A stretch of DNA of 64,000 nt from an uncultured Bacteroidales bacterium (GTDB lineage: Bacteria; Bacteroidota; Bacteroidia; Bacteroidales; F082): positions 1-64,000 of the forward strand of contig ONFF01000009.1 in NCBI GenBank assembly GCA_900317055.1, written 5' to 3'. The translations under genes were made by a program, and so were the position numbers. Shown here piece by piece: positions 1 to 64,000 of the stretch; position 1 is the first letter of the stretch, and every line of letters starts with the position of its first letter. Under the pieces are notes generated by a model. The model worked only from the letters and a program-made list of their open reading frames with translations. It was not told the origin of the DNA and searched no databases.

Positions 1-63
1 TCGATGCAAGAGCATTGAGAAAAAATAAAGTCGGATTTTTTTCATAATCTTTATATTGTTTTT

Positions 64-96
64 CCCCTCCTTTTTCCCCATCAGGAGGGGTTTTTT
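64..96 (+). terminator. intrinsic terminator of an upstream gene
   Basis: An 8-bp perfect stem (CCCCTCCT at 64-71 with AGGAGGGG at 83-90) is followed by six T at 91-96. It would end a plus-strand transcript that enters from the left edge; that gene lies outside the window. Confidence 0.75.
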
Positions 97-170
97 GTTG
101 CTTTTACTGAAGCATATCGTATAGGATTAGGATTTTCTTTGTAATATTGCAGTCAGAAATAGTAAACATT

Positions 171-485
171 ATGAGTAGAAAAGACATAGTGGCACAAATA
201 CAAATGATTATGCGGCGATTGTTTCCCACGGCTGAAGTCATTTTGTATGGCAGTGAGGCACGTGGTGAGGCTAGGCCTGATAGTGATATAGACCTCCTCA
301 TCCTTGTTGATGGTGACAAACTTACTTTGGCTCAAGAAGATGCCGTGACTATGCCGCTCTATGAATTGGAACTTCAAACAGGAGTGGCCATCAGCCCAAT
401 TGTGATGCTTAAGAAACAATGGGAAAACCGTCCGATGATAACGCCGTTTTATCTTAATGTAATGAAAGAAGGAGTAAGGCTATGA
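171..485 (+). CDS. MNT-type nucleotidyltransferase domain protein (antitoxin-like)
   Basis: Small protein of about 104 residues with the minimal nucleotidyltransferase signature: a GSEARGEARPDSDIDLLI block carries the GS...D-x-D metal-binding pattern of the DNA polymerase beta superfamily. In this family the protein is usually the antitoxin of an MNT/HEPN pair and AMPylates the HEPN ribonuclease. The ATG at 171 is preferred over a TTG at 147 because the family begins shortly before the motif. The stop overlaps an ATG (ATGA, 482-485), the usual coupling to a HEPN gene, but what follows is only a remnant. The antitoxin therefore appears orphaned. Family assignment is firm; function without a partner is inferred. 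Confidence 0.85.
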   Translation: MSRKDIVAQIQMIMRRLFPTAEVILYGSEARGEARPDSDIDLLILVDGDKLTLAQEDAVTMPLYELELQTGVAISPIVMLKKQWENRPMITPFYLNVMKEGVRL

Positions 486-584
486 GTGGATTGGTTGACA
501 GATGACCTTACTACACAAGCAAAGTCTTTTATAGATTACATTGGTAATTTAGTAAAGGATGATTCTGCTGAATCGAACAATTAA
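482..584 (+). pseudogene. collapsed HEPN partner gene
   Basis: An ATG overlapping the MNT stop gives only MSGLVDR before a stop, which resembles the first residues of HEPN partners. In the next frame, from 486, a 32-residue stretch (DDLTTQAKSFIDYIGNLV) looks like the C-terminal helix of HEPN proteins. The simplest reading is a large internal deletion that joined the two ends out of frame. Too short for certainty; the assignment rests on position and pattern only. Confidence 0.45.
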
Positions 585-599
585 TAGTCTTATATAAAA

Positions 600-2741
600 A
601 TGAAAAAACTATTCTCATTAATCGCAGCATTAATGCTGACCTTGACAGTGGCCCGCGCTGATGAAGGCATGTGGCTGCCATATTCATTGAATGGCCAGAA
701 CTTAGCCGAGATGCAAGCCATGGGCTGCAAACTCACGGCCGAGCAAATTTTTAGCTTCAACCAACCCAGCATCAAGGACGCCATCGTGCAATTTGGTGGC
801 GGCTGCACGGGCGAAATCATCTCTCCCGAAGGCCTGCTGCTCACCAACCACCACTGTGGATTGAGCTATGTGCAGAAGCACTCGTCCATCGAGCACGACT
901 ACCTCACCGACGGCTTCTGGGCCAAGAGCAAGAGTGAAGAGCTGCCCAACGCGGGTCTCTCCGTCCTTTTCTTAAATAAGGTGGAAGATGTCACCGAGGA
1001 AGTGCTGAAAGGCGTCACAGCACAAACCAGCGAGGCCGAGCGCGATGAAATCGTCGCCAAGAACAGCCGTTCCATCACCAAGGAACGCAAGGGCGATCGC
1101 AACGTGCGCGTCGAGATTGTGCCTTTCTATAGCGGCAACCAGTACATCCTCTTCGAGTATGATGAGTACAAGGATGTGCGCCTCGTGTGCTGTCCGCCTT
1201 GGGGCATAGGCAAGTTTGGTGCCGACACCGACAACTGGACCTGGCCTCGCCACAAGGGCGACTTCAACATCTTTCGCGTTTACACCGCCCCCGATGGTAG
1301 CCCTGCGGAATATAGCGCCGATAACATCCCAATGAAGAGCAAATGGTTCCTTCCTATTAATTTAGGTGGCGTGAAGCCCGGCGACTATGCCATGATTCTC
1401 GGCTATCCCGGTTCGACCGACCGTTATTCTACTTCCTACACCGTGAAAAACGTCATCGAAAAAGAAGGCCCTGCCATCATCGACTGCCGTACCACCAAAC
1501 TCGAAAACTACCGCAAGCACATGGACGCCGACCAAGAGGTGTTCATCATGTACGCCTCCAAGCAGGCCAGCGTGTCGAACTACTGGAAATACTATATCGG
1601 TCAGGTGAAGCAGCTCAAACGCAACCATGTGTATGAGCGCCGCCTCGCCCAAGAAGAAGACTTTATGAACTGGGTCAACGCCGACGCGAAGCGCAGGGCT
1701 GAATATGGCGACATCTTCACAGGTATCAAAGCGAAGTGGGACATTCTCGATGAGATTGAGAAGTCGTTCGTCTACCACCGCGAGGCGGGCTGGAACGGTG
1801 GCGAGGCCATCGCTTTCAGCCGCAGGTTCATGCGCATCAACAAGATGTTTGAGGACAAGGCTGACAAAGCCGACATCAAAGCCGCTGCCGAGAAGATGCA
1901 ATCTGCCGTTGAGACCTTCTTCAAGGACTACAGCATGCCTTTGGACCAAGATGTGACTGCCGCCTTGCTGGCGTTGTTCTACAAGAACAACCAGGCTAAC
2001 CTGATGCCGAGCGAGATTCTCCGTATCGGTATGGAGAACGATGGCGATTTCACCGAATATGTGGCCAAAGCCTTCGAGAAGTCCATCTTCACCGACCAAG
2101 CCCGTCTGGAGAAGTGGATGCAAAAGCCTAAAGCCCTGGACAAAGACCCAATCTTTGCTCTCGCAATGAACATCATTGAGTCCTACCAAACCTTGTATGC
2201 CCGATATGAAGAAGCTCAAAACCTTGGCAACCAAGGCGAGCGCCTTTACATGAAGGGCCTGATGGAGATGCAGAGCGACCGCAACTTCTATCCCGATGCC
2301 AACTTCACCATGCGTCTGACCTACGGCACCGTGGAGCCTTATAAGGCCGCCGATGCCGTCAACTATAACTACTACACCACCATGGATGGTGTGATGGCCA
2401 AGTATGTGCCTGGCAACTGGGAGTTCGACATCCCGCAGGATGTGCGCGACCTCGCCAATCGCCGCGACTACGGCCGTTATGCCAATGAGAAGGGTGAGTT
2501 GGTCGTCAACTTCATCACCACCAACGACATCACGGGTGGCAACTCGGGCAGTCCCGTCATCGACGGTGAGGGCAACCTCATCGGCCTGGCCTTCGACGGC
2601 AACTGGGAGGCCATGAGCGGCGACCTCAGCTTCGAGAACAAGGTGCAGCGCACCATCTGCATGGACGCCCGCTACCTGCTCTGGTGCATCGAGAAGGTAG
2701 GCAAGTGCGACAATATCATCAAGGAGTTGGTGATTAAATAA
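600..2741 (+). CDS. S46 family dipeptidyl-peptidase, DPP7-like
   Basis: Secreted or periplasmic serine peptidase of 713 residues that removes dipeptides from the N-terminus of peptides; in asaccharolytic Bacteroidetes these enzymes feed peptide fermentation. It has a signal peptide ending in ARA at residue 20, His85 in TNHHCG, Asp221 in the WPRHKGDF block and Ser649 in GGNSGSPV, with the same His-to-Asp spacing (136) as known DPP7. Eighteen residues after the serine the specificity position is Gly667 (FDGNW); DPP11, the Asp/Glu-specific relative, has Arg here. A broad hydrophobic P1 preference is therefore inferred. A paralogue is at 17573. No clear -7 element was found upstream. Confidence 0.95.
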   Translation: MKKLFSLIAALMLTLTVARADEGMWLPYSLNGQNLAEMQAMGCKLTAEQIFSFNQPSIKDAIVQFGGGCTGEIISPEGLLLTNHHCGLSYVQKHSSIEHDYLTDGFWAKSKSEELPNAGLSVLFLNKVEDVTEEVLKGVTAQTSEAERDEIVAKNSRSITKERKGDRNVRVEIVPFYSGNQYILFEYDEYKDVRLVCCPPWGIGKFGADTDNWTWPRHKGDFNIFRVYTAPDGSPAEYSADNIPMKSKWFLPINLGGVKPGDYAMILGYPGSTDRYSTSYTVKNVIEKEGPAIIDCRTTKLENYRKHMDADQEVFIMYASKQASVSNYWKYYIGQVKQLKRNHVYERRLAQEEDFMNWVNADAKRRAEYGDIFTGIKAKWDILDEIEKSFVYHREAGWNGGEAIAFSRRFMRINKMFEDKADKADIKAAAEKMQSAVETFFKDYSMPLDQDVTAALLALFYKNNQANLMPSEILRIGMENDGDFTEYVAKAFEKSIFTDQARLEKWMQKPKALDKDPIFALAMNIIESYQTLYARYEEAQNLGNQGERLYMKGLMEMQSDRNFYPDANFTMRLTYGTVEPYKAADAVNYNYYTTMDGVMAKYVPGNWEFDIPQDVRDLANRRDYGRYANEKGELVVNFITTNDITGGNSGSPVIDGEGNLIGLAFDGNWEAMSGDLSFENKVQRTICMDARYLLWCIEKVGKCDNIIKELVIK

Positions 2742-2756
2742 GTAGAAAGGCTAGTA

Positions 2757-2836
2757 TATTGGACGCGAGACTGCGAGACGCGAGACACGAGACTTCGGTC
2801 TTGTCCAGTGTTCCGAAGTCCCGCGTCCCGTGTCAA
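2757..2836. repeat. GAGAC-rich intergenic palindromic repeat
   Basis: Short repeats of CGAGAC(T/G) and CGCGAGAC are followed by an inverted partner (GAAGTCCCGCGTCCCGTGTC). The same element flanks an inserted palindrome at 55979-56157. It fills the gap before the Gre-like gene. Confidence 0.6.
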
Positions 2837-2862
2837 ATGATACTGAAAGAAAACGCATACCG

Positions 2863-3879
2863 ATGAGCCGAGGCTTCATAAAAGAAGGAGACCAAGAAGA
2901 GATTCCGAGGGTGCCGATGCGGGCGTATTTGCCCGAAGGCGTGCCCAACTATGTCACGAAAGAAGGGCTTGAGGCACTCAAAGAGGAGCTGAAAAACCTT
3001 GAGGCAGAGCGCGTCAAGGCGGGTGACAACTACATCATGGTCAACTTCATCGATGCTTCGATTAAGCTGCTCGTTGACCGTATCAACAGTGCTGTGGAGG
3101 TCGACCTTTCCAAATCCAACAAGGAGACGGTGAGCTTTGGGGCGTGGGTGCGTTACAATGGGCGCGTGGTGCGGATTGTGGGCGTGGATGAAGCCGATGT
3201 GAACAAAGGCCTCATCTCGTTTATCTCGCCTATCGCCAAGTCGTTGATAGGGAAGAAGGTAGGGGATGTCATTGAATTGAAAGGCTCGGAAAAGATAACT
3301 GTCGAGGAGGTGTCGTTTGAGCCGATGGAACTTACGCAGATTATTAATGACAAGCCTGTCAAGACCTTGCCCCCAACAGAAAAGCGCCCCCGAAGAATCA
3401 TCGAAGAGCAACTCGAGCCGACAACACAGGCACAGCCGATTGTAGAGGATAAAACCGTAGCTGAGCCAGTCAAATCGGATGAGTCACGCAAGTTTGAGCC
3501 TGAAGTGAATGCCACCGAATTCCTGCCCATTGTCAACGAGCGGGGCAATATTTTGGGACGGGCCATGTATGTGGAGCTACACAAAGGGAACAAGATGCTG
3601 CACCCTGTCGCGCACCTGCATGTCATGAATGGCAAGGGTGAGATCACGAGGCGTTATTGGTGGCATGTGGCGTTTGGCGACACACCGGAGAAAACGCTCA
3701 AACGGAAGATAGCGGAAACACTGGGACTATCGGGAGTGAACCCGAAGTTGAAACGGCAATATATCAGGGAAGCCAAGACCGAGAGGGAGTTAGTTTATGT
3801 CTTTACGGTTGTTTCTGAAGAGGATTTGCCTATTCCGCCTGAAGGGAGGGTGTATCTTGAGGTTTTTGAAAGAGATTAG
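2863..3879 (+). CDS. GreA/GreB C-terminal-like protein fused to a degenerate Nudix domain
   Basis: Protein of 338 residues in two parts. Residues 1-155 match the small Bacteroidetes Gre-like family (MSRGFIKEGDQEE start, then the FKBP-like GreAB C-terminal region with KVGDVIEL). That family normally ends near residue 160. After a Pro/Glu-rich linker (about 156-215), residues 216-338 resemble isopentenyl-diphosphate-isomerase-type Nudix domains (IVNERGNILGR, HPVAHLHVMN). The Nudix box is broken: the RExxEExG core reads RKIAETLG, so metal-dependent hydrolysis is unlikely. ATG 2863 was chosen over GTG 2830 because it gives the family's usual N-terminus and the earlier codons lie in a repeat. It may act on RNA polymerase secondary-channel or RNA substrates; function unknown. 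Confidence 0.8.
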   Translation: MSRGFIKEGDQEEIPRVPMRAYLPEGVPNYVTKEGLEALKEELKNLEAERVKAGDNYIMVNFIDASIKLLVDRINSAVEVDLSKSNKETVSFGAWVRYNGRVVRIVGVDEADVNKGLISFISPIAKSLIGKKVGDVIELKGSEKITVEEVSFEPMELTQIINDKPVKTLPPTEKRPRRIIEEQLEPTTQAQPIVEDKTVAEPVKSDESRKFEPEVNATEFLPIVNERGNILGRAMYVELHKGNKMLHPVAHLHVMNGKGEITRRYWWHVAFGDTPEKTLKRKIAETLGLSGVNPKLKRQYIREAKTERELVYVFTVVSEEDLPIPPEGRVYLEVFERD

Positions 3880-3947
3880 TATCCGCAATTATTACAAGCC
3901 CGACATTGCATATCGGGGTGTATAGGGGTCGTCCCTTCGGGGCTATA

Positions 3948-3984
3948 AAAAAGTCGGGAAAGCGTTTGGCTCTCCCGACTTTTT
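3948..3984. terminator. bidirectional intrinsic terminator
   Basis: Arms AAAAAGTCGGGA (3948-3959) and TCCCGACTTTTT (3973-3984) form a 12-bp stem with A and T tracts on the two sides, placed between the convergent Gre-like gene and the barrel gene at 4005. Confidence 0.85.
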
Positions 3985-4004
3985 GTTGAAAATGATTTGT
4001 CCTT

Positions 4005-4562
4005 TTACCACTCGATGCCGATTCTCAACGATACACTCGACGGGTTGACGGTCTTGTTCACGCGGTGGCCTTCCCACTCGCCATATTCGTTTTGGTAATC
4101 TTCCCAAACGCTGTAGTTCATCTTGTCATAATAGGTGGCGGCAACCATCATGCTGATGGCGAAGTCGCGCTTGGAGGCAAAACGCACGCCGAAGGCGAAG
4201 TCGCCGTAGGCACCAACTTGTTCCGAGATGTAGGAACCCAGGCGCAGGCTCATGAACGGGCTGACTGCCGACTTGTTGGAGAAGACATAACGCACATTGC
4301 CGTAAATCGGGAAGAGGCCGAAATCGCTGCAAGCATCAAAACCGATGCCGATACCGGCAAACATGTGGCCGTTGAAATAGAAACCGTGGGTGGTGGTCAG
4401 TCCGATGGTATTCGGCATTTCTTTGTCGAACACGGTCCAATTGTTGCCATATTCAAGGAAACCTTGATAACCGCTGGGGATGCGGACGCTGTTTTCTTCG
4501 TTCTGTGCAAACATGGTGATGGCGAAGAGTGCCATGACGAGGGTTAAAATGGTCTTTTTCAT
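4005..4562 (-). CDS. small outer-membrane beta-barrel protein
   Basis: 185 residues with a clear signal peptide (MKKTILTLVMALFAITMFAQ) followed by alternating amphipathic strands and a C-terminal LRIGIEW typical of barrels inserted by BamA. No enzymatic motif. The ORF extends 16 codons upstream, but MKKTIL at 4562 starts the signal peptide. It is the last gene of a minus-strand series of barrels and lipoproteins and has its own -7 element at 4608-4615. Specific function unknown. Confidence 0.8.
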   Translation of the reverse strand: MKKTILTLVMALFAITMFAQNEENSVRIPSGYQGFLEYGNNWTVFDKEMPNTIGLTTTHGFYFNGHMFAGIGIGFDACSDFGLFPIYGNVRYVFSNKSAVSPFMSLRLGSYISEQVGAYGDFAFGVRFASKRDFAISMMVAATYYDKMNYSVWEDYQNEYGEWEGHRVNKTVNPSSVSLRIGIEW

Positions 4563-4607
4563 TTTATTATGTTTTAAATGGTGTTTGATTTTGTTCTTTT
4601 TTCGGTG

Positions 4608-4615
4608 CAAAAGTA
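4608..4615 (-). promoter_or_regulatory. Bacteroidetes -7 element (TACTTTTG)
   Basis: Minus-strand TACTTTTG, matching TAnnTTTG, about 45 nt upstream of the barrel gene at 4562. No convincing -33 box. Confidence 0.55.
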
Positions 4616-4635
4616 ACGATTTTATTTGTTATTTA

Positions 4636-5268
4636 TTATGGTATCAGTGTCAGCGAGTAGTCGCCATGTTTCACTACAATCAGTCCTTGTTGTTCGCTGT
4701 AGTACCAAGCGTAGGAAATCATGGTGGTGTCTGCCATATAGGATCCTTGGTCGACATACACATCCTCGTAGGTGGTTGCTCCAATCGTGAATGTGGTGGT
4801 GGAAAGGTCGTTCAAGGGAAGGGTGCGGCCTATAATGGTATGCCAATAATAGAAATCTCGGTCTTGGGAAAGGCGGAGCTCTTCGTATTCCTGAAAAAGG
4901 CGGAGTTTTTCGTAAGTGACGGTGACCACCTTCTCGGGTGCCACGATGCAACGCAGCAGGCAACTGTCTTCAGGCGGACTTTGAAGCACCACTTCACGAG
5001 CATAGAAATAGGGACGAGGCTCAATGGACATTTTTCCGTAAGGGTGATAACGGGAGTCGTCGTAGTTATGGGCTACATAAGTGGTGTCGTGTACAACGGT
5101 GAAGCAGAGTGTGTCGTCGTCTTGGTTGAGCATTCGGATGGTTTGCCCCATCTGATAGGGGACGATGGCCGATTCTTCATCGGTCAGGCGACGGTAGATT
5201 TGAGGCTCTTTCACGCAAGAGGCCATCACGGCCACGAGGGCGATGCAAAATATCAAGTGTCTTTTCAT
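4636..5268 (-). CDS. lipoprotein, PYQMGQT family
   Basis: 210 residues. Signal peptide with lipobox VMASC, so probably lipid-anchored. A conserved block (DEESAIVPYQMGQTIRMLNQDDDT) is repeated almost exactly in the lipoprotein at 8144 (EEDTAAIPYQMGQTVKFLNQDNDT), and both end in GDYSLTLIP or GDFSLTRIP; the two are paralogues. No known catalytic motif. Five bases separate it from the barrel gene upstream (5274-5894), so they are probably co-transcribed. Function unknown; a surface or periplasmic beta-rich protein is likely. Confidence 0.8.
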   Translation of the reverse strand: MKRHLIFCIALVAVMASCVKEPQIYRRLTDEESAIVPYQMGQTIRMLNQDDDTLCFTVVHDTTYVAHNYDDSRYHPYGKMSIEPRPYFYAREVVLQSPPEDSCLLRCIVAPEKVVTVTYEKLRLFQEYEELRLSQDRDFYYWHTIIGRTLPLNDLSTTTFTIGATTYEDVYVDQGSYMADTTMISYAWYYSEQQGLIVVKHGDYSLTLIP

Positions 5269-5273
5269 GGCGT

Positions 5274-5894
5274 TTACTCCTTATCTTTTAGTCCGTAACG
5301 AAAACCGATGCTGATGATGCCTTCCATGCCGATGCCGCACTGGATGAAACCAGCGTATTGCTTTGTGCCGACTTCCACCCCAATGGGAACAAACTGGTAG
5401 GCGTAGTCAATCCTGTCTATGAATTTGTTGGACGGCATGTTGATTTGATACAAGTCGGGTCGGTATTCCTTGAGGTTGTAGCCCCAAGCCATGATGCCTT
5501 GCCCGACTTTGCTGTAGAGGTTCACATACTTGGTGTTGAGCCAGTTGATTTTGAGGTGGAGCATGATCGTGTGGCTCGTTTCGCCAAGGCGGCAAATAAG
5601 GCCTTCTTTGGTGCTGGGTTTTTCATAATAGGTGTAGACGCGTGGGTCGAGGCAATAGGTGGCTCCGATGCCGATGACCTTGGTGAGGCGGCGTGTGTAG
5701 GTAGCATAAATGGCACCAATATGTTCCTCCAATGGATAATAGTGTTGGCCTGGGTTATAACGGAAACTGCTTGAAGGTTTCACGCCGTAGCCGAAGCTGA
5801 ACTCGTTCTTGTTGCTTCGGATGGTGTCGCGCTGTGCGAAGGCAGGTACCGCCAAGGCGACGAACAAACCGAGGATGATTAATTTGGTTTTCAT
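5274..5894 (-). CDS. outer-membrane beta-barrel protein
   Basis: 206 residues: signal peptide ending AFAQ, then amphipathic beta strands (FSFGYGVKP, HTIMLHLKINW, FIQCGIGMEGIISIGFRYGL). Start placed at MKTKLI (5894), seven codons inside the open frame, because that gives a normal signal peptide. It lies between the lipoprotein at 4636 and the debris of another barrel gene at 5922. Function unknown; it resembles PorT-like or OmpW-size barrels only in general form. Confidence 0.8.
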   Translation of the reverse strand: MKTKLIILGLFVALAVPAFAQRDTIRSNKNEFSFGYGVKPSSSFRYNPGQHYYPLEEHIGAIYATYTRRLTKVIGIGATYCLDPRVYTYYEKPSTKEGLICRLGETSHTIMLHLKINWLNTKYVNLYSKVGQGIMAWGYNLKEYRPDLYQINMPSNKFIDRIDYAYQFVPIGVEVGTKQYAGFIQCGIGMEGIISIGFRYGLKDKE

Positions 5895-5921
5895 AACTAT
5901 TTGGATTTTAATCATTTACTT

Positions 5922-6074
5922 TCAGAAATGGAAATTGTACGCATAGCTGACGAAAACAGCAGGTTTAATGTTTTGGCTCTCGTAACTGAAAGGCTCTCCT
6001 GCAATGTTCCAGCCCATTTCGTAGGTGTGGATATTGACAAACTGCACACCAAGGCCGACATCGGCTTCACTTCA
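5922..6074 (-). pseudogene. C-terminal fragment of an outer-membrane barrel gene
   Basis: On the minus strand a stop-to-stop stretch of 49 codons reads SEADVGLGVQFVNIHTYEMG, then KPAVFVSYAYNFHF and a stop. It aligns with the end of the barrel gene at 6577 (SDLGIGGQLVNMKTFV... and PAVFLQYAYNFHFRK). It has no start codon, and its 5' end runs into the stop of the lipoprotein gene at 6067. This is the remains of a third copy of this barrel, cut off by recombination. Confidence 0.75.
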
Positions 6075-6555
6075 CCTTCTTGAATTCCTTTTTCAAATCG
6101 CCTTCCTTGATTAGTTGGTTGATGTAGGCCGTATCGATGCCCATCGGATTGCTGCTATTGTTGTCATAAAGATTGTAGTTGTCGGTGGCACTAAAAAACT
6201 CAATGAAAGGATCGTCATCAATAATCATTTGCTTCAAAGTATCAATCGAATAATTCATTACGTTTTCATTGTATTCCTTTGGACTGATGGAAAGAAACGC
6301 GGCATCAGGCGACATTTCGTGATGAAGATAATAGCCTCCATACAGCGGCATGGGAAATAGCGTGGTGTCGACGTCGTCATAGTAGCCGTAAATGTAGTCT
6401 TTGTCTTTGTTATAAAGGACGTAAGCATTATTGGTATAGTCGCCTTTGGTTTTATAGACTTGTACAAAGTCACCATTGATGCAACATTTCCATTTGATGC
6501 ACGAACTCATTGAAACGACGACAAGCAGCATCGCAAAAACAACAAATCTTTTCAT
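6067..6555 (-). CDS. lipoprotein, unknown function
   Basis: 162 residues with lipobox SMSSC and an aromatic- and aspartate-rich mature part (NAYVLYNKDKDYIYGYYDD). No family recognised. Its last codons (KKEFKKVK) overlap the barrel debris at 5922-6074 by a few bases, so the lipoprotein now abuts a truncated neighbour; its own reading frame looks intact. The barrel gene at 6577 lies 21 bp upstream, suggesting co-transcription. Confidence 0.7.
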   Translation of the reverse strand: MKRFVVFAMLLVVVSMSSCIKWKCCINGDFVQVYKTKGDYTNNAYVLYNKDKDYIYGYYDDVDTTLFPMPLYGGYYLHHEMSPDAAFLSISPKEYNENVMNYSIDTLKQMIIDDDPFIEFFSATDNYNLYDNNSSNPMGIDTAYINQLIKEGDLKKEFKKVK

Positions 6556-6576
6556 GACAATTTGAATTTAAACAAC

Positions 6577-7161
6577 TTACTTCCTGAAATGAAAATTATA
6601 CGCATATTGCAGAAACACCGCAGGTTGCAGACGGTTTTTGCTAAAGGCGTAGCAGCCTCCAGGAAGGACATCAACCAATTCATTTACAAATGTTTTCATG
6701 TTGACAAGTTGACCGCCAATGCCAAGGTCGGAATGTCCGATGGAACAGCCGAGAATGAGTTGGGAATAAAACCCTTCCACCGAATACCAGTTAAGGTCTC
6801 CATTAAGGCCAGGGGCGGTGTGTTTCAAGTTAATGGCATATCCTGCACGGATTTCGGCGTATGGCCTCGTCTTTCCTGTGCCGAAGCTATATTTCGCATC
6901 GGCAAAAACGGGCAAGTATTGGAAACATTCGTGAAGGCAATAGTTGGCTCCAAGGCCAATTCCCAAATGCTCACCCGCTTGGTAGCGGAAAACTGGCCCA
7001 ATCGAGCCGAAAAGGTCAATTGAATTAAAAGTACCTTGATAGGGATAACAGAACAAAATGCCGGCATTGGCTTCGGCTTGAAGCACAAATTGACCCTTTT
7101 CTTGGGCGTGGAGGCTACCTAATGTAAGTAGCAATCCAAATAACAATGTTAGTTTTCTCAT
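6577..7161 (-). CDS. outer-membrane beta-barrel protein
   Basis: 194 residues: signal peptide ending LHAQ, strand-rich body, C-terminus YAYNFHFRK with a terminal aromatic pattern. Same family as the fragment at 5922 and similar in size to the barrel at 5274. Part of the minus-strand series headed by the regulator at 9140. No ligand can be inferred. Confidence 0.8.
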   Translation of the reverse strand: MRKLTLLFGLLLTLGSLHAQEKGQFVLQAEANAGILFCYPYQGTFNSIDLFGSIGPVFRYQAGEHLGIGLGANYCLHECFQYLPVFADAKYSFGTGKTRPYAEIRAGYAINLKHTAPGLNGDLNWYSVEGFYSQLILGCSIGHSDLGIGGQLVNMKTFVNELVDVLPGGCYAFSKNRLQPAVFLQYAYNFHFRK

Positions 7162-7220
7162 AAATTAAATCTTTGAATTTTAGGTTATGAATCAAATACT
7201 CTCCCGTTTTTTCGATTTCC

Positions 7221-7679
7221 TTATTCTGCTTGGGCATAATCCTCTTCAGTAATCGTATAGGTAAGATACCCGTAACAATCATAGCGCAGCAGGAACATAT
7301 TGCCTCTTTTTGTCGTCCAAGTATAACGGTCTCCTTCTAAATTGAAAGGTCCGTTTCCATCTTCTTGCGTGTAAACCAAACGCTTGCCATCATCAAAAGT
7401 AAAAATAATAGTATCGCCGTAAACCATGAGCAAATCGGCTTTTGCAGTAGCGATAGTTGCTGACCCCAAACCATTACTAACGAAAAACATGGTGTCTTGT
7501 TTTGATTCAATCGTAATGCCATTAGGGTGATCTTTCCAAAATCCTTGGTATTCAGGGTTTGAAGTGAATGTTACTGCTTGACCACTATTGTTGACAAGTT
7601 TGAAATCAATGCCGTATCCAGGGTCACAAGATGTTAATGCGATGACTAACAAGCAAAGAAAGAAAAATAGTTTCTTCAT
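7221..7679 (-). CDS. lipoprotein, unknown function
   Basis: 152 residues, lipobox ALTSC at the end of a hydrophobic signal. The mature part is beta-rich (FKLVNNSGQAVTFTSN, TYTITEEDYAQAE). No known domain recognised. Same strand and close spacing as the other members of the 4-9 kb array. Confidence 0.7.
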   Translation of the reverse strand: MKKLFFFLCLLVIALTSCDPGYGIDFKLVNNSGQAVTFTSNPEYQGFWKDHPNGITIESKQDTMFFVSNGLGSATIATAKADLLMVYGDTIIFTFDDGKRLVYTQEDGNGPFNLEGDRYTWTTKRGNMFLLRYDCYGYLTYTITEEDYAQAE

Positions 7680-7712
7680 AAGGCTTTGTATTTTAATTGT
7701 TTGACTTTAGTT

Positions 7713-8132
7713 TTAATTCCGCCAATGCGGTTTAACTGCCACAATGCGGAAATTATTGAACCATCCTTCAGCTTCATCCGTGCCGTTGCTGATGACGAGA
7801 TGGTAGCGACCCAAGGGTTGGTCGCCCATATAGAATCGCGTTCCTGTGTCGTATCCCGAGGTTACGGTGTCGCAAAAAATGACATGGTCTTGTCTGTTGC
7901 TGATGCTGACGACGCACTCACCCATATAATCATGGAAGTACACATAAACGGTCTTTCCCCAATAACCCGCCTCAATGTTCGGATAGCGCATGTCGCCGTT
8001 GGACAACGAGCCTTTGATGTCGATTTTGTTTTTGTCGTCAATGAGGCTGTTCGGATTGTATGGCTTACTGCAAGAAGCCGTAATCAAGGTGACAAACAAG
8101 ATAACGAAAAATGATAAGTGTTTGGCTTTCAT
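7713..8132 (-). CDS. DUF3244-like lipoprotein
   Basis: 139 residues with lipobox ITASC. The IDIKGSLSNGDMRYPNIEA opening, the short immunoglobulin-like strands and a GDQPLGRYHLVISNGTDEAEGWF ending follow the pattern of Bacteroidetes DUF3244 proteins, whose function is unknown. A clear paralogue (IDLKGSMIKPDMRYVNI, GDEPTGDYKLYITNEVDEASGWF) is at 8695, separated by a PYQMGQT lipoprotein. Assignment to DUF3244 is from pattern memory; the paralogy is visible directly. Confidence 0.7.
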   Translation of the reverse strand: MKAKHLSFFVILFVTLITASCSKPYNPNSLIDDKNKIDIKGSLSNGDMRYPNIEAGYWGKTVYVYFHDYMGECVVSISNRQDHVIFCDTVTSGYDTGTRFYMGDQPLGRYHLVISNGTDEAEGWFNNFRIVAVKPHWRN

Positions 8133-8143
8133 GTTTTTTGTGG

Positions 8144-8698
8144 TTATGGTATTCTTGTCAATGAGAAATCGCCCTTTTTGAAATAGAGCAAACCATATTC
8201 TTCATTGTAATACCAATCGTAGAGTTGTTCGCCTGTGTATTGGTTGTAGAGTTTTTCATGATGGACAAGTTCGTAATCAATGCCATTAATCGTAACATTT
8301 TCATATAAAGAAGGCAAATCACAACTGATGACAAGCTCGTTGTTCCAGTTGAAATACATTCCTTTTTCTGGATAAATTGTGAAACTGATAAAGGATGGGT
8401 AGGTCTCGCAAGTCAATTCTACAGTACGGGTGTAACAATAGACTCCTGGTGAACCAAAATCCAAAGTTTCGGTTCCGTAATTATGGTCAGTGTTATAATC
8501 GGAAAGATGGGTCTGATCCCAGGTCACTTGACAAACAACTGTGTCATTGTCTTGGTTGAGGAATTTCACCGTTTGCCCCATTTGGTAGGGAATGGCCGCA
8601 GTGTCTTCTTCTGAGAGCGGAACATAGTCGTTTTCCTTTTTGCATGAGCTAATCGCTAAAAGCACCATGCACATCATGATAATCTTCTTCATTTTCAT
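8144..8698 (-). CDS. lipoprotein, PYQMGQT family (second copy)
   Basis: 184 residues, lipobox AISSC. Shares the PYQMGQT block, the WYYNEEYGLLYFKKG segment and the terminal SLTRIP with the lipoprotein at 4636. Its start codon overlaps the stop of the upstream DUF3244-like gene (ATGA at 8695-8698), which indicates translational coupling. Function unknown. Confidence 0.8.
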   Translation of the reverse strand: MKMKKIIMMCMVLLAISSCKKENDYVPLSEEDTAAIPYQMGQTVKFLNQDNDTVVCQVTWDQTHLSDYNTDHNYGTETLDFGSPGVYCYTRTVELTCETYPSFISFTIYPEKGMYFNWNNELVISCDLPSLYENVTINGIDYELVHHEKLYNQYTGEQLYDWYYNEEYGLLYFKKGDFSLTRIP

Positions 8699-9135
8699 TG
8701 TTGTATGGTTTTATTGATGATACTAAGATTAATTGCCGATGGGTTTTCAAAGTGGAACCAGCCCGAGGCTTCGTCCACCTCGTTAGTGATATAGAGTTTG
8801 TAGTCGCCTGTAGGCTCATCGCCTATGAAGATGCGCAGCGTGGCAGGTTGTTGTTTGCTCACTCTTCGGGCAAAGAGCACGTCGCCATTTTTCGCGGTGA
8901 GGGTCATGGCGCAGTTTTCGACAGTTTCGTTGAAGTAAACGTATACGATATTGTCCACCAATTCCGCGTAAATGTTGACATAACGCATGTCGGGTTTGAT
9001 CATTGAGCCTTTCAGATCGATTTTGTCTTTGTCATCGCCTGAAACATAATCCATTGTGAGCTTTTGTTTCTCGCACGAAACAAACATCAAAGTAATGATG
9101 GTGCAAAGAGATAAGATTAAAGTTTTGTATTTCAT
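8695..9135 (-). CDS. DUF3244-like lipoprotein (second copy)
   Basis: 146 residues with lipobox MFVSC, paralogous to the gene at 7713. Start placed at MKYKTL (9135); an in-frame ATG at 9147 would overlap the end of the regulator gene at 9140. Only a few bases separate it from that regulator, so the regulator and the lipoprotein array are probably one transcript. Confidence 0.75.
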   Translation of the reverse strand: MKYKTLILSLCTIITLMFVSCEKQKLTMDYVSGDDKDKIDLKGSMIKPDMRYVNIYAELVDNIVYVYFNETVENCAMTLTAKNGDVLFARRVSKQQPATLRIFIGDEPTGDYKLYITNEVDEASGWFHFENPSAINLSIINKTIQQ

Positions 9136-9139
9136 GGTT

Positions 9140-10723
9140 TTAAACATTTTCTTTCATTTTGTTGTTGAGGCTTGCGCGGATTTTGTCGACATTGTAGACG
9201 CTGCAACCGAGCACATTGGCATACTCTTGGCGTGATAGTTTGAAATGCGACAGCAGGCAATAGCGGAATTCCTGTTCGCTGAGGTCGGGGTATTGCTTAT
9301 GCACAAAGGCGATGAAGCCCGGATGTACCCCTTCGAAAGCGGCTTCGAAGCCAGCCCAATGGTCTTCGCCATCAAAGAGCGACTTCTCCAAGTCCTTGAA
9401 AGCGATCGGGTTGCTTCTGTCGCGCGACAGCACTTCAAAGCAGCGGATGATGTTGCATTTCTGTAGGTATTCATCTTTCAGCTTGTCGCCAAATTCAGCC
9501 TGTAGTTCGCTTTGCTGCGCGTTCTGTTTTTGCAGTTCATCGTATTGTGCTTGCATTGCAGTCTGCTCTTGCTGTTGTTGCACATTGCGTTTTTTCAGTT
9601 CCAGCAAGTTCGCGTTGATTTCTGCTTCAATACGCTTCTTTTTCAAAGCGTTGAGAATCAATATGGTGACTAAAACCAAGGCCGCAATCAGGATGATGGT
9701 GAGCACGATGATCAGCCTTTGTCGCGAGAGCATCTGGCGGTTATGTTGGTTGGCCTGTGCCTCAAAGTCGTATTTCTTCTGGATTTCGAGGACGGAACTT
9801 TGGGTTTGGTCGCCAAGAATGTCCAAAGCCACCTGTTCGTGCTGTTTTTCAAACTGATAGGCACTTTCATAGTCGCCCACGACAAGCGCATCCTTAATCA
9901 AAAATCCATATACGGCAGCTTGTGTCTCTGGTTTGATGTCTGTTTCCTCTATTGCGTTAAGCATCTGTGTCTTATAGTATTCCAACGAATCGCGTTCGTC
10001 TAATGCCAAATGCACCTTGGCGAGGTTGAGCAAGGCGATGGGGCGGCGTTTTTGGTCGGTTAGGGGTAAGGCTTTTCGCAAGCATTCTTTGGCGTTGTCG
10101 TATTTGTCAAGAAGCTGATAGGCAACGGAATAGTTGTTCCAAACTGAGGCTTCGGTGATTTTGTCTTCGGCGGTTTGGGCCAAATGCAAGGCTTGGTTGA
10201 GATAGACAAAAGCACTGTCGTACTCGTCGATGACGATGTTCATCATGGCCACGGCATTGAGGCATTTGGCTTTGCGCGAGAGGCTGTCGCCCCACAATTC
10301 TGCCGCGGCTTTGTAGTTGGTGATGGCTTCGGCTTCGTTGCCATTGTTGTTGAGCAGGTCACCTATATAATATTGAGCGAAGGCCGCACTGATCGAGTCG
10401 CCCGCCATGCGGCCATAGCGGTCGGCTTCCTTGTAGCAGTTCATCGCGGACTCATATTCCTTTTTGGCTTGGCGTACGCAACCGCTATAGAGGGCGGCAG
10501 GCGCAGCGTTTCCATAATCTTTTTGCTTCACGAAAAAGTCGTAAGCCTCAAAGATTTGGTCGTCCTGGCTGATGTCCTCGTAAGCTTTATATTTGGAGCG
10601 CACCTCTGCTACTACGGCTTGCATCCGTTCCGACTTGCTTTTTGTGTTGCAAGCAGGGAGGAGCAGAACCGCCGCGAGGAGGAGCAAAATACCTGTTTTT
10701 ATTTTCACCGATTCACAATTCAT
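9140..10723 (-). CDS. TPR sensor-regulator with membrane anchor and C-terminal HTH
   Basis: 527 residues in the order seen in many Bacteroidetes TPR regulators: lipoprotein-type signal (LLLLAAVLLLPAC), tetratricopeptide repeats from about 40 to 320, one membrane helix at about 337-358 (LIIVLTIILIAALVLVTILI), a Gln-rich coiled coil at about 362-420, and a helix-turn-helix-like end (DLSEQEFRYCLLSHFKLSRQEYANVLGCS). The repeats would face the periplasm and the HTH the cytoplasm. Start at 10723 gives the signal peptide; the longer frame is unlikely. It heads an array of envelope genes and is preceded by a -7 box (10745) and the three-box element at 10789-10856, so autoregulation is plausible. A second regulator of the same plan is at 49276. 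Confidence 0.8.
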   Translation of the reverse strand: MNCESVKIKTGILLLLAAVLLLPACNTKSKSERMQAVVAEVRSKYKAYEDISQDDQIFEAYDFFVKQKDYGNAAPAALYSGCVRQAKKEYESAMNCYKEADRYGRMAGDSISAAFAQYYIGDLLNNNGNEAEAITNYKAAAELWGDSLSRKAKCLNAVAMMNIVIDEYDSAFVYLNQALHLAQTAEDKITEASVWNNYSVAYQLLDKYDNAKECLRKALPLTDQKRRPIALLNLAKVHLALDERDSLEYYKTQMLNAIEETDIKPETQAAVYGFLIKDALVVGDYESAYQFEKQHEQVALDILGDQTQSSVLEIQKKYDFEAQANQHNRQMLSRQRLIIVLTIILIAALVLVTILILNALKKKRIEAEINANLLELKKRNVQQQQEQTAMQAQYDELQKQNAQQSELQAEFGDKLKDEYLQKCNIIRCFEVLSRDRSNPIAFKDLEKSLFDGEDHWAGFEAAFEGVHPGFIAFVHKQYPDLSEQEFRYCLLSHFKLSRQEYANVLGCSVYNVDKIRASLNNKMKENV

Positions 10724-10744
10724 TGCGTGTTCCGTTTTTCGGTG

Positions 10745-10752
10745 CAAATGTA
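10745..10752 (-). promoter_or_regulatory. -7 element of the TPR regulator promoter
   Basis: Minus-strand TACATTTG, 22 nt before the start codon at 10723; a TTG lies 23 bp further upstream (10776-10778). Confidence 0.65.
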
Positions 10753-10788
10753 TTACAAAATTTCGATGAAAAATACAACTGAATAGAC

Positions 10789-10856
10789 CATTACAAACTT
10801 TTACAAAAGTCAAATATTGACAATCAATGGATTACAATTCTTGATTACAAACTTTT
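10789..10856 (-). promoter_or_regulatory. three-box upstream element, copy 1
   Basis: Plus-strand CATTACAAACTTTTACAA at 10789-10806, TGACAATCA at 10818-10826 and TTACAAACTTTT at 10845-10856. The first box begins 37-39 bp beyond the -7 element, the middle box 27 bp after the first TTACAA and the last 54 bp after it. Two other promoters (copies at 11549 and 49209) keep the same spacing. Probable operator; the binding protein is unknown. Confidence 0.65.
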
Positions 10857-10875
10857 GATTATTGCTTGACATAAT

Positions 10876-10901
10876 AAAAACCGCAACATTGTGCGGTTTT
10901 T
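10876..10901 (-). terminator. intrinsic terminator of the barrel gene at 10928
   Basis: AAAAACCGCA (10876-10885) and TGCGGTTTTT (10892-10901) form a perfect 10-bp stem with a six-base loop, 27 bp after the stop of the minus-strand barrel gene. Confidence 0.8.
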
Positions 10902-10927
10902 CGATTTTTCGGCTTGAAGTGCCGAAA

Positions 10928-11425
10928 TTAAAATTTATATCGGATGCTTAAACCGAAATCAGCCCACCGGAATACAGTGGTAGGGACAAGATATAAGCAG
11001 GGACGGAAGTCCAATGCAAGTTGGAGAGGGATGGCATTGAAATGATAGTCCATACCAACTTGACCCACTACACCTACCGCGCCTGCAAAGTTAATTGGAT
11101 GATTATAGGAGTGACCATCATAGTTGAATATTTCTAATCTGGGACCAAAACCAAAATACCACCCAAGGTTTTTAGCGGCAGAAATATCAAAATGCAATTG
11201 ATAGACGCCCGTTAAAAACAAAAATCCTATGTCAAAATAATCATCAACCCTGTAACCAAGGTCTGCCTCAAAGCGGTGGGGGGCACCTAAACTTCGCTGA
11301 TAAGAGATTTCTCCGCAATACCATTGATTGCCACCGCTAAGGCGCACACCTATGGCATTGTTTTGTGCCTTTGCCGCAAAGGCTAAACCCATAACTGCAA
11401 CAACAAGAAGAATTACTTTTTTCAT
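10928..11425 (-). CDS. outer-membrane beta-barrel protein
   Basis: 165 residues: signal peptide ending AAKAQ, strand-rich body (FDIGFLFLTGVYQLHFDIS) and a C-terminal FGLSIRYKF that fits the barrel insertion signal. Monocistronic: own promoter (11507), own terminator (10876). It shares the three-box upstream element with the neighbouring TPR regulator, so it is a likely regulatory target. Ligand unknown. Confidence 0.8.
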   Translation of the reverse strand: MKKVILLVVAVMGLAFAAKAQNNAIGVRLSGGNQWYCGEISYQRSLGAPHRFEADLGYRVDDYFDIGFLFLTGVYQLHFDISAAKNLGWYFGFGPRLEIFNYDGHSYNHPINFAGAVGVVGQVGMDYHFNAIPLQLALDFRPCLYLVPTTVFRWADFGLSIRYKF

Positions 11426-11506
11426 TAAGAACAGAATTAGTAGTTTACATATTGGACATGAAAAACTTCAAACCAGGTGGCACTTTGTTTGTCCGATTTT
11501 CCACTG

Positions 11507-11514
11507 CAAAAGTA
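11507..11514 (-). promoter_or_regulatory. -7 element of the barrel gene at 10928
   Basis: Minus-strand TACTTTTG about 82 nt before the start at 11425, giving a leader of roughly 75 nt. Confidence 0.6.
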
Positions 11515-11548
11515 TGAATAAAAACCATCTTTTCACGCACAAACGTGT

Positions 11549-11616
11549 CATTACAAACTTTTACAATAATTTGATGCTGATAATCAGGGTGTTGGTGTTT
11601 TGGATTACAAGTTTTT
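11549..11616 (-). promoter_or_regulatory. three-box upstream element, copy 2
   Basis: CATTACAAACTTTTACAA (11549-11566, 18 of 18 identical to copy 1), TGATAATCA (11578-11586) and TTACAAGTTTTT (11605-11616). Internal spacings of 27 and 54 bp equal those at 10789; the first TTACAA starts 37 bp beyond the -7 element. Confidence 0.65.
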
Positions 11617-11620
11617 TTGC

Positions 11621-11718
11621 GCGTGTCGGAGACACGCTATCCTATTATCCCCATACTCGCAGTGTGGGGTGTGCGTCCCACACTGCCCGTCTCTCTACAC
11701 CGCGTGTCGAAGACACGC
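11621..11718. repeat. REP-like palindromes, transposase 3' side
   Basis: Hairpin GCGTGTC-GGA-GACACGC (11621-11637), then a CCCCATAC...GTGTGGGG hairpin (11649-11669), then GCGTGTC-GAA-GACACGC (11702-11718) ending two bases before the transposase stop. The first pair is the inverted form of the unit found on the other side of the gene. Confidence 0.75.
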
Positions 11719-11720
11719 TA

Positions 11721-12173
11721 CTAGTCATCTCGTAGGAAGTATCGCTCGTCGATACTGACCCCATTCTCTGTCAGGAAAGCTCGATGCTCCTCGGCAAAAG
11801 TCTTCCTACGATGATGCTCCTTCTGCTTCTTGATGTAGCCTACGATCATGTCCTTGTCGCGTAAGCTATAACTAAATCCGGCATACTCTCGTCCCCAGCC
11901 ACAAAAGCGTGGGAAGTGTGGATTTGCTTTCAGCCACTTGCTGCTGTCTGTCTTCACTCGTTGCACGAACGAGGCCAGTGATAAGTATGACGGCAATGAT
12001 ACGAACATGTGTATATGGTCGGCAATGCCGCCTATGCGGTAGGTTTGGCATTTCAGGTTCTTTGCTATGCCATAGATGTAGGCGTATAGTTCCCGCTCAT
12101 GTTCTTCGTTGATGGTTGGTTCGCTGCGGTAGGTGCGGATGACGATGTGGTAGTATGATGTTGTGTAGCTCAT
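11721..12173 (-). CDS. REP-associated tyrosine transposase (Y1/IS200-like, RAYT)
   Basis: 150-residue single-domain HUH transposase. The HUH motif is in GGIADHIHMFVSLP and the catalytic tyrosine is probably in DMIVGYIKKQKEHH. Such enzymes cut and join single-stranded DNA at hairpins. Start at MSYTTS (12173); the longer open frame upstream is translated repeat. The gene is flanked on both sides by GCGTGTC..GACACGC and CCCCACA..TGTGGGG palindromes, the layout of RAYT genes that mobilise or maintain REP sequences. Frame looks intact, so it may be active. Confidence 0.9.
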   Translation of the reverse strand: MSYTTSYYHIVIRTYRSEPTINEEHERELYAYIYGIAKNLKCQTYRIGGIADHIHMFVSLPSYLSLASFVQRVKTDSSKWLKANPHFPRFCGWGREYAGFSYSLRDKDMIVGYIKKQKEHHRRKTFAEEHRAFLTENGVSIDERYFLRDD

Positions 12174-12189
12174 GGTGATGTGTTTTGGG

Positions 12190-12349
12190 CCCCACTCTGC
12201 ATGTGGGGATGTGTGGTGTGTGTCGCCCCACACTGTATGTGGGGTAAATAGGATGGCGTGTCTTCGACACGCTGAGATTGTCTTGGGGAGGTGCTGTGAG
12301 CCCCCACACTGCATGTGGGGTAAATAGAATGGCGTGTCTTCGACACGCT
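12190..12349. repeat. REP-like palindrome array, transposase 5' side
   Basis: Three CCCCAC(A/T)CTG..ATGTGGGG hairpins (12190-12208, 12226-12244, 12302-12320). The last two are each followed by TAAATAG(A/G)ATG and GCGTGTC-TTC-GACACGC (12256-12272 and 12332-12348). This gives two direct copies of a unit of about 48 bp. The second reaches the end of the helicase gene at 12355. Confidence 0.8.
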
Positions 12350-12354
12350 TTGGA

Positions 12355-14895
12355 TTAGTCCTCTTCTTGTGGAGGGTTGTCAAAGAAGTGCTCTTGTTGT
12401 AGTTCTACCAGTACGGCCTTGATTTCACCGTATTGGTATTCTGGGCCAAGCACTTCTCGCGCAATGTTGATTTGAGGGTCAAAAGTGGACTCAAAGTACT
12501 CTAAAATCTCGTTGTATTTTTCTTTTTCAAGGATCTGTGAGGCTTTGAGAGTGCCTTCTTCCACATAATGGACCAAATGACCGAGAATCGTGCTGATGGC
12601 TAGACCTCTTTCCTTGGCGATGGCCTCGACCGACAATCCATTGTCAAACAATTCTTTGGTGATACGATAGGTGTCGCCTATTTGTCTCTTTTTGGTCACT
12701 TGAGAAAGATCTCCGATGTCGGTGGTTTGAGGGTCTTTGCCAATGAATCGTAGCACAATGTCCAATATTTCGGCTCCATAATTCCTGACGCGCTTGGTGC
12801 CCATGCCTTCTGTTGCCCTCAGTTCTGAAAGGGTGACGGGTTTATCGGTCGCAATGGTTTTGAGGGTTTTGATAGGTGCGATGTTGGAAGGGGGCACATC
12901 ATCGGCTTCGGCTCGTGCTGCACGCCAAGACAGCAAAATGGAATAAAGACTGCCATTCTTGCTCGGCTCAAATTTGATTTCCACCTTCTTCTTCCCGCTT
13001 TTCTCTGCCTCGATGGCTTTCACCGACTTGGTTTTTTGGTATTCCTTGACCGTGAAACCCTCTTTGCAAGCTTCCAAGCAGCATCCTTTCAGATAGATGT
13101 CTTCTTTGAGCAACTTCAAGGCTTCGGTGAGTTGCTCGTTGACGGCTTGGTTGTCGGTTTTGAAAGGCAAATCGAACAATCCGGCGGCGATGGATTTTAG
13201 ATGCTCGTCAAAGTAGGCAACACCTTTTATTAGACGCTCTTGCAAAACTGGGTTTTGCTCGCATGAAGGCGCTTGTTCATGCAGCTTCTGAATCTGGCCT
13301 TCGAATTTGATACCGACTGAACTTAGTTCCTCATGTATCTTGTTGCGTCGCTGCGAGAGGTCTTGGATCAACGAGTGCTCAAAGAGGGTGTCGTTGTCGT
13401 AAATCACCTTCATTAGTCGGCCAAAGTCCTTGTAGATGCTGTCGAAGTCAATGAGTTCGAGCATGGTCTCCAGCTCGTAGTCGTGGCGCAATTGGTCGAC
13501 TTTTTCTTGGGTAGGCTCTTTCTCGGGAAGTTGTTCCACAAATTGGTTGACGGAGAAATCGTTGACCAGGGCGTTGGAGCTGATGCGCGTCTTCAGCACG
13601 AGGCCTTCCAACGAGGTGCAACGGCTGAGGGCGACATAGACCTGTCCGTGGGCAAATGCTTGTCCCGCATCAACGATGACCTTGTCGAAGGTGAGGCCTT
13701 GGCTCTTGTGGATGGTGACCGCCCAAGCCAGACGCAAAGGGATTTGTGTGAAACTGCCAATCTCCTTTTCTTCAATATCCTGATTCTCAGCATTGATGGC
13801 ATACTCCATATTCTGCCACTTCAGCTTTGGAACGGTGATGCGTTCTCCGTCGCTTTCCACGGTGACAGTGCCTTCCTTTTCATCGTAGCCCACCAATCGG
13901 CCGATCTTGCCGTTAAAGAAAGCCTTCTCTGGGGTGGGGTCGTTTTTGACAAACATCACCTGAGCACCAACTTTTAACTCCAGCTCTTCCTTGGTGGGGT
14001 AGGTGTTCTCAGGGAAGGTGCCGTGGACTTCGGCCTTGAAAGTCAGCGTCTTTTCTTTGATGGCAGCCAGTTTCGAATCGTTGATTTGGTCGGCTTGGTA
14101 GTTGTGGGTGGTCAGGGTGATGTAGCCTTCCTCGTCTTTTGGCACGAAGCCTGGTTTGAAGCGGCTGTTGAGCACCCTTACGCAATCGGCATCCATTTGG
14201 TTGTTGCGCACCTTGTTCAACAATGAGATGAAGTCGTCATCGTGTTGGCGGTAGATGTGTTCCAGCTCCACGCAGACATAAGGTGCTTTTTTCAGCACTT
14301 GGCTACCGAAAAAATAGGGGGTGTCGTAATAGGGCGACAGCACTTCCCATTCCTCGGGTTTGGCCACAGGTGCCAGTTGGTGTACATCGCCAATCATCAG
14401 CAGTTGCAGACCGCCAAAAGGTTTCTGCGAACGGCGTACACGGCGCAACACCGCATCAATGGCATCCAAGACATCGGCGCGCACCATGCTGATCTCGTCG
14501 ATGATGAGCAGGTCGAGGCTGCGCATCAGGTTGATTTTCTTCTTGTTGAGTTTTTGGTATTGTGCGGCCAACGATTTTGCATTGTAGCCTTTGCCCAATG
14601 CGTTTTCAGGCAGTTGCGGTCCAAAAGGCAGCTGGAAGAACGAGTGAATGGTTTGTCCGCCCGCATTGATGGCAGCCACGCCCGTGGGTGCCACTACGAC
14701 CATGCGTTTGTAGGTCTTCAGTGGAAGGTTCTTCAAAAAAGTGGTCTTTCCCGTGCCCGCCTTTCCTGTGAGGAAGATGTGCGAGTCGGTGTAGAGCACC
14801 AGTTCTTCGACGAACTCAAGTTTCTGGTTAGTAAAGGTTTGCTGCGCCATGCTTTGGATTGCGTTCATTTGGCTAAAGTAGTGATTATTTTTCAT
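12355..14895 (-). CDS. Pif1-like helicase with HRDC and HTH-like C-terminus
   Basis: 846-residue superfamily 1B helicase. Walker A GKAGTGKTT and the GVAAINAGGQTIHSFF segment identify the Pif1/RecD-like core; Walker B is LLIIDEISMV; the C-terminal helicase half has TIHKSQGLTFDKVIVD and VYVALSRCTS. Beyond the core, SELRATEGMGTKRVRNYGAEIL resembles an HRDC domain and the last 130 residues (RITKELFDNGLSVEAIAKERGL) an HTH of the RQC or HTH_40 type. It probably unwinds DNA or DNA-RNA structures during replication and repair. ATG 14895 is used; internal ATGs at 14868 and 14850 also precede the core. Not obviously part of the transposon. Confidence 0.9.
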   Translation of the reverse strand: MKNNHYFSQMNAIQSMAQQTFTNQKLEFVEELVLYTDSHIFLTGKAGTGKTTFLKNLPLKTYKRMVVVAPTGVAAINAGGQTIHSFFQLPFGPQLPENALGKGYNAKSLAAQYQKLNKKKINLMRSLDLLIIDEISMVRADVLDAIDAVLRRVRRSQKPFGGLQLLMIGDVHQLAPVAKPEEWEVLSPYYDTPYFFGSQVLKKAPYVCVELEHIYRQHDDDFISLLNKVRNNQMDADCVRVLNSRFKPGFVPKDEEGYITLTTHNYQADQINDSKLAAIKEKTLTFKAEVHGTFPENTYPTKEELELKVGAQVMFVKNDPTPEKAFFNGKIGRLVGYDEKEGTVTVESDGERITVPKLKWQNMEYAINAENQDIEEKEIGSFTQIPLRLAWAVTIHKSQGLTFDKVIVDAGQAFAHGQVYVALSRCTSLEGLVLKTRISSNALVNDFSVNQFVEQLPEKEPTQEKVDQLRHDYELETMLELIDFDSIYKDFGRLMKVIYDNDTLFEHSLIQDLSQRRNKIHEELSSVGIKFEGQIQKLHEQAPSCEQNPVLQERLIKGVAYFDEHLKSIAAGLFDLPFKTDNQAVNEQLTEALKLLKEDIYLKGCCLEACKEGFTVKEYQKTKSVKAIEAEKSGKKKVEIKFEPSKNGSLYSILLSWRAARAEADDVPPSNIAPIKTLKTIATDKPVTLSELRATEGMGTKRVRNYGAEILDIVLRFIGKDPQTTDIGDLSQVTKKRQIGDTYRITKELFDNGLSVEAIAKERGLAISTILGHLVHYVEEGTLKASQILEKEKYNEILEYFESTFDPQINIAREVLGPEYQYGEIKAVLVELQQEHFFDNPPQEED

Positions 14896-14923
14896 TTTTA
14901 TGGTGGGGTATTAGTTTTTGTTG

Positions 14924-14931
14924 TAATTTTG
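14924..14931 (+). promoter_or_regulatory. -7 element of a candidate small RNA
   Basis: Plus-strand TAATTTTG lies between the divergent helicase start and the LPD3-like gene. No plus-strand protein gene follows, which is why a non-coding product is proposed. No clear -33 box. Confidence 0.5.
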
Positions 14932-14935
14932 CAGG

Positions 14936-15056
14936 CAGAAAATTAACTAGAGGACGGGAAATGCCAAATAGCAAGTTCGTTTCCGATAGGCTAATTTGGA
15001 AGTCCACACTGCGGATAAGGTTAAGCATTGCTCCTTTCAGGTGTGGACTTTCTTTT
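14936..15056 (+). ncRNA. candidate structured small RNA of about 120 nt
   Basis: The transcript expected from the -7 element at 14924 would fold into an outer stem (AAATTA at 14940-14945 with TAATTT at 14992-14997), an inner stem (CGGGAAA at 14955-14961 with TTTCCG at 14980-14985, one bulge), and end in a 10-bp hairpin (15000-15009 with 15041-15050) followed by a T-rich tract. It carries no ORF of note and matches no RNA family I recognise. Promoter, nested stems and terminator support it; expression is inferred. Confidence 0.45.
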
Positions 15057-15058
15057 TA
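15000..15058. terminator. terminator hairpin shared by the small RNA and the LPD3-like gene
   Basis: AAGTCCACAC and GTGTGGACTT form a perfect 10-bp stem with a 31-base loop, then TTTCTTTTT. The distal arm overlaps the last codons of the minus-strand gene at 15037. Confidence 0.55.
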
Positions 15059-15483
15059 TTGATTTCTATGTTGTAATAGTATTTGCCTCCTTTTTGGAAT
15101 TGTACTGCTAATCGTATATTCTCTTTCTTTCCATCTATAAGGCATTTACACTTGAAATTCAAATATCCGATGATATTAGGACCATCCGTAGTCTTTGGAT
15201 TTCCCCAATTGTTGTATTCAGCATATTTGATGATTTCTGGCAACACTACTACTGCCGCAGCTTTTTTAAAGTATATAGCTTCGCCAAAAGCGGTCTTTCT
15301 TGCTGATGTCACAGAAATGATAATAGGCAATCCCGTGTCAACATTTATGACAACCTTCCCTACATATTTGTTTTTAATATGGGCAAAAACAACAGTTCTC
15401 AATTGTTGTAGTTTCAATTCCTTCCATTCAGCAGGTGTTTCAGCTTTTGGAATAACGCTTTGTTTGTATCTCTTGCTTTCCAT
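15037..15483 (-). CDS. LPD3-like domain protein (large polyvalent protein-associated)
   Basis: 148 residues, AT-rich compared with its neighbours. The pattern VDTGLPIIISVTSARKT followed by KKAAAVVVLPEIIKYAEYNNW and a closing YYYNIEI resembles LPD3 domains, which are otherwise found in large polyvalent proteins of phages and conjugative elements and near BECR-fold nucleases. Here it stands alone. No signal peptide. It may be a small effector or a domesticated fragment from a mobile element; the distinct composition supports transfer. Family match is from memory and moderate. Confidence 0.55.
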   Translation of the reverse strand: MESKRYKQSVIPKAETPAEWKELKLQQLRTVVFAHIKNKYVGKVVINVDTGLPIIISVTSARKTAFGEAIYFKKAAAVVVLPEIIKYAEYNNWGNPKTTDGPNIIGYLNFKCKCLIDGKKENIRLAVQFQKGGKYYYNIEINKKKVHT

Positions 15484-15795
15484 CTCGAATTAGGATTTAA
15501 TTCTGCAAAGATGCATCTCCCTTAAAGATAAAGCCGTTGAACAAACATTTGTTGTCGACAGTAGTCGTTTGTTGTCGTTTGCTGTCGGGTATGTTGTTGG
15601 TTTTTATTATCTTATAGATTTTTTCAAAACTACGGCCGTTGACTATGACTATGACCTTTTCATCGAAGTTGAAGCGGTCATAGTCATTGTCACAAGCCAT
15701 AGTCAAAAAACAATTATACAAATCAGCATTTCCTAAAGAAACATTTTCCTATCTTTGTAGGCTCAAATTTGTAATCATCAACAAATCTATATCCT
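15484..15795. repeat. intergenic region with two repeat families and a promoter
   Basis: 312 bp without a convincing gene. 15550-15589 holds GTCGTTTGTTGTCG-type direct repeats. 15636-15705 holds an imperfect palindrome (GACTATGACTATGACC against CGGTCATAGTCATTGTCAC) that recurs at 45375-45452. A short minus-strand open frame (15497-15700) is made almost entirely of these repeats and is not accepted. The -7 box for the downstream peptidase is at 15750. Confidence 0.6.
15750..15757 (+). promoter_or_regulatory. -7 element of the C69 dipeptidase promoter
   Basis: TATCTTTG, 38 nt before the ATG at 15796. It probably drives the dipeptidase and the DPP7 gene behind it. Confidence 0.65.
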
Positions 15796-17535
15796 ATGAA
15801 AAAAGTATTCCCTGCAATCATGGCATTGGCTCTCGTTTTCTGTTTCGGAAAAGCCAACGCCTGCACTAACTTCTTGATTACCAAAGGTGCATCGACCGAT
15901 GGCTCCTGCATGATCAGCTATGCCGCCGACAGCCATGTGCTCTACGGCGAACTCTATCATTATCCTGCCACCGACTGGCCTGAAGGCGCTATGCTCGATG
16001 TGTACGACTGGGACGGCGGCATGTTCCGCGGCCAAATCCCACAAGTGGCTCATACTTACAATGTGGTCGGTAATATGAATGAATGGCAGCTTGCCATCGG
16101 TGAAACGACCTACGGTGGCATCGAAAGCCTTTGGGAGGGCCCCGGCATCATCGACTACGGTAGCCTGATTTACATCACTCTGCAGCGTGCCAAGACCGCC
16201 CGCGAAGCCATCAAGTGCATGGGCGAACTGGTGGCCAACTACGGCTATGTCAGCGAGGGTGAGTCGTTCAGCATCAGCGACACCGAAGAGTGCTGGATTC
16301 TCGAAATGATTGGCAAAGGCAAGCATAACAAAGGTGCCGTTTGGGTGGCTCGTCGTATCCCTGACGGTTATGTGAGCGGTCACGCCAACCAAGCTCGTAT
16401 CACCACATTCCCGCTGGCCAAGAAAAACAAGACCAGTATCACCTTCAAGAACATCGACAAGCTCTTGAAAGACCCCAAGATTGACTGCGTCTATGCCGAT
16501 GATGTCATCAGCTTTGCCAAGCAAGCCAAGCTGTATGATGGTCCCGATGACAAATTCTCGTTCTCCGATGTCTACAATCCTGTGACCTTCGACGGTGCAC
16601 GATTCTGCGACTTGCGCGTGTGGGCCATGTTCAACAAGGTGACCGGCAATATGAAAGACTATTGGGGCTATGCTACGGGTCGCGACATCAAGCGTGTGCA
16701 GCCTTACACCGCTGGCATGTGCCAAACCCCTGACAACTTCCCGACCAACCGCATGCCTCTTTGGGTGAAGCCAAACAAGAAAGTGAGTGTCCTTGACATG
16801 ATGGACTTCATGCGCGACCACCTCGAAGGCACTGACCTTGACATGTCGCAAGATGTGGGTGCTGGTCCGTTCCACTGCCCCTACCGTTGGCGTCCCATGG
16901 ACTGGGAAGTCGACGGCGTTCACTATGTGCATGAGCGCACCACCGCCACCCAGCAGACGGGCTTCTCTTTCGTGGCCCAAAGCCGTGGCAATTGGGAATG
17001 GCCCATCGGCGGTATCATTTGGTTTGGTGTCGACGACACCGACAACTGTGTCTACTGCCCCATGTACACCTGCATGACCGAGATTCCCGAGTGCTTCCGC
17101 GAAGGTAACGGCTCGATGAGTGAGTGGTCGGAGACCTCTGCCTTCTGGACCTTCAACCAGATGAGCAACTGGGCTTACACCAAGTATAACTACATTCACC
17201 CTGAGATTCGCAAGCGCCAGCGCGAACTGGAAACCAGATGGGTTGAGAAGGAAATCCCCGCTATGGATGAACGCGTCAATACCATCAAAGGCAGAGAAGC
17301 TCAAGTGAAGGAATTAACCAAGTTCTCATGCGACCAAGCCTCCAAGATGACCCAAATGTGGAAGCAGTTCTACCATGAGCTGTTCATGAAGTATATGGAC
17401 GGCAACCTGAACACTGCCCAGCCCGAGAAACCTGGTCAGAAATACACGCCCATCAAGAGCGAGCACCCCAAATATAGCGACGAGTACTATCGCATCCTCA
17501 TCGAGAAGACGGGTGACAAATATAAAGCATATTAA
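15796..17535 (+). CDS. C69 family dipeptidase
   Basis: 579-residue exported Ntn-hydrolase of the PepD/C69 family, which splits dipeptides. The signal peptide ends right before Cys23 (NACTNFLITKGAS); in this family the exposed N-terminal cysteine is the nucleophile. Conserved blocks follow: GGIESLWEGPGIIDYG, a DTEECWILEMIGKG segment and the AYTAGMCQTPDNFP region. With the dipeptidyl-peptidase immediately downstream (37 bp) it forms a two-step pathway: DPP7 releases dipeptides and this enzyme breaks them into amino acids. Length is normal for the family. Confidence 0.93.
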   Translation: MKKVFPAIMALALVFCFGKANACTNFLITKGASTDGSCMISYAADSHVLYGELYHYPATDWPEGAMLDVYDWDGGMFRGQIPQVAHTYNVVGNMNEWQLAIGETTYGGIESLWEGPGIIDYGSLIYITLQRAKTAREAIKCMGELVANYGYVSEGESFSISDTEECWILEMIGKGKHNKGAVWVARRIPDGYVSGHANQARITTFPLAKKNKTSITFKNIDKLLKDPKIDCVYADDVISFAKQAKLYDGPDDKFSFSDVYNPVTFDGARFCDLRVWAMFNKVTGNMKDYWGYATGRDIKRVQPYTAGMCQTPDNFPTNRMPLWVKPNKKVSVLDMMDFMRDHLEGTDLDMSQDVGAGPFHCPYRWRPMDWEVDGVHYVHERTTATQQTGFSFVAQSRGNWEWPIGGIIWFGVDDTDNCVYCPMYTCMTEIPECFREGNGSMSEWSETSAFWTFNQMSNWAYTKYNYIHPEIRKRQRELETRWVEKEIPAMDERVNTIKGREAQVKELTKFSCDQASKMTQMWKQFYHELFMKYMDGNLNTAQPEKPGQKYTPIKSEHPKYSDEYYRILIEKTGDKYKAY

Positions 17536-17572
17536 ATTATTTGAATTACAATAAATTACAATTATCAAATCA

Positions 17573-19786
17573 ATGAAAAAAGTATTAGGAATCATTGCAA
17601 TGGCCATCCTTGTTTCGGTTGGCCGCGTGTATGCCGATGAAGGCATGTGGCTCCCGATGTTCGTCGAGCGCCTGAATTATGTTGACATGCAGAAAATGGG
17701 TCTGCAGTTGACCCCTGAAGAGCTTTACAGTATTAACCACAGCAGTCTGAAGGATGCCATCGTGGGTCTTGGCAGCGAAGCCATGCCGCGCGGCTTCTTC
17801 TGCACGGGCGAAATCGTGAGCGAACATGGTTTGCTCTTCACCAACCACCACTGCGGCTATGGTGCCATCCAAAAGCTCAGCTCCGACCAACACGACTATT
17901 TGAGAGACGGTTTCTGGGCCAAGAACTATGGCGAAGAACTGCCCGCTCCCGAAATGACCGCCAGCTTCCTCATCCGCATGGAAGATGTGACGAAAGTCAT
18001 CCTTGCCGAGGTAAAAGACGGTATGGACTATCAGGATCAACAAGCTGCCATCCGCAAGAAAATCAAGGAACTGGAAACTGCTGCTTCAGAAAACGGCAAG
18101 TATAACCCTGTTATCAAAGGTTTCTTTGAGGGTAATGAGTACTACATGTTCGTTTATCAAGTGTTCCCCGATGTGCGTCTCGTGGGCGTGGCCAACTCTT
18201 CGATTGGCAAGTTCGGCGGCGATACCGACAACTGGATGTGGCCCCGCCACACTGGCGACTTCTCGATTTTCCGCGTCTATGCCGACAAGAACGGTAATCC
18301 TGCCGCTTACAGCAAGGACAATGTGCCGTTGACCCCCAAGCATCACCTTCCCATCAGCCTCGACGGCGTGCAGAAGGACGACTTCACCATGATTTGGGGC
18401 TTCCCGGGCAGCACCGAGCGTTATATGTCGAGCTATGGCATTGACTATAATGTGGACACTTTCTATCCCACCATTATTGATGTCTTCGGCAAGCAACTCG
18501 AAGTTATGGAAGAATACATGAAGGTAGACGAACACATCAACCTGATGTATGCCGACAACCACGCTGGCTTGGCCAACACTTGGAAGAATTTCATCGGCCA
18601 GTGCAAGATGCTCCGCAAAAACAAGGTGAGCGAGAGCAAGGTGGCCCTTGAAAAAGACTTCACCAATTGGGTGAACAAGAACAACAAGACCGAATACAAG
18701 AACGCCCTCCCGAACTTGAAAGAAGCCTACAAGAACTTGGGTGATGTGGCCAAGTATGTCTATTATCCCAACTTTATTTCGAGCGTTGGCGCCGCTGGCA
18801 TCGCTGCCCAGTTTGGTTCCTACTATCAGGCTTATGTGGATAAGGACAAAGACGCTGAAGCTATGGCGTTGACGCTGCTCCAGCAGATGAATGTCGACGA
18901 ACTCTTTGCCGAGACCGACCCACAGGTGGAAAAGAAGACCTTTGCCGAGATGCTGAAGACCTACAAGAACGCCTTCAAGGCCGAGGAACTGCCTGAGATT
19001 TACACCATTATCGATAAGAAATTCAAGGGTGACATTGATGCTTTCACTGAGGATGTCTACACCAACTCCATCTTCGCCACTCCTGAAAGCATCAAGGCTT
19101 TCATCGCCAACCCGAAACCCAAGAAGATTGGTAAGGATTATGCCTACATCATGAACACCTCTATGATGGAAGTCATCATGAACCATGTGGGTGAGTATCG
19201 TCAAGCCATGCAGACTGTCAGCGAGAACGACCATGTCTTCGTGAAGGGTCTCCGTGAGTACTACGCCGCCACTCAACCTGGCAAGAGCCTCTATCCCGAT
19301 GCCAACTCGACCATGCGTATGAGCTACGGTTCGGTGCAAGACTATATGCCCGCCGATGCTGTTCACTACGACTACATCTGCACCGCCAACGGCATCCTCG
19401 AGAAGTATGTCCCTGGTGACTATGAGTTTGACGCTCCCAAGCGCCTCATCGAACTCATCGAGAAGAAGGACTTCGGTGCTTATTCCGACGACAATGGCGA
19501 ACTCGTTGTGTGCTTCCTGTCGACCAATGACATCACTGGTGGTAACTCTGGTAGCCCTATCATGAACGGCAAGGGTGAACTCATCGGCCTCGCCTTCGAC
19601 GGCAACTGGGAAGCCATGAGCGGCGATGTCAACTTTGAGCCCAAACTGCAGCGCACCATCAATGTCGATGTGCGTTATGTGCTCTTCATCATCGACAAGT
19701 ACGCTGGGGCCACCAACCTCATCAACGAACTCGACATCCGCAAGAGCGAACCCAAGCCGCTGCGCGTGGAAGAGGAAAAGATTTGA
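17573..19786 (+). CDS. S46 family dipeptidyl-peptidase, DPP7-like (second copy)
   Basis: 737 residues, signal peptide to about residue 21. His93 (TNHHCG), Asp229 (WPRHTGDF) and Ser659 (GGNSGSPI) form the triad, and Gly677 occupies the specificity position 18 residues after the serine, again DPP7-like rather than DPP11-like. It differs from the copy at 600 by an insert near residue 70 (SEAMPRGFF) and a charged C-terminal tail after LINELDI. Both copies would release dipeptides from peptides in the periplasm or at the surface. Followed by a strong terminator. Confidence 0.95.
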   Translation: MKKVLGIIAMAILVSVGRVYADEGMWLPMFVERLNYVDMQKMGLQLTPEELYSINHSSLKDAIVGLGSEAMPRGFFCTGEIVSEHGLLFTNHHCGYGAIQKLSSDQHDYLRDGFWAKNYGEELPAPEMTASFLIRMEDVTKVILAEVKDGMDYQDQQAAIRKKIKELETAASENGKYNPVIKGFFEGNEYYMFVYQVFPDVRLVGVANSSIGKFGGDTDNWMWPRHTGDFSIFRVYADKNGNPAAYSKDNVPLTPKHHLPISLDGVQKDDFTMIWGFPGSTERYMSSYGIDYNVDTFYPTIIDVFGKQLEVMEEYMKVDEHINLMYADNHAGLANTWKNFIGQCKMLRKNKVSESKVALEKDFTNWVNKNNKTEYKNALPNLKEAYKNLGDVAKYVYYPNFISSVGAAGIAAQFGSYYQAYVDKDKDAEAMALTLLQQMNVDELFAETDPQVEKKTFAEMLKTYKNAFKAEELPEIYTIIDKKFKGDIDAFTEDVYTNSIFATPESIKAFIANPKPKKIGKDYAYIMNTSMMEVIMNHVGEYRQAMQTVSENDHVFVKGLREYYAATQPGKSLYPDANSTMRMSYGSVQDYMPADAVHYDYICTANGILEKYVPGDYEFDAPKRLIELIEKKDFGAYSDDNGELVVCFLSTNDITGGNSGSPIMNGKGELIGLAFDGNWEAMSGDVNFEPKLQRTINVDVRYVLFIIDKYAGATNLINELDIRKSEPKPLRVEEEKI

Positions 19787-19796
19787 TGTATGCTTT

Positions 19797-19822
19797 TAGA
19801 GACGCGATTGATCGTGTCGATA
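19797..19822. repeat. diverged copy of the GAGACG palindrome, intergenic
   Basis: TAGAGACGCGATTG followed by the imperfect inverse ATCGTGTCGATA. It shares the TAGAGACG arm of the 28-nt palindromes found inside genes at 32016, 32202, 32460, 33530 and 26069, with a different core. Confidence 0.5.
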
Positions 19823-19837
19823 AAAGATAACACAAGG

Positions 19838-19867
19838 GGAGATGCGAGAACTCGCATCTCCTTTTTT
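19838..19867 (+). terminator. strong intrinsic terminator after DPP7
   Basis: GGAGATGCGAG (19838-19848) pairs with CTCGCATCTCC (19851-19861) in an 11-bp perfect stem, then six T. Confidence 0.9.
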
Positions 19868-19999
19868 ATGTGAGAATTGATAGACAAAGCCTTGGAGGTA
19901 TGTTTTTCAAAATATTGATTTTTAATAGATTAAAGTTTTTCTGCTTTGGAAAAGGATAGACAATGCTGCTTTGACGATTTCGTGTTGTTTTTTTTATTG

Positions 20000-20007
20000 T
20001 ATTTTTG
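20000..20007 (+). promoter_or_regulatory. -7 element of the CotH-family gene
   Basis: TATTTTTG 17 nt before the proposed TTG start at 20024. It implies that the longer open frame beginning at 19946 is not translated from its first ATG. Confidence 0.55.
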
Positions 20008-20023
20008 CGGAAAAGAATCCGAT

Positions 20024-21844
20024 TTGAAAAAAAGTCTATGGTTCATATGGTTGGTTTTTCTTGCCGTTGTTTCCGTTAAGGCCCAAAACGACACAGTGGT
20101 TTTTTCGGCCAAGGGAGGCTTTTATGAGGAATCCTTTGCCTTGCAGCTACACCATGTTTTGACGCAAAACCATATTCGTTATACCACCAACGGCAACCTT
20201 CCAACGGCACAATCATTGCTTTATACAGAACCTTTGGTATTGGACACCAGTCTGTATTCAAAATCAGACATCTATACTATTGTTAATTGCCCTGAGCAGG
20301 AGTTTTATCTCCCCGATTCGGTGCAGCATTGCATCGTGATTCGCGCAGCGGTTTTTGACGAAAACGACAGTTGTGTCAGTCAGGTGATGACCAACAGTTA
20401 TTTCATTCGTGCATTGGGTTGCAATACGCATGGGTTGCCTGCCGTTTCGCTTTGCGCCGATTCGCTCGCTTTGTTTGATTATGAGACAGGTATCTTTGTG
20501 CCTGGTATCCATTTCGATTCGTTAAATCCCTATTTCACAGGTAATTACTATATGACTGGTCGTGAATGGGAACGGATTTGCAACATTGAGTATTATGAGC
20601 TTGACAATAGTGGCATTAACCAACAAGTAGGGCTGAGGACCCATGGGAAAAAGGCAAGATACCAGTGTCAAAAAGGAATGAAAATCTACGCTCGCGAGGA
20701 GTATGGGAAGAAAAGACTCAAACACCAGTTTTTCGAGACTTTGCCTCTCAACAGTTTCAAGCATCTTTGTTTGAAGCCTTACACGAGCGCATGGAACGGT
20801 TCGGGATGCAAGGATTATATTGTGAGTCGCATGGCTCAGCATCTTAATATGGAGTCGATAGCGTCACGAGCCTGTGTGCTGTTTCTTAACGGCGAGTATT
20901 GGGGTGTGTATTATGTTGCGGAAAAGCCGGATGAGCGCTTTCTGGAAGACCATCTGGACATCGATAAGGATTCTGTGAATCTCATTAATGTCTGGAATGA
21001 ATTGGAGTGTGGAAGTGCTGACAATTTCTATGCGCTGCGCTCATGGATGGAACAAGCCGATCTTTCAGATGAAGAACAATATGCTTATGCCGAGGCCCAT
21101 ATTGACATTCCGAATTTCATTGATTATTATGTACTTGAACTGTTTTCTGCCAATGTAGACTGGCCTGCCACTAATACAAGGATGTGGCAGCTTGGTGACG
21201 GCAAATGGCGATGGATTTTTTATGACGGTGATGGCTGCCTCGAAGCACTGACATTCGATGTCTTTGCCAATGCCACATATGATGGTGATGAAGGCTATCC
21301 TACAAGCAGAAGAGCGACCTTGTTTTTCAGAAGATTATTGGAGAATGAGTCGTTTAGGGAACAATTCGTCCATCGGTTCAACGAGTTGGTTTCCACGAGA
21401 TTTGCCTATCAGAACACCAAACCTTATTACGACTATATCAAAGAGCAGCTTCAAGACGAGGTGCCCAATCAGGTTGAGCGGTTCAATTGTCCTGAATCCT
21501 ATTCCTCATGGGAGAATTATTGCATGCCAGTGATTGACTTTTTCCTAAGAGAAAGGCCGGATAATATCCTCGAGGCATTGGATGACTTCGTATCGGTGGA
21601 TGAATTCTTAACTTCTATCTTGGGTTGCTATCCCAATCCTTTCACTGATGAGATTCACATTGGAATCGAAGCGGAGGATTTTGGAGCAAAAGAAGTAGTA
21701 ATTTATGATATGTTGGGCAGGAAAGTGTTTTCCGAGACGGTTGTCGCCGAAAACGGTGATGAAATCACCCTCAATCCTGAATTGCCCGCAGGTGTCTATG
21801 TGTTGAAAGTGGGTGACCATTCGCAGCGCATCGTGCGGTATTAA
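20024..21844 (+). CDS. CotH-family protein with T9SS sorting domain
   Basis: About 606 residues from a TTG start, chosen because it gives a proper signal peptide (KKSLWFIWLVFLAVVSVKAQ) just after the -7 box; the next in-frame ATG would lose it. An N-terminal beta domain of the chitobiase C-terminal type (HHVLTQNHIRYTTNGNLPT) is followed by a CotH kinase-like fold: LFLNGEYWGVYYVAEKPDERF and WRWIFYDGDGCL carry the GxYxGxYxxxE and Asp motifs. The end (YPNPFTDEIHIGI, then PAGVYVLKVGDHSQRIVRY) is a type A T9SS sorting domain, so the protein should reach the cell surface. CotH proteins are atypical protein kinases; the substrate here is unknown. The stop overlaps the convergent gene at 21841 by 4 bp. 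Confidence 0.85.
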   Translation: MKKSLWFIWLVFLAVVSVKAQNDTVVFSAKGGFYEESFALQLHHVLTQNHIRYTTNGNLPTAQSLLYTEPLVLDTSLYSKSDIYTIVNCPEQEFYLPDSVQHCIVIRAAVFDENDSCVSQVMTNSYFIRALGCNTHGLPAVSLCADSLALFDYETGIFVPGIHFDSLNPYFTGNYYMTGREWERICNIEYYELDNSGINQQVGLRTHGKKARYQCQKGMKIYAREEYGKKRLKHQFFETLPLNSFKHLCLKPYTSAWNGSGCKDYIVSRMAQHLNMESIASRACVLFLNGEYWGVYYVAEKPDERFLEDHLDIDKDSVNLINVWNELECGSADNFYALRSWMEQADLSDEEQYAYAEAHIDIPNFIDYYVLELFSANVDWPATNTRMWQLGDGKWRWIFYDGDGCLEALTFDVFANATYDGDEGYPTSRRATLFFRRLLENESFREQFVHRFNELVSTRFAYQNTKPYYDYIKEQLQDEVPNQVERFNCPESYSSWENYCMPVIDFFLRERPDNILEALDDFVSVDEFLTSILGCYPNPFTDEIHIGIEAEDFGAKEVVIYDMLGRKVFSETVVAENGDEITLNPELPAGVYVLKVGDHSQRIVRY

Positions 21845-23526
21845 GGTGTCTCCAAACTGATTACGCCTCTTTTGATTTTGTCGTTGACAAGCCAACGGGC
21901 ATCAAAAACCATTTGTGCTTCAACCGACCTGCCGTTTTTCATGGCTTTTTCCTCGATTTGTTGCATGAGAACAGGCTTCCCTCGAACTTCTTCCACCATG
22001 TCAGCAACGAGCTGTTCCACACGGTCGCGCTTGGCTTCTATGTTGGTCATATCGCGCATCAAGGGCTTGCCCTCGATGATGTTTTGGGCTTCCATAAGCA
22101 ACACTTGCTTCAATGTTGCATTTTGGATGACGGTTTGGCAAGTCGACAGATTCCACATCCAAGCGGAGTCTTCCTTGATCTCGTTGATTACCAATGTTTC
22201 GCGTACTTTTGAATTGCGCGCTGTTGGAATGCTGTCACCCGCTAGTTCGGAGAAATAGTGTTCCGGGTCGTTGATGAGGATTTGGTTGGCTTCTTTCCAT
22301 GACAGACTCAAGCTGTCCATCAGGCTTTCACGGGTTTTGTTCACCTTGTCATCTTCGACACAGAAATTCATCAAGGCTCTTTCCACGAAACCATAGGTGG
22401 CTTTGTACATCTGGTTACCCGTCGTGAACCACACCACATAATCGGCATTGAGCACCTTTTCGATAAGGTTTAAGTCTGCGACTGGGGTTTGGTCTTTATA
22501 GCCAGGACCATAATAAGCCGTCGAGTTGTAGAACCAAAACTCTGATTGCTCAAAGAGCTCATCAAAGGGGATGTAGTAATGCATCCGCCAGAGGTAGGAG
22601 TTGCCGATAAACAAAACCTTTGGTTTCTTGACAGCAGAGTCAGTCACCACTGTAACCTCTGCATCATAGAGTCGGTCGTATGGGTGGCGTAGATTTCGCA
22701 AAAGGTTGAGGTTCATTTCAAGGTCGTGGTCGTCACTTTGGGTGGAGTCGGCACTCTCATGGAAAGGCCCGATGGCCAATTGTGGCAAAGACTCTCCTTT
22801 CAGTGCTTCCATGTACCGTAGCAGCGAGTCGGCGGCCAACACCGAGGAGAAGCCCCAGTGAGCACCCGTTTGCGAAATGAGCGAATATGGCAAGGTGTCG
22901 GCTTCCTTTAAGGCCTGAAACCAAGAGGTCATCTCAATGTAAGGGAAACTGTTCTCCTCAAATTGGGCGATATAGTATTTTCGGGCATTGATAGAGGTGG
23001 TATCGTGTTGTCGGTCAGGCAGATGCTCTGGATAAAGGAAACCTTTCTCGGGTGCCATGAACATGAGAAACTCAATGCCATAATCTTGAAGCACGCCGCG
23101 CAGTTTCCACATCAACCTTGCCTCACGGTTGAAAGTCTCTCGGGCCGTTTGAGCATCGGGGAGCCAGCGGTACATCTCGGTGCCGTAATAGTCGTTCACA
23201 TTTTGCTCATAATACAGCCAGTTGTGCTTGCCTGCCACGATGTCGTGGGCGTAGGTCTTGCGGTAGAAGTCCCAAAGGTATTGGTTGTAAAGCCTGATAA
23301 CGGGTTCCCTGAAACCAAAACGCTCGCTGAGTTGTTGCTCCATCTGCTTTTGGTAGTCGCCTGTGCGGAAATCCTTGAGGCTCAAAAGGGGATAAGGCGT
23401 GCTAGGATAGAAGCCTTTCAGTGGTTCCATCTTCACCCAGCCTGTGCGCTTCTGCACCATGGGCGCAAAGAGTAGCAACATCAGGATGGTGAACAGAATC
23501 AAGTCGTATTTCGGCTTCTTTCCCAT
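21841..23526 (-). CDS. AlgJ/AlgX-like SGNH protein (O-acylation partner, J2)
   Basis: 561 residues: one N-terminal membrane helix (about 9-25), then a periplasmic SGNH-like domain. In AlgX/AlgJ the catalytic set is a D-x-H motif plus a later GDS serine. Here the first motif is GAHW (221-224), losing the Asp, and the second is GNS (308-310), keeping the serine. Ends with an alpha-helical extension. Closest relative in the window is the 562-residue protein at 29152. Last gene of the six-gene operon. It probably transfers or handles the acyl group exported by an MBOAT partner onto a surface polysaccharide; activity uncertain. Confidence 0.8.
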   Translation of the reverse strand: MGKKPKYDLILFTILMLLLFAPMVQKRTGWVKMEPLKGFYPSTPYPLLSLKDFRTGDYQKQMEQQLSERFGFREPVIRLYNQYLWDFYRKTYAHDIVAGKHNWLYYEQNVNDYYGTEMYRWLPDAQTARETFNREARLMWKLRGVLQDYGIEFLMFMAPEKGFLYPEHLPDRQHDTTSINARKYYIAQFEENSFPYIEMTSWFQALKEADTLPYSLISQTGAHWGFSSVLAADSLLRYMEALKGESLPQLAIGPFHESADSTQSDDHDLEMNLNLLRNLRHPYDRLYDAEVTVVTDSAVKKPKVLFIGNSYLWRMHYYIPFDELFEQSEFWFYNSTAYYGPGYKDQTPVADLNLIEKVLNADYVVWFTTGNQMYKATYGFVERALMNFCVEDDKVNKTRESLMDSLSLSWKEANQILINDPEHYFSELAGDSIPTARNSKVRETLVINEIKEDSAWMWNLSTCQTVIQNATLKQVLLMEAQNIIEGKPLMRDMTNIEAKRDRVEQLVADMVEEVRGKPVLMQQIEEKAMKNGRSVEAQMVFDARWLVNDKIKRGVISLETP

Positions 23527-23532
23527 TTAGTT

Positions 23533-24861
23533 TTATTGTTGTTTTTGCTTGTCCATCTCAATGGCGTAGATGGCATTGAGGCGGAGCATCTCGTCTAGGT
23601 CTACACCGCGCTCCACGGCTTGTTGCTTGACGCTTTCGAGCCATTCGGGAGTGCTTGTGATGCGCTGAATGACGCCATGGATCTGTTTCTCCAGGCTCTC
23701 GGCATCGCGTTCAAGAAAGGCTTGCTGGGCTGTCTCGCAGAAGCCGAACATATAGTCGTAGGCATAGACGGAGGTGTTGATGATCATCACGAGGTCGACT
23801 TCGTCGATTACTTTATAGACATCAGGATAGTACTTTACCTTACCTAAAAACTCGATCTTTTTGGTGATGACTTCGTCGTTGTATTTCCAATACTCGCAGC
23901 GGTCGAAGGCATCGGCAAAGCACGACTCGTGGAGTTGGATGAAATAACTGTCGGCAATGACGAGGATGTTGGGCTTTCTAAGCGTGGTGTCGCTGAGTGC
24001 CATGATGGGTTGCGGCAGGGCTGGTTTGCGGATGGGCAGCAGCAGGTTCATCAGGTTTTCAATCTCGCCGTCTTGTTTCGAGTAGTGGGTCGACGGGTTC
24101 TCGTCGACGCAGACGATATGCGGCATTTCCTGCCCAATCAGGCTACCGATTTTGCTTAACACCGAATCGGCGACAAAAGGAATGGTGCTCTCAGCCCAGT
24201 GGGTGCCATATCGGGTGTAAAGTGGATATTTCGTTTGTCCTTTCAACGACTTGAAATAACTCAAGAAATCAATGTGAGGAATGTTGTTTTCCTTAAACAG
24301 CTTCGTGTAGTAGTCCTGCACGCAGAACGGCATGATGGAGTCTTGGTATTCTTGCGGCATGTATTCGGGATAGACCCAGGTCTTGGAAGGGGCTTCCACG
24401 AAAAGGAAGGCGGTGTTGTGGTGCTTCAGGCTGTCGATGAGCACCAAAGTCTTTTCGATGTCTTTTTGTGCCTTCGTTTTGAAGTATTCCTCTGAGCCAT
24501 AGCAGTCTTTCAGCGTTTTGCCCTTGATTTCGTTGAGATAGATTTGGAGATACATCTCTTTGTTGAGTCCAGGGACGAGGGTGTTGTTGGTTGATTTGCC
24601 AAAGAACGAAAATAGGCTTTGGTTGTATGACCTGATGCACACCTCTCGGAAGCCGCTGTTGCGTTTGGCGTGGTCGGTCAGGTAGTTTTGGAAGGTGCCG
24701 TCGTAGTAGGTCTTGAACGACAACTTAACAGGTTGCTCGTCGGGAACATAACCCGCCAAAGGTTTCATCTTGATGACATGGGTGAAGCCTTGAAGCAGGA
24801 TGGCCGTGAAAGCCACAAGGATGATAACGAATTGTATGAGGAAGTGTGGTTTCTTGTTCAT
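23533..24861 (-). CDS. DHHW/AlgX-like SGNH protein (D2)
   Basis: 442 residues: membrane helix at about 8-25, then an SGNH-like domain. Motifs: GTHW (219-222; Asp absent, His kept) and ADSY (303-306; Ser305 kept). About the same length and plan as the neighbour at 26309. Gaps of 3 to 6 bp to the genes on either side show an operon. Likely acts with the MBOAT protein at 24865, which sits directly upstream. DHHW-family naming is from general resemblance. Confidence 0.8.
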   Translation of the reverse strand: MNKKPHFLIQFVIILVAFTAILLQGFTHVIKMKPLAGYVPDEQPVKLSFKTYYDGTFQNYLTDHAKRNSGFREVCIRSYNQSLFSFFGKSTNNTLVPGLNKEMYLQIYLNEIKGKTLKDCYGSEEYFKTKAQKDIEKTLVLIDSLKHHNTAFLFVEAPSKTWVYPEYMPQEYQDSIMPFCVQDYYTKLFKENNIPHIDFLSYFKSLKGQTKYPLYTRYGTHWAESTIPFVADSVLSKIGSLIGQEMPHIVCVDENPSTHYSKQDGEIENLMNLLLPIRKPALPQPIMALSDTTLRKPNILVIADSYFIQLHESCFADAFDRCEYWKYNDEVITKKIEFLGKVKYYPDVYKVIDEVDLVMIINTSVYAYDYMFGFCETAQQAFLERDAESLEKQIHGVIQRITSTPEWLESVKQQAVERGVDLDEMLRLNAIYAIEMDKQKQQ

Positions 24862-24864
24862 GGC

Positions 24865-26295
24865 TCAGAATCTAAAGTAAATGAAGGGGTTGAAATCGGA
24901 AACACACAACGAACCTGCTGAGAGGATGAACAAGACCAAGGTGATGGCGAACATGGTCCAGGAGAGTGGCTTGGAGTAGCTGTCGGCGAAGATAAGGTCT
25001 TGAAGCCTTTGCCCAAAGGGTAGCAATGTGAGGAAGGAGAACACGACGGCAAGGATGAAGACGCACCAGAATTGTGCGTCGCCAGCCACCGTCAAGCCGC
25101 CTTTGAAAGCGAACAAAGCTTGATAGAATGCGCCTGCATCGGCAGCCGTGTCGACACGGAAGAGCACCCAACCCATGGCCACCAGGAAGAAGGTGATGAC
25201 GACCGAGGGTAGCATGCCTATTTTCTTTAAGGCATTTTTGAGGAAGAGTTTGTCGGCGCAGATGAACAAGCCGTGGAAGGCGCCCCAAAGGACGAAGTTC
25301 CATGAGGCGCCATGCCACAATCCCGACAGAAGAAAACAGAGCCACAGGTTAAAATACATGCGTCCCTTGCCTTTGCGATTGCCGCCAAGCGGGATGTAGA
25401 GGTAGTTCATGATGAAGTTGCCCAAGGTCATGTGCCAGCGTTTCCAGAACTCGGTGACGCTGCGGCTGGTATAAGGGTCGTTGAAGTTCTCGGGGAAGCG
25501 GAAGCCCATCATCTTGCCCAAGCCGATGGCCATGTCGCTGTAGCCCGAGAAGTCGAAGTAGATCTGGAAGGTGTAGGCGAGGATGCCAATCCACGCCGTG
25601 CCTGTAGCCAAGTCGCCATATGCCATGCCAAACACTTGGTCGGCGTAGGCGGCCATGGTGTTGGCGATAAGCACTTTCTTTGCCAAACCGATGACGAAGC
25701 GGTAGAAACCCACCACGCGGTCTTCCATTGTGCTGGTGCGCGAGACCAGTTGAGCGGCCACGCTGTTGTAGTTGACGATGGGACCTGCGATGAGTTGCGG
25801 GAACATCATGATATACAGCACATAATCCGTCAGTTTTTGGCTGGGCGGTGTCGTTCCACGATACACATCGATGGTGTAGGTGATGGATTGGAAGGTGAAG
25901 AATGAGATGCCGATAGGCAAGGCCACCTTCATCCAACCGATAGGTTCATGGTGTGCCCAACCCAAGATGGTGTTGAGGTTCTCCATGAAGAAGTTGGCGT
26001 ATTTGAAATAGAGCAGCAGCCCCAAGGCCATAATCACAGAAATGGCACATAGGATTTTTTTCTTTGTTGTAGAGACGGTGTGTACACCGTCTGTACGCCC
26101 CATCGCCCTGACTATGAAATAGTTGATAACGCATTCGCCGACAAGCAGAAACACAAAGTCGGGGGCACCGTAGGCATAAAACACGATGGAGAAGAGCAGG
26201 AGCGTGTAGTTTCTGAATTTCTGCGGTGTGATGAAATAGGCTATCAAGAAGATAGGCAGAAAAAAGAAAAGGAAAATGTTGCTGCTGAATACCAT
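24865..26295 (-). CDS. MBOAT membrane O-acyltransferase (AlgI-like, I2)
   Basis: 476 residues with many membrane helices. Hallmarks: PQLIAGPIVNY, FTFQIYFDFSGYSDMAIGLG, the RWH histidine (His288) and the catalytic histidine in LSGLWHGA (His328). In alginate and similar systems AlgI moves acetyl groups across the membrane for a periplasmic transferase. A 28-nt palindrome (26069-26096) lies inside the gene and encodes GRTDGVHTVST in a loop at residues 66-76; the paralogue at 27664 has a shorter loop (NKTEKPGLKK). The frame stays open, so the insertion is tolerated. N-terminus MVFSSNIFL is family-typical. Confidence 0.93.
   Translation of the reverse strand: MVFSSNIFLFFFLPIFLIAYFITPQKFRNYTLLLFSIVFYAYGAPDFVFLLVGECVINYFIVRAMGRTDGVHTVSTTKKKILCAISVIMALGLLLYFKYANFFMENLNTILGWAHHEPIGWMKVALPIGISFFTFQSITYTIDVYRGTTPPSQKLTDYVLYIMMFPQLIAGPIVNYNSVAAQLVSRTSTMEDRVVGFYRFVIGLAKKVLIANTMAAYADQVFGMAYGDLATGTAWIGILAYTFQIYFDFSGYSDMAIGLGKMMGFRFPENFNDPYTSRSVTEFWKRWHMTLGNFIMNYLYIPLGGNRKGKGRMYFNLWLCFLLSGLWHGASWNFVLWGAFHGLFICADKLFLKNALKKIGMLPSVVITFFLVAMGWVLFRVDTAADAGAFYQALFAFKGGLTVAGDAQFWCVFILAVVFSFLTLLPFGQRLQDLIFADSYSKPLSWTMFAITLVLFILSAGSLCVSDFNPFIYFRF
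26069..26096. repeat. 28-nt palindrome inside the MBOAT gene
   Basis: GTAGAGACGGTGTG followed by the near-inverse TACACCGTCTGTAC. Same element as the copies at 32016, 32202, 32460 and 33530, all inside coding sequence. Confidence 0.85.
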
Positions 26296-26308
26296 AAGTT
26301 GTTCTTAT

Positions 26309-27661
26309 TTAGGGTTGGTTATTGTTATCTTGTTCGTTCTTTTGCATTTGAAAGACATACGCGGCGTTCAACCTGAGGTTTTCTTCTACGCTGATGCCGC
26401 GTTCTCGGGCTTGTTGCTGTATGACTCCAAACCATTCCGGGTCTTTTTTGATCGACTCCATGATGGAACGGATGGCTTCTTGTTCTTGGGTGCCGCCATT
26501 GGCATAAAGCTCCAAGGCAGATTGGGTAAAGCCGCTCATGTAGTTGAGCAGGTAGTTGGAGGTGTAAAGTGCAATCACGATGTCGGCCTGTTTCAAAGTC
26601 TCTGCCGTGCCAAAGAGCTGGTTGAGGTATTTCCAGTTCAACTCAGGTCTTGAAGATATGGAAGTTTGGTTATAGAGCCAGAAATCCCATTGTTTGAAGG
26701 CATTGACGAAACAGGAACCTTGCAAGGGTGTGAAATAGCCGTCGCCTACGACAAGCAGGTTAGGTCGGTCTTTGCCAATGGTGTCCTGCAAGGTGAATAC
26801 TGGTCGGGAAACCTTGGGCTTGCACAAGGGCAGAAGCAGGTCGATGTGGGTCTCAAGTTCGCCATCTTGGTCGGAATAATCGTGACTAAGGTTGGGGTCG
26901 ATGACTTCAATGGAGGGAAGTCGGTAGTCTGTCAAAGATTCGAGTTTCCTTAGAATCGAGTCAGCCACAAAAGGAATGGTGGCTTCGGACCAATGGGAGC
27001 CTATGCGCGTGTAAAGCGGGTAGGGGAAACTGTTTTTTATCGTTTTGAAATAGTTGTAGAAGTCGATGTGTGGAATATCGTTTTCCTTGAAAAGTTGGGC
27101 GTAATACTCTGCCAATACGAAATCGGAAATACTGTCTTTGTAGGCCTCGGACAAGTATTCCGGATAGACTGCAGGCTTGGTGGGACAGAGGACAAACAGG
27201 AATTGGGTGCCGTGTTGGCGCATGGTTTCGATGAGTGTAAGGGTTTCCTGCACATTCTTTTTGGCTTCGGCTTTGGCGTTTTCAATGGAGCCATATTTTT
27301 TCACTAACAGTTTACCTGCGACATCATTGATATTGCTTTTTAGGAAAAACTCGTGACATTTGCCTTCAACCACATTGGGGTTGGCAATTTCTCCGAAACA
27401 GTTGTACTCGACTTGGTTATGGCAACGACTGAAAAACTCCCTAAAGCCCGTGCTTTTTATGGCTTGTTGAGCAAGATAATCCTGATAGGAGCCGTCAAGG
27501 TAGGTGTTCCAACTCAGATCTTGTTTCTCGACATTCACTTTATCCGTATAAGGACTTAAAGGCTTCGAAGGCACGACATGCGTAAAGCCCTGCAGCATGA
27601 TGGCGGCAAGTAGTACTGTGATACAAGCGAATTGGATAATATAGTGCCGTTGCTTATTCAT
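26309..27661 (-). CDS. DHHW/AlgX-like SGNH protein lacking the serine (D1)
   Basis: 450 residues, N-terminal membrane helix at about 9-25 and a periplasmic SGNH-like domain very similar to the protein at 23533 (TRIGSHWSEATIPFVADSILRKLESL against TRYGTHWAESTIPFVADSVLSKIGSL). The second motif reads GDGY (306-309): the nucleophilic serine is replaced by Gly308. The first motif is GSHW, without the Asp. This copy is therefore probably not catalytic and may bind substrate or assemble the complex. Operon position is between the two MBOAT genes (3 and 13 bp gaps). Confidence 0.8.
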   Translation of the reverse strand: MNKQRHYIIQFACITVLLAAIMLQGFTHVVPSKPLSPYTDKVNVEKQDLSWNTYLDGSYQDYLAQQAIKSTGFREFFSRCHNQVEYNCFGEIANPNVVEGKCHEFFLKSNINDVAGKLLVKKYGSIENAKAEAKKNVQETLTLIETMRQHGTQFLFVLCPTKPAVYPEYLSEAYKDSISDFVLAEYYAQLFKENDIPHIDFYNYFKTIKNSFPYPLYTRIGSHWSEATIPFVADSILRKLESLTDYRLPSIEVIDPNLSHDYSDQDGELETHIDLLLPLCKPKVSRPVFTLQDTIGKDRPNLLVVGDGYFTPLQGSCFVNAFKQWDFWLYNQTSISSRPELNWKYLNQLFGTAETLKQADIVIALYTSNYLLNYMSGFTQSALELYANGGTQEQEAIRSIMESIKKDPEWFGVIQQQARERGISVEENLRLNAAYVFQMQKNEQDNNNQP

Positions 27662-27663
27662 GC

Positions 27664-29133
27664 TTAGAACCTGAAATAAATGAACGGGCTGAAGCCGCTA
27701 GCGTTCAATGCACCGAGGCAGAATATGAAGGCAAGTATGCTGACAATGAAGGCCACAATGTGTTGCCAACGGTTATATTCGGTGAAGTAGACTTTATCTT
27801 GTACCTTCATGCCGAACTTCGAGAGGGTGAAGAACGAGAAGAAGGCGGCCACGATCATGGTCACATAGAGGTGAGGGTTGTCGCCAAAATGGAAAGGAGC
27901 GAAGTTGAAGGCAAACAGGCGCTTGATGAACATCCACGACAGGTCGATGCGCTCGATGCGGAAGAAGCATCGGGTCAGCACGATGATGAGGAAGGTGAAG
28001 AACACGGAAGGGATGCGCCCTAATCGTTCGTTGAACTTTTTTAAGAAGAGTTTGTCGGCGCAGATGAAGATGCCTTGCAAGGCACCATAGACCACAAAGT
28101 TCCATGCTGCGCCATGCCACAAGCCACTGATGAGGAAGCAGAACCACAGGTTGAAGTATTTGCGGGCTTCGGTCTTTACGCGGCTACCGCCCAAGGGGAA
28201 GTAGAGGTAGTTCTTGATGAACACGCTGAAGGTTTGGTGCCAACGACGCCAAAACTCAGAGATGGTGGTGGATACATACGGATTGTCGAAGTTCTCTGGG
28301 AACTTGAAACCCATCATACGCCCCAACCCTATGGCCATGTCGGAATAGCCTGCAAAGTCGAAATAGATCTGGAAGGTGAAGGCAAAGATGGCTATCCAAG
28401 CGCTAGTGGAGTCGATGGTCGCAATTTTATTGGCGATGTCGGCCAATTGGGCGGAGGTCAGCACATCGTAGTTTGAAGGTCCCAAGATTTGGTCGACTTG
28501 AAAACCGATGACATCAGCAATAAGGATCTTTTTGCACAAACCGATGACGAAACGATAGAAGCCATGCAACCTGTCCGTATAGAGCGACTCGCGGTTGCGA
28601 ATCTGGTCGGCAATGTCGCAGTAGCGCACGATGGGGCCGGCAATCAGTTGCGGGAACATGACGATGTAAAGCATGTAGTCGCTCAGCCGTTGCATCGGCT
28701 CGTTCACTTTGCGATAGGTGTCCAAGGTGTATGTGACGCTTTGGAACGAGAAGAAGGAGATGCCGATGGGCAGCAAGATCTTAGTCCAATGCAGCGGCTC
28801 GGCGTGGAACCAACCCAGCACTGAGTTGATGTTTTGCATGGTGAAGTTGCCGTACTTGAAATAGAACAGCAATCCTATACTGATGGCAATGCTGATGCCG
28901 CAAAGCAGTTTCTTTAGGCCAGGTTTCTCGGTTTTGTTCATCCAGCGCACCAAATAGAAGTTGGCGATGACCGACACGATGAGGTGGATGATGAACTCGG
29001 GCGCGCCCCAGGCATAAAACACCAGCGAGGCGAGTAGCAGGAAGTAGTTGCGCCCTTTCCTCGGTAAAAGGAAGTACACGAGGAAGAAAATCGGCATGAA
29101 ATAGAGTAGGAATATGTTGCTGCTGAATACCAT
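27664..29133 (-). CDS. MBOAT membrane O-acyltransferase (AlgI-like, I1)
   Basis: 489 residues, polytopic. Conserved segments PQLIAGPIVRY (161-171), FQIYFDFAGYSDMAIGLGRMMGFKFPENFDNPY, RWH (His299) and ISGLWHGAAWNF (His340). Longer than its paralogue at 24865 by an insert around 215-245. Acts in membrane acyl export for O-acetylation of an extracellular glycan, working with the SGNH proteins around it. The start codon gives the conserved MVFSSN N-terminus. Confidence 0.93.
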   Translation of the reverse strand: MVFSSNIFLLYFMPIFFLVYFLLPRKGRNYFLLLASLVFYAWGAPEFIIHLIVSVIANFYLVRWMNKTEKPGLKKLLCGISIAISIGLLFYFKYGNFTMQNINSVLGWFHAEPLHWTKILLPIGISFFSFQSVTYTLDTYRKVNEPMQRLSDYMLYIVMFPQLIAGPIVRYCDIADQIRNRESLYTDRLHGFYRFVIGLCKKILIADVIGFQVDQILGPSNYDVLTSAQLADIANKIATIDSTSAWIAIFAFTFQIYFDFAGYSDMAIGLGRMMGFKFPENFDNPYVSTTISEFWRRWHQTFSVFIKNYLYFPLGGSRVKTEARKYFNLWFCFLISGLWHGAAWNFVVYGALQGIFICADKLFLKKFNERLGRIPSVFFTFLIIVLTRCFFRIERIDLSWMFIKRLFAFNFAPFHFGDNPHLYVTMIVAAFFSFFTLSKFGMKVQDKVYFTEYNRWQHIVAFIVSILAFIFCLGALNASGFSPFIYFRF

Positions 29134-29151
29134 ATATGACTTCTTAACTTG

Positions 29152-30840
29152 TTATTGGAATAGTTCGCCTTTCTCGATTTGTTGGTTGATGACCCATAAG
29201 GCATCTTTTTCAAGCATCACCTCAAAGGAGATGTTTCGCTCTTTAGCTTTTTGTTGGATCATATTGACCATTTCAGGATTGTGCCGCCATTTTTCCATGA
29301 TTTCCAGTTTTTTCATCTGGATAAATGTCGCTGTGTCGAAAACGACTTCATCACGGATGAGCGATTCTCCTTGATCCATGCGTTTGGCTTCTTCCTTTAA
29401 GGCATCATCTAGGCTTATGGCTTTTTGGGTGGCATACATTTGGATGGAAGAAAGCCAGTCTTTGTCGGCTTTAATGCGGTTGGCGAACAAGGCTTGTTCG
29501 ATGCGCTTGGTGTTGCGGATGGTGGGCATTTCCTCCCCTTCGAGGCCGGGGATGAGTTCGGGGTCGTTTCTCAACATATAGGCCATGTTGTTGCGCACCT
29601 CTTCTTCGGTCATGTCGGAGTAGCCTTCATAATTGCGCATTTGTTTGGCCATGTTGGTGACGGTGGCTTCAAAGAGGCTATCGCTGACACATAGTTGCAA
29701 TAGCGCATCTTTGGCAAAACCGTATGTGGCTTCCCACCATTGGTGGCCTGCCGAATAGAACACCACATAATCTGCGTTGAGGATGTGGCTCAGCCGGTCA
29801 ATGTCTTTCACACTTTCTGTCTTGTTGTCGAAGCCTTCGTATGCTGTGTTGTTGTAGAACCAAATTTCCCTGTCGGCCATGATGTCGCGAACCGGCATAA
29901 AGTCATTCATGCTATAAATGAACGAGTCACCTACAAACAGCACCTTGGGCTTGCGGTGCGTGCTGTCGGCTTCTACGGTGATGTTTGACTTATATTGTGT
30001 CTTGTCGTTGTGGATACGGAAAATCAGATTGAGCGTCTCTTCATCACCTTCCAATTTGTCGGACTTGTAGGTTATAGGCGGACCGATATGCAATGTGGGG
30101 AACTTGGCCTCTCCGTCCAAGGTGTTGATAAAACGGAACAGTGAGTCGTAGCCATAGATGGCTGAATAGCGCCAGTGGGAGTCGGTCTTGGGGAAGAGTG
30201 GGAATGAGGCGGTATCTCGCATTTGGACAAACCAATCTGTCATGTTGATGAAGGGGAAGCCGGTTTCTTCCATGCGGCGCGAGAAATAGTCGGTCAAATG
30301 GATGGTCGTGGTGTCGGCATCGCGACGGGGCAGGTATTCAGGGTAGACCTCTGGTTTGTCGGGCGCGATAAAGGCGACGAACTCGATGCCATAGTCTTTC
30401 AGCACATGGCGTAGCTTGTTCATTTGCCGCAGCTCGGTGTCGGCATCTTTCTTGGCTTCTTCGTTCGATTTGTAATGTTTCGGTAGTTCAAGGCCATAGT
30501 GCTCGTTCACCGCCAAGGCATAATATAGATAGCCGTCCTTTCCGGGCACGATGAAATGGCAATAGGTTTTGTTGTAGGCCGACCACACATATTGGTTGTA
30601 AAGCCGAATGACGGGCTCTCTCATTCCGAAATTCTCGCTGACATATTTCTCGATTTGAGCTTGATAGGTGTTCGACTTGTAATTGTCGAAAGTCAACTTG
30701 GGTTTGGGCGTAGGCTCAAAGACACCTTTCAAAGGCTTCACGGGGAAGACACCGCCCCATTCCTGGATGATGGGCACGAAAAGAAAGACCATCAACAGGG
30801 CAAACAGGATACAATCATATCTAATCCTCGGTTTTCTCAT
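29152..30840 (-). CDS. AlgJ/AlgX-like SGNH protein with complete motifs (J1)
   Basis: 562 residues: membrane helix at about 9-25, SGNH-like domain, helical C-terminus. This is the only one of the four SGNH-like proteins in the operon with both motifs intact: DSHW (Asp220, His222) and GDSF (Ser306). It is therefore the best candidate for the active O-acetyltransferase or esterase. First gene of the six-gene operon, behind a -7 box at 30875. Paralogue of the last gene at 21841, so the operon begins and ends with related proteins. Confidence 0.85.
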   Translation of the reverse strand: MRKPRIRYDCILFALLMVFLFVPIIQEWGGVFPVKPLKGVFEPTPKPKLTFDNYKSNTYQAQIEKYVSENFGMREPVIRLYNQYVWSAYNKTYCHFIVPGKDGYLYYALAVNEHYGLELPKHYKSNEEAKKDADTELRQMNKLRHVLKDYGIEFVAFIAPDKPEVYPEYLPRRDADTTTIHLTDYFSRRMEETGFPFINMTDWFVQMRDTASFPLFPKTDSHWRYSAIYGYDSLFRFINTLDGEAKFPTLHIGPPITYKSDKLEGDEETLNLIFRIHNDKTQYKSNITVEADSTHRKPKVLFVGDSFIYSMNDFMPVRDIMADREIWFYNNTAYEGFDNKTESVKDIDRLSHILNADYVVFYSAGHQWWEATYGFAKDALLQLCVSDSLFEATVTNMAKQMRNYEGYSDMTEEEVRNNMAYMLRNDPELIPGLEGEEMPTIRNTKRIEQALFANRIKADKDWLSSIQMYATQKAISLDDALKEEAKRMDQGESLIRDEVVFDTATFIQMKKLEIMEKWRHNPEMVNMIQQKAKERNISFEVMLEKDALWVINQQIEKGELFQ

Positions 30841-30874
30841 TGAGCGTCAGGCTATTTTATATGGTTTAAACTTG

Positions 30875-30882
30875 CAAAAATA
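30875..30882 (-). promoter_or_regulatory. -7 element of the O-acylation operon
   Basis: Minus-strand TATTTTTG 34 nt before the start at 30840. It faces away from the U32 peptidase promoter at 30914. Confidence 0.65.
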
Positions 30883-30913
30883 CGAAAAAACTCGTTATAG
30901 TCCCGAAAAACTG

Positions 30914-30921
30914 TACCTTTG
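30914..30921 (+). promoter_or_regulatory. -7 element of the U32 peptidase gene, probably leaderless
   Basis: TACCTTTG ends only 4 nt before the ATG at 30926, so transcription would begin at or next to the start codon. Confidence 0.6.
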
Positions 30922-30925
30922 CGGC

Positions 30926-32683
30926 ATGAAAACGAAGAAGATAGAACTGCTCTCGCCTGCCAAGGATGTCGAGGTGGGCATGGCTGCCATCAACCATGGT
31001 GCCGATGCCGTCTACATCGGTGGCCCCGACTTCGGTGCACGCGAAAAAGCCTCCAATAGCATTCAAGACATCGAACGCCTTTGCCGCCACGCGGCCTTGT
31101 ATGATGCCAAAGTGTATGTCACTTTGAACACTTTGCTCTACAACAACGAGTTGGAACGCGCCCGAAAGATTGCTTTTGATTGCTGGAACGCAGGCGTTGA
31201 TGCCCTCATTGTGCAGGATATGCAACTGCTCCAACTCGACCTGCCGCCCATTCCGCTTCATGCCAGCACGCAGTGCGATAACCTGACCGTGGAGAAAGTA
31301 CAACAGTTGGAGCAGTTAGGCTTCAGCCAAGTCGTTTTGGGTCGCGAATTGAGCCTGAAGCAGATTCGGGAGATTCGGGAGAAAACCACAGTGCCGTTGG
31401 AGTTTTTCGTGCATGGCGCACTCTGCGTCAGCCATAGCGGGCGGTGCTATCTCAGTCAGTATATTGGCAACCGCAGTGCTAATCGTGGTGCCTGCGCCCA
31501 GCCCTGCCGCTTGCCATGGGATTTGCTCGATGAGGATGGAAAGGTGCTGATCAAGAACCGGCATCTGCTTTGCTTGAAAGACCTCAACAACAGCGCCCAT
31601 TTGGAAGAACTCATCGATGCGGGCATCACGAGCTTCAAGATTGAAGGCCGACTGAAAGACGCTGACTATGTGAAGAATGTGACAGCTTATTATCGACAGA
31701 AACTGGATGAGATCATCAGCCGACGCAGTGATTTGGAACCGGCCTCATACGGGCGTTGCAACTATACATTTGATATCAATCCAGAGAAATCCTTCAACCG
31801 AGGTTTCACTGATTATTTCATCAATGGGCGACAAAAGGGCATAGGTTCGCCTTTCACCCCGAAATCGATGGGTGAATACATCGGTGAGGTCAGTTGGTGC
31901 AATCCCCTCCGAATGGAAATCGATACCGACAAGACCTTGCACAACGGTGACGGCCTGTGTTTTTTAAACCAGGATAACGAATTGGTGGGCTTGCGTGCCG
32001 ATGTGGTAAACATCGGTAGAGACGGTGTGCACACCGTCTCTACAAACCGCCCCCATGGTGCCTATCGTGGCGCAAAAATCTACCGTAACCTCGACCTCGA
32101 ATGGCAAAAACAGGTGGAGGCCTCCACGGGCAACCGCAAGATTGACATTGATTTGGTGTTGTCGGAAACGGAAACGGGGTATGAATTGTCCGCATTTATC
32201 CGTAGAGACGCACGGCCGTGCGTCTCTACAAACATACAATGCGACAAAATCCTCGCCAACAACCCCGAAAAGGCCACCGAAAACATCCAAAAAAAGGCCA
32301 TGCAATGGGGCGACACGGTGTTCAATCCCGTCAATTTGGAATTGAAATTCAACGAACCGCGTCTCATCCCTGCCTCGGTCATTGGCGAGATGAAACGGGA
32401 TTTGGTGACAAAATTGACGGATGAATTGGTTGAAAATCATAAGAATAACCGTGAATGCCGTAGAGAAGGTGCATGCACCGTCTCTAAAACGGTCACAAAT
32501 CCCGATGAAATTCCTGCCGCATTAATGACCTGCCACCATTGCATCCGTTACGCCAATGGTATGTGCAGCAAGGAAACGGGACAGAAGGCAACGCCGTTGT
32601 TCATCCGCAACGGCGCGAACACCTTCCGCCTCGATTTTGATTGTAGGAATTGTGTGATGACAGTCTCTGCGGTTACCGATTGA
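30926..32683 (+). CDS. U32 family peptidase-like protein
   Basis: 585 residues. The opening IELLSPAKDVEVGMAAINHGADAVYIGG is the TIM-barrel start of U32 proteins, and the signature EFFVHGALCVSHSGRCYLSQ with NRGACAQPCR is complete. A C-terminal cysteine cluster (TCHHCIRYANGMC, CRNC) follows. Relatives named as collagenase-like peptidases in fact include RNA hydroxylation enzymes (RlhA, TrhP), so an RNA-modifying role is more likely than proteolysis. Three 28-nt palindromes sit inside the C-terminal third and encode GRDGVHTVST, RRDARPCVST and RREGACTVSK without breaking the frame. Start fixed by the -7 box at 30914. The 3' end overlaps the convergent GHMP kinase gene by 11 bp. Confidence 0.9.
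   Translation: MKTKKIELLSPAKDVEVGMAAINHGADAVYIGGPDFGAREKASNSIQDIERLCRHAALYDAKVYVTLNTLLYNNELERARKIAFDCWNAGVDALIVQDMQLLQLDLPPIPLHASTQCDNLTVEKVQQLEQLGFSQVVLGRELSLKQIREIREKTTVPLEFFVHGALCVSHSGRCYLSQYIGNRSANRGACAQPCRLPWDLLDEDGKVLIKNRHLLCLKDLNNSAHLEELIDAGITSFKIEGRLKDADYVKNVTAYYRQKLDEIISRRSDLEPASYGRCNYTFDINPEKSFNRGFTDYFINGRQKGIGSPFTPKSMGEYIGEVSWCNPLRMEIDTDKTLHNGDGLCFLNQDNELVGLRADVVNIGRDGVHTVSTNRPHGAYRGAKIYRNLDLEWQKQVEASTGNRKIDIDLVLSETETGYELSAFIRRDARPCVSTNIQCDKILANNPEKATENIQKKAMQWGDTVFNPVNLELKFNEPRLIPASVIGEMKRDLVTKLTDELVENHKNNRECRREGACTVSKTVTNPDEIPAALMTCHHCIRYANGMCSKETGQKATPLFIRNGANTFRLDFDCRNCVMTVSAVTD
32016..32043. repeat. 28-nt palindrome inside the U32 gene, copy 1
   Basis: Perfect palindrome with arm GTAGAGACGGTGTG. 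It encodes part of GRDGVHTVST on the plus strand. Confidence 0.9.
32202..32229. repeat. 28-nt palindrome inside the U32 gene, copy 2
   Basis: Perfect palindrome with arm GTAGAGACGCACGG: same outer eight bases and length as copy 1 but a different core. Encodes RRDARPCVST. Confidence 0.9.
32460..32487. repeat. 28-nt palindrome inside the U32 gene, copy 3
   Basis: GTAGAGAAGGTGCA followed by the near-inverse TGCACCGTCTCTAA, with two mismatched pairs. Encodes RREGACTVSK; it appears older than copies 1 and 2. Confidence 0.85.
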
Positions 32684-33668
32684 GTACCAGCTCCTTGTAA
32701 CCGAAAACCACTTCCAAGCCTTTTCCCTTGAAATAGGCTTTCACTTGGCTTTCGTCCCAATTGGTTGAGGCCAAGATGAAATCGCCACCCCAAGCGCCCA
32801 ACGATTTCAAGACACCTTCAAAGTCGGGGAAACGCTTTTGAACGGGTTCCTGCCCGATGCAGCGGGCGATGATGCGCTCGTGGCATTGCATAAGCATAGC
32901 GAATTCATCCAAACTTTCACATTTCGGCACGGCACAGCTGATTTCCGAAACGGCCTCAATATCTTTTTGTAAATCAACAGGATTTGCTTTGGCTAAAAAC
33001 GCCTTGATTTCCTTTGAGGAACTTTGCTTTTGGCCTTGGTAGATGAAAAACAGATGCTCGGCAAAGTGTGGGTTGAAATCTATAGGTTCAACCATGGGAG
33101 TCGGCCCTTCGACAGGCTCAGGGACCTTAGCTGGTAAATCAAGCGTAGGCCGTTGAGCTTGTCGAAACGCCGATTTAGACATGGACAGTTGATAATAAAT
33201 TGGCCCTTCAGCCGTGGCGCAAGCGATGTCATAACCCGAGCCACCAAAGGTCAACTTCAGTAATTCGTATGGATTGACATCAGCCCATCTTGCTAGGTTG
33301 GCAATCAAGGTGGAGCTGCTGCCGAGGCCCCAATTCGGGTCGAAGTCGAGACGGGTGGTGAATTTTAAATTGTTGCTTTCAAAAGCCTTGGGATTCAATT
33401 GCTTGACGGCTTGCAGGATTTGTCTAAGTTTTTCGGCTTTAGGTTGGTCATCGCTGTCGATAATATCAAGGTTTTCTGGGTTCAAGGTTGCCGAAAACCA
33501 AGGGCCATCGGGTTTGTAGGCATCCCAATGTAGAGATGGTGTGCAAACCGTCTCTACCGTTAATGATTGACCCAATTTCAGCGGTGTTGCCAACGCTAGG
33601 GCACCTTTTAATACTAGGTACTCACCTGTCAGAAGGAATTTTCCATGAGAATAGTATTTTTGAACCAT
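32673..33668 (-). CDS. GYDIA-type GHMP kinase
   Basis: 331-residue small-molecule kinase. SHGKFLLTGEYLVLKGALALATP is the N-terminal GHMP strand, NWGLGSSSTLIANLA the ATP-binding loop, GGSGYDIACA the name-giving motif, and GAWGGDFILAS the C-terminal motif. GHMP kinases of this subgroup lie next to HMG-CoA reductase in Bacteroidetes, as here, so a mevalonate-pathway kinase role is inferred. Two repeat-derived inserts are visible: VETVCTPSLHW from a 28-nt palindrome (33530-33557) and AFRQAQRPTLDLPAKVPEPVEGPTPM from a second family (33102-33170). Without them the length would be near 300. Confidence 0.85.
   Translation of the reverse strand: MVQKYYSHGKFLLTGEYLVLKGALALATPLKLGQSLTVETVCTPSLHWDAYKPDGPWFSATLNPENLDIIDSDDQPKAEKLRQILQAVKQLNPKAFESNNLKFTTRLDFDPNWGLGSSSTLIANLARWADVNPYELLKLTFGGSGYDIACATAEGPIYYQLSMSKSAFRQAQRPTLDLPAKVPEPVEGPTPMVEPIDFNPHFAEHLFFIYQGQKQSSSKEIKAFLAKANPVDLQKDIEAVSEISCAVPKCESLDEFAMLMQCHERIIARCIGQEPVQKRFPDFEGVLKSLGAWGGDFILASTNWDESQVKAYFKGKGLEVVFGYKELVLNR
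33102..33170. repeat. CTTCGACAGGCTCAGGG inverted-repeat element inside the GHMP kinase
   Basis: CGGCCCTTCGACAGGCTCAG at 33102 onward and an inverted relative GGCCGTTGAGCTTGTCG at 33149 onward flank about 23 bp. Read on the minus strand the first arm gives PEPVEGP. Related copies are at 50891 (in a gene) and 54728 (intergenic). Confidence 0.8.
33530..33557. repeat. 28-nt palindrome inside the GHMP kinase gene
   Basis: GTAGAGATGGTGTG followed by the near-inverse CAAACCGTCTCTAC. Same family as the copies in the U32 and MBOAT genes. Confidence 0.85.
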
Positions 33669-33689
33669 ATAGAAGCTATTTTTGGCACG

Positions 33690-33850
33690 CAGAATTCGCA
33701 GAATTTTTTGAAACCTACCGGACCCTTATTTTGAATGGAAACGCAAGCGTTTCTTGAAATCGCTGAACGCAACAAATTTTGCAAAAAGCATGTTCTGCGT
33801 ATTCTGCGCATTCTGCGTGAAATAATACATATTAATAATCTGCGTGAAAC
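33690..33850. repeat. CGCAGAAT direct and inverted repeats beside the GxxExxY gene
   Basis: CGCAGAATTCGCAGAAT at about 33701-33717 faces ATTCTGCGCATTCTGCGTGA at about 33800-33820. A related stretch, CTTCTGCG...GGATTCTGCGTGAG, is on the other side of the gene at about 34268-34298. These repeats bracket the GxxExxY gene. Confidence 0.65.
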
Positions 33851-33852
33851 CA

Positions 33853-34239
33853 TTAGTAATTATTGACAACTCTATGTATCCCATCCATCAAATCATCCAC
33901 ATTAAAGTTTATCAAAAGTCCGACCTTCTTTCCCGTAAGTTTTAGATAAGATGTAAGTTGTTTATAGTGAATGGCATTTAGCTCTTCAACAGATTTCAGC
34001 TCTATGATGAGTTGGTCTTCTACCAAAATATCCAACCTCAATCCTTCGCCAATCTCATCTCCTTTGTAAATAATATTAACCGGCACTTCCATTTCGGCCT
34101 TTAAGCCCTTGAGTTCAAGTTCTTTCATGAGAGCTTTTTGATACACTTTTTCCAATAATCCTGGTCCCAAGGTCTTATAAACCTCTAAAGCGCAACCAAT
34201 TACTTTATAGCTCAAAGGATCATTCTTGAAAGTAGCCAT
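33853..34239 (-). CDS. GxxExxY family protein
   Basis: 128 residues from MATFKND. The family motif GPGLLEKVYQKAL (G-x-x-E-x-x-Y) and the PD-(D/E)XK-like core GLRLDILVEDQLIIELKSVEEL are both present, followed by LTSYLKLTGKKVGLLINFN. The fold is nuclease-like; the role is unknown. In the longer open frame the translated repeat gives HAESAENAEAQS, a peptide often seen in front of such genes, so the start at 34239 is preferred. The gene sits inside a repeat-bounded segment between the GHMP kinase and HMG-CoA reductase and may have been inserted there. Confidence 0.85.
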   Translation of the reverse strand: MATFKNDPLSYKVIGCALEVYKTLGPGLLEKVYQKALMKELELKGLKAEMEVPVNIIYKGDEIGEGLRLDILVEDQLIIELKSVEELNAIHYKQLTSYLKLTGKKVGLLINFNVDDLMDGIHRVVNNY

Positions 34240-34303
34240 ATTTGATTTTATTATTTTGTCGCTTTGCGCTTCTGCGTTTTCCGCGGATTCTGCGTGAGAA
34301 AAA

Positions 34304-35629
34304 CTATCTTCTGAGTGTTTCCAAAAATTGTTCCACCCCAGCATACGACACGGTCTTGTCCTTGAAATACTCGCGTGCCTGTTTTTTCTCCTCTTCCATG
34401 GCGTTCAGTTGGTTCAAGATATTGTTCAGATGCATCTTCATGTGGCCGGCTTGGATGCCTTTGGTGGTCAGCGATCGCACGGCGGAGAAGTTGTTGGCCA
34501 AACCCATCGTGGCGGCAATCATCATCAGCTCTTTGGCAGTGGGATTGCCCAAAAGTTCAAGGGTTTTCTTGGCAAGTGGGTGCAGGCTGGTCAGTCCGCC
34601 AATGGTACCCAAAGCCATCGGCACCTCTAGCTCGAAGTGGAAGTTTCCGTTTTCAATCGTGGCCGTGGAAAGGCTCTCATAATGCCCGTTGCGCGAGGCA
34701 AAGGTGTGTCCTGCCGCTTCCACCGCACGAAAGTCATTGCCCGTGGCGATGACCACTGCGTCGATGCCGTTGTAGATGCCCTTGTTGTGCGTCGTGGCGC
34801 GGTCGGTGTCGATGTGGGCGATGTCGACGGCTTTCTTGAATTTCTTGGCATAATCGGCTCCCGAGAGATGTTCATCGATGCCATCCAATTGCTCCACAGG
34901 GCATTCCACCCAGACTTTCACGCGACAGTCGGGCGTGTTGTTCGACAAGATGGTCATGATGATTTCCACCTTGCGGAGGTCCTCAGGCAGGTCTTGTTGC
35001 TCAGCGAAGAAGTCCTGCAAGCTATGCCCAAACTGCTCCAAAGCGGAGTTGATGAAGTTGGCTCCCATGGCGTCGCCCGTGCCAAACTCCACACGAATCT
35101 GGTAATAGTCAGGGATTTGAGCACTGTAATCGATGAGTTTCATGCCGAGGATGCCGCCGCCACGTTTACGCATTTTCTCAGTCATGGCATCGGTGTCAGC
35201 CAAGAGGCGTTTCTCGATTTCGGGAAACATCGCAAACAGTTTTTCCTTGTCGCCGCTCCATCCGAAGTGTACTTGTCCGACCTTACGCACATCAATGACT
35301 TCGGCATGGAATCCGCCTCGCTCGCCCCAAAACTTGGCCGCAGCCGAGGCCGCCGCTACAACGGAGCTTTCCTCGATGACCATCGGCACGATGTAGTCCT
35401 TGCCGTTGATGGTCACATTGGGCGAGATGCCGTAGGGAATGAAGAAATTGGTGATGGTGTTCTCGCTGAACTCGTCAAAAAGCTGTTGCTGCTTCGAATC
35501 GGAGTGCCAATAGCTCTTTAGCAGGCTGATGACTTCGCCGGGGTTCTCGAAGTAGTTGGCAATCAACTTCAGCTTCTCTTCTTTGAGAAGTTTTGAAAAG
35601 CCTTTCTTTATGCGTTCGCGAGTGGCCAT
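34304..35629 (-). CDS. class II hydroxymethylglutaryl-CoA reductase
   Basis: 441 residues. Class II HMGR signatures: VPMVIEESSVVAAASAAAKF (catalytic Glu region), GTGDAMGANFIN, NKGIYNGIDAVVIATGNDFR (Lys/Asp region) and a C-terminal LNNILNQL helix. The enzyme interconverts HMG-CoA and mevalonate. With a GHMP kinase close by, biosynthesis of isoprenoids through mevalonate is more likely than degradation, although class II enzymes were first described as degradative. The end of the gene is followed by repeats. It is 6 bp downstream of the DUF4468 gene, suggesting co-transcription from the promoter at 36180. Confidence 0.95.
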   Translation of the reverse strand: MATRERIKKGFSKLLKEEKLKLIANYFENPGEVISLLKSYWHSDSKQQQLFDEFSENTITNFFIPYGISPNVTINGKDYIVPMVIEESSVVAAASAAAKFWGERGGFHAEVIDVRKVGQVHFGWSGDKEKLFAMFPEIEKRLLADTDAMTEKMRKRGGGILGMKLIDYSAQIPDYYQIRVEFGTGDAMGANFINSALEQFGHSLQDFFAEQQDLPEDLRKVEIIMTILSNNTPDCRVKVWVECPVEQLDGIDEHLSGADYAKKFKKAVDIAHIDTDRATTHNKGIYNGIDAVVIATGNDFRAVEAAGHTFASRNGHYESLSTATIENGNFHFELEVPMALGTIGGLTSLHPLAKKTLELLGNPTAKELMMIAATMGLANNFSAVRSLTTKGIQAGHMKMHLNNILNQLNAMEEEKKQAREYFKDKTVSYAGVEQFLETLRR

Positions 35630-35635
35630 ATCAGT

Positions 35636-36160
35636 TTACCATTCTTCTTCTTCAATCACTTTTTCGGGAACCAGACTTTCCTCAAACTTTTGTCCCCAGT
35701 CTTCGGCAAAGGCGGACATCTGTTGCAGGTAATTGTCCCAAATAGGCTGATAATTAGGATCTTCTTTGTTCATCCATTCCTCGCAGGGATGGTTGCTTTG
35801 GGTCTTTTGCATGAAGTCGGTAAGGGTATAACGCACACGGCCTTCGCGTACCTCGATGGTGAAATAATAGGTAATCCAAGGCCATTTCGATTTCACTGCG
35901 TCGCCGTTGTTGAGCTGGAACTGATGCTTGCCTTTCAGGGTGCGTCCGTCGTTCTGGTTGAGGATGGTTGAAGGGCTCTTGTAGTAGGTGTTCATAAACT
36001 GGCTGTAGATACGGTTAAACACCTCATCCTCAGAACCTACGGTGTTGATGACCTTGCGGAAACAAATCTTTTCCGTCTTTGGGTCAATGGGCATGTTGGA
36101 TTGGGCAAAGGTGAAAGTCGCAAACAAGACGGCGACAATAAGCAATGCTGTTTTCTTCAT
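35636..36160 (-). CDS. DUF4468-like secreted protein
   Basis: 174 residues: signal peptide ending FAQ, then a domain with ITYYFTIEVREGRVRYTLTDF, the pattern of DUF4468 proteins of Bacteroidetes (unknown function). Acidic C-terminus (VIEEEEW). Short gap to HMG-CoA reductase but no functional link is evident. -7 box at 36180. Confidence 0.7.
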   Translation of the reverse strand: MKKTALLIVAVLFATFTFAQSNMPIDPKTEKICFRKVINTVGSEDEVFNRIYSQFMNTYYKSPSTILNQNDGRTLKGKHQFQLNNGDAVKSKWPWITYYFTIEVREGRVRYTLTDFMQKTQSNHPCEEWMNKEDPNYQPIWDNYLQQMSAFAEDWGQKFEESLVPEKVIEEEEW

Positions 36161-36179
36161 TTCTTTTTTAATTTGGTCA

Positions 36180-36187
36180 CAAAATTA
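36180..36187 (-). promoter_or_regulatory. -7 element upstream of the DUF4468/HMGR genes
   Basis: Minus-strand TAATTTTG, 19 nt before the start at 36160. Confidence 0.6.
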
Positions 36188-36247
36188 GTAATAATTCATG
36201 TCGCTTCGGCGCAACGGGTGTGAAAAATAACAAATATTAGGCCAAAA

Positions 36248-37081
36248 CTACAAGGGCTTGACTTCAGAATTGCCGTGGCAAGCCAAATCCTTTAGCGGAT
36301 TGCCTTTGTAATATAAAGTGGAGGCGTCATTCAAGGTGGCTTTCAGGTATTCGGTCACCCAGACTGTGGCTTCGGAGGCTTCGGAGAGCTCAGCATATAG
36401 CTTATTCACTTGGGTTTCAACCATGTTTAGCATACTGCCGTCATGTAGTTTTATGTCGGCTCTGGCTGTTTCGCCTCCCCGATTGATGAATCGAGAGTTG
36501 CCGTTCAGGTTTAGGTCGAGCAGTTCGGTGGCATGGATCCTTCCATTGAACTGTGAGGATTTTGTTAATGAGGCTATGCAAGTGGCACCGTCAAATTGGA
36601 AATCGAGCAGTTTTGAAGCCGCATCCATCACGATTTCGCATTTGTCGCCCGTGTAGGTCAAGGCATTGCAGGAAGAAGCGTCGGTCAGGTTCACATAGAG
36701 CCGTTCTCCATTATATGAGCCTGTAAATGTGACTTTTGAGGCAGTCTTGGCATCAATTTTTTCGAGTTGGCGCAAATGTACGGTGGCTCGGAACTCGGAG
36801 TTGATAGCAGGGAAGGTCTTGAGCATAAAGCCAAGTTCGAGATGGGTGTCATTCATCTTGGCTTTTACATAAGGCTCCAGATAAGCGGAATAGTTCAGTT
36901 CGACATAAGTGGAACTGTCGGCCACAATGGTCACTTGCCACCCGTCGCTGACTTCGATTTCACGGATGTCGGCATTTTCGAAAATAGTCTTTTGCGTGAG
37001 TGTCATGTCGACCTCTTTCTTGCAGGAAGAGGCAAAGCAAAGGGCTGCGCAAAGAATGAGTATGGTTTTAATTGTTTTCAT
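36248..37081 (-). CDS. DUF2807 (head GIN domain) lipoprotein
   Basis: 277 residues from MKTIKT (37081) with lipobox FASSC. The body is a right-handed beta-helix of the DUF2807 type: repeated short strands with Asn/Asp ladders (LYVNLTDASSCNALTYTGD, LLDLNLNGNSRFINRGG, LKATLNDASTLYYKGNP). Such proteins are called putative autotransporter adhesins, but without experimental proof. Probably anchored in the outer membrane. The upstream region holds a palindromic repeat at 37106 and no recognisable promoter. Confidence 0.85.
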   Translation of the reverse strand: MKTIKTILILCAALCFASSCKKEVDMTLTQKTIFENADIREIEVSDGWQVTIVADSSTYVELNYSAYLEPYVKAKMNDTHLELGFMLKTFPAINSEFRATVHLRQLEKIDAKTASKVTFTGSYNGERLYVNLTDASSCNALTYTGDKCEIVMDAASKLLDFQFDGATCIASLTKSSQFNGRIHATELLDLNLNGNSRFINRGGETARADIKLHDGSMLNMVETQVNKLYAELSEASEATVWVTEYLKATLNDASTLYYKGNPLKDLACHGNSEVKPL

Positions 37082-37105
37082 AGTTTGCTTTTGTTTGTCG
37101 CATTT

Positions 37106-37180
37106 CGTCATTGCGAGGAGGAACGACGAAGCAATCTAGGGAAAAGGTATTTCTGGACTGCTTCGTGCCTCGCAGTGACG
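37106..37180. repeat. CGTCATTGCGAGG palindromic element
   Basis: About 75 bp: CGTCATTGCGAGGAGGAACG followed by GAAGCAATC, and the inverse CTGCTTCGTGCCTCGCAGTGACG. This hairpin type is common in intergenic regions of many bacteria. A longer relative is at 56020. Confidence 0.75.
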
Positions 37181-37226
37181 CAAAGCGTATCAATTATGTT
37201 AGTTAAACGACATTATTATTGAATTA

Positions 37227-37700
37227 TTATTGGTGGTGGTAGGGTTCGCCTTTCAAAATAGTAAAGGCACGGTAAAGTTGCTCGACAAAAATGAGCCTCA
37301 CCATCTGGTGGCTGAAGGTCATGGGTGAGAGCGACATCTTGGCGTTGGCGCGGTCGTATACTTCTTGCGCGAAGCCGTAAGGTCCTCCAATGATGAATAC
37401 GAGCCTTTTTGCGCCTGATGCCATCTGTTTTTCAAGGTTTTCGGAGAATTCAACCGAGGTGAACTGCTTGCCGTTTTCATCCAACAACACGACTTGGTCG
37501 CCAGGTTGCAGTAGTTGTAAGAGGAGGAAACTTTCGGCTTTTTTCTGTTGGTCTTCGCTGAGGGCCTTGCGGTTGCGCGGGTCAGGAATCTCTTTCATCT
37601 CAAACGAGGCATAATGCCCGATGCGGCCCACATATTTCTTGATGCCGGTGATGAGGTAGTCTTCATCCGTTTTCCCGATGGTCAGTAATAAGATTTTCAT
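37227..37700 (-). CDS. rlmH: 23S rRNA (pseudouridine1915-N3)-methyltransferase
   Basis: 157-residue SPOUT enzyme. MKILLLTIGKTDEDYL and the IPDPRNR region match RlmH, the SAM knot has FIIGGPYGF, and the conserved end is VRLIFVEQLYRAFTILKGEPYHH. It methylates helix 69 of 23S rRNA in the assembled ribosome. Full length. Neighbours RibF and Asd are also housekeeping genes but are separated by repeats. Confidence 0.97.
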   Translation of the reverse strand: MKILLLTIGKTDEDYLITGIKKYVGRIGHYASFEMKEIPDPRNRKALSEDQQKKAESFLLLQLLQPGDQVVLLDENGKQFTSVEFSENLEKQMASGAKRLVFIIGGPYGFAQEVYDRANAKMSLSPMTFSHQMVRLIFVEQLYRAFTILKGEPYHHQ

Positions 37701-37721
37701 TTTTTACTATGGCTCTTAGTT

Positions 37722-37803
37722 CCGTCGGATTTGCAATCCGACGGTTGTGAGTAGGGGATTTGAAATCCCCAATTTAGTCCCGGCCGGATTACAAATCCAT
37801 CCG
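37722..37803. repeat. palindromic cluster overlapping the end of ribF
   Basis: CCGTCGGATT-TGC-AATCCGACGG (37726-37744 region), GGGGATTT-GAAATCCCC, and GGCCGGATTACAAATCCATCCG. The last provides the stop codon and final codons of ribF. Confidence 0.7.
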
Positions 37804-38742
37804 AACCTCTGTTAGCAACTCCTTTGCTTTCTCACGGTCTTGTTCCAACTGCGCTTTCAACTCATCCAGCCCGTCAAATTTCTCCTCGTCGCGGATGCGG
37901 TCGATGAAGCGCACATGGATCTGTTTGCCGTAGAGGTCGCCGTCGAAGTCGAATAGGTTGACCTCGATGATGGGATTGTCCTCGCTGCGGTCGCCGATGG
38001 TGGGTCGGTGCCCGATGTTGGCCATGGCCTTGTAGGTCTTGCCTTCGTAGTCGACGAGGCAGGCATACACGCCTCGGTTGCTGATGAGCATGTACTCTCT
38101 CGGCAACTCAAGGTTGGCCGTAGGGAAGCCCAAAGTGCGCCCAATCTTGTTGCCCACCACGACTTCGGCAGTGACGGAATAGGTGTAGCCCAACAGTTGG
38201 TTGGCACGCTTCACATTGCCCGTGGCAAGAGCATTACGAATCTTCGTGGAGCTAATGGCGATGTTCTCAATATCTTGAGCAGCAACGCGTTCCACCTTGA
38301 AGCCGTATTTCAGCTTCATGTCGTTGAGTAAACCGAAGTCGCCCATACGGTTCTTGCCGAAGTGATGGTCGTAGCCTACCACGATATAGGCGGGCTTGAT
38401 GTTGTCGATGATGTAGTCCTTGATGAACACCTCCGAGGGTGTGCGTGAGAATTCTTTCGTGAAGTTGATGATGACCACATTGTCGATGCCGAACTCCTCA
38501 AATTTCTTGAGTTTTTCCTCAGGCGTGCAGAGGAATCGTAGATTGGAGCAGTCGATGTTGAGCACCTGACGGGGATGCGGACTAAAAGTGACCACAACCG
38601 TCTCACCACCAATGCTTTGTGCCAAGGTCTTCATCTTGTTGAAGATGGCCTGATGGCCGAGATGGACACCGTCGAAGGTGCCGATGGTGACCACGGCGTG
38701 GGGGATATTCCTAGCTTCTATGATATTTCTAAAAACTTTCAT
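37789..38742 (-). CDS. ribF: bifunctional riboflavin kinase / FAD synthetase
   Basis: 317 residues. The N-terminal adenylyltransferase has GTFDGVHLGHQAIF, the C-terminal flavokinase has GRTLGFPTANLELPREYM and RPTIGD. Produces FMN then FAD. MKVFRNI at 38742 is the start; the longer frame upstream is translated ATTCAGCATT repeat. The last codons (RMDL, stop) lie inside a palindromic repeat, so the original C-terminus may have been altered. Confidence 0.95.
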   Translation of the reverse strand: MKVFRNIIEARNIPHAVVTIGTFDGVHLGHQAIFNKMKTLAQSIGGETVVVTFSPHPRQVLNIDCSNLRFLCTPEEKLKKFEEFGIDNVVIINFTKEFSRTPSEVFIKDYIIDNIKPAYIVVGYDHHFGKNRMGDFGLLNDMKLKYGFKVERVAAQDIENIAISSTKIRNALATGNVKRANQLLGYTYSVTAEVVVGNKIGRTLGFPTANLELPREYMLISNRGVYACLVDYEGKTYKAMANIGHRPTIGDRSEDNPIIEVNLFDFDGDLYGKQIHVRFIDRIRDEEKFDGLDELKAQLEQDREKAKELLTEVRMDL

Positions 38743-38745
38743 CTT

Positions 38746-38823
38746 TGAATGATGAATGCTGAATGAAGAATGCTGAATGATGGGTCCGGTAGGCCATTCA
38801 GCATTCAGCATTCCGAATTCCTA
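38746..38823. repeat. GAATGCTGAATGA repeat between ribF and asd
   Basis: ATGAATGCTGAATGAAGAAT repeats face the inverse CATTCAGCATTCAGCATTCC. It gives a false N-terminal extension to ribF. Confidence 0.7.
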
Positions 38824-38824
38824 A

Positions 38825-39814
38825 TTATACAAGTTTTGTTTCTATTAAATATTTAGCTATTTGCACGGCATTCGTGGCAGCGCCTTTACGGAGATTGTCG
38901 GCCACGCACCAAAAATTGAGGCCGTTCTCCACCGAGAAGTCACGGCGGATGCGACCCACGAAGACCTCATCCTTGCCTTCGGCATAGAGAGGCATCGGAT
39001 AAATGTTGTTGGCCGAGTCGTCTTGCACCACCACGCCAGGCATGGCAGCCATCAATCTTCGGACATCGTCGATTTCAAATGGCTTTTCTGTCTCCACATT
39101 GACGGCTTCACTATGGCCGCCCCACACGGGCACACGCACCGTGGTGGATGAGACGGCGATGTGCTCGTCGCGGAGAATCTTACGCGTTTCATTGACCATC
39201 TTCATCTCCTCTTTGGTATAGCCGTTGTCGAGGAAGGTATCGATGTGGGGCAGGATGTTGAGGTCAATCGGATGGGGATAGCAAGTCGTGCCGCTCGCGC
39301 CAGCGCGCTCGGCCTTCAGCTGGTTGACACCTTTTTGGCCGCTGCCTGAGACGCTTTGGTAGGTGCTGACGACAATGCGTTTGATGCCGTAGGCTTTGTG
39401 GATGGGGGCCAAGGCCATCACCATCTGTATGGTGGAGCAGTTGGGGTTGGCGATGATGTGCGTGTCCTTGCTGATAGTGTCGGCATTGATTTCGGGAACG
39501 ACCAAAGGAACATCTTTTTCCATGCGCCAGGCAGAGCTGTTGTCGACGACGAAGGTGCCCTGAGCAGCAAAACGCGGCGCATACTGTTTCGATGCCGATG
39601 CTCCTGCCGAGAAGATGGCGATGTCGGGGCGGGCAGCGATGGCCTCGTCCACGCTGACCACTTTGTAGGTTTTGCCCTGGAAAACGATTTCCTTGCCCAC
39701 GGAGCGTTCCGAGGCTGCCACAATCAATTCATCTATGCGAACCTTCTGTTCGTCAAGCACTTGAAGCATCTTCGAGCCGACCAATCCGGTGGCTCCCACC
39801 ACTGCGATTTTCAT
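38825..39814 (-). CDS. asd: aspartate-semialdehyde dehydrogenase
   Basis: 329 residues. NADP-binding GATGLVG (7-13), catalytic Cys126 in ANPNCSTIQ, and the YQSVSGSGQKGVNQL region. Converts aspartyl phosphate to the semialdehyde for lysine, diaminopimelate, threonine and methionine synthesis. Single gene with a -7 box at 39840. Confidence 0.97.
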   Translation of the reverse strand: MKIAVVGATGLVGSKMLQVLDEQKVRIDELIVAASERSVGKEIVFQGKTYKVVSVDEAIAARPDIAIFSAGASASKQYAPRFAAQGTFVVDNSSAWRMEKDVPLVVPEINADTISKDTHIIANPNCSTIQMVMALAPIHKAYGIKRIVVSTYQSVSGSGQKGVNQLKAERAGASGTTCYPHPIDLNILPHIDTFLDNGYTKEEMKMVNETRKILRDEHIAVSSTTVRVPVWGGHSEAVNVETEKPFEIDDVRRLMAAMPGVVVQDDSANNIYPMPLYAEGKDEVFVGRIRRDFSVENGLNFWCVADNLRKGAATNAVQIAKYLIETKLV

Positions 39815-39839
39815 ATTTTCTTTTTTGCATATTTGGGCG

Positions 39840-39847
39840 CAAAAATA
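39840..39847 (-). promoter_or_regulatory. -7 element of asd
   Basis: Minus-strand TATTTTTG 25 nt before the start at 39814. Confidence 0.65.
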
Positions 39848-39979
39848 GAAAAAAAGAAGTATTTATTCTTCAGAGCCATGATTATTTGACAGCATCTTCT
39901 TCAAATGGTTAATAACATGTCGGTTTAGCCTAACAGCAATATCCTGCCCCCTCGCACAACAATAAAACCTCTATCCCCA

Positions 39980-42040
39980 CTATAACCGCCTCTTAACTTC
40001 CTCATACAACTCATTATAATCAAAAAGGTGATAATTGCCCACGGCAACCTGTCCATACAGCCATTCAAAGAAGGCTTCATAGTCGTCTTCTGTCAAGGTC
40101 TTTGCTTTTTCTGCAATCAGATCCTTGATATGTCCATTCCATGCATCGATGGTGTAGCGCGGATAGAAGCCGTTGTCAAGCACCTTCACCAATGTGTCAA
40201 ATGAAGTGATGGCATTAAGCATCTGGTCGTCGTCCTTGGTTATCATTCTATCGTAATCAGCCCGCAATTCATCATAGCAGGCAACCACTGAATCCATCAA
40301 TGCTTGTGGCAGATGCCATTCCTCGTCCAATCGTTTCCCACACAGCACCATTTTCTTGGCAATTTTTACAGCTTCCGTGGTATTGCCCTCAAAAACATAA
40401 CCAGCCAAAACCTCCAAATCCCTTGGAAAAGGATAAGGGCCGCCATCCCAATAAAAAGTAGGAAGTTGTGAAACATCCTTGTTCTGATGATATGCCTCAA
40501 TATAAGCATACATGTTTGAGTTGTTGATGTAATAGTTATTCAAATAATCCAAAGAGAGAGGTGAAATCTTCAAAGAATCAAGCCCTTTATCTGAAAACGC
40601 TTTGAAATAGTCTTCTATGGGTCCCATGTCCATTAAGAGCCTGCGCTGATTGACCCGTTTCGGGTCAATGATTGGGAAGAAGTAAGTCACCGAATCAATT
40701 GTACATAGTTGTGTCCCATAAATCTGAGGCCTACTTTGTTGAGTAAGGTAGCGGTCTTCCATATAAGCCAGCGAACGCCTTTCAGCATTGTTGTCCATGA
40801 CAGCCTGCTTATAGTGTTGCAGATACCAAGGCAAGAAAGACTGGGAGTGCTGGGCAATAAGCCAAGCACAATTAGCAGCCTCCCGCCCTACCAACTCCCA
40901 AGTCGGGAAACCGTATTGCGCTATCAATGCCTTAAGTTGGGCGGTATTGACGGAATCGATGACAGCCATTTGTTTCCACTGTTCCTCAGATTGCAGGTTT
41001 CTTCTTATGGCCTGGTCTCTTTCTCTCAACGCCTTCAAGGAATCGGCGAAGGGCCGACATCTTTTGCTTTCCGCAAGGCCAATGAGCGAATCCAGCTCTG
41101 GCCAATATGGCCTGTCTCGTAATCCAATCTCTTCAAAAAACTTTTGGTTCAAAGAAAACCTTTCAAAACCATTATTCTCTACTAACCTAAAAAGCAGTTC
41201 CTTGCTCTTGACGGTATCCTTAACTTTCTCAGCCGAGACATAAAACTGCCATAAATCAAAGTAATACACAATAGAATCCACCGAATCCAAGGCCAAATAA
41301 GAAGCATACGCCGCAGGGAAGTCAGCCGTCTTATAGGCCATACAAGCTTTATATTGCAAATCTTCGCATGAATACTGTGGAGCAGGCTCTTCAGCCAGAT
41401 GGATTTCGTTTTGGCCATTTAGCGGCAAATGCACATAAATCACACGGAATCTGTAGTCATCCCCGAAGCGTTTCACATACTGCCGCACCTGGCGCAGGTG
41501 CCGTTTCGTGTAGTAGCGTGAACTGCTGGGCCAAATCACCATGAGGGTATAATCATATTCGGAAGTCTCTTCTAGTAGCAACTGTTTTTCCTGGTCACTG
41601 GCAACGAGAAATTGAACATCGTTTTGGAAACATACTTTTCGATTAATACGCTCGTTCACCTGCTCATATTTGCTTGCGATAGGCACATTCTCAAAAATTT
41701 CGAGGAATTTTGCGTTGCCCATGCAAATCTCATAGCCTCCAACAATACCGCCTGTTGAGTCATACATTCGTGTCTGTATAAGCGAATAGAATCCTTTTTG
41801 TGCACTCTGCGAGTTGAGGAAATATCGCTCATTCTGCTTCAAACTGTCATTGTATTGCGCGTCAAACTCAAACTGGCCGTGTGGGCAGTCCGGCATGAAT
41901 TTGTCGATGTTGTGCACCTGTTCCTTGTCCATTCCCGAAAACGGCATCACCACCATGTCCCAAACCATCTCGCGCGGCATTCGGCAGGAACTCATCAACA
42001 CAATGCTGATTGATAGAATAATAAGAACAACTTTTCTCAT
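39980..42040 (-). CDS. large lipoprotein with DUF6624-like domain
   Basis: 686 residues, lipobox VLMSSC. The middle (about 360-450) fits DUF6624: AQYGFPTWELVGREAANCAWLIAQH, then NAERRSLAYMEDRYLTQQSRPQIYGTQ. That domain is known from many bacteria but has no assigned function; the conserved His and Gln residues suggest a binding or catalytic site. The flanks are helical and carry no known domain. A TATATTTG sequence (42042-42049) ends one base before the ATG, so the transcript may be leaderless or this box may be chance. Confidence 0.7.
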   Translation of the reverse strand: MRKVVLIILSISIVLMSSCRMPREMVWDMVVMPFSGMDKEQVHNIDKFMPDCPHGQFEFDAQYNDSLKQNERYFLNSQSAQKGFYSLIQTRMYDSTGGIVGGYEICMGNAKFLEIFENVPIASKYEQVNERINRKVCFQNDVQFLVASDQEKQLLLEETSEYDYTLMVIWPSSSRYYTKRHLRQVRQYVKRFGDDYRFRVIYVHLPLNGQNEIHLAEEPAPQYSCEDLQYKACMAYKTADFPAAYASYLALDSVDSIVYYFDLWQFYVSAEKVKDTVKSKELLFRLVENNGFERFSLNQKFFEEIGLRDRPYWPELDSLIGLAESKRCRPFADSLKALRERDQAIRRNLQSEEQWKQMAVIDSVNTAQLKALIAQYGFPTWELVGREAANCAWLIAQHSQSFLPWYLQHYKQAVMDNNAERRSLAYMEDRYLTQQSRPQIYGTQLCTIDSVTYFFPIIDPKRVNQRRLLMDMGPIEDYFKAFSDKGLDSLKISPLSLDYLNNYYINNSNMYAYIEAYHQNKDVSQLPTFYWDGGPYPFPRDLEVLAGYVFEGNTTEAVKIAKKMVLCGKRLDEEWHLPQALMDSVVACYDELRADYDRMITKDDDQMLNAITSFDTLVKVLDNGFYPRYTIDAWNGHIKDLIAEKAKTLTEDDYEAFFEWLYGQVAVGNYHLFDYNELYEEVKRRL

Positions 42041-42041
42041 A

Positions 42042-42049
42042 CAAATATA
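42042..42049 (-). promoter_or_regulatory. possible -7 element of the DUF6624 gene
   Basis: Minus-strand TATATTTG, ending one base before the start codon. Good match but unusually close. Confidence 0.35.
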
Positions 42050-42083
42050 CTTGTTAGCACGCTATTCCTCATAACGCCTCCAA

Positions 42084-44426
42084 CTAAAACCACACCTTAT
42101 ACGAAAACGACGGTATAATCGGGAAGAAAGTCCGCTGCCATAGCGTTTGTGGCTCATTAGGGAACTGGTTCCAATACAACGGGTCGCCTTTCTTGTCACC
42201 GTAGTAGTAATAATACGGATTCTGTCGGCAATATACATTGTAAATCGAGAATGTCCATTCGGCTTTGCGGCCTTTCTCGTTCTTCGTCTTGAACTTGGCG
42301 GCCAAGTCTAAGCGATGGTAGTCGCGCATCCTGGCACTGTTGCGTTCGCCGTAGATGTTGGTTTGCTCAAAATGCACATCGCCTTCGGGCGTCATGATAG
42401 GTGTGTTCTGCACCCCGATGACGGGTGTGTAAGGCAATCCCGTCTGATAGGTCCACAAGGCACTCAGCGACCAACGCTCCGTCAGCTGATAGTTCACATT
42501 GATATTGACGGAATGCGGGCGGTCGTACTCAAACACATATTCCTTACCATTGTTGATGTGGTCGAATTGTCGCGTGGTATGCGACCAAGTGTATCCCACA
42601 TAGCCGTCCAAGCGGTTGAAGTTGAATCGCGTCATCATTTCAACGCCATACGACTTGCCCTTGCCGCCCGCTTCCACCTTGTTGCGCCAGTCGGAGTCGC
42701 CGAGGAGGGTGCTGTAGCCTTCGCGGTAGGTGGCCAAGTCTTTTAGCAGTTTGTAGTAGGCATCGATTTCCACGCTGATGTGGTCTTGCCAAAAACCTCG
42801 CTGCCAGCCGATTGAGGCTTGGTCGGAGGTAGCGGGCTTGATGCGCGCGTCGGCGGGAATCCACACCTCGTTGTTCATGATGGAGCCAGGCGTCATCATC
42901 AGGTGGGCGTTCTGCGTAACGCGCATGGCGGTCAAGTTGATGGTGCTTCCTCCTAGGATGAAGCTGAGATTCAGCCTCGGTTCCCAAGCGAAATGATGAT
43001 AACCCTTATTCAGGAAACTATTCGCCCTCAAACCCACGGAGCCATTGAACCAACTGCCGAACTTCAGTTTGTTGTCCAAATATAGCGAGTTGTCGAACAC
43101 GCTCGAAACATCGGGCAAGTTGGTTTCTGAGAAGCTGCTGGTGAAGTGGTTGGGACGGTAGTTGAGATAGGAGCTTTGCAGGCCATATTCCAAGGTGTAG
43201 GCATTGCTGACAAAGAGTTTCCAATCGGAGCGGAGCGAGACATCACTAACCCGCGAAGAAGTCTTGACAAAGAAATCGGTCGTGTCAACGGCGTTTCTAA
43301 GGTAGGCCTTCATGTTGTTCTTCAAACGGTATTGTGTGAACGACAGTGTGTTGGCCATAAACAACCTTGAGCTGACCGCGCTGTTCCATTGTCCCGACAC
43401 GAGCAGATTGCCCCAGATGTTGCCGATGCTGTTGCGCTCAATGTCGCCGTTCTCCCTCTTGTTCTTCCAGATGCGCATGTAGTCGTCACCCTCATAGATG
43501 TTGAACGCAAAACTGTTTTTGGCATCGGGTGCCCAAGTGTATTTGGCGTTGATGTCGTGAAAACCGTAGGCTATATTGTAGTCTTGTCCGCCCTGCTCTT
43601 TGCTGATTTGGCTGGCAATGTAAAGCAACGCTTCAGTGAGGGTCTTGCGGCCTGTGACGATGAAACTGGAGTTTTTCAGCCCGCCAGGGCCTTCCACGGC
43701 AAAGGCCAAGTCGGTGAGGCCTGCGCTGAGCGAGCCTTTCAGTTTGGTGGGGTCGCCTTTCTTGGCGGTGAGGTCGACGATGGAGGACAGTTTGCCGCCA
43801 TAGCGTGCCGGAAAACCGCCTTTGTAGATGTCCATCGTGTTGATCATCTCGGAGTTGAACACCGACATGAAACCGCCCAAGTGGTTGACATAGATAAGCG
43901 GCACATTGTCGAGCATGTAAAGGTTCTCTCCTGGGTTGCCGCCACGCACAATCATCAGGCTGGAGGCTTCAGTAGCCGCCTCGATGCCAGGCAGTTGTTG
44001 CGCCGCCTTGATGATGTCGGGGCGACTTCCGATGGTGGGCAGTTGGTCAATGCTCTTGGCATTGAGGGTTAGTGTGTTGAAGTTTGTTCTTCGCTCAATT
44101 CGAGAGGCACTGACCTCGACGGATTGAAGGGTTTCGGTCAAAGGTTTCAAATGGATTTGCAGTGGCTCATCGGTACGGTCCACATTGATGCACTTTTCTT
44201 CGTAGCCTATGCACGAAATACAAAGTGTGGTTGGCAGCTCCACGGCAAGGTTGAAATACCCCTTTTGGTCAGTAGCCACGCCTCTTGAGCGGTCTTGCAG
44301 AAAGACATTGGCTCCGATGATGCGTTCGCCGTCATCGGCATCGCTGATGAAACCAGAAAGATGTGTTTGTTGGGCACGGGCAAAGAGGGAAGCGAAAAGG
44401 CAAATCAAGAAAAAGGTCTTCTTCAT
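42084..44426 (-). CDS. TonB-dependent outer-membrane receptor
   Basis: 780 residues: signal peptide, carboxypeptidase-regulatory-like domain at about 22-95 (SGFISDADDGERIIGANVFLQD), plug domain (IVRGGNPGENLYMLDNVPL, PARYGGKLSSIVDL) and a 22-strand barrel ending SFSYKVWF. This subgroup is found with DUF4249 lipoproteins, as here with the gene 6 bp upstream, rather than with SusD. It imports a ligand too large for porins with TonB energy; the ligand cannot be told from sequence. Confidence 0.93.
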   Translation of the reverse strand: MKKTFFLICLFASLFARAQQTHLSGFISDADDGERIIGANVFLQDRSRGVATDQKGYFNLAVELPTTLCISCIGYEEKCINVDRTDEPLQIHLKPLTETLQSVEVSASRIERRTNFNTLTLNAKSIDQLPTIGSRPDIIKAAQQLPGIEAATEASSLMIVRGGNPGENLYMLDNVPLIYVNHLGGFMSVFNSEMINTMDIYKGGFPARYGGKLSSIVDLTAKKGDPTKLKGSLSAGLTDLAFAVEGPGGLKNSSFIVTGRKTLTEALLYIASQISKEQGGQDYNIAYGFHDINAKYTWAPDAKNSFAFNIYEGDDYMRIWKNKRENGDIERNSIGNIWGNLLVSGQWNSAVSSRLFMANTLSFTQYRLKNNMKAYLRNAVDTTDFFVKTSSRVSDVSLRSDWKLFVSNAYTLEYGLQSSYLNYRPNHFTSSFSETNLPDVSSVFDNSLYLDNKLKFGSWFNGSVGLRANSFLNKGYHHFAWEPRLNLSFILGGSTINLTAMRVTQNAHLMMTPGSIMNNEVWIPADARIKPATSDQASIGWQRGFWQDHISVEIDAYYKLLKDLATYREGYSTLLGDSDWRNKVEAGGKGKSYGVEMMTRFNFNRLDGYVGYTWSHTTRQFDHINNGKEYVFEYDRPHSVNINVNYQLTERWSLSALWTYQTGLPYTPVIGVQNTPIMTPEGDVHFEQTNIYGERNSARMRDYHRLDLAAKFKTKNEKGRKAEWTFSIYNVYCRQNPYYYYYGDKKGDPLYWNQFPNEPQTLWQRTFFPIIPSFSYKVWF

Positions 44427-44432
44427 GGCGCG

Positions 44433-45362
44433 TCAGTTTTTGGGATTGATGAATACCGTGTCGCAGGTCATGGGGGCGATGGCGGCAAACACTCCACGAC
44501 CGTTTTCCACATTGCTGTATAGGTTAATGGGGCTTATGACGCCTAGGAAAAGGTTGGAATAGGCATCGGGTTCCTCGAAGGCGTTTTGGCTTTTCATGTA
44601 ATGGTAAGCCGATTCCGAGAGGCCATGCATCCTGACCACCACATAGCCCGAACGCACAGCGGTGCCAGAATGGTCTCCTCCCCAACCGTGGTTGCCAAAT
44701 GTGCTGTTCACCTTAAGTGTATAATCCGTCTCGGTGATGATTTCATTGCTGAATAGAAGGCGGTCAGAACCTTCGTTGAGCAACACTGGGTCGTCGGTGT
44801 TGATGGATGAGGTTATAGTGCCTTTGGAGAAGGAATAGCCTGATGCATAGTCGCTTCGGAATAGCGCATCCATATTCATTTGATAGTATTCCTTTTTGTT
44901 GGGGTCTGTCTTGAAGGTGACCAAGAAAGCAGGACAAGGGTTGCCTTCTTCATCCACAGTGGCGTTTTCCATGATTTCCACAAGGGTCACCACGGGCTTC
45001 TCCGGCATTTCGGTTTGGGCAAAGAGGGTGTCGAAGCCAGGAACGACGACCTTGCAGGCATATTTGTGCAAGGCCTCGGCAGTGGTTTCACCTACATAAC
45101 GGCCTTTGCCATCATGTTGTAGTTTTTCCGTGAAGTGTCCGTCAACATAAAGCAGCACCTCGGCATTGGTGCAAGGAGCAGGGTGTACCGAGTCAAGGCA
45201 TTGTGCAAAAGTGACCTGTGCCCACACGGGCTGGTCTTCCTGAAGCACGGCGTTCAAAGTGGGTTGAGGGTCAAAATCGGGTCGGTCGTAGTCGCTGACC
45301 TGCTTGCGGCAACCGGTGAAGGCAAGCGCAGCAAAGAGGAAAAGGATGAATGTGTCTTTCAT
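44433..45362 (-). CDS. DUF4249 lipoprotein, partner of the TonB receptor
   Basis: 309 residues, lipobox AFTGC. Matches the DUF4249 layout: after the anchor a PTLNAVLQEDQPVWAQVTFAQ opening, an Ig-like strand series, and a C-terminal part ending CDTVFINP. DUF4249 proteins accompany TonB receptors in Bacteroidetes and are thought to be surface ligand-binding partners. First gene of the pair. The upstream 80 bp is occupied by a repeat and has no clear -7 box. Confidence 0.85.
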   Translation of the reverse strand: MKDTFILFLFAALAFTGCRKQVSDYDRPDFDPQPTLNAVLQEDQPVWAQVTFAQCLDSVHPAPCTNAEVLLYVDGHFTEKLQHDGKGRYVGETTAEALHKYACKVVVPGFDTLFAQTEMPEKPVVTLVEIMENATVDEEGNPCPAFLVTFKTDPNKKEYYQMNMDALFRSDYASGYSFSKGTITSSINTDDPVLLNEGSDRLLFSNEIITETDYTLKVNSTFGNHGWGGDHSGTAVRSGYVVVRMHGLSESAYHYMKSQNAFEEPDAYSNLFLGVISPINLYSNVENGRGVFAAIAPMTCDTVFINPKN

Positions 45363-45374
45363 AGTTTGATTTTT

Positions 45375-45452
45375 ATACTATGACTTGTGACCATGACTAT
45401 GATCACTTCATATCGTGGTAAAAGTGGTCATGGTCATTGTCATTGGTCATTG
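45375..45452. repeat. CTATGAC/GTCATGGTCATTG imperfect palindrome
   Basis: TGACCATGACTATGATCACT against AGTGGTCATGGTCATTGTCA. The same family as 15636-15705. Confidence 0.65.
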
Positions 45453-46034
45453 TTTTGGATTTTGCCATTTCTTCGGCCCACCAAAGCGAATATTGAGCCC
45501 GAATCGCAAATATTGTTTGAAATGTTCTGCATTTATGTAGCCGTATTCTCCAAAAAAGCCGAAATGTCGGGATGGATTAAACGCCAATCCAGCATTGCCT
45601 CCCCAACAGAATTTTGTGACCGGTTGGATAGCCTCTATGCCACCGTTTGGATAGTGGCTCAGTCCGATTTGTGCAGTAGCGTAAACATCAACAATATAAA
45701 ACGAAGGCTTAATGATAGCAGGCAGAAGATGCGTTTTGGCTTCGGCAGTATAGCATTGGAAGAAAACGGTTTTGTTGGAAAAATTCATTTTTCTGAGCGT
45801 TGAACTTGCGCCAACTTCCAACCAGTCATTTAGGCCATAATGTATTCCTAATGAAGGGCAAAGCGTTGAATTCATTAGATGATGAGATGTGCTGTTTTCA
45901 AATGTTCTCAGAATTGATAAGTTGATGCTGAATTGGTTGCGAATGTACGGAAATTCTTGCTTTGTTTCTGGTTGTTGGGCAAGGCCCATGCAGCATGACA
46001 GCATGAAAGCCAAGATGAAAATGCTTTTTCTCAT
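45447..46034 (-). CDS. outer-membrane barrel protein, GPKKW family
   Basis: 195 residues with signal peptide ending GLAQ. Related to the proteins at 46219 and 51160: shared GYGLNDW-like segment (HYGLNDWLEVG), FYIVDVYATAQIGL and NPSRHFGFFGEYGY, and the C-terminal LNIRFGGPKKW. The strand pattern suggests a barrel. Function unknown. Confidence 0.75.
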   Translation of the reverse strand: MRKSIFILAFMLSCCMGLAQQPETKQEFPYIRNQFSINLSILRTFENSTSHHLMNSTLCPSLGIHYGLNDWLEVGASSTLRKMNFSNKTVFFQCYTAEAKTHLLPAIIKPSFYIVDVYATAQIGLSHYPNGGIEAIQPVTKFCWGGNAGLAFNPSRHFGFFGEYGYINAEHFKQYLRFGLNIRFGGPKKWQNPKQ

Positions 46035-46117
46035 GGTTGGGAATTGTTTTTTGTTTTTGGTTTTGTTTTATAATCGTATTAGGTTAACGCAAGCGTTTCG
46101 GCTTTATTGCATCCTGA

Positions 46118-46215
46118 TTGTAGGGCTGCCGTACCACGGTTGTAGGGCTGTCGTACCACGGCAGCCGCGGGAAAAACAATTTCAAGCGGCTGCCACGATG
46201 TGACAGCCCTACAAA
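46118..46215. repeat. long imperfect palindrome GTAGGGCTG...CAGCCCTAC
   Basis: TTGTAGGGCTGCCGTACCAC, a second GTAGGGCTGTCGTACCACGG, and the inverse GCGGCTGCCACGATGTGACAG with CCCTACAA. It lies just after the stop of the barrel gene at 46219 and could also end transcription. Confidence 0.7.
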
Positions 46216-46218
46216 AGA

Positions 46219-46905
46219 TTACCGTTGCCATTTCTTCGGCCCAGGGAATCGAACATTGAGGCCGAAGCGGTGGATGGGCTGTGTTTTTTTAGTACCAGTG
46301 GAGTAGTTGATTGTCTTTTTGTTTAGGTTGTCATATGCATATTCATAGAAAAGGCCGAAATACTTTGATGGATTGATTGCCACACCCAGGCTGCCATCGA
46401 TGAGAAAATCGTTATGAACGGGGTCTATATAATCGGCATCATAATCGGGGATGTATTGTTCGGTAACCGTTCTCATGCCCAATTCTCCACGACAATACAT
46501 GTCGATAAAATAAAAGTTCGGCAGCAAAAAGGTCAGAGGATGCAACTCTGCATCAATGCCATAATGATAGTAGCGTTCGATTTGGTTTCCATCAAAAACG
46601 ACAGGGTCGTAAATGGTATCCGAACCATGAATACTATATCCTCCTCCAATAGTCATCCTACTTTCATGAGTGCCGAAACTGCCGAAGACTCCTACCACGC
46701 ACCAATTGGTAATGCCATATCCTATGTCAACACGGAAATCGGGATAGTAGAGAGAAGTGTAATTCTGCATCATGCGCGAATAACTCGCATCGATTTTGAA
46801 ATTACCTTTGTTGAAAGGCTTTAGTGAGGTGAATGGGAGGTTGGTTTGCGCGAAAGCCGTGCAAGACAGCAGCAGCAATGCCAGTAGATAAATGCGTTTT
46901 CTCAT
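46219..46905 (-). CDS. outer-membrane barrel protein, GPKKW family
   Basis: 228 residues: signal peptide ending AFAQ followed by TNLPFTSLKPFNKGNFKI, which is almost repeated in the protein at 51160 (SNLPFTSLKPLNKGNIIL). Also shared: TNWCVVGVFG, PNFYFIDMYCRGELGM and NPSKYFGLFYEYAY. Ends LNVRFPGPKKWQR. Membrane barrel likely; role unknown. Confidence 0.78.
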   Translation of the reverse strand: MRKRIYLLALLLLSCTAFAQTNLPFTSLKPFNKGNFKIDASYSRMMQNYTSLYYPDFRVDIGYGITNWCVVGVFGSFGTHESRMTIGGGYSIHGSDTIYDPVVFDGNQIERYYHYGIDAELHPLTFLLPNFYFIDMYCRGELGMRTVTEQYIPDYDADYIDPVHNDFLIDGSLGVAINPSKYFGLFYEYAYDNLNKKTINYSTGTKKTQPIHRFGLNVRFPGPKKWQR

Positions 46906-47071
46906 GATAATTGCTTATGGTTTTGTTTGTTAGAAATTCCCGTCTGTCTAATAACGACAAATCCTAAACTATATTATTGGTTTTAGGAACCACAACCCCG
47001 CAGGGGTGCTGCAAAGTTGCGGGGGAGTCCGTCGTAAACAGATAGTACATAAGTTCAAATAACGAAAAATC

Positions 47072-48466
47072 CTATCCCTTCACCACCACTCGTACAGTGT
47101 GTTTTATCCCTTCCGCATCCTCAAACCGCAATAAATAAACCCCTTCCGACAATCCACTCACATTGATTTCATTGCTGCCTTGAACAGTCTTCACCAACTG
47201 CCCCACGGCATTATAAATCATTACTTCTGAAACTTTGAAACCTTCGATGTGAACCGTTACCGTTGCGGGATTGGGCCAAACAGTCAGTTGGCTCTCCGTC
47301 GACTCATTGACGCTGTTGTATTCGGAATAATGAAAATCTATCAAATCAATCTCTTCTTCTCCTTCCAACATCTTGAGTTGCAGTAATTTGTTGTAAACGG
47401 GAATTTCCACACCCACTCTGTCAAGAATTGGATTACTATTCTCCATCAGGTTGTCCCAAAACCTGTTAATACCTGCTGCTTGGTCGATGCTTACCGTTGG
47501 GTCGTAGGTCATTTCGTAGCCTTCTTCAAAATTCCAATCTCCAAAGTAGTGATACAGGCTGTAAGCAGTGCAGTTGTAGTTGTCATCGTATGAATACTCG
47601 GTCTTTAAGTCTTGATTCCACTCCTGCGAGCCAATGGGTTGGTTAAAACTAATCATGGAAAGAAGATGGCCTTCGGTGTCATATTCAAACACATACCTGC
47701 CATCGCCGCTCCATTCATCATTGCTTGTGCGGCTATAATAAGTCATCTCAATGCACAAGCCTTGCTCGTTGTACGCATACTCCGTCTTGGAAACAAGATA
47801 CCATTGGCCTTCCCAAATGTTTGAAATCACCTGTGTACAAAGTCCTTGGGTGTTGTAGTAATAGTCGGTCTTGTAATGGGGTTGCCATTCGCCTTCAACA
47901 AAGTCATAATATACTTCGGTTTGGAGCAGGCCGTTCTCGTATTCGTAGGCCCTTTTGGCCGATTCAATCCATCCGTCAAAATAGCTGTATCCAATATACA
48001 AAGTAAGGTTTCCGGCTTCATCATACTCATTGATGCGTTTTGTGTTTGGTTGCCAAGTGTTTCCCGAAAGGTAAGTATTGATGGTTTCCACTATCAGGCT
48101 CTGTTCGTTGTAGGTGTATTCGGTCTTGTTTGTCTGTATTCCGTCATAGTGCGTCATCGAAGTCAAACGATTTTGCTCGTCGTAGGTATTTTCGAAAGAT
48201 TGTTCGAGATGCCATGAGGTGTTAGTCGGATAATAACGCATCTCTTTGGTGCAGTTGAGGCGGGCGTCGTATTCATACAGGATTCTAACTTCCTCTCCTG
48301 TGACGCTGTCAAGTTTCATAGTGAAAAGGTTTTCGCGACCGTTCATTTTCTCCACCAGTTCCAGGCTCTCTTCCCAAGGTCTCTGTTTGGATTCTTTCCT
48401 GAAAGGTTGTGCCGAGGCCGACATGATGCAGCACAACAAGGCTGCGAAAAGGATGGATTTCTTCAT
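47072..48466 (-). CDS. YD-repeat protein with T9SS sorting domain
   Basis: 464 residues: signal peptide ending ASA, then about nine tandem units of 28-32 residues of the form (E/D)YxY(D/N)xxG...W (for instance EYAYNEQGLCIEMTYY, EYDEAGNLTLYIGYSYFDGW), which are RHS/YD-like beta-hairpin repeats. The C-terminus (WPNPATVTVHIEGF, then GLSEGVYLLRFEDAEG) is a type A T9SS sorting domain, so the protein should be secreted and surface-attached. No toxin or peptidase domain is fused. Promoter at 48505. Confidence 0.85.
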   Translation of the reverse strand: MKKSILFAALLCCIMSASAQPFRKESKQRPWEESLELVEKMNGRENLFTMKLDSVTGEEVRILYEYDARLNCTKEMRYYPTNTSWHLEQSFENTYDEQNRLTSMTHYDGIQTNKTEYTYNEQSLIVETINTYLSGNTWQPNTKRINEYDEAGNLTLYIGYSYFDGWIESAKRAYEYENGLLQTEVYYDFVEGEWQPHYKTDYYYNTQGLCTQVISNIWEGQWYLVSKTEYAYNEQGLCIEMTYYSRTSNDEWSGDGRYVFEYDTEGHLLSMISFNQPIGSQEWNQDLKTEYSYDDNYNCTAYSLYHYFGDWNFEEGYEMTYDPTVSIDQAAGINRFWDNLMENSNPILDRVGVEIPVYNKLLQLKMLEGEEEIDLIDFHYSEYNSVNESTESQLTVWPNPATVTVHIEGFKVSEVMIYNAVGQLVKTVQGSNEINVSGLSEGVYLLRFEDAEGIKHTVRVVVKG

Positions 48467-48504
48467 TGTATTAAAGTTTTAAGTTGGTTTTATTCAATTG
48501 TCCA

Positions 48505-48512
48505 CAAAGGTA
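48505..48512 (-). promoter_or_regulatory. -7 element of the YD-repeat gene
   Basis: Minus-strand TACCTTTG, 39 nt before the start at 48466. Direct repeats of GTCCCTATG lie further upstream at 48561 and 48627 around a TGATTTTCA. Confidence 0.6.
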
Positions 48513-48670
48513 GAGCAAAAACCATTCGGAAATCGTATTGTCAAGCCCTTGTTGGTCTTTGTCCCTATGATTTTTTCAACTCATCATTGATTTTCAATAA
48601 ATTAACTAAAACCAACATGTGGTTTTGTCCCTATGTTTTTTGTTGAAAACGGGGCAAAATAACTTCATTT

Positions 48671-49120
48671 TTATATTGGGAAGTAAACACCGATGCTGTA
48701 AAGCAACATCACAGGGGCTCTCTTATTCGCCTCTGGGAGATTAGGCCCTTCGTCTACCCTATAGCCCATTCCGATTTGGAACTGGAACACCTTTGGTGCA
48801 CGGAAGGTATAGACCGGGCCAACCACAGATTGGGTATGGGCCTCACCAAAGCCCTGGTGCCAAAAGCTCAAAGAAAGCATGGAACTGTTAATGAAGGGCT
48901 TGAAATGGTAGTTGATGGCCGCGCCACAACTGAACAACCCCGCGCCAGCCTGAACACTTAAATGATTGCCAAGCATAAACTCAAAGTCGGCACCGACCAA
49001 GCCACCTCCGCCTTGAAGTACACCCGCCGAGATAGACATTTTCTTTTCACTGGGAACACGCTGCGCCATCAATTGAACTGAAAACAGCGCGACCAAAACG
49101 ATTAAAACTATTTTTTTCAT
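48671..49120 (-). CDS. small outer-membrane barrel-like protein
   Basis: 149 residues: signal peptide ending LMAQ, Gly-rich strands (MSISAGVLQGGGGLVGADFEFM, SVQAGAGLF) and terminal YSIGVYFPI. Short for a barrel; an eight-strand OmpX-size protein is possible. It has its own promoter (49164) and the third copy of the three-box upstream element, next to the end of the second TPR regulator gene. Confidence 0.72.
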   Translation of the reverse strand: MKKIVLIVLVALFSVQLMAQRVPSEKKMSISAGVLQGGGGLVGADFEFMLGNHLSVQAGAGLFSCGAAINYHFKPFINSSMLSLSFWHQGFGEAHTQSVVGPVYTFRAPKVFQFQIGMGYRVDEGPNLPEANKRAPVMLLYSIGVYFPI

Positions 49121-49163
49121 GATACCTAAGATTTAATTGTTGATTGATTTTAGATTTACCCTG

Positions 49164-49171
49164 CAAAACTA
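49164..49171 (-). promoter_or_regulatory. -7 element of the gene at 48671
   Basis: Minus-strand TAGTTTTG, 44 nt before the start at 49120; a TTG lies about 22 bp upstream. Confidence 0.65.
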
Positions 49172-49208
49172 TAACAAAAATCAATGAAAAAATCAACCCA
49201 AAGGCCAA

Positions 49209-49275
49209 GTACAAGTTTTCCTTTTTAATACTTGTTGAAAATCAACTAAATGCAATAACGAAATACAAGTTTTTG
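49209..49275 (-). promoter_or_regulatory. three-box upstream element, copy 3
   Basis: GTACAAGTTTTC (49209-49220), TGAAAATCA (49236-49244) and TACAAGTTTTTG (49264-49275). Spacings of 27 and 54 bp and the distance of 38 bp to the -7 element equal those of copies 1 and 2 some 38 kb away. It ends just before the stop codon of TPR regulator 2. Confidence 0.6.
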
Positions 49276-50997
49276 TTAATCCAAAAACGAGGAAAACGAG
49301 GCATTTTCAGTCTTTTTTCTGAGGTTGGAGCGGTATTTATTCACCGTGTTATCGCTCAGGCCAAGCAAATCGGCTTCTTCCTTTGCACGGAAATGCAGGA
49401 AATTGAGCACCGCAATTTGTCGCTCCGTTTCGCTCAAATCTGGATAGGCTGTGGCCAATTTCTCCAAAGCCTGCGGATAGGCCGCCTCAAACTCCGCCAT
49501 GATGCGCTCCAAGCGGTTCGGCACCTTCGCACGGTAAAGGTCGGCCACCCGCTGAGGCAACATCGCCCGAGCTTGTTGCAAGGCATCGTCCGCTTGCGTC
49601 TGTAGTTGTTGCAGTGCATCGTCCACCGTCTGAAGCTGCTGCAAGGCATCATTCACTTGCGTCTGAAGTTGTTGTTCCTTTTTCCGCTTGGCCATCCACC
49701 ACCACAATCCAACCCCCAAAACCAGCAACACCACCACAGCCGTCACCACACCCCGCACCAAGCGTTGCCGTGCTGCCAACTGTTCAACCTGCCGTCTCTT
49801 AGCCTCAACCTTCTCTTGCTCCCACTGCAAATGCTGTTGGAACATATCATTAAGTTGCGAAGCCCGTGCCTGGTTATTGGCCGCTGTGGCCCCTACTTCG
49901 GCAAGGATGAGAGCATACTGGTTGGCTCTCACCGTGTCGCCTTCTTCCTTGGCTATGGTGTGCAAATAGTTGGCCACATGTTTCCCTCTAACAGAGTCTT
50001 TTTCAACTACAATACTCCCCAAGGCCTTCGCACTATCATATTGACCCATTAAATAATAAATGTACCCAATGGTCATACATCGGTTAATCCTTTCAGCCTC
50101 GTTAGAGGCTTGTTCAGCCATGCTTTTCAGGCTATCCAAGGCGGCTATGGTATCGCCATGATATAGGAATTTAAACAATGCCCTCGATGAGACAATATCC
50201 CTGTAAATCATGTTGTTCCTATCAGGCATCAATTCCAATGCCATATCATAGTAATAAGATGCACTATCCACCAATTGCAGTTTGTCATATTGCTTTCCGA
50301 TAAAATAATATGTATTGGCAATCTTTTCGGACGAAGACTGCGCTTTTTTATCGTAAGCCAAAGACTGCTTGCCGCAATAAATGGCAGATTCCTGCATATA
50401 TTGGGCGGAAAACAACTCCACAAGGCGGTTATAAGTCAAAGCCATAAACCGCGCTTTCTTGCCTACCAGCTCGTTCTCGGCAAAATGGTCCTCCATCATC
50501 CGAAAGGCATTGAGGTATTCCCCGCAGGCCTCAATAAGGCTGTCCCGCTCATAGTAGCCCGCACCATTAATATAATGAGCCCGCGCCGCCAAAAACGCAT
50601 CCCTTTGTAGGGACGCACCGCATGCGTCCGCTTTACCGCGTGCGTCCGCATTACGCCCATCTGCAACATTCACAATCGAATCAAAATAATGAACCGCCTT
50701 CAGCACATCTTCGCGGTTGCTCTGCCCATAGTCATTCTTAAACAGCAGCTCCGCCACCAGCACCTGGCAATAATGCCCCTCAAACGCATCCATACCATCC
50801 GCCGCCTCACTCCCCGCAAACTCCATCATCACCTTCAGCGCACTATCCGGCTGCCGCCACATGAGGGTGTCAATTTGCGATAATGCTAAGGTCGGCCCTT
50901 CGACAAGCTCAGGGACCTCAACTTTAATTGGTTGGGAGCAAGCCACCAGCATGGCCAACCCAACCATTAAGTTCACTATGTGCAAACACCTTTTCAC
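49276..50997 (-). CDS. TPR sensor-regulator 2 with membrane anchor and C-terminal HTH
   Basis: 573 residues from GTG 50997 (an in-frame ATG is at 51024). Lipoprotein-type signal (VGLAMLVAC), TPR region about 45-370, membrane helix (VVTAVVVLLVLGVGLWWWM), then a coiled coil made of tandem DALQQLQT units, then an HTH-like end (SETERQIAVLNFLHFRAKEEADLLGLSDNTVNKYRS). Same design as the regulator at 9140. The GTG start is preferred because a -7 box ends 4 nt before it. Two repeat-derived inserts: VPELVEGP near residue 30 and a GRNADARGKADACGAS stretch from GGACGCA/TGCGTCC repeats (50611-50650). Probably senses periplasmic peptides or envelope state; target genes inferred only from context. Confidence 0.8.
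   Translation of the reverse strand: MKRCLHIVNLMVGLAMLVACSQPIKVEVPELVEGPTLALSQIDTLMWRQPDSALKVMMEFAGSEAADGMDAFEGHYCQVLVAELLFKNDYGQSNREDVLKAVHYFDSIVNVADGRNADARGKADACGASLQRDAFLAARAHYINGAGYYERDSLIEACGEYLNAFRMMEDHFAENELVGKKARFMALTYNRLVELFSAQYMQESAIYCGKQSLAYDKKAQSSSEKIANTYYFIGKQYDKLQLVDSASYYYDMALELMPDRNNMIYRDIVSSRALFKFLYHGDTIAALDSLKSMAEQASNEAERINRCMTIGYIYYLMGQYDSAKALGSIVVEKDSVRGKHVANYLHTIAKEEGDTVRANQYALILAEVGATAANNQARASQLNDMFQQHLQWEQEKVEAKRRQVEQLAARQRLVRGVVTAVVVLLVLGVGLWWWMAKRKKEQQLQTQVNDALQQLQTVDDALQQLQTQADDALQQARAMLPQRVADLYRAKVPNRLERIMAEFEAAYPQALEKLATAYPDLSETERQIAVLNFLHFRAKEEADLLGLSDNTVNKYRSNLRKKTENASFSSFLD
50605..50652. repeat. GGACGCA/TGCGTCC repeats inside the TPR gene
   Basis: GTAGGGACGCA, TGCGTCCGC and again TGCGTCCGC. 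The arm resembles a G variant of the GTAGAGACGCA palindrome at 32202. Confidence 0.6.
50891..50919. repeat. CTTCGACAAGCTCAGGG element inside the TPR gene
   Basis: GTCGGCCCTTCGACAAGCTC followed by AGGGACC. On the minus strand it gives VPELVEGPT right after the lipoprotein signal. Related to 33102 and 54728. Confidence 0.8.
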
Positions 50998-51001
50998 GCG
51001 G

Positions 51002-51009
51002 CAAAAATA
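51002..51009 (-). promoter_or_regulatory. -7 element of TPR regulator 2, probably leaderless
   Basis: Minus-strand TATTTTTG ends 4 nt before the GTG at 50997, the same spacing as at 30914. Confidence 0.55.
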
Positions 51010-51159
51010 CTCAAAATCCAGCATATTATATAAAAAGCCACCAAAGGCCTTAAACCATCTTCATGTCGCCGTTGGGAATGGCTAGACTTTCAATGGCTTT
51101 ATCTAAATTTCAATCTACCACCACCAACCGCACATCGTTTTTGATTAAGCCTTGCTCCA

Positions 51160-51780
51160 TCAGCGAAAACACCCACCAAAGCGGATGTTGATGCCGAAAC
51201 GGTTGTATGGGCGTAGTTTGTTGCTGGCATTATCATTAAATGTGTTCGGTTTTAGGCTTGAATATGTTCTTTCGTAAAAGAATCCGAAATACTTCGAAGG
51301 GTTGATGGCCAAGCCAATTCCTCCTGCAATGTAAGGCTTGTTGATGCTAGGTGTATTATAGTCAGGGTTTAAGTTGTCTTCTTCGTATATGCATATCTGG
51401 TGGTGCATCCCAACGCGTAGAATACTGTATACATCAATAAAATAGAACCCTGGCAGCACCAATGGGATAGGGTGTAACTCATTGTGTAATCCGTAATAAA
51501 CAAAATGGTTTCGATAAGGGTGGAGGTCATCACCTCCAATACCAATCATGGAAGTATTAGTGCTGTATTCGGCGTATATCCCGGCTACGCACCAATCTGT
51601 GAAGCCGTATCCACCACTAAGGCAGAACTTCGAAACATCGTTATATCTATCTCTTTCATAGCCTAGGTTAAGAATAATATTGCCTTTGTTTAGTGGCTTC
51701 AAGGAAGTGAAAGGCAGATTGCTTTGTGCAAAAGCCATGCAGGGCAAAAGCATGATAGCCAGTAGGATGCGTCTTTTCAT
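51160..51780 (-). CDS. outer-membrane barrel protein, GPKKW family with altered C-terminus
   Basis: 206 residues, signal peptide ending AFAQ, opening SNLPFTSLKPLNKGN and blocks TDWCVAGIYA, PGFYFIDVYSILRVGM, NPSKYFGFFYERTY shared with the protein at 46219. The relatives end in FGGPKKW; this one ends INIRFGGCFR and stops. Beyond the stop another minus-strand frame reads SLMEQGLIKNDVRLVVVD before its own stop at 51110, apparently unrelated coding debris. The last residues may have been replaced by recombination, but the barrel itself appears complete. Confidence 0.75.
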   Translation of the reverse strand: MKRRILLAIMLLPCMAFAQSNLPFTSLKPLNKGNIILNLGYERDRYNDVSKFCLSGGYGFTDWCVAGIYAEYSTNTSMIGIGGDDLHPYRNHFVYYGLHNELHPIPLVLPGFYFIDVYSILRVGMHHQICIYEEDNLNPDYNTPSINKPYIAGGIGLAINPSKYFGFFYERTYSSLKPNTFNDNASNKLRPYNRFGINIRFGGCFR

Positions 51781-51860
51781 AATGAAGTGTTGATTGTTTG
51801 CTATGAACGCGACTTTAAAAGGAATTATTGTGTGTCATTCTTTCGAAAAAAACTCCCGAT

Positions 51861-51892
51861 TTTTGTTGCAATCCACATTTTTTCTACTTTTG
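51861..51892 (+). promoter_or_regulatory. promoter of the porin gene (-33 and -7)
   Basis: TTTTG at 51861-51865 and TACTTTTG at 51885-51892, separated by 19 bp: the best consensus Bacteroidetes promoter in the window. Leader of about 50 nt. Confidence 0.8.
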
Positions 51893-51946
51893 CGTTTGAA
51901 AACGACATAAAACCTCAACAAATTAATTCACTAAATTCAATTCACT

Positions 51947-53335
51947 ATGAAAAAGACTGTATTAATGTTGGCCGCCCTCGTTTTGGGTTCAATGGCCTTC
52001 GCACAGAACGCCGACAAGGATAAAGCTGTCGACCAGTATGGCAACACAGTGAATGTCAAGGCACTAGAGACTTCAAGTCGCGATGGTATCTTGGTGTTCG
52101 AATCCAAGGAAAAAGACTACAAGTTCTGGTTTGACACCAGAGTTCAAGTCGACTTCGGTCACTATTTCGGTGCCCAGGAATGGGCCGACCCGATTGGCTC
52201 AGGTGCCAGCATTCGTCGCGCACGCTTCGCTGCCAAGGCTCAAATCACACCTGATTGGTATGGTGAGATTGACATGGAACTCGCCAACGGTTCCTTCGAG
52301 TTGAAAGACGCTGTGGTTCGCTACAACGGCTTGAAGAATTGGCAGTTCACTGTCGGTAGCATGAAGCCCGACTTCACCATGTCGCGCAACACTTCTTCGC
52401 GTTATCTCATGTTCATGGAGCGTCCTATGGTGATTAACGCCTTTGCTCCCAGCCGTCACCTCGGTGTTTTCGCCAAGTACACCAACAAGTATTTCTTCGG
52501 TAGCGCCAGTGTGCTCTTCCAGGAAATCGAAGGCCAGGAGACTCGCGACTATGTGGAAGCCAACAACAAGGACTATGGTATGGATGAGGGTCTTTCCTAT
52601 GTCGGTAAGATTGTGGTGCGTCCCGTCAATGAGGCCGACTATGGTTTGCACCTCGGTGGCGCTGTGATGTACGACACCCCCAAGACTTCCGATGAGATGG
52701 GCGTGTATAGTGGTACCCGTTTCAGCACCCGTAATACCACCAACATCAGCCGCAAGAAATACATCGATACCGATGATATCAAGAACACCAAGTATAGCCT
52801 CATCACCACTGCCGAACTTGCTGGCCACTACAATGGTCTGCGCCTTGAAGGTGCCTGGCTGTCAGATTGGACCTATATGAAGCCCGAAGTCAATATCACT
52901 AAGCCTTATCATTTCCAAGGCTGGTATGTGGAAGGTGCCTGCCTCCTCCTCGGCGGCAAGCAGAGCTACGACTCCGACGGTGCCAAGTTCAACCGTGTGC
53001 GTCCTGGCCGCAGCTGGGGCGACATCGAACTCGTTGCCAAATATGAGTTCCTCGATATGAACGACTACCAAGGCCGTGGCGACCAAGCCATCTATGGCGG
53101 TTCTGCCGAACTCTATGGTGCCGGTCTCAACTTCTACTTCTCCAAGAACGTGAAGATCGCCCTCAACTACCAATATGTCAACAACGACCGTTACGCCAAC
53201 GGCAAGGGCAAGCTCTATGTCGGTCTCGATGCCGATGGCAACCCGACCAAGGACTTCACCAAGGTCACGGCCGCCGATGGCAAAGCTGGTGTGAACTACC
53301 ACATGCTGCTGGCCCGTTTCCAGGTCGCTTTCTAA
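51947..53335 (+). CDS. phosphate-selective porin O/P-like protein
   Basis: 462 residues: signal peptide ending AFAQ, then a 16-strand type porin of the OprP/OprO family. Typical segments: KFWFDTRVQVDFGHYFG, SIRRARFAAKAQITPDWYGEIDMELANG, ELKDAVVRYNGLKNWQFTVGSMKPDF, and a terminal YHMLLARFQVAF. OprP-type porins favour phosphate or polyphosphate, but the selectivity of Bacteroidetes members is untested. Preceded by a strong promoter and followed after 38 bp by the lamin-tail lipoprotein gene, likely co-transcribed. Confidence 0.9.
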   Translation: MKKTVLMLAALVLGSMAFAQNADKDKAVDQYGNTVNVKALETSSRDGILVFESKEKDYKFWFDTRVQVDFGHYFGAQEWADPIGSGASIRRARFAAKAQITPDWYGEIDMELANGSFELKDAVVRYNGLKNWQFTVGSMKPDFTMSRNTSSRYLMFMERPMVINAFAPSRHLGVFAKYTNKYFFGSASVLFQEIEGQETRDYVEANNKDYGMDEGLSYVGKIVVRPVNEADYGLHLGGAVMYDTPKTSDEMGVYSGTRFSTRNTTNISRKKYIDTDDIKNTKYSLITTAELAGHYNGLRLEGAWLSDWTYMKPEVNITKPYHFQGWYVEGACLLLGGKQSYDSDGAKFNRVRPGRSWGDIELVAKYEFLDMNDYQGRGDQAIYGGSAELYGAGLNFYFSKNVKIALNYQYVNNDRYANGKGKLYVGLDADGNPTKDFTKVTAADGKAGVNYHMLLARFQVAF

Positions 53336-53373
53336 ACCAATCTATTGTCTAACTTTTTAAAATTGAGAATAAT

Positions 53374-54705
53374 ATGAAAAAGATAATGTTTGTGGCTCTG
53401 GCCCTTTTGATGGGTCTTGCCTCCTGTGTCAAGGATAAGCAATATCCAGGCATCACCATTTCCAATGTTACTTACAATCCTACCGCTGTCCAAGAAGATG
53501 ATGAAGTTACAGTGACAGCTACGATTACCAGTTTCCAAAAAATCCTCGAAGCAAAAGTGGTTTATACTATCGACGGTGAAAGCTTGGCATTGGCAATGAC
53601 GGAAGGTACCGATAACCTCTATAAAGCTGTTATCCCCGCCTTTGCCGACGGAACGACGGTCAGTTTCTATATTGAAGCCGATAATAATGAAGTTACGGCC
53701 ACTTCTCCTGCCATGGAATACACGGTGGGTGCTGTCGCTGTCGACTACAGCGTGCTCCGCCTCAACGAACTCAACGGTAACGACAAGTTCATCGAAATCT
53801 ACAACGCTGGTGCCGATGCCATCAATCTCAATGGCGTGTACATTGAAAAGGATGGTGCCCAAAACTGGCTGGCCGACAACACGGTGAAAATTGATGCTGG
53901 TGGTTATGTGCTGCTTTACAGCGAAGATGTTACCATAGAGGGTGCTGCTCAAGCCGGCTATCCTGAGAGCCTTACTTTCCACAGCGGCCTCTCCGCCAAG
54001 AAGAATGTGCGCATACAGCTCTTCACGCCCGCAGGTGTCTCTATCGATGACTTCAATCTGACCAACATCGAAGCCAACGACCCAGCTTACATCCCGGCTC
54101 CTGCTTCCTACAGCCGCAATGCCGATGGCAAATGGTATTATGCCGATGCCACTCCGGGTGCTGTCAATGTTGACGGTACGGTTGCTCTTCTTGGTCTCGA
54201 AGGCGGCGTCACCCCCGAGCCTCCGACTCCAGAAGAACCCGACTACACCAACCTTGTCCTCAATGAACTGAATGGCGACACCAAGTTCATCGAAATCTAC
54301 AACAAGGGTAACCTCGACCTCTCCATGGAAGGTATGTTCATCACCAAGGACGGAGTTGAAGATGACATCAAGTGGACGGGCGACGCGACCATCGTGGTTC
54401 CCGCTCATGGCTATGTGGTGCTTTATAGCGCTGATGTGGCAGCCGACCATCCGGAACTGGGTGAGAATATGTTCTTCAACAGCGGTCTCTCTGCCAAGAA
54501 GACGGTGCGTATCGCCCTCTACATGGCTGACGGCACTGAAAGAGATGTGTTTACCAGAGGTGCAACCGGTGAATGGGGACAGACCATTTCCAATGTGGCT
54601 CCTCAGTCCTACGCCCGTACCCCCGATGGCGGTGACTGGAAGCTAGCCGACCCGACCCCGGGCGAAGCCAATCCCGCCGAAGGCGAAGACATCCCGCAGG
54701 ATTAA
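53374..54705 (+). CDS. lipoprotein with two lamin-tail domains
   Basis: 443 residues, lipobox GLASC. An Ig-like domain (about 25-120) is followed by two lamin-tail domains: LRLNELNGNDKFIEIYNAG (about 127-290) and LVLNELNGDTKFIEIYNKG (about 295-435), separated by a Pro/Glu linker (TPEPPTPEEPD). The two domains are clearly duplicated (both contain FxSGLSAKK). LTD domains are often attached to secreted nucleases and phosphatases, but no catalytic domain is present, so a binding or structural surface role is likely. Follows the porin gene. Confidence 0.88.
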   Translation: MKKIMFVALALLMGLASCVKDKQYPGITISNVTYNPTAVQEDDEVTVTATITSFQKILEAKVVYTIDGESLALAMTEGTDNLYKAVIPAFADGTTVSFYIEADNNEVTATSPAMEYTVGAVAVDYSVLRLNELNGNDKFIEIYNAGADAINLNGVYIEKDGAQNWLADNTVKIDAGGYVLLYSEDVTIEGAAQAGYPESLTFHSGLSAKKNVRIQLFTPAGVSIDDFNLTNIEANDPAYIPAPASYSRNADGKWYYADATPGAVNVDGTVALLGLEGGVTPEPPTPEEPDYTNLVLNELNGDTKFIEIYNKGNLDLSMEGMFITKDGVEDDIKWTGDATIVVPAHGYVVLYSADVAADHPELGENMFFNSGLSAKKTVRIALYMADGTERDVFTRGATGEWGQTISNVAPQSYARTPDGGDWKLADPTPGEANPAEGEDIPQD

Positions 54706-54727
54706 TTTGGTTTAATACCATGTGAAT

Positions 54728-54797
54728 CGGCCTTTCGACAGGCTCAGGGCCCTTTGCTTTTACGAAAGTTAAGGGTGCCTGAGCCCGTCGAAGGCCC
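54728..54797. repeat. CTTCGACAGGCTCAGGG inverted-repeat element, intergenic
   Basis: CGGCCTTTCGACAGGCTCAG at 54728 onward and CCTGAGCCCGTCGAAGGCC at 54778 onward. Same family as 33102 and 50891, here outside genes. Confidence 0.8.
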
Positions 54798-54845
54798 CGA
54801 CTTTTAAATCTTTGAATCTTTGAATTTTGAATCTTAAATAACTCT

Positions 54846-55490
54846 ATGGCAAAAGAAGAAATGAAAATCGGCGAAGTGTCGAAGCCGAGATTTGAGTTCC
54901 GCTCCTTCGGACAGTGCTTCTGCGAGGCCCACAAACGCATGGCCCGCCTGTCGATGCCCGTACCCGAGAAGGTTTGGGAGCGCCTCAGCGACGAGATCTA
55001 TATCATCTCCCGCAAAAACGACATCAACAACACCAAGATACGCGACGGCAAGATGGACATCAAGACCTTCGTGCAGAGCGTCGACGGCCTTGAACAGTGG
55101 AATCCTCTGATGAAGGGCGAGTTCCCCATCAGCCGCGAGGTGCTCGAGAAGGAAGTGTTTCCCGCTTTCATGGTCGAGATGCCCAAGCTGACCAAGGACA
55201 CCTATACCTATGACGAGTTCATCGCCATGGTGAAGGCTAACCCCGACCTGGCTGCAGTTCGCGTCCACAAGCGCCGCTTCGGCTATATGGTCAACGACAC
55301 CATCTGCGAGTTTGGTGAGGTGCTCATCAACGGCGCCAAGGTGGTGACCATCAACTCCGAGTCGACCGAGATTGAGGACATCAAGAAGACCATCAAGGAC
55401 TGCGGTCTCGAAGGTGTCGAAAACATCAACTATTTACAGGCAATCAAGCGCGTCATCGGCATGTCCGACAAGCCGCTTGCAAACGAATAA
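54846..55490 (+). CDS. divergent CYTH-like protein
   Basis: 214 residues, no signal peptide. The second half (AAVRVHKRRFGYMVNDTICEFGEV, SESTEIEDIKKTI and YLQAIKRVIGM) follows the strand order of CYTH domains, which bind triphosphates, and the gene is 6 bp from a classical CYTH gene. The N-terminal ExExK motif is not recognisable (PRFEFRSFG instead), so catalysis is doubtful; it might bind nucleotides or polyphosphate, or act as a partner of the next protein. Assignment is tentative. Confidence 0.55.
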   Translation: MAKEEMKIGEVSKPRFEFRSFGQCFCEAHKRMARLSMPVPEKVWERLSDEIYIISRKNDINNTKIRDGKMDIKTFVQSVDGLEQWNPLMKGEFPISREVLEKEVFPAFMVEMPKLTKDTYTYDEFIAMVKANPDLAAVRVHKRRFGYMVNDTICEFGEVLINGAKVVTINSESTEIEDIKKTIKDCGLEGVENINYLQAIKRVIGMSDKPLANE

Positions 55491-55496
55491 ACGACT

Positions 55497-55970
55497 ATGG
55501 CACAGGAAATCGAAAAAAAGTTTTTGGTAAAGGGTGACTTCAAGGCCGAGGCTTTCAAGGCCACGCGCATCACCCAAGGCTACCTCTCCAGCGTGCCCGA
55601 GCGCACTGTTCGCGTGCGTGTGAAGGGCGACAAGGGCTTCATCACCATCAAGGGCATCGGCAACGCCTCTGGCGCCGCCCGTTTTGAGTGGGAGAAGGAG
55701 ATCCCCGTCGAAGAGGTGCAACAACTCCTTGAAATCTGCGAGCCTGGTGTCATCGACAAGACCCGCTATCTTGTCAAGAACACCGACGGCAAGCACACCT
55801 GGGAAGTCGACGAGTTTTATGGCGACAACGACGGACTCATCGTGGCTGAAGTCGAGCTCACCGACGAGAACGAGCCCTTCGACAAGCCCGCTTGGCTTGG
55901 CGAAGAGGTCACCGGCGACCCCAAGTACTTCAACTCCATGTTGATGAAGAATCCTTATAAGAACTGGTAA
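55497..55970 (+). CDS. CYTH domain protein (triphosphate tunnel metalloenzyme)
   Basis: 157 residues. ExExK motif at the N-terminus (EIEKK, residues 4-8), then QGYLSSVPERTVRVRVKGDKGFITIKG, EKEIPVEEVQQLLEI and WEVDEFYGDNDGLIVAEVELTDENEPF: all elements of bacterial CYTH enzymes, which hydrolyse tripolyphosphate or related triphosphates with Mg. Six bp after the divergent CYTH-like gene, probably one transcript. The transporter gene downstream is separated by repeats. Confidence 0.93.
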   Translation: MAQEIEKKFLVKGDFKAEAFKATRITQGYLSSVPERTVRVRVKGDKGFITIKGIGNASGAARFEWEKEIPVEEVQQLLEICEPGVIDKTRYLVKNTDGKHTWEVDEFYGDNDGLIVAEVELTDENEPFDKPAWLGEEVTGDPKYFNSMLMKNPYKNW

Positions 55971-55978
55971 TAATTAAC

Positions 55979-56157
55979 ACGAGACTACGGGACACAGGAC
56001 GGTTAGACCGAGCCCTAAACCGTCATTGCGGGCTTGACCCGCAATCTCCTGAGCAGAAAGGTTTCGTCTTCGCGTTCAGGAGATGGCGGATGCTCCTCCG
56101 CCATGACGGTAAAGGGCGTTAGAATGGTTCTTCCCAGTCCAGTGTCCCGAAGTCAAA
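55979..56157. repeat. nested repeat: GAGAC element interrupted by a CGTCATTGCGGG palindrome
   Basis: The outer element (ACACGAGACTACGGGACACA at 55978 onward; CCAGTCCAGTGTCCCGAAGTC near 56135-56155) resembles 2757-2836. Inside it, 56020-56109 is a 90-bp palindrome with ends CCGTCAT and ATGACGG, arms TGCGGGCTTGACCCGCA and GGCGGATGCTCCTCCGCC, and ATCTCCTGA facing TCAGGAGAT. The inner unit probably inserted into the outer one. Confidence 0.7.
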
Positions 56158-56168
56158 AAAACACCCCC

Positions 56169-57761
56169 ATGAGCACATTCGACCCTTTGGACATGAACAA
56201 CTACAAAGTGGAAAAACTGCCCAAGATGCAGAAATCCAACTTTGAGATTTGGATGGCTCGCCTCGGCGGCCCCTTGGCCATCATCGCCTTCATCGTGATT
56301 TATTGGTGCTGCCACATCGGCTTCATCGACAACCTGAACACCGAGATGCTGACCGAGAAGGCCTTGAAGCGTTGCAACGACATCGGCTTTGAGGAGTTCC
56401 TCCGCACCAACTACGCTATGCTCGCCATCTTCGTCGCGGGTCTCATCCTTTGGATGACAGAGGCCATCCCCAACTACCTGACCTCGCTGTTCATCATCCT
56501 CGGTATCGTGCTCTGTAATGTCACCACACAAAAGGAGGCCTTGGCCCAATTGGGTCACCCTGTGATGTGGCTGAACATCCTTTCCTTTGTCTTGGCGAGT
56601 ATGCTGGTCAAGACGCAGTTTGCCAAGCGTTTGGCTTTGGCCTTCGTCATCAAGTTCGGCAAGAGTGCCAAAGGTGTGCTTTGGAGTTTCTTGATCATTA
56701 ATTTGGTGTTGTCGGCCTTTATCTCTGCCACTACGGTGAAAGCCACCATCATGTTGCCCATCTTCATGACGGTGTGCGCTATCTACGGAGCCTCCAATGG
56801 CAACCGCAATAATTTCGGCCGCAACCTCGTCATCCAGAACCTCTTCCAGGTGAACATCGGTGCCAATGCGTTCTACACGGGTAGCGGCGCCCACCTGCTC
56901 GCCATTTCATTAATCGCGGGCTTCGTCGGCAGTTGCGACTTCGGCTATGCCGACTGGCTCGTCTCTTGCGGCCCGATGAGTGCCTTGATTCTCGTGATAG
57001 GCTTGTTGCTGGGCACCTATGTCTTCTTCCCGATGAAGAAAGAGGAACAGGTGCCTCAAATCGAAGGCGGCTTGGAGCGCTTGAAGGAAGAGCTTAAGGC
57101 CATGGGCAAGATGAAGGCAGAGGAATACAAGGCCGTGGGCATCTTCGTGTTGGTGCTCGTCCTTTGGGTCACGAAGGGCACCTTCCACAACATTGATGAG
57201 ACTATCGTTGCTTTGTTGGGTGCCGTCCTTGCCCTTTTGCCGGGCATCGGCGTGGTGAAATGGAACGATGTCGACATCCCGTGGCATCTGATGCTTTTCT
57301 CGGCTGGTGCTTATACCTTGGGTTCGGGCCTCAATGCCACTGATTTGCCCAACACCATGGTCAACGCTGCTTTCGACGGTCTCGGCATCACGGCCAACAC
57401 GCCTTTCTGGGTACTGTATGTCATCCTCACTTTCTTGATGATGTATTCGGGCTTGGTCTTCCAAAGCAAGACCATCCGCACCATGGTCTTCGTGCCCATC
57501 GCCTTGGGTGTGGAGGCGCGTTTCGGCTTCCCCGTCATGAGCCTCAGCCTGCCCGTGGCCATGCTCATCGAGCACTGCTATGTGCTGCCCTTCAACAGCA
57601 AGCCCGCCGCATTGTTGTATAACACCAACCAATACAGCCAGACCGACGCCTTCAAGTTCGGTATCACCATGATGACCATCTCGTGGGTGCTCATCCTCGT
57701 GTGGGGCGAGACGGTGCTGCATTGGCTTGACATCACGCCGGGGTTGTTCTTGGTGAAGTAG
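56169..57761 (+). CDS. SLC13/DASS family sodium-anion symporter
   Basis: 530 residues from MSTFDPLDMNNYK; the longer open frame upstream is repeat. About 12-14 membrane helices. DASS hallmarks: ILWMTEAIPNYLTSLFII, SAFISATTVKATIMLPI, NIGANAFYTGSGAHLLAISL and PVAMLIEHCYVLPFNSKPAALLY. Known members carry dicarboxylates, citrate, sulfate or phosphate with sodium. The neighbouring OprP-like porin and CYTH proteins make a phosphoryl anion a reasonable guess, but dicarboxylate transport is equally compatible. Confidence 0.92.
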   Translation: MSTFDPLDMNNYKVEKLPKMQKSNFEIWMARLGGPLAIIAFIVIYWCCHIGFIDNLNTEMLTEKALKRCNDIGFEEFLRTNYAMLAIFVAGLILWMTEAIPNYLTSLFIILGIVLCNVTTQKEALAQLGHPVMWLNILSFVLASMLVKTQFAKRLALAFVIKFGKSAKGVLWSFLIINLVLSAFISATTVKATIMLPIFMTVCAIYGASNGNRNNFGRNLVIQNLFQVNIGANAFYTGSGAHLLAISLIAGFVGSCDFGYADWLVSCGPMSALILVIGLLLGTYVFFPMKKEEQVPQIEGGLERLKEELKAMGKMKAEEYKAVGIFVLVLVLWVTKGTFHNIDETIVALLGAVLALLPGIGVVKWNDVDIPWHLMLFSAGAYTLGSGLNATDLPNTMVNAAFDGLGITANTPFWVLYVILTFLMMYSGLVFQSKTIRTMVFVPIALGVEARFGFPVMSLSLPVAMLIEHCYVLPFNSKPAALLYNTNQYSQTDAFKFGITMMTISWVLILVWGETVLHWLDITPGLFLVK

Positions 57762-57803
57762 GATGTGATCTTCTTTTCGCATTGCAAATGCTGATGTTCA
57801 CGG

Positions 57804-57826
57804 CTTCCGAATGGCGCATTCGGAAG
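57804..57826. repeat. perfect hairpin after the SLC13 gene
   Basis: CTTCCGAATG-GCG-CATTCGGAAG: a 10-bp stem with a 3-base loop and no T tract. Possibly a terminator variant or repeat element between the convergent genes. Confidence 0.6.
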
Positions 57827-57844
57827 GGCGGATGATGAGTGGGG

Positions 57845-58036
57845 TCACCTATCCAACTCCACCCGCGCACCAACCCACTCAATCAGCTCCATCTCCTTCC
57901 TCGTGCTATCCACCGCCGCCGTCCTACTGCTTTCGGCAGGCGCATCCTTCGTCTGTGCCGACTTCTCCCGTCGGCATCCCGCCAGCAGCATCATGGCCAA
58001 CATCAAAACCAAAGCCCAAATCCTCATCGATCTCAT
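57845..58036 (-). CDS. small lipoprotein
   Basis: 63 residues. Strong hydrophobic signal and lipobox (LVLMLAMMLLAGC), then a charged tail of about 42 residues (RREKSAQTKDAPAESS). No homology recognised. Could start at codon 1 or 4. The good lipobox is the main support for it being real. Confidence 0.6.
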   Translation of the reverse strand: MRSMRIWALVLMLAMMLLAGCRREKSAQTKDAPAESSRTAAVDSTRKEMELIEWVGARVELDR

Positions 58037-58037
58037 A

Positions 58038-58135
58038 GTGTCTTGTTATTAGTCTTATTAGTCCTATAAGTCCTCTTTGTCAGCACATTAGCGCGTTAAT
58101 ACAAATAACGGTTCCATCCATTAGCAAATCATCAT
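58038..58135. repeat. TTAGTC/AGTCC and GTTAGCACG-type intergenic repeats
   Basis: CTTGTTATTAGTCTTATTAG, then TCCTATAAGTCC, and a CACATTAGCGCGTTAATAC segment. The same modules recur at 59575-59800, 61100-61140, 62813-62905 and 63755-63792. Confidence 0.6.
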
Positions 58136-59557
58136 TCATTTCAGCCCCTGAATAATGCCTTCCAACCTCCCCAACAATTTCTTCCTGGACTTTTTCTGAA
58201 ACAACTCATACAAATCCAGCTCATAATCAGGAGCAAACCCACTTGAAGCATCCCTGTTGTCGAAATCATAGCACTTGCCAATATTAATCATCGCCTTGAT
58301 TCCCGATGGCAGAGTGAAATAATAAGGTTGCGCGTTGGCTCCAGCAGTTTTCTCACCCAAAAACACCACCCGCTTGTTTTGCGACAACATGATGGCAAAA
58401 TACTCCGCCGCCGAAATGGTCTCATGCCCCATTAACACATAGATGTTGCCGCGATACCGTTTGGATGCCGGAATTGGATTCTTGAACTTGGCCCAACTCG
58501 GGTCTTGATAGTTCACGCTTTCAAAGGTATGGTTCAGATAGTATACTTGGTTCTTTGTAATGTCTATCTCTGTTTCTTTCCTCTCGTCGGGAATGAAAGA
58601 AGAAGATGCCATCACGCTTGCATTGCTCACGCGGTTCAATGTAGGGTATCTGTATATGGTGTCGTTGTCCACCAAATAGCCAAGGACTGTGTCACAGAAA
58701 GAGCTGTAACCGCCCATATTATAAGATATGTTAATGATGAGATTGTCAGCCTTTTGTATCTCTTCATAATGATTGAGAAACTCTTGGGAGAAACTCTCGT
58801 TGCAACTAGTCAAGGCGAGGTAAGCGAAATTGCTGGTCGTATCAGCAATAAAGCTGTTCACTGTTCTCCAATAGTTGCCCCCAGTATAAAACATGTCGTT
58901 AAGCGCTCGTTTTTCTGGGTCGAGATAATAATCGACATACACATTCACATCACGCACTTTGTCTTGGTCTTTGATACCCAAGCGGATTCTCTCGCCACTT
59001 TTCATCAGGCAGCAGTTGAGGTTGCCGAAATAAAACATGGCTTCGTGGATCTTGAATTCCTTGTTGGAGCATGTAACGTAGGGAACATGATACTCTCTGA
59101 AGTAATCCAAGGCATCCATTCCGTTGATGGTCACTATTGTATCTCCCACATGTAGCGAGTCGGCCATTCGGGTGCCAAAATTCTCGATGATGACATGACC
59201 GTCATGATAAGCGGTAGCCAACATGGGATAGGCGAGATGTTTCGCAAGATGGTCGGGCGCGCCAAAAATCTTGGTATGGCCATTGTTGAAGTGAGCCATG
59301 AACCGCTGAAGCATTTTCCAATACTCAAAATCATCCTTGGTTTCAGTAACCTTGGGAAGAAACGCACGGTAAAGGCTGTCGATGTCCAGTCCGGGGCAGT
59401 TGTCCAAGTTCCCAAAGTTATACGACATTTCTTTCCACAGCACCGAAAGTTCGTATGCTTTTTGCTCCGCCGGAATGGTGGAAAGCTCTTGTGCCTGCAT
59501 CCTCATCCCTCCAGCCATCATCACCGCAAGCATAATGTAGAATCTTATCGTTTTCAT
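58136..59557 (-). CDS. S41 family (C-terminal processing) peptidase
   Basis: 473 residues, signal peptide ending MQAQ. The domain order is an N-terminal helical part, a PDZ-like segment (HVGDTIVTINGMDALDYF) and the S41 core with MGGYSSF, VLMGHETISAAEYFAI (nucleophile Ser in SAAE) and FLGEKTAGANAQ (general-base region). These peptidases cut C-terminal or tail-exposed peptides in the periplasm or outside. Motifs appear intact. The upstream region is a repeat module with no clear promoter. Confidence 0.88.
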   Translation of the reverse strand: MKTIRFYIMLAVMMAGGMRMQAQELSTIPAEQKAYELSVLWKEMSYNFGNLDNCPGLDIDSLYRAFLPKVTETKDDFEYWKMLQRFMAHFNNGHTKIFGAPDHLAKHLAYPMLATAYHDGHVIIENFGTRMADSLHVGDTIVTINGMDALDYFREYHVPYVTCSNKEFKIHEAMFYFGNLNCCLMKSGERIRLGIKDQDKVRDVNVYVDYYLDPEKRALNDMFYTGGNYWRTVNSFIADTTSNFAYLALTSCNESFSQEFLNHYEEIQKADNLIINISYNMGGYSSFCDTVLGYLVDNDTIYRYPTLNRVSNASVMASSSFIPDERKETEIDITKNQVYYLNHTFESVNYQDPSWAKFKNPIPASKRYRGNIYVLMGHETISAAEYFAIMLSQNKRVVFLGEKTAGANAQPYYFTLPSGIKAMINIGKCYDFDNRDASSGFAPDYELDLYELFQKKSRKKLLGRLEGIIQGLK

Positions 59558-59574
59558 TGTTCTATAGTTTTTTA

Positions 59575-59802
59575 TTAGTCTTATTTGTCCTTTCCCCCTC
59601 TTGAGAGGGGGCTAGGGGGAGTACATCCCACCACCATCATCCCCACCACCATCATCAAAATCCTTATCGCTTTCATCATCCTATTTGTCATATCAGTCCT
59701 ATAAGTCCTGTCCTCCTCTTCCCCCTCTAAGAGGGGGTGCCGCGCAGCGGCGGGGGAGTCCGTCGTTAGCACGTTAGCACGCATGACGAAATAACGAAAT
59801 GC
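59575..59802. repeat. modular intergenic repeats (CCCCCTC hairpins and GTTAGCACG)
   Basis: CCCCCTCTTGAGAGGGGGCT followed by AGGGGGAG (59588-59620), a CACCACCATCATC stretch, AGTCCTATAAGTCC, then CCCCCTCTAAGAGGGGG (59720-59737), GCCGCGCAGCGGC, and GTTAGCACGTTAGCACGCATG (59765-59785). The segment between the S41 and metallopeptidase genes holds no gene. Confidence 0.7.
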
Positions 59803-59835
59803 TTCCGCATTCAACGAAGTTATGCACTGCCTCCC

Positions 59836-61041
59836 TCAATATTTCTCCCTCAAATAATCCCTAATAACTCCATTCACTTCCTCCCGCTTCACCCCCAGCA
59901 GCGCCTCAATCACATCGTATTCTTCTTCATTTTCTTTTATCTCGTTAAGCATCCTTATCACCAATGCCTTGCCTCCTTTGCGTTCAACCATTTCACAAAC
60001 TGCCATTTGGATTGCGTATGCATAGTTATTGGCAAAGTCACCATATGCAAACCTCTCTTGCGAAGCCGCCTTTGTCGAGTCGGTCACAAACCTCCCGTCC
60101 TGGTCTTTGTAAGCCATAACCAAATCAACTCCCAAATCAATCTGCGGATTTTCCATGAGCCATTTCTTTAGTTCCGACATAATGGTTTCCTTAGGTTGCA
60201 GCGTATGGCCACCGTAATATGAGCAAACACCTTCCTCAAACATCGGAGCCCTCTTTCTTCCAGTCTTCTCCTTGATGATGAAGTGCATGATTTCATGCGC
60301 CAAGCTTTCGCCTCCCTTGGTGAAAAACACCTTGTTGCAATCGGCAAATGCAAACCCATGAGGATAAACCCTGCCACAGCCGATAAAATCATAGCAACTG
60401 ACATCCGCCCCAAGATACCTGAAGTATTCCGTCCTGTCATTGAAAAGATAATACTCCACTGGTTTGGGCTTTTCAAGTCCCATGGCGGCTGCAAACTCAT
60501 TGGCAACGGCAAAGGTTTGGTCCGCTGCTTCCTTGTCGAAAGGGTAATTATATGGATAAAAATAGGTAACCCATCCCACTTGGTAGGATTTCATGTCCGG
60601 CTTCAACAATGAGAGTTTGGAATAAAATCTGTACTCATTTTCAGCCACTTTGACAACTGGGTAGGTGAACACCCCGGTCAATTGGTTTTCTGTAGGAAAG
60701 TCACCAAAAAGCATGGTGCGCATTTCAAACAAAGTGTCGTTCCGCTTTTCAACCCCTATAAACAATTCCTTCCCTCCCATGAAATCGTATTTGGAAAGAG
60801 TGAACGACTGGATGAGCAAATCAGGATTACCGTAAGTGGCCACTTCTGATTCCATCCAAAATGCAGTAGGCGACTGTTCTGACACAAGGCTGTTTTTGTA
60901 GTCATTCCAGAGTTTCACAATGCCATGAAAATCGGCAGAGGTCGTATCCACCCAAAATGGATCCCTGAATTGCATTTTCGTCTGCCCAAAAAGCGTAGCG
61001 CATAAAAAGGCAAAAAGTATGATTGTCAATGCTCTTTTCAT
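59836..61041 (-). CDS. secreted HExxH metallopeptidase-like protein
   Basis: 401 residues, signal peptide ending LFGQ. The zinc site is clear: LAHEIMHFII (HExxH) at about residue 250, followed 20 or so residues later by FEEGVCSYYGG, giving the third ligand Glu, as in gluzincin and peptidase-MA-like enzymes. The C-terminal part is helical. Substrate unknown. Like its neighbours it is exported and lies behind a repeat module. Confidence 0.82.
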   Translation of the reverse strand: MKRALTIILFAFLCATLFGQTKMQFRDPFWVDTTSADFHGIVKLWNDYKNSLVSEQSPTAFWMESEVATYGNPDLLIQSFTLSKYDFMGGKELFIGVEKRNDTLFEMRTMLFGDFPTENQLTGVFTYPVVKVAENEYRFYSKLSLLKPDMKSYQVGWVTYFYPYNYPFDKEAADQTFAVANEFAAAMGLEKPKPVEYYLFNDRTEYFRYLGADVSCYDFIGCGRVYPHGFAFADCNKVFFTKGGESLAHEIMHFIIKEKTGRKRAPMFEEGVCSYYGGHTLQPKETIMSELKKWLMENPQIDLGVDLVMAYKDQDGRFVTDSTKAASQERFAYGDFANNYAYAIQMAVCEMVERKGGKALVIRMLNEIKENEEEYDVIEALLGVKREEVNGVIRDYLREKY

Positions 61042-61099
61042 ATCATATTATTTCATTGATATAATTATCTGTTTTTACAATAAATCCCACTGTCGTAAT

Positions 61100-61143
61100 C
61101 CCGAAAGCACGTTAGCATGTATAACGTTAGCACGAAAAAAACA
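61100..61143. repeat. GTTAGCACG-type repeat
   Basis: AGCACGTTAGCATGTATAACG followed by TTAGCACG, just after the T9SS protein gene. Confidence 0.6.
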
Positions 61144-61144
61144 A

Positions 61145-62797
61145 CTACCTCACCATCACCTTCTCCATAAAGCTTCCCCCTTCTTTATCCCTAATCCTCA
61201 CCAAATAAACGCCCTGCACCAATCCCTCCAAGCTCACCTCATTAGAGTTCCGCACCCTCTTCACCAGCTGCCCCAAAGCATTATAAACCCAAACCTCCTC
61301 AGCCTCAACACCCTCTATCGTAACTTTGCCATTCGCTGGATTGGGATAAACAAATATCGCTCTTTCCTCTGGCAGTAGCCGTTCCGGCACCTGCAAGGTG
61401 GTGTAATCCACCGTGTCAGTAACATGAAGCACCCAATAGTTATTATAAGAGTTCATTAAATAGGCTGTGTCGTTTGTACAGTTGTAGTCGCCGCAAGGCA
61501 TTTCACCACCCGAACTGCCACACTCTGCAAGAAGTGTATATTCTCTATCACTGTGCTTGATCACATCTTCTAAATACTCATGAGATTCTGTTTGTGTGCC
61601 TATGGCTCTTTCCCAAAGCAGGTTGCCGTTGCTGTCGGTGCGGAAAACCCACAATTTGTTTCCAATTTCAAGATTCCAAGCAGGCTTCAAATTGTTGGCG
61701 CTTTGCGAATCACCGTCTAATGACATGGTGGTTCCAAAAACGGTAAAGCCTCCATCCTCATTCAGGAAGACTTTGACAATCTGTTCGTCTTTCGTACCGC
61801 CATAGCACTTGCTCCAAAGTACATTGCCATCCAAATCTGTACGCAGCAGCCAAATATCAGAAGTCAAAGGCATCCAAGATTGTCCATACCAATGCCCAGG
61901 ATGATACCCTGCACTTTGTAGGTCGCCATCCGATGACGAAGAATGCCCTCCAAACAAATAACCGTCGGGCAGTTCTATCACATTGGAAAATGAATCATGC
62001 TTGTTCCCTCCATTGCAACGATTCCATTCCACCTCTCCATTGGCATTCATCTTGACTAATATTCCATCAGCATATCCACCAGGTCGGGCACAACTTTCTA
62101 TGCTACCATTCCCCGATTGGTTAGCCGCATCTCCAAAAACATATAAACCGCCATCTTCAGCAATAGCAACTCTGTCATCCATTTCATCTCCACTTGTTCC
62201 TAAAGTCGTTTCCCATTCCAATTCACCATTTTTGTCTAATTTTACGACCCAAAAATCTGTACTGCCAAAAAATTGACTGGCATCTCCACATGCCCAAAAA
62301 CCTTTGCCCGTGGTACAAACAATGCCGCCGTCATCGGTGACAACTCCATGAACGCTGTATGGGAAATAGTGTTCCTCGCAGCCCAAAGTGCGTTCCCAAA
62401 TGATATTGAGATTATCATCCGTTCTAACAGCCAAAATTCCTGAATTTCCAGTTGAAGGGAAAACCTTCTTCCCATAAAAATAGTATCCGTCCATGTCCTT
62501 TGCTTTCAAGATGCCATGATAGCCTTGGAAACAGTCTTGATTGACGATTTCATGATTCTCGTCAATTTCTATGACCCAAGCCCCAGTTGAACCTTGGTCA
62601 CCGCAAGCAATCATACCGCTCCCTAAATCAGAGACTCCCAAAATGATATAACCCTTGTCTTTAGGTAGAAATTTGGCTGGTTCATCAATTCCCAATCCTC
62701 CATAGCATTGCTGCCAATCGATGCGAAGTTGGGCTTTCATTGTGCCTCCAGCTATCAGCAGGAGCGCAAGCAATATGTAAATCCTTGTTGTTTTCAT
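61145..62797 (-). CDS. T9SS-secreted beta-propeller-like protein
   Basis: 550 residues: signal peptide (ALLLIAGGTMKAQ), then at least six repeats of the type xxWxxxxDxNGxxxWxxxxGG (FWVVKLDKNGELEWETTLG, DGILVKMNANGEVEWNRCNG, DIWLLRTDLDGNVLWSKCYGG, LWVFRTDSNGNLLWERAIG), which form a delta-60 or WD-like propeller. The end (YPNPANGKVTIEGVEAEEVW, GLVQGVYLVRIRDKEGGSF) is a type A T9SS sorting domain. Probably a cell-surface protein that binds a polymer or protein. No enzymatic residues seen. Confidence 0.87.
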   Translation of the reverse strand: MKTTRIYILLALLLIAGGTMKAQLRIDWQQCYGGLGIDEPAKFLPKDKGYIILGVSDLGSGMIACGDQGSTGAWVIEIDENHEIVNQDCFQGYHGILKAKDMDGYYFYGKKVFPSTGNSGILAVRTDDNLNIIWERTLGCEEHYFPYSVHGVVTDDGGIVCTTGKGFWACGDASQFFGSTDFWVVKLDKNGELEWETTLGTSGDEMDDRVAIAEDGGLYVFGDAANQSGNGSIESCARPGGYADGILVKMNANGEVEWNRCNGGNKHDSFSNVIELPDGYLFGGHSSSSDGDLQSAGYHPGHWYGQSWMPLTSDIWLLRTDLDGNVLWSKCYGGTKDEQIVKVFLNEDGGFTVFGTTMSLDGDSQSANNLKPAWNLEIGNKLWVFRTDSNGNLLWERAIGTQTESHEYLEDVIKHSDREYTLLAECGSSGGEMPCGDYNCTNDTAYLMNSYNNYWVLHVTDTVDYTTLQVPERLLPEERAIFVYPNPANGKVTIEGVEAEEVWVYNALGQLVKRVRNSNEVSLEGLVQGVYLVRIRDKEGGSFMEKVMVR

Positions 62798-62812
62798 TGT
62801 TCTATTTGTTTT

Positions 62813-62905
62813 ATTAGTCTTATCAGTCCTATCAGTCCTTCCCCCTCTAAGAGGGGGCTAGGGGGAGTCCCTCGTTAGCACGTTAGCACGCTATCCCGCA
62901 TAACG
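62813..62905. repeat. modular intergenic repeats
   Basis: TTAGTCTTATCAGTCCTATC, CCCCCTCTAAGAGGGGGCTAG (62843 region), then TCGTTAGCACGTTAGCACGC: the same three modules in the same order as at 59690-59785. Confidence 0.7.
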
Positions 62906-62933
62906 AAATAACTAAACCGCAAAGCATTCCAAT

Positions 62934-63677
62934 TCATTCCTGTATCGCAGTCTCCAAAAGCTTCACAAAGTAGTTTCCCTCGTTATTATACAGCTTGATT
63001 TTCATCCAACCGTAACGGAATCTGTCGGCATCCGTAAATCTGAATCCAATGTATTTTTCCTCGTCTAACGGAAAACGGTCATAGTCATTCTTATAAACTG
63101 TGTAATAATGAGTTTGTTTATAGGGGTCTGCCGTATAAGCGGTATAATTACTCTCTGTAGCATGCATATACAATGTGACAGATTCCGGAAAAGAGTTCTT
63201 GTTTAGTATGAACAAATCACCGTCATCGTACGCTTGCGGAATAGATATCGTCTCTATATGTTCCACAATGTCGGCCTCATTAATCTTATGGAAAGTATAA
63301 ATCTCTGTAATGGTAACATGTGTTGTATCCCCTGTTTGCCTATATGTTGTATCGCAATGAAGATACCTTTGTTTCTCTACCTTCTTGCATACGATTTGCG
63401 TCAGGTCATCGTCGATGCAATGGATGGCAGACACAGACAACCCATGATCAGACACGCTAGTATAAAGCCGAATGTTGTTTTCTCCATCACCGTTCAAATC
63501 TACAAGATATCCCCATTGGTCAGTGAAATCTGTTATATGTTGCATGCTTACTGTGTCGTATGGTGTCACAATCATACCCGTGTAATCACCGAAAGTGATC
63601 CCAGTGCGTTCCTTGTTGCACGACGGCATAACGCAAACCGCCGCCAGTGCCAATACGAATAATAATGTCTTTTTCAT
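62934..63677 (-). CDS. lipoprotein, unknown function
   Basis: 247 residues with lipobox VMPSC. The mature part contains GYLVDLNGDGENNIRLYTS, a pattern seen in secreted proteins that sense or display calcium-binding Asp-rich loops, and a strand-rich end (FGWMKIKLYNNEG-like: YGWMKIKLYNNEGNYFV). No catalytic motif. Followed by a repeat-rich gap. Confidence 0.75.
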   Translation of the reverse strand: MKKTLLFVLALAAVCVMPSCNKERTGITFGDYTGMIVTPYDTVSMQHITDFTDQWGYLVDLNGDGENNIRLYTSVSDHGLSVSAIHCIDDDLTQIVCKKVEKQRYLHCDTTYRQTGDTTHVTITEIYTFHKINEADIVEHIETISIPQAYDDGDLFILNKNSFPESVTLYMHATESNYTAYTADPYKQTHYYTVYKNDYDRFPLDEEKYIGFRFTDADRFRYGWMKIKLYNNEGNYFVKLLETAIQE

Positions 63678-63835
63678 TGCTATTTATTTTAATTGGTTTA
63701 TCATTTCTTTCCACTTTCCAACGCTCACCTCAAAGTATTATTGCCCACATCGTAAGTACGTAATCACGAAAGCACGTAAGCACAAATAACGATTCAGACT
63801 ATATCCCTTCTTTCTTCGCACTTGTTTCAAACATG

Positions 63836-63967
63836 CTACTCGCAAATGCCAAGTATTTTTTCGCTATCAAGACAACTGTGATTGATGATTTTTGCAAGAA
63901 TCTCTCGGAATTGTTCGTCATATTGATTGTCTTGTGGACAAATCGGACACTTAAACAAAAACTCCAT
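63836..63967 (-). CDS. small cysteine-containing protein, possibly partial
   Basis: 43 codons: MEFLFKCPICPQDNQYDEQF, then a helical segment with two more Cys near the end (Cys32, Cys42) and a stop. CPxC at the N-terminus and two C-terminal Cys resemble a small metal-binding unit. The frame stays open upstream of the ATG to the window edge, so the true start may lie outside. Coding status uncertain. Confidence 0.35.
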   Translation of the reverse strand: MEFLFKCPICPQDNQYDEQFREILAKIINHSCLDSEKILGICE

Positions 63968-64000
63968 TGTGTTTAGCCCGTTAGATATTGACAATGTGAT

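Follow-up and report, generated by a model that had tools for sequence, protein, structure and literature searches.

Palindromes resembling double-foot REPs lie in frame in a U32-family gene of an uncultured Bacteroidales bacterium and its relatives

Known palindromic repeats and the elements of the window

RAYTs, also called TnpA-REP, are HUH Y1 transposases. The small dispersed repeats of cyanobacteria, which Elhai is said to have described in 2008, are reportedly very small dispersed sequences with GTAGAGACG arms similar to those reported here. Small dispersed repeats are also mentioned in an excerpted source (PMC3116915). The double-foot REPs that Quentin et al. (2018; PMC6006769, in excerpt) assign to TnpA-REP subclass 2.4, equivalent to RAYT group 4, come from Cyanobacteria and Bacteroidetes; they flank tnpA-REP genes and also occur within these genes, in frame, between the HUH and Y motifs. 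An initial annotation of the DNA studied here, which knew of no description for this lineage, was too strong at the phylum level, since double-foot REPs and in-frame REPs of tnpA-REP appear in that excerpt for Bacteroidetes. The palindromes that we report share with the subclass 2.4 REPs, as excerpted, a GT[AG]G foot with its reverse complement at the other end; they also share many copies per genome and the flanking of tnpA-REP in relatives, though not at the two RAYT-like genes of the genome studied here. We read them as elements of an already known kind, whose capture in frame by a single gene is recorded here in unusual richness. What differs from the excerpted account, and is new, is the host gene: in a conserved gene that is unrelated, as many as five turns hold REPs, and these turns also take other hairpin repeats. 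Core-to-RAYT matching counted within one genus is a further addition to that account.

Intragenic REPs of the GTAG and CGTC types have been reported within ORFs, some genes having two, and two Xanthomonas species carry different REPs at about the same recB site (Di Nocera et al., 2013; PMC3733652, in excerpt). Those REPs resemble ours in lying inside ORFs and differ in their unpaired tag motif, and the excerpt describes no genus-wide, multi-family turnover at fixed turns. The palindromic coding repeats termed PARCEL are likewise translated DNA with dyad symmetry, but in the part of the source seen (PMC2996958) they are 25-residue domains arranged in tandem, unlike the single dispersed turns here.

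The window, that is, the whole 64-kb stretch of DNA analysed, contains the features listed in Table 1. We consider it likely that the three palindromes of the U32-family gene are double-foot REPs with GTAG at both feet, that they represent several REP families core-matched to particular RAYTs, and that they were dispersed by RAYT activity and survive in frame in tolerant turns.

Table 1. Coordinates of the palindromes and their host genes in the window
Feature	Position	Strand	Remarks
Host gene, U32-family protein with C-terminal DUF3656	30926..32683	+	585 aa from ATG; ORF open from 30683
Palindrome 1, GTAGAGACGGTGTGCACACCGTCTCTAC, core GTGTGCACAC	32016..32043	.	Read as GRDGVHTVST; turn 1
Palindrome 2, GTAGAGACGCACGGCCGTGCGTCTCTAC, core CACGGCCGTG	32202..32229	.	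Read as RRDARPCVST; turn 2
Palindrome 3, GTAGAGAAGGTGCATGCACCGTCTCTAA, core GTGCATGCAC	32460..32487	.	Read as RREGACTVSK; turn 3
In-frame palindrome in GYDIA-family GHMP kinase gene (32673-33668, -)	33530..33557	.	Pattern match
In-frame palindrome, one arm base changed, in MBOAT-family gene (24865-26295, -)	26069..26096	.	Pattern match

All three palindromes of the U32 gene are 28 nt long; the first two are perfect, with 14-bp arms, and the third has two mismatched pairs. Their positions, their peptides and the open frame were as the initial annotation had given them. The pattern TAGAGA-N14-TCTCTA, with up to two mismatches, matches six times in the window versus 1.25 expected, and none of 100 shuffles reached six (maximum 5). 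Two of the matches, in the GHMP kinase and MBOAT-family genes, are in-frame palindromes beyond the three already noted. At the GHMP kinase site, different cores occupy the same place in several relatives and none is present in L019, while the MBOAT-family gene of relative L058 lacks ten residues at the palindrome site. The minus strand at 11724-12383 encodes an IS200-like Y1 transposase of another type, with none of these palindromes nearby. The two inverted CGTCTC hexamers in the element arms equal the BsmBI/Esp3I recognition sequence, which we take to be probably coincidental.

The product of 30926-32683 contains the domains Peptidase_U32 and DUF3656. Its best NCBIfam model is TrhP, far below cut-off, and the top models are of RNA-hydroxylase and ubiquinone-biosynthesis types, all far below cut-off; the name "peptidase" may be a misnomer for this U32-DUF3656 product. 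A search for a solved homologue on which the loops could be mapped returned none at E ≤ 0.001, and the turns named here are those predicted from alignment. Between 24800 and 34400, Rfam at E ≤ 1 gave no match at any palindrome, the sole match being a weak DUF805b below its gathering score, and a known RNA family was rejected as the identity of the palindromes.

Dispersed copies and core-matched RAYT genes

The palindromes are dispersed across the genome, the genus and part of the phylum. In the genome of the window (G000; 3.53 Mb, 32 contigs), TAGAGA-N14-TCTCTA with at most one mismatch occurs at 64 places versus 8 for the reversed control pattern. Copies with exact arms number 48, with 22 inside codon-scored ORFs and 26 outside; this census covers the exact-arm sites, and among the 16 one-mismatch places the one at 26070 was classified. 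Assignment to an ORF means passing a codon-score threshold, and the copy in a NUDIX gene lies near the N-terminus and may precede the true start. According to Pfam and NCBIfam models, the hosts include a GH77 enzyme (within its CBM20 domain), a Macro domain protein, GH106, AlkZ-like, NUDIX and BadF-type proteins, and two Y1 transposases. The 22 intragenic copies are read in phases 1 and 2 alone (17 and 5, respectively); the third frame reads TAG, a stop. Since the search pattern required TAGAGA/TCTCTA, the constancy of these bases is uninformative. The base just beyond the searched 26-mer is G/C in 93 of the 96 ends of the exact-arm sites, and the hairpin has GT[AG]G as its 5' foot and, at its 3' end, the reverse complement of that foot; the TAGAGA/TCTCTA part was preset by the pattern.

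The hosts of the 22 intragenic copies further include seven T9SS type A sorting domains, all among 150 TIGR04183 matches (150 of 196 candidates were scored). In these seven domains (L005, L008 (two), L010, L011, L114 and L116) the palindrome lies at the same turn and each core is different, two of them by one base; the domains are about five residues longer than the others listed.

We found the pattern TAGAGACG-N10-CGTCTCTA in 59 of the 60 genus genomes sampled (0 to 68 copies each), with no match to the reversed control in any of the 60. Of the 395 genomes sampled from the phylum, 56 have the pattern, the control matching in one. The named relatives with these sequences are "bacterium F082" and uncultured Bacteroidales/Bacteroidia MAGs, some of which have yak or buffalo abomasum or red deer in their titles. 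An array of eight palindromes, mostly at 68-bp spacing, is present in a genome from a different order (G422:C22:35020-35568).

RAYT genes of the genus are flanked by, and contain, palindromes with the same cores. RAYT-like relatives were found with one of the two palindrome-containing transposase genes of G000 as query, and palindromes at their loci were accepted with at most three arm mismatches and at least 10 of 13 pairs. Thirty such loci (95 kb) contained 53 palindromes, which were present in 20 loci and absent from 10, whereas 2 were counted in 192 kb around other Y1_Tnp genes (30 control loci) and sorting domains (another 30). For a further 30 loci, some of them shared with the first set, the count was 58 palindromes in 104 kb, again in 20 of the 30. 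A general association with Y1_Tnp genes was rejected: palindromes occurred at 1 of 30 PF01797 loci fetched from the genus, and genome size confounds the correlation in copy number (rho 0.39). The association is confined to the L105-related RAYT type.

Of the 28 loci in which a HUH ORF was recognised, 16 have, by reading, an in-frame palindrome downstream of its motif. In L190, L191, L193 and L194 it lies between the HUH and Y motifs; for the other 12 the placement is only after HUH, the Y motif being improperly matched by the pattern. RAYT genes with palindromes on both sides occur, for example, in the relatives L194, L195, L200, L202 and L203. Many of the relatives have the motif MPNH[ILVF]H; the two G000 genes, with DHLH and YIVRNP, fit the NH[IFV]H, WQ and YIxNNP motifs of subclass 2.4 transposases only in part, and score 69 and 64 bits against NF047646 REP_Tyr_transpos, under its 80-bit cut-off. 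The proteins are thus candidate members of that subclass.

In the first set, 15 loci have at least two palindromes, and their cores agree at 8.8 of 10 positions when compared within a locus and at 3.3 of 10 across loci, a result reached by 0 of 5000 permutations. This permutation value is generous because related loci are not independent; L200, L202 and L205 hold other cores as well. The core GTGTGCACAC of palindrome 1 flanks and sits inside the RAYT genes of L200 and L202. The RAYTs of G041 and G002 contain it, and these two genomes have the most copies of it among the 60, with 27 and 21, respectively. A close relative of this RAYT (96-100%) is present in 2 of 60 genomes, the same two that are richest in the core. 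Orphan REP families exist, with copies but no close RAYT: G049, G043 and G021 have 18, 13 and 10 copies of GTGTGCACAC without one, and G000 has 8 copies and no relative of the RAYT at E ≤ 1e-20. The core CACGGCCGTG of palindrome 2 lies inside the two RAYT-like genes of G000, in whose fetched flanks no palindrome was found. It is most abundant in G011 (33 copies), whose RAYT (L194) is flanked by and contains it. Among the loci examined, no RAYT with the core GTGCATGCAC of palindrome 3 was found. Since distinct RAYT loci are matched by different cores, we attribute the core differences within the U32 gene mostly to different REP families.

The same evidence bears on a likeness to the palindromic elements of Rickettsia (RPE) that the initial annotation had proposed. 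As an analogy of how the elements work, the likeness holds: short palindromes inside many genes behave similarly (PMC3733652, in excerpt), both kinds are translated palindromic inserts in unrelated genes (here 22 of 48 copies lie in codon-scored ORFs), and the GCGTCATTGCGAGG-type inserts at turn 2 of the U32 gene in some relatives, by reading, resemble CGTC repeats. It fails as membership. In the excerpt, RPE-4 and RPE-6 are CGTC repeats, which have an unpaired tag and no transposase (PMC3733652), whereas the elements of the window have a paired GTAG/CTAC foot, carry CGTC inside the paired arm and are associated with core-matched RAYT loci. That they belong to the Rickettsia elements or CGTC REPs is extremely improbable.

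Turns of the U32-family gene across the genus

A U32 match is present in 59 of the 60 genus genomes, in some just as a paralogue. We compared 42 distinct genes, from the best 30 of these 59 genomes and from 18 named relatives, with six duplicates removed. The same predicted turns are occupied recurrently, in frame and by changing repeats in part of the genus. At least one palindrome is present in 28 of the 42 genes, with five in L031, and two further palindrome sites beyond the three turns are used in 6 and 2 of the 42, respectively. Turn 1 is empty in 16 genes and filled in 26, by several double-foot cores, by a GTCGCCGACTGCGTCC hairpin family or by TGTAGGGCTGTCA repeats; turn 2 also holds GCGTCATTGCGAGG-type repeats, GTAGGGACGCA hairpins and inverted 7-nt repeats. 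Hairpin z-scores below -3 were obtained at the three turns in 20, 23 and 16 of the 42 genes, versus 2 of 252 segments taken from these genes as controls. A tree of 41 genes was built with the loops excluded (L045, an incomplete gene, was omitted); on it, five states of turn 1 require at least 15 changes, and the palindrome label 12 changes, of which at least seven are forced by supported branches. Recombination between species could spread patchy loops, which would lower the true number of insertions.

The U32 gene also stands out within G000. Three of the 22 intragenic copies fall in this single gene (post hoc binomial probability of about 3e-7, assuming 88% coding), and about 2e-4 genes would be expected to have three or more (post hoc, assuming 2900 equal genes and 88% coding).

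Of the other 29 matching genomes, 20 supplied further orthologues and one more is that of L161; the others had just partial genes or a paralogue with identity of about 34%. The 20 added, more diverged members of the genus carry a palindrome in 4 of 19 genes (20 fetched; L252, the gene of L063, omitted), mostly at turn 3, and heavy occupation is therefore a feature of part of the genus. By reading, repeat-like inserts of other kinds are present in several, and turn 2 is short in many. Turn 3 of L254, L258-L260 and L265 holds another repeat-like insert, with peptides such as EVKRNGEIL...TTLEMTR.

The initial annotation had pictured dispersed, mobile-type palindromes entering the gene in frame, and the comparison with other genera agrees. 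Of 28 orthologues of other genera, taken from the best 30 loci, 24 were parsed (L164, L165, L175 and L187 were not); L161 is of the same genus, with other inserts. No insert is present at turn 1 in any of the 24, or at turn 2 in any of the 23 that could be parsed there (L183 ends before turn 2). At turn 3 these orthologues have a native segment that is lacking in most of the 42 genus genes.

A different view is that selection maintains the hairpins because they serve a function, such as an mRNA hairpin, a translation pause or a useful peptide, and that the cores covary for this reason; the initial annotation had taken covarying cores to show either selection for the hairpin or frequent copying between sites. 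The core pairs do covary (77 double-change cells versus 25.9 in shuffles; 0 of 500), and at turn 3, where L016, L046 and L059 have a mismatched arm, L062 closes the mismatch by a compensating, amino-acid-changing base on the other arm. However, covariation is strong on three of five measures and not above shuffles on the other two (207 of 500 and 86 of 500), and it is explained by the pooling of separate families, several with their own RAYT, so we rejected it as proof of hairpin selection. Turn 1 is, moreover, empty in 16 of 42 genes and filled by unrelated repeats in others, and the peptides vary in sequence and length. Selection for function is very unlikely to account for the three palindromes; the single arm change in L062 could be templated correction or chance.

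Insertion anatomy and a probable course of events

Loop lengths in the U32 genes are all multiples of three, as a comparison of intact ORFs demands. The number 28 is not a multiple of three, and a clean insertion of the element would therefore break the frame. Among the pairs compared, net size changes were +9, +12, +15, +30 and others and never a clean +28; the commonest net gain at turn 1 is 15, and in the MBOAT gene it is 30, or ten residues. At two sites, among the pairs listed, the 28 nt replace 16 or 19 nt of target. Surviving insertions thus show target loss or extra bases, whether as part of the mechanism or through later trimming.

Such a swap of 16 or 19 nt for 28 nt would also fit template switching, and the palindromes might then arise or persist locally, by templated (quasi-palindrome) correction or template switching and with no transposase. 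Consistent with this are the turn 3 correction in L062, a palindrome at turn 2 of L017 that reaches into its flanks, and a long inverted repeat at turn 2 of L034 in which native coding sequence from downstream forms the right arm. Against it, the same 28-mers at unrelated loci and in different species need dispersal, and RAYT loci are strongly enriched in palindromes and core-matched to them. Purely local origin is, in our judgement, unlikely.

Under dispersal by RAYTs, the reading that we prefer, the RAYT would cut at the feet and copy or move the hairpin as single-stranded DNA, inserting it widely. We infer such movement from the association of RAYT genes and cores. Nearly all insertions in genes would be lost, and the survivors would be those in tolerant turns with the frame kept. 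The U32-family gene, with at least five tolerant turns, would act as a collector of REPs and other hairpin repeats, and these seem to displace one another in its turns. A GTCGCC-type insert is found in seven genes, and in three (L020, L029 and L049) the palindrome's right half, CACCGTCTC[T/A]AC, is retained at the end, in what looks like the scar of a replaced element. A bolder extension, in which turns of a conserved enzyme are standing landing pads where RAYT-driven REP turnover rewrites loops in frame within a genus and the resulting variation is useful to the cell and not merely tolerated, strikes us as very improbable.

The U32 turns, which relatives have empty, filled or with contents apparently replaced, offer a natural experiment on repeat DNA becoming protein, and the pairs of RAYT and core form a set for testing whether RAYTs move REPs. 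Such peptides should not be read as conserved protein features.

Repeats akin to those at the U32 turns also occur elsewhere in the window. An inverted repeat between ORFs at 46140-46214 (TTGTAGGGCTGTC...GACAGCCCTACAA) includes the TGTAGGGCTGTCA motif, which is also present in frame at turn 1 of the U32 genes of L025 and L035. An inverted array of a 7-nt-like repeat (GAATGCT) lies at 38748-38826, and turn 2 in several relatives is filled by similar inverted 7-nt repeats.
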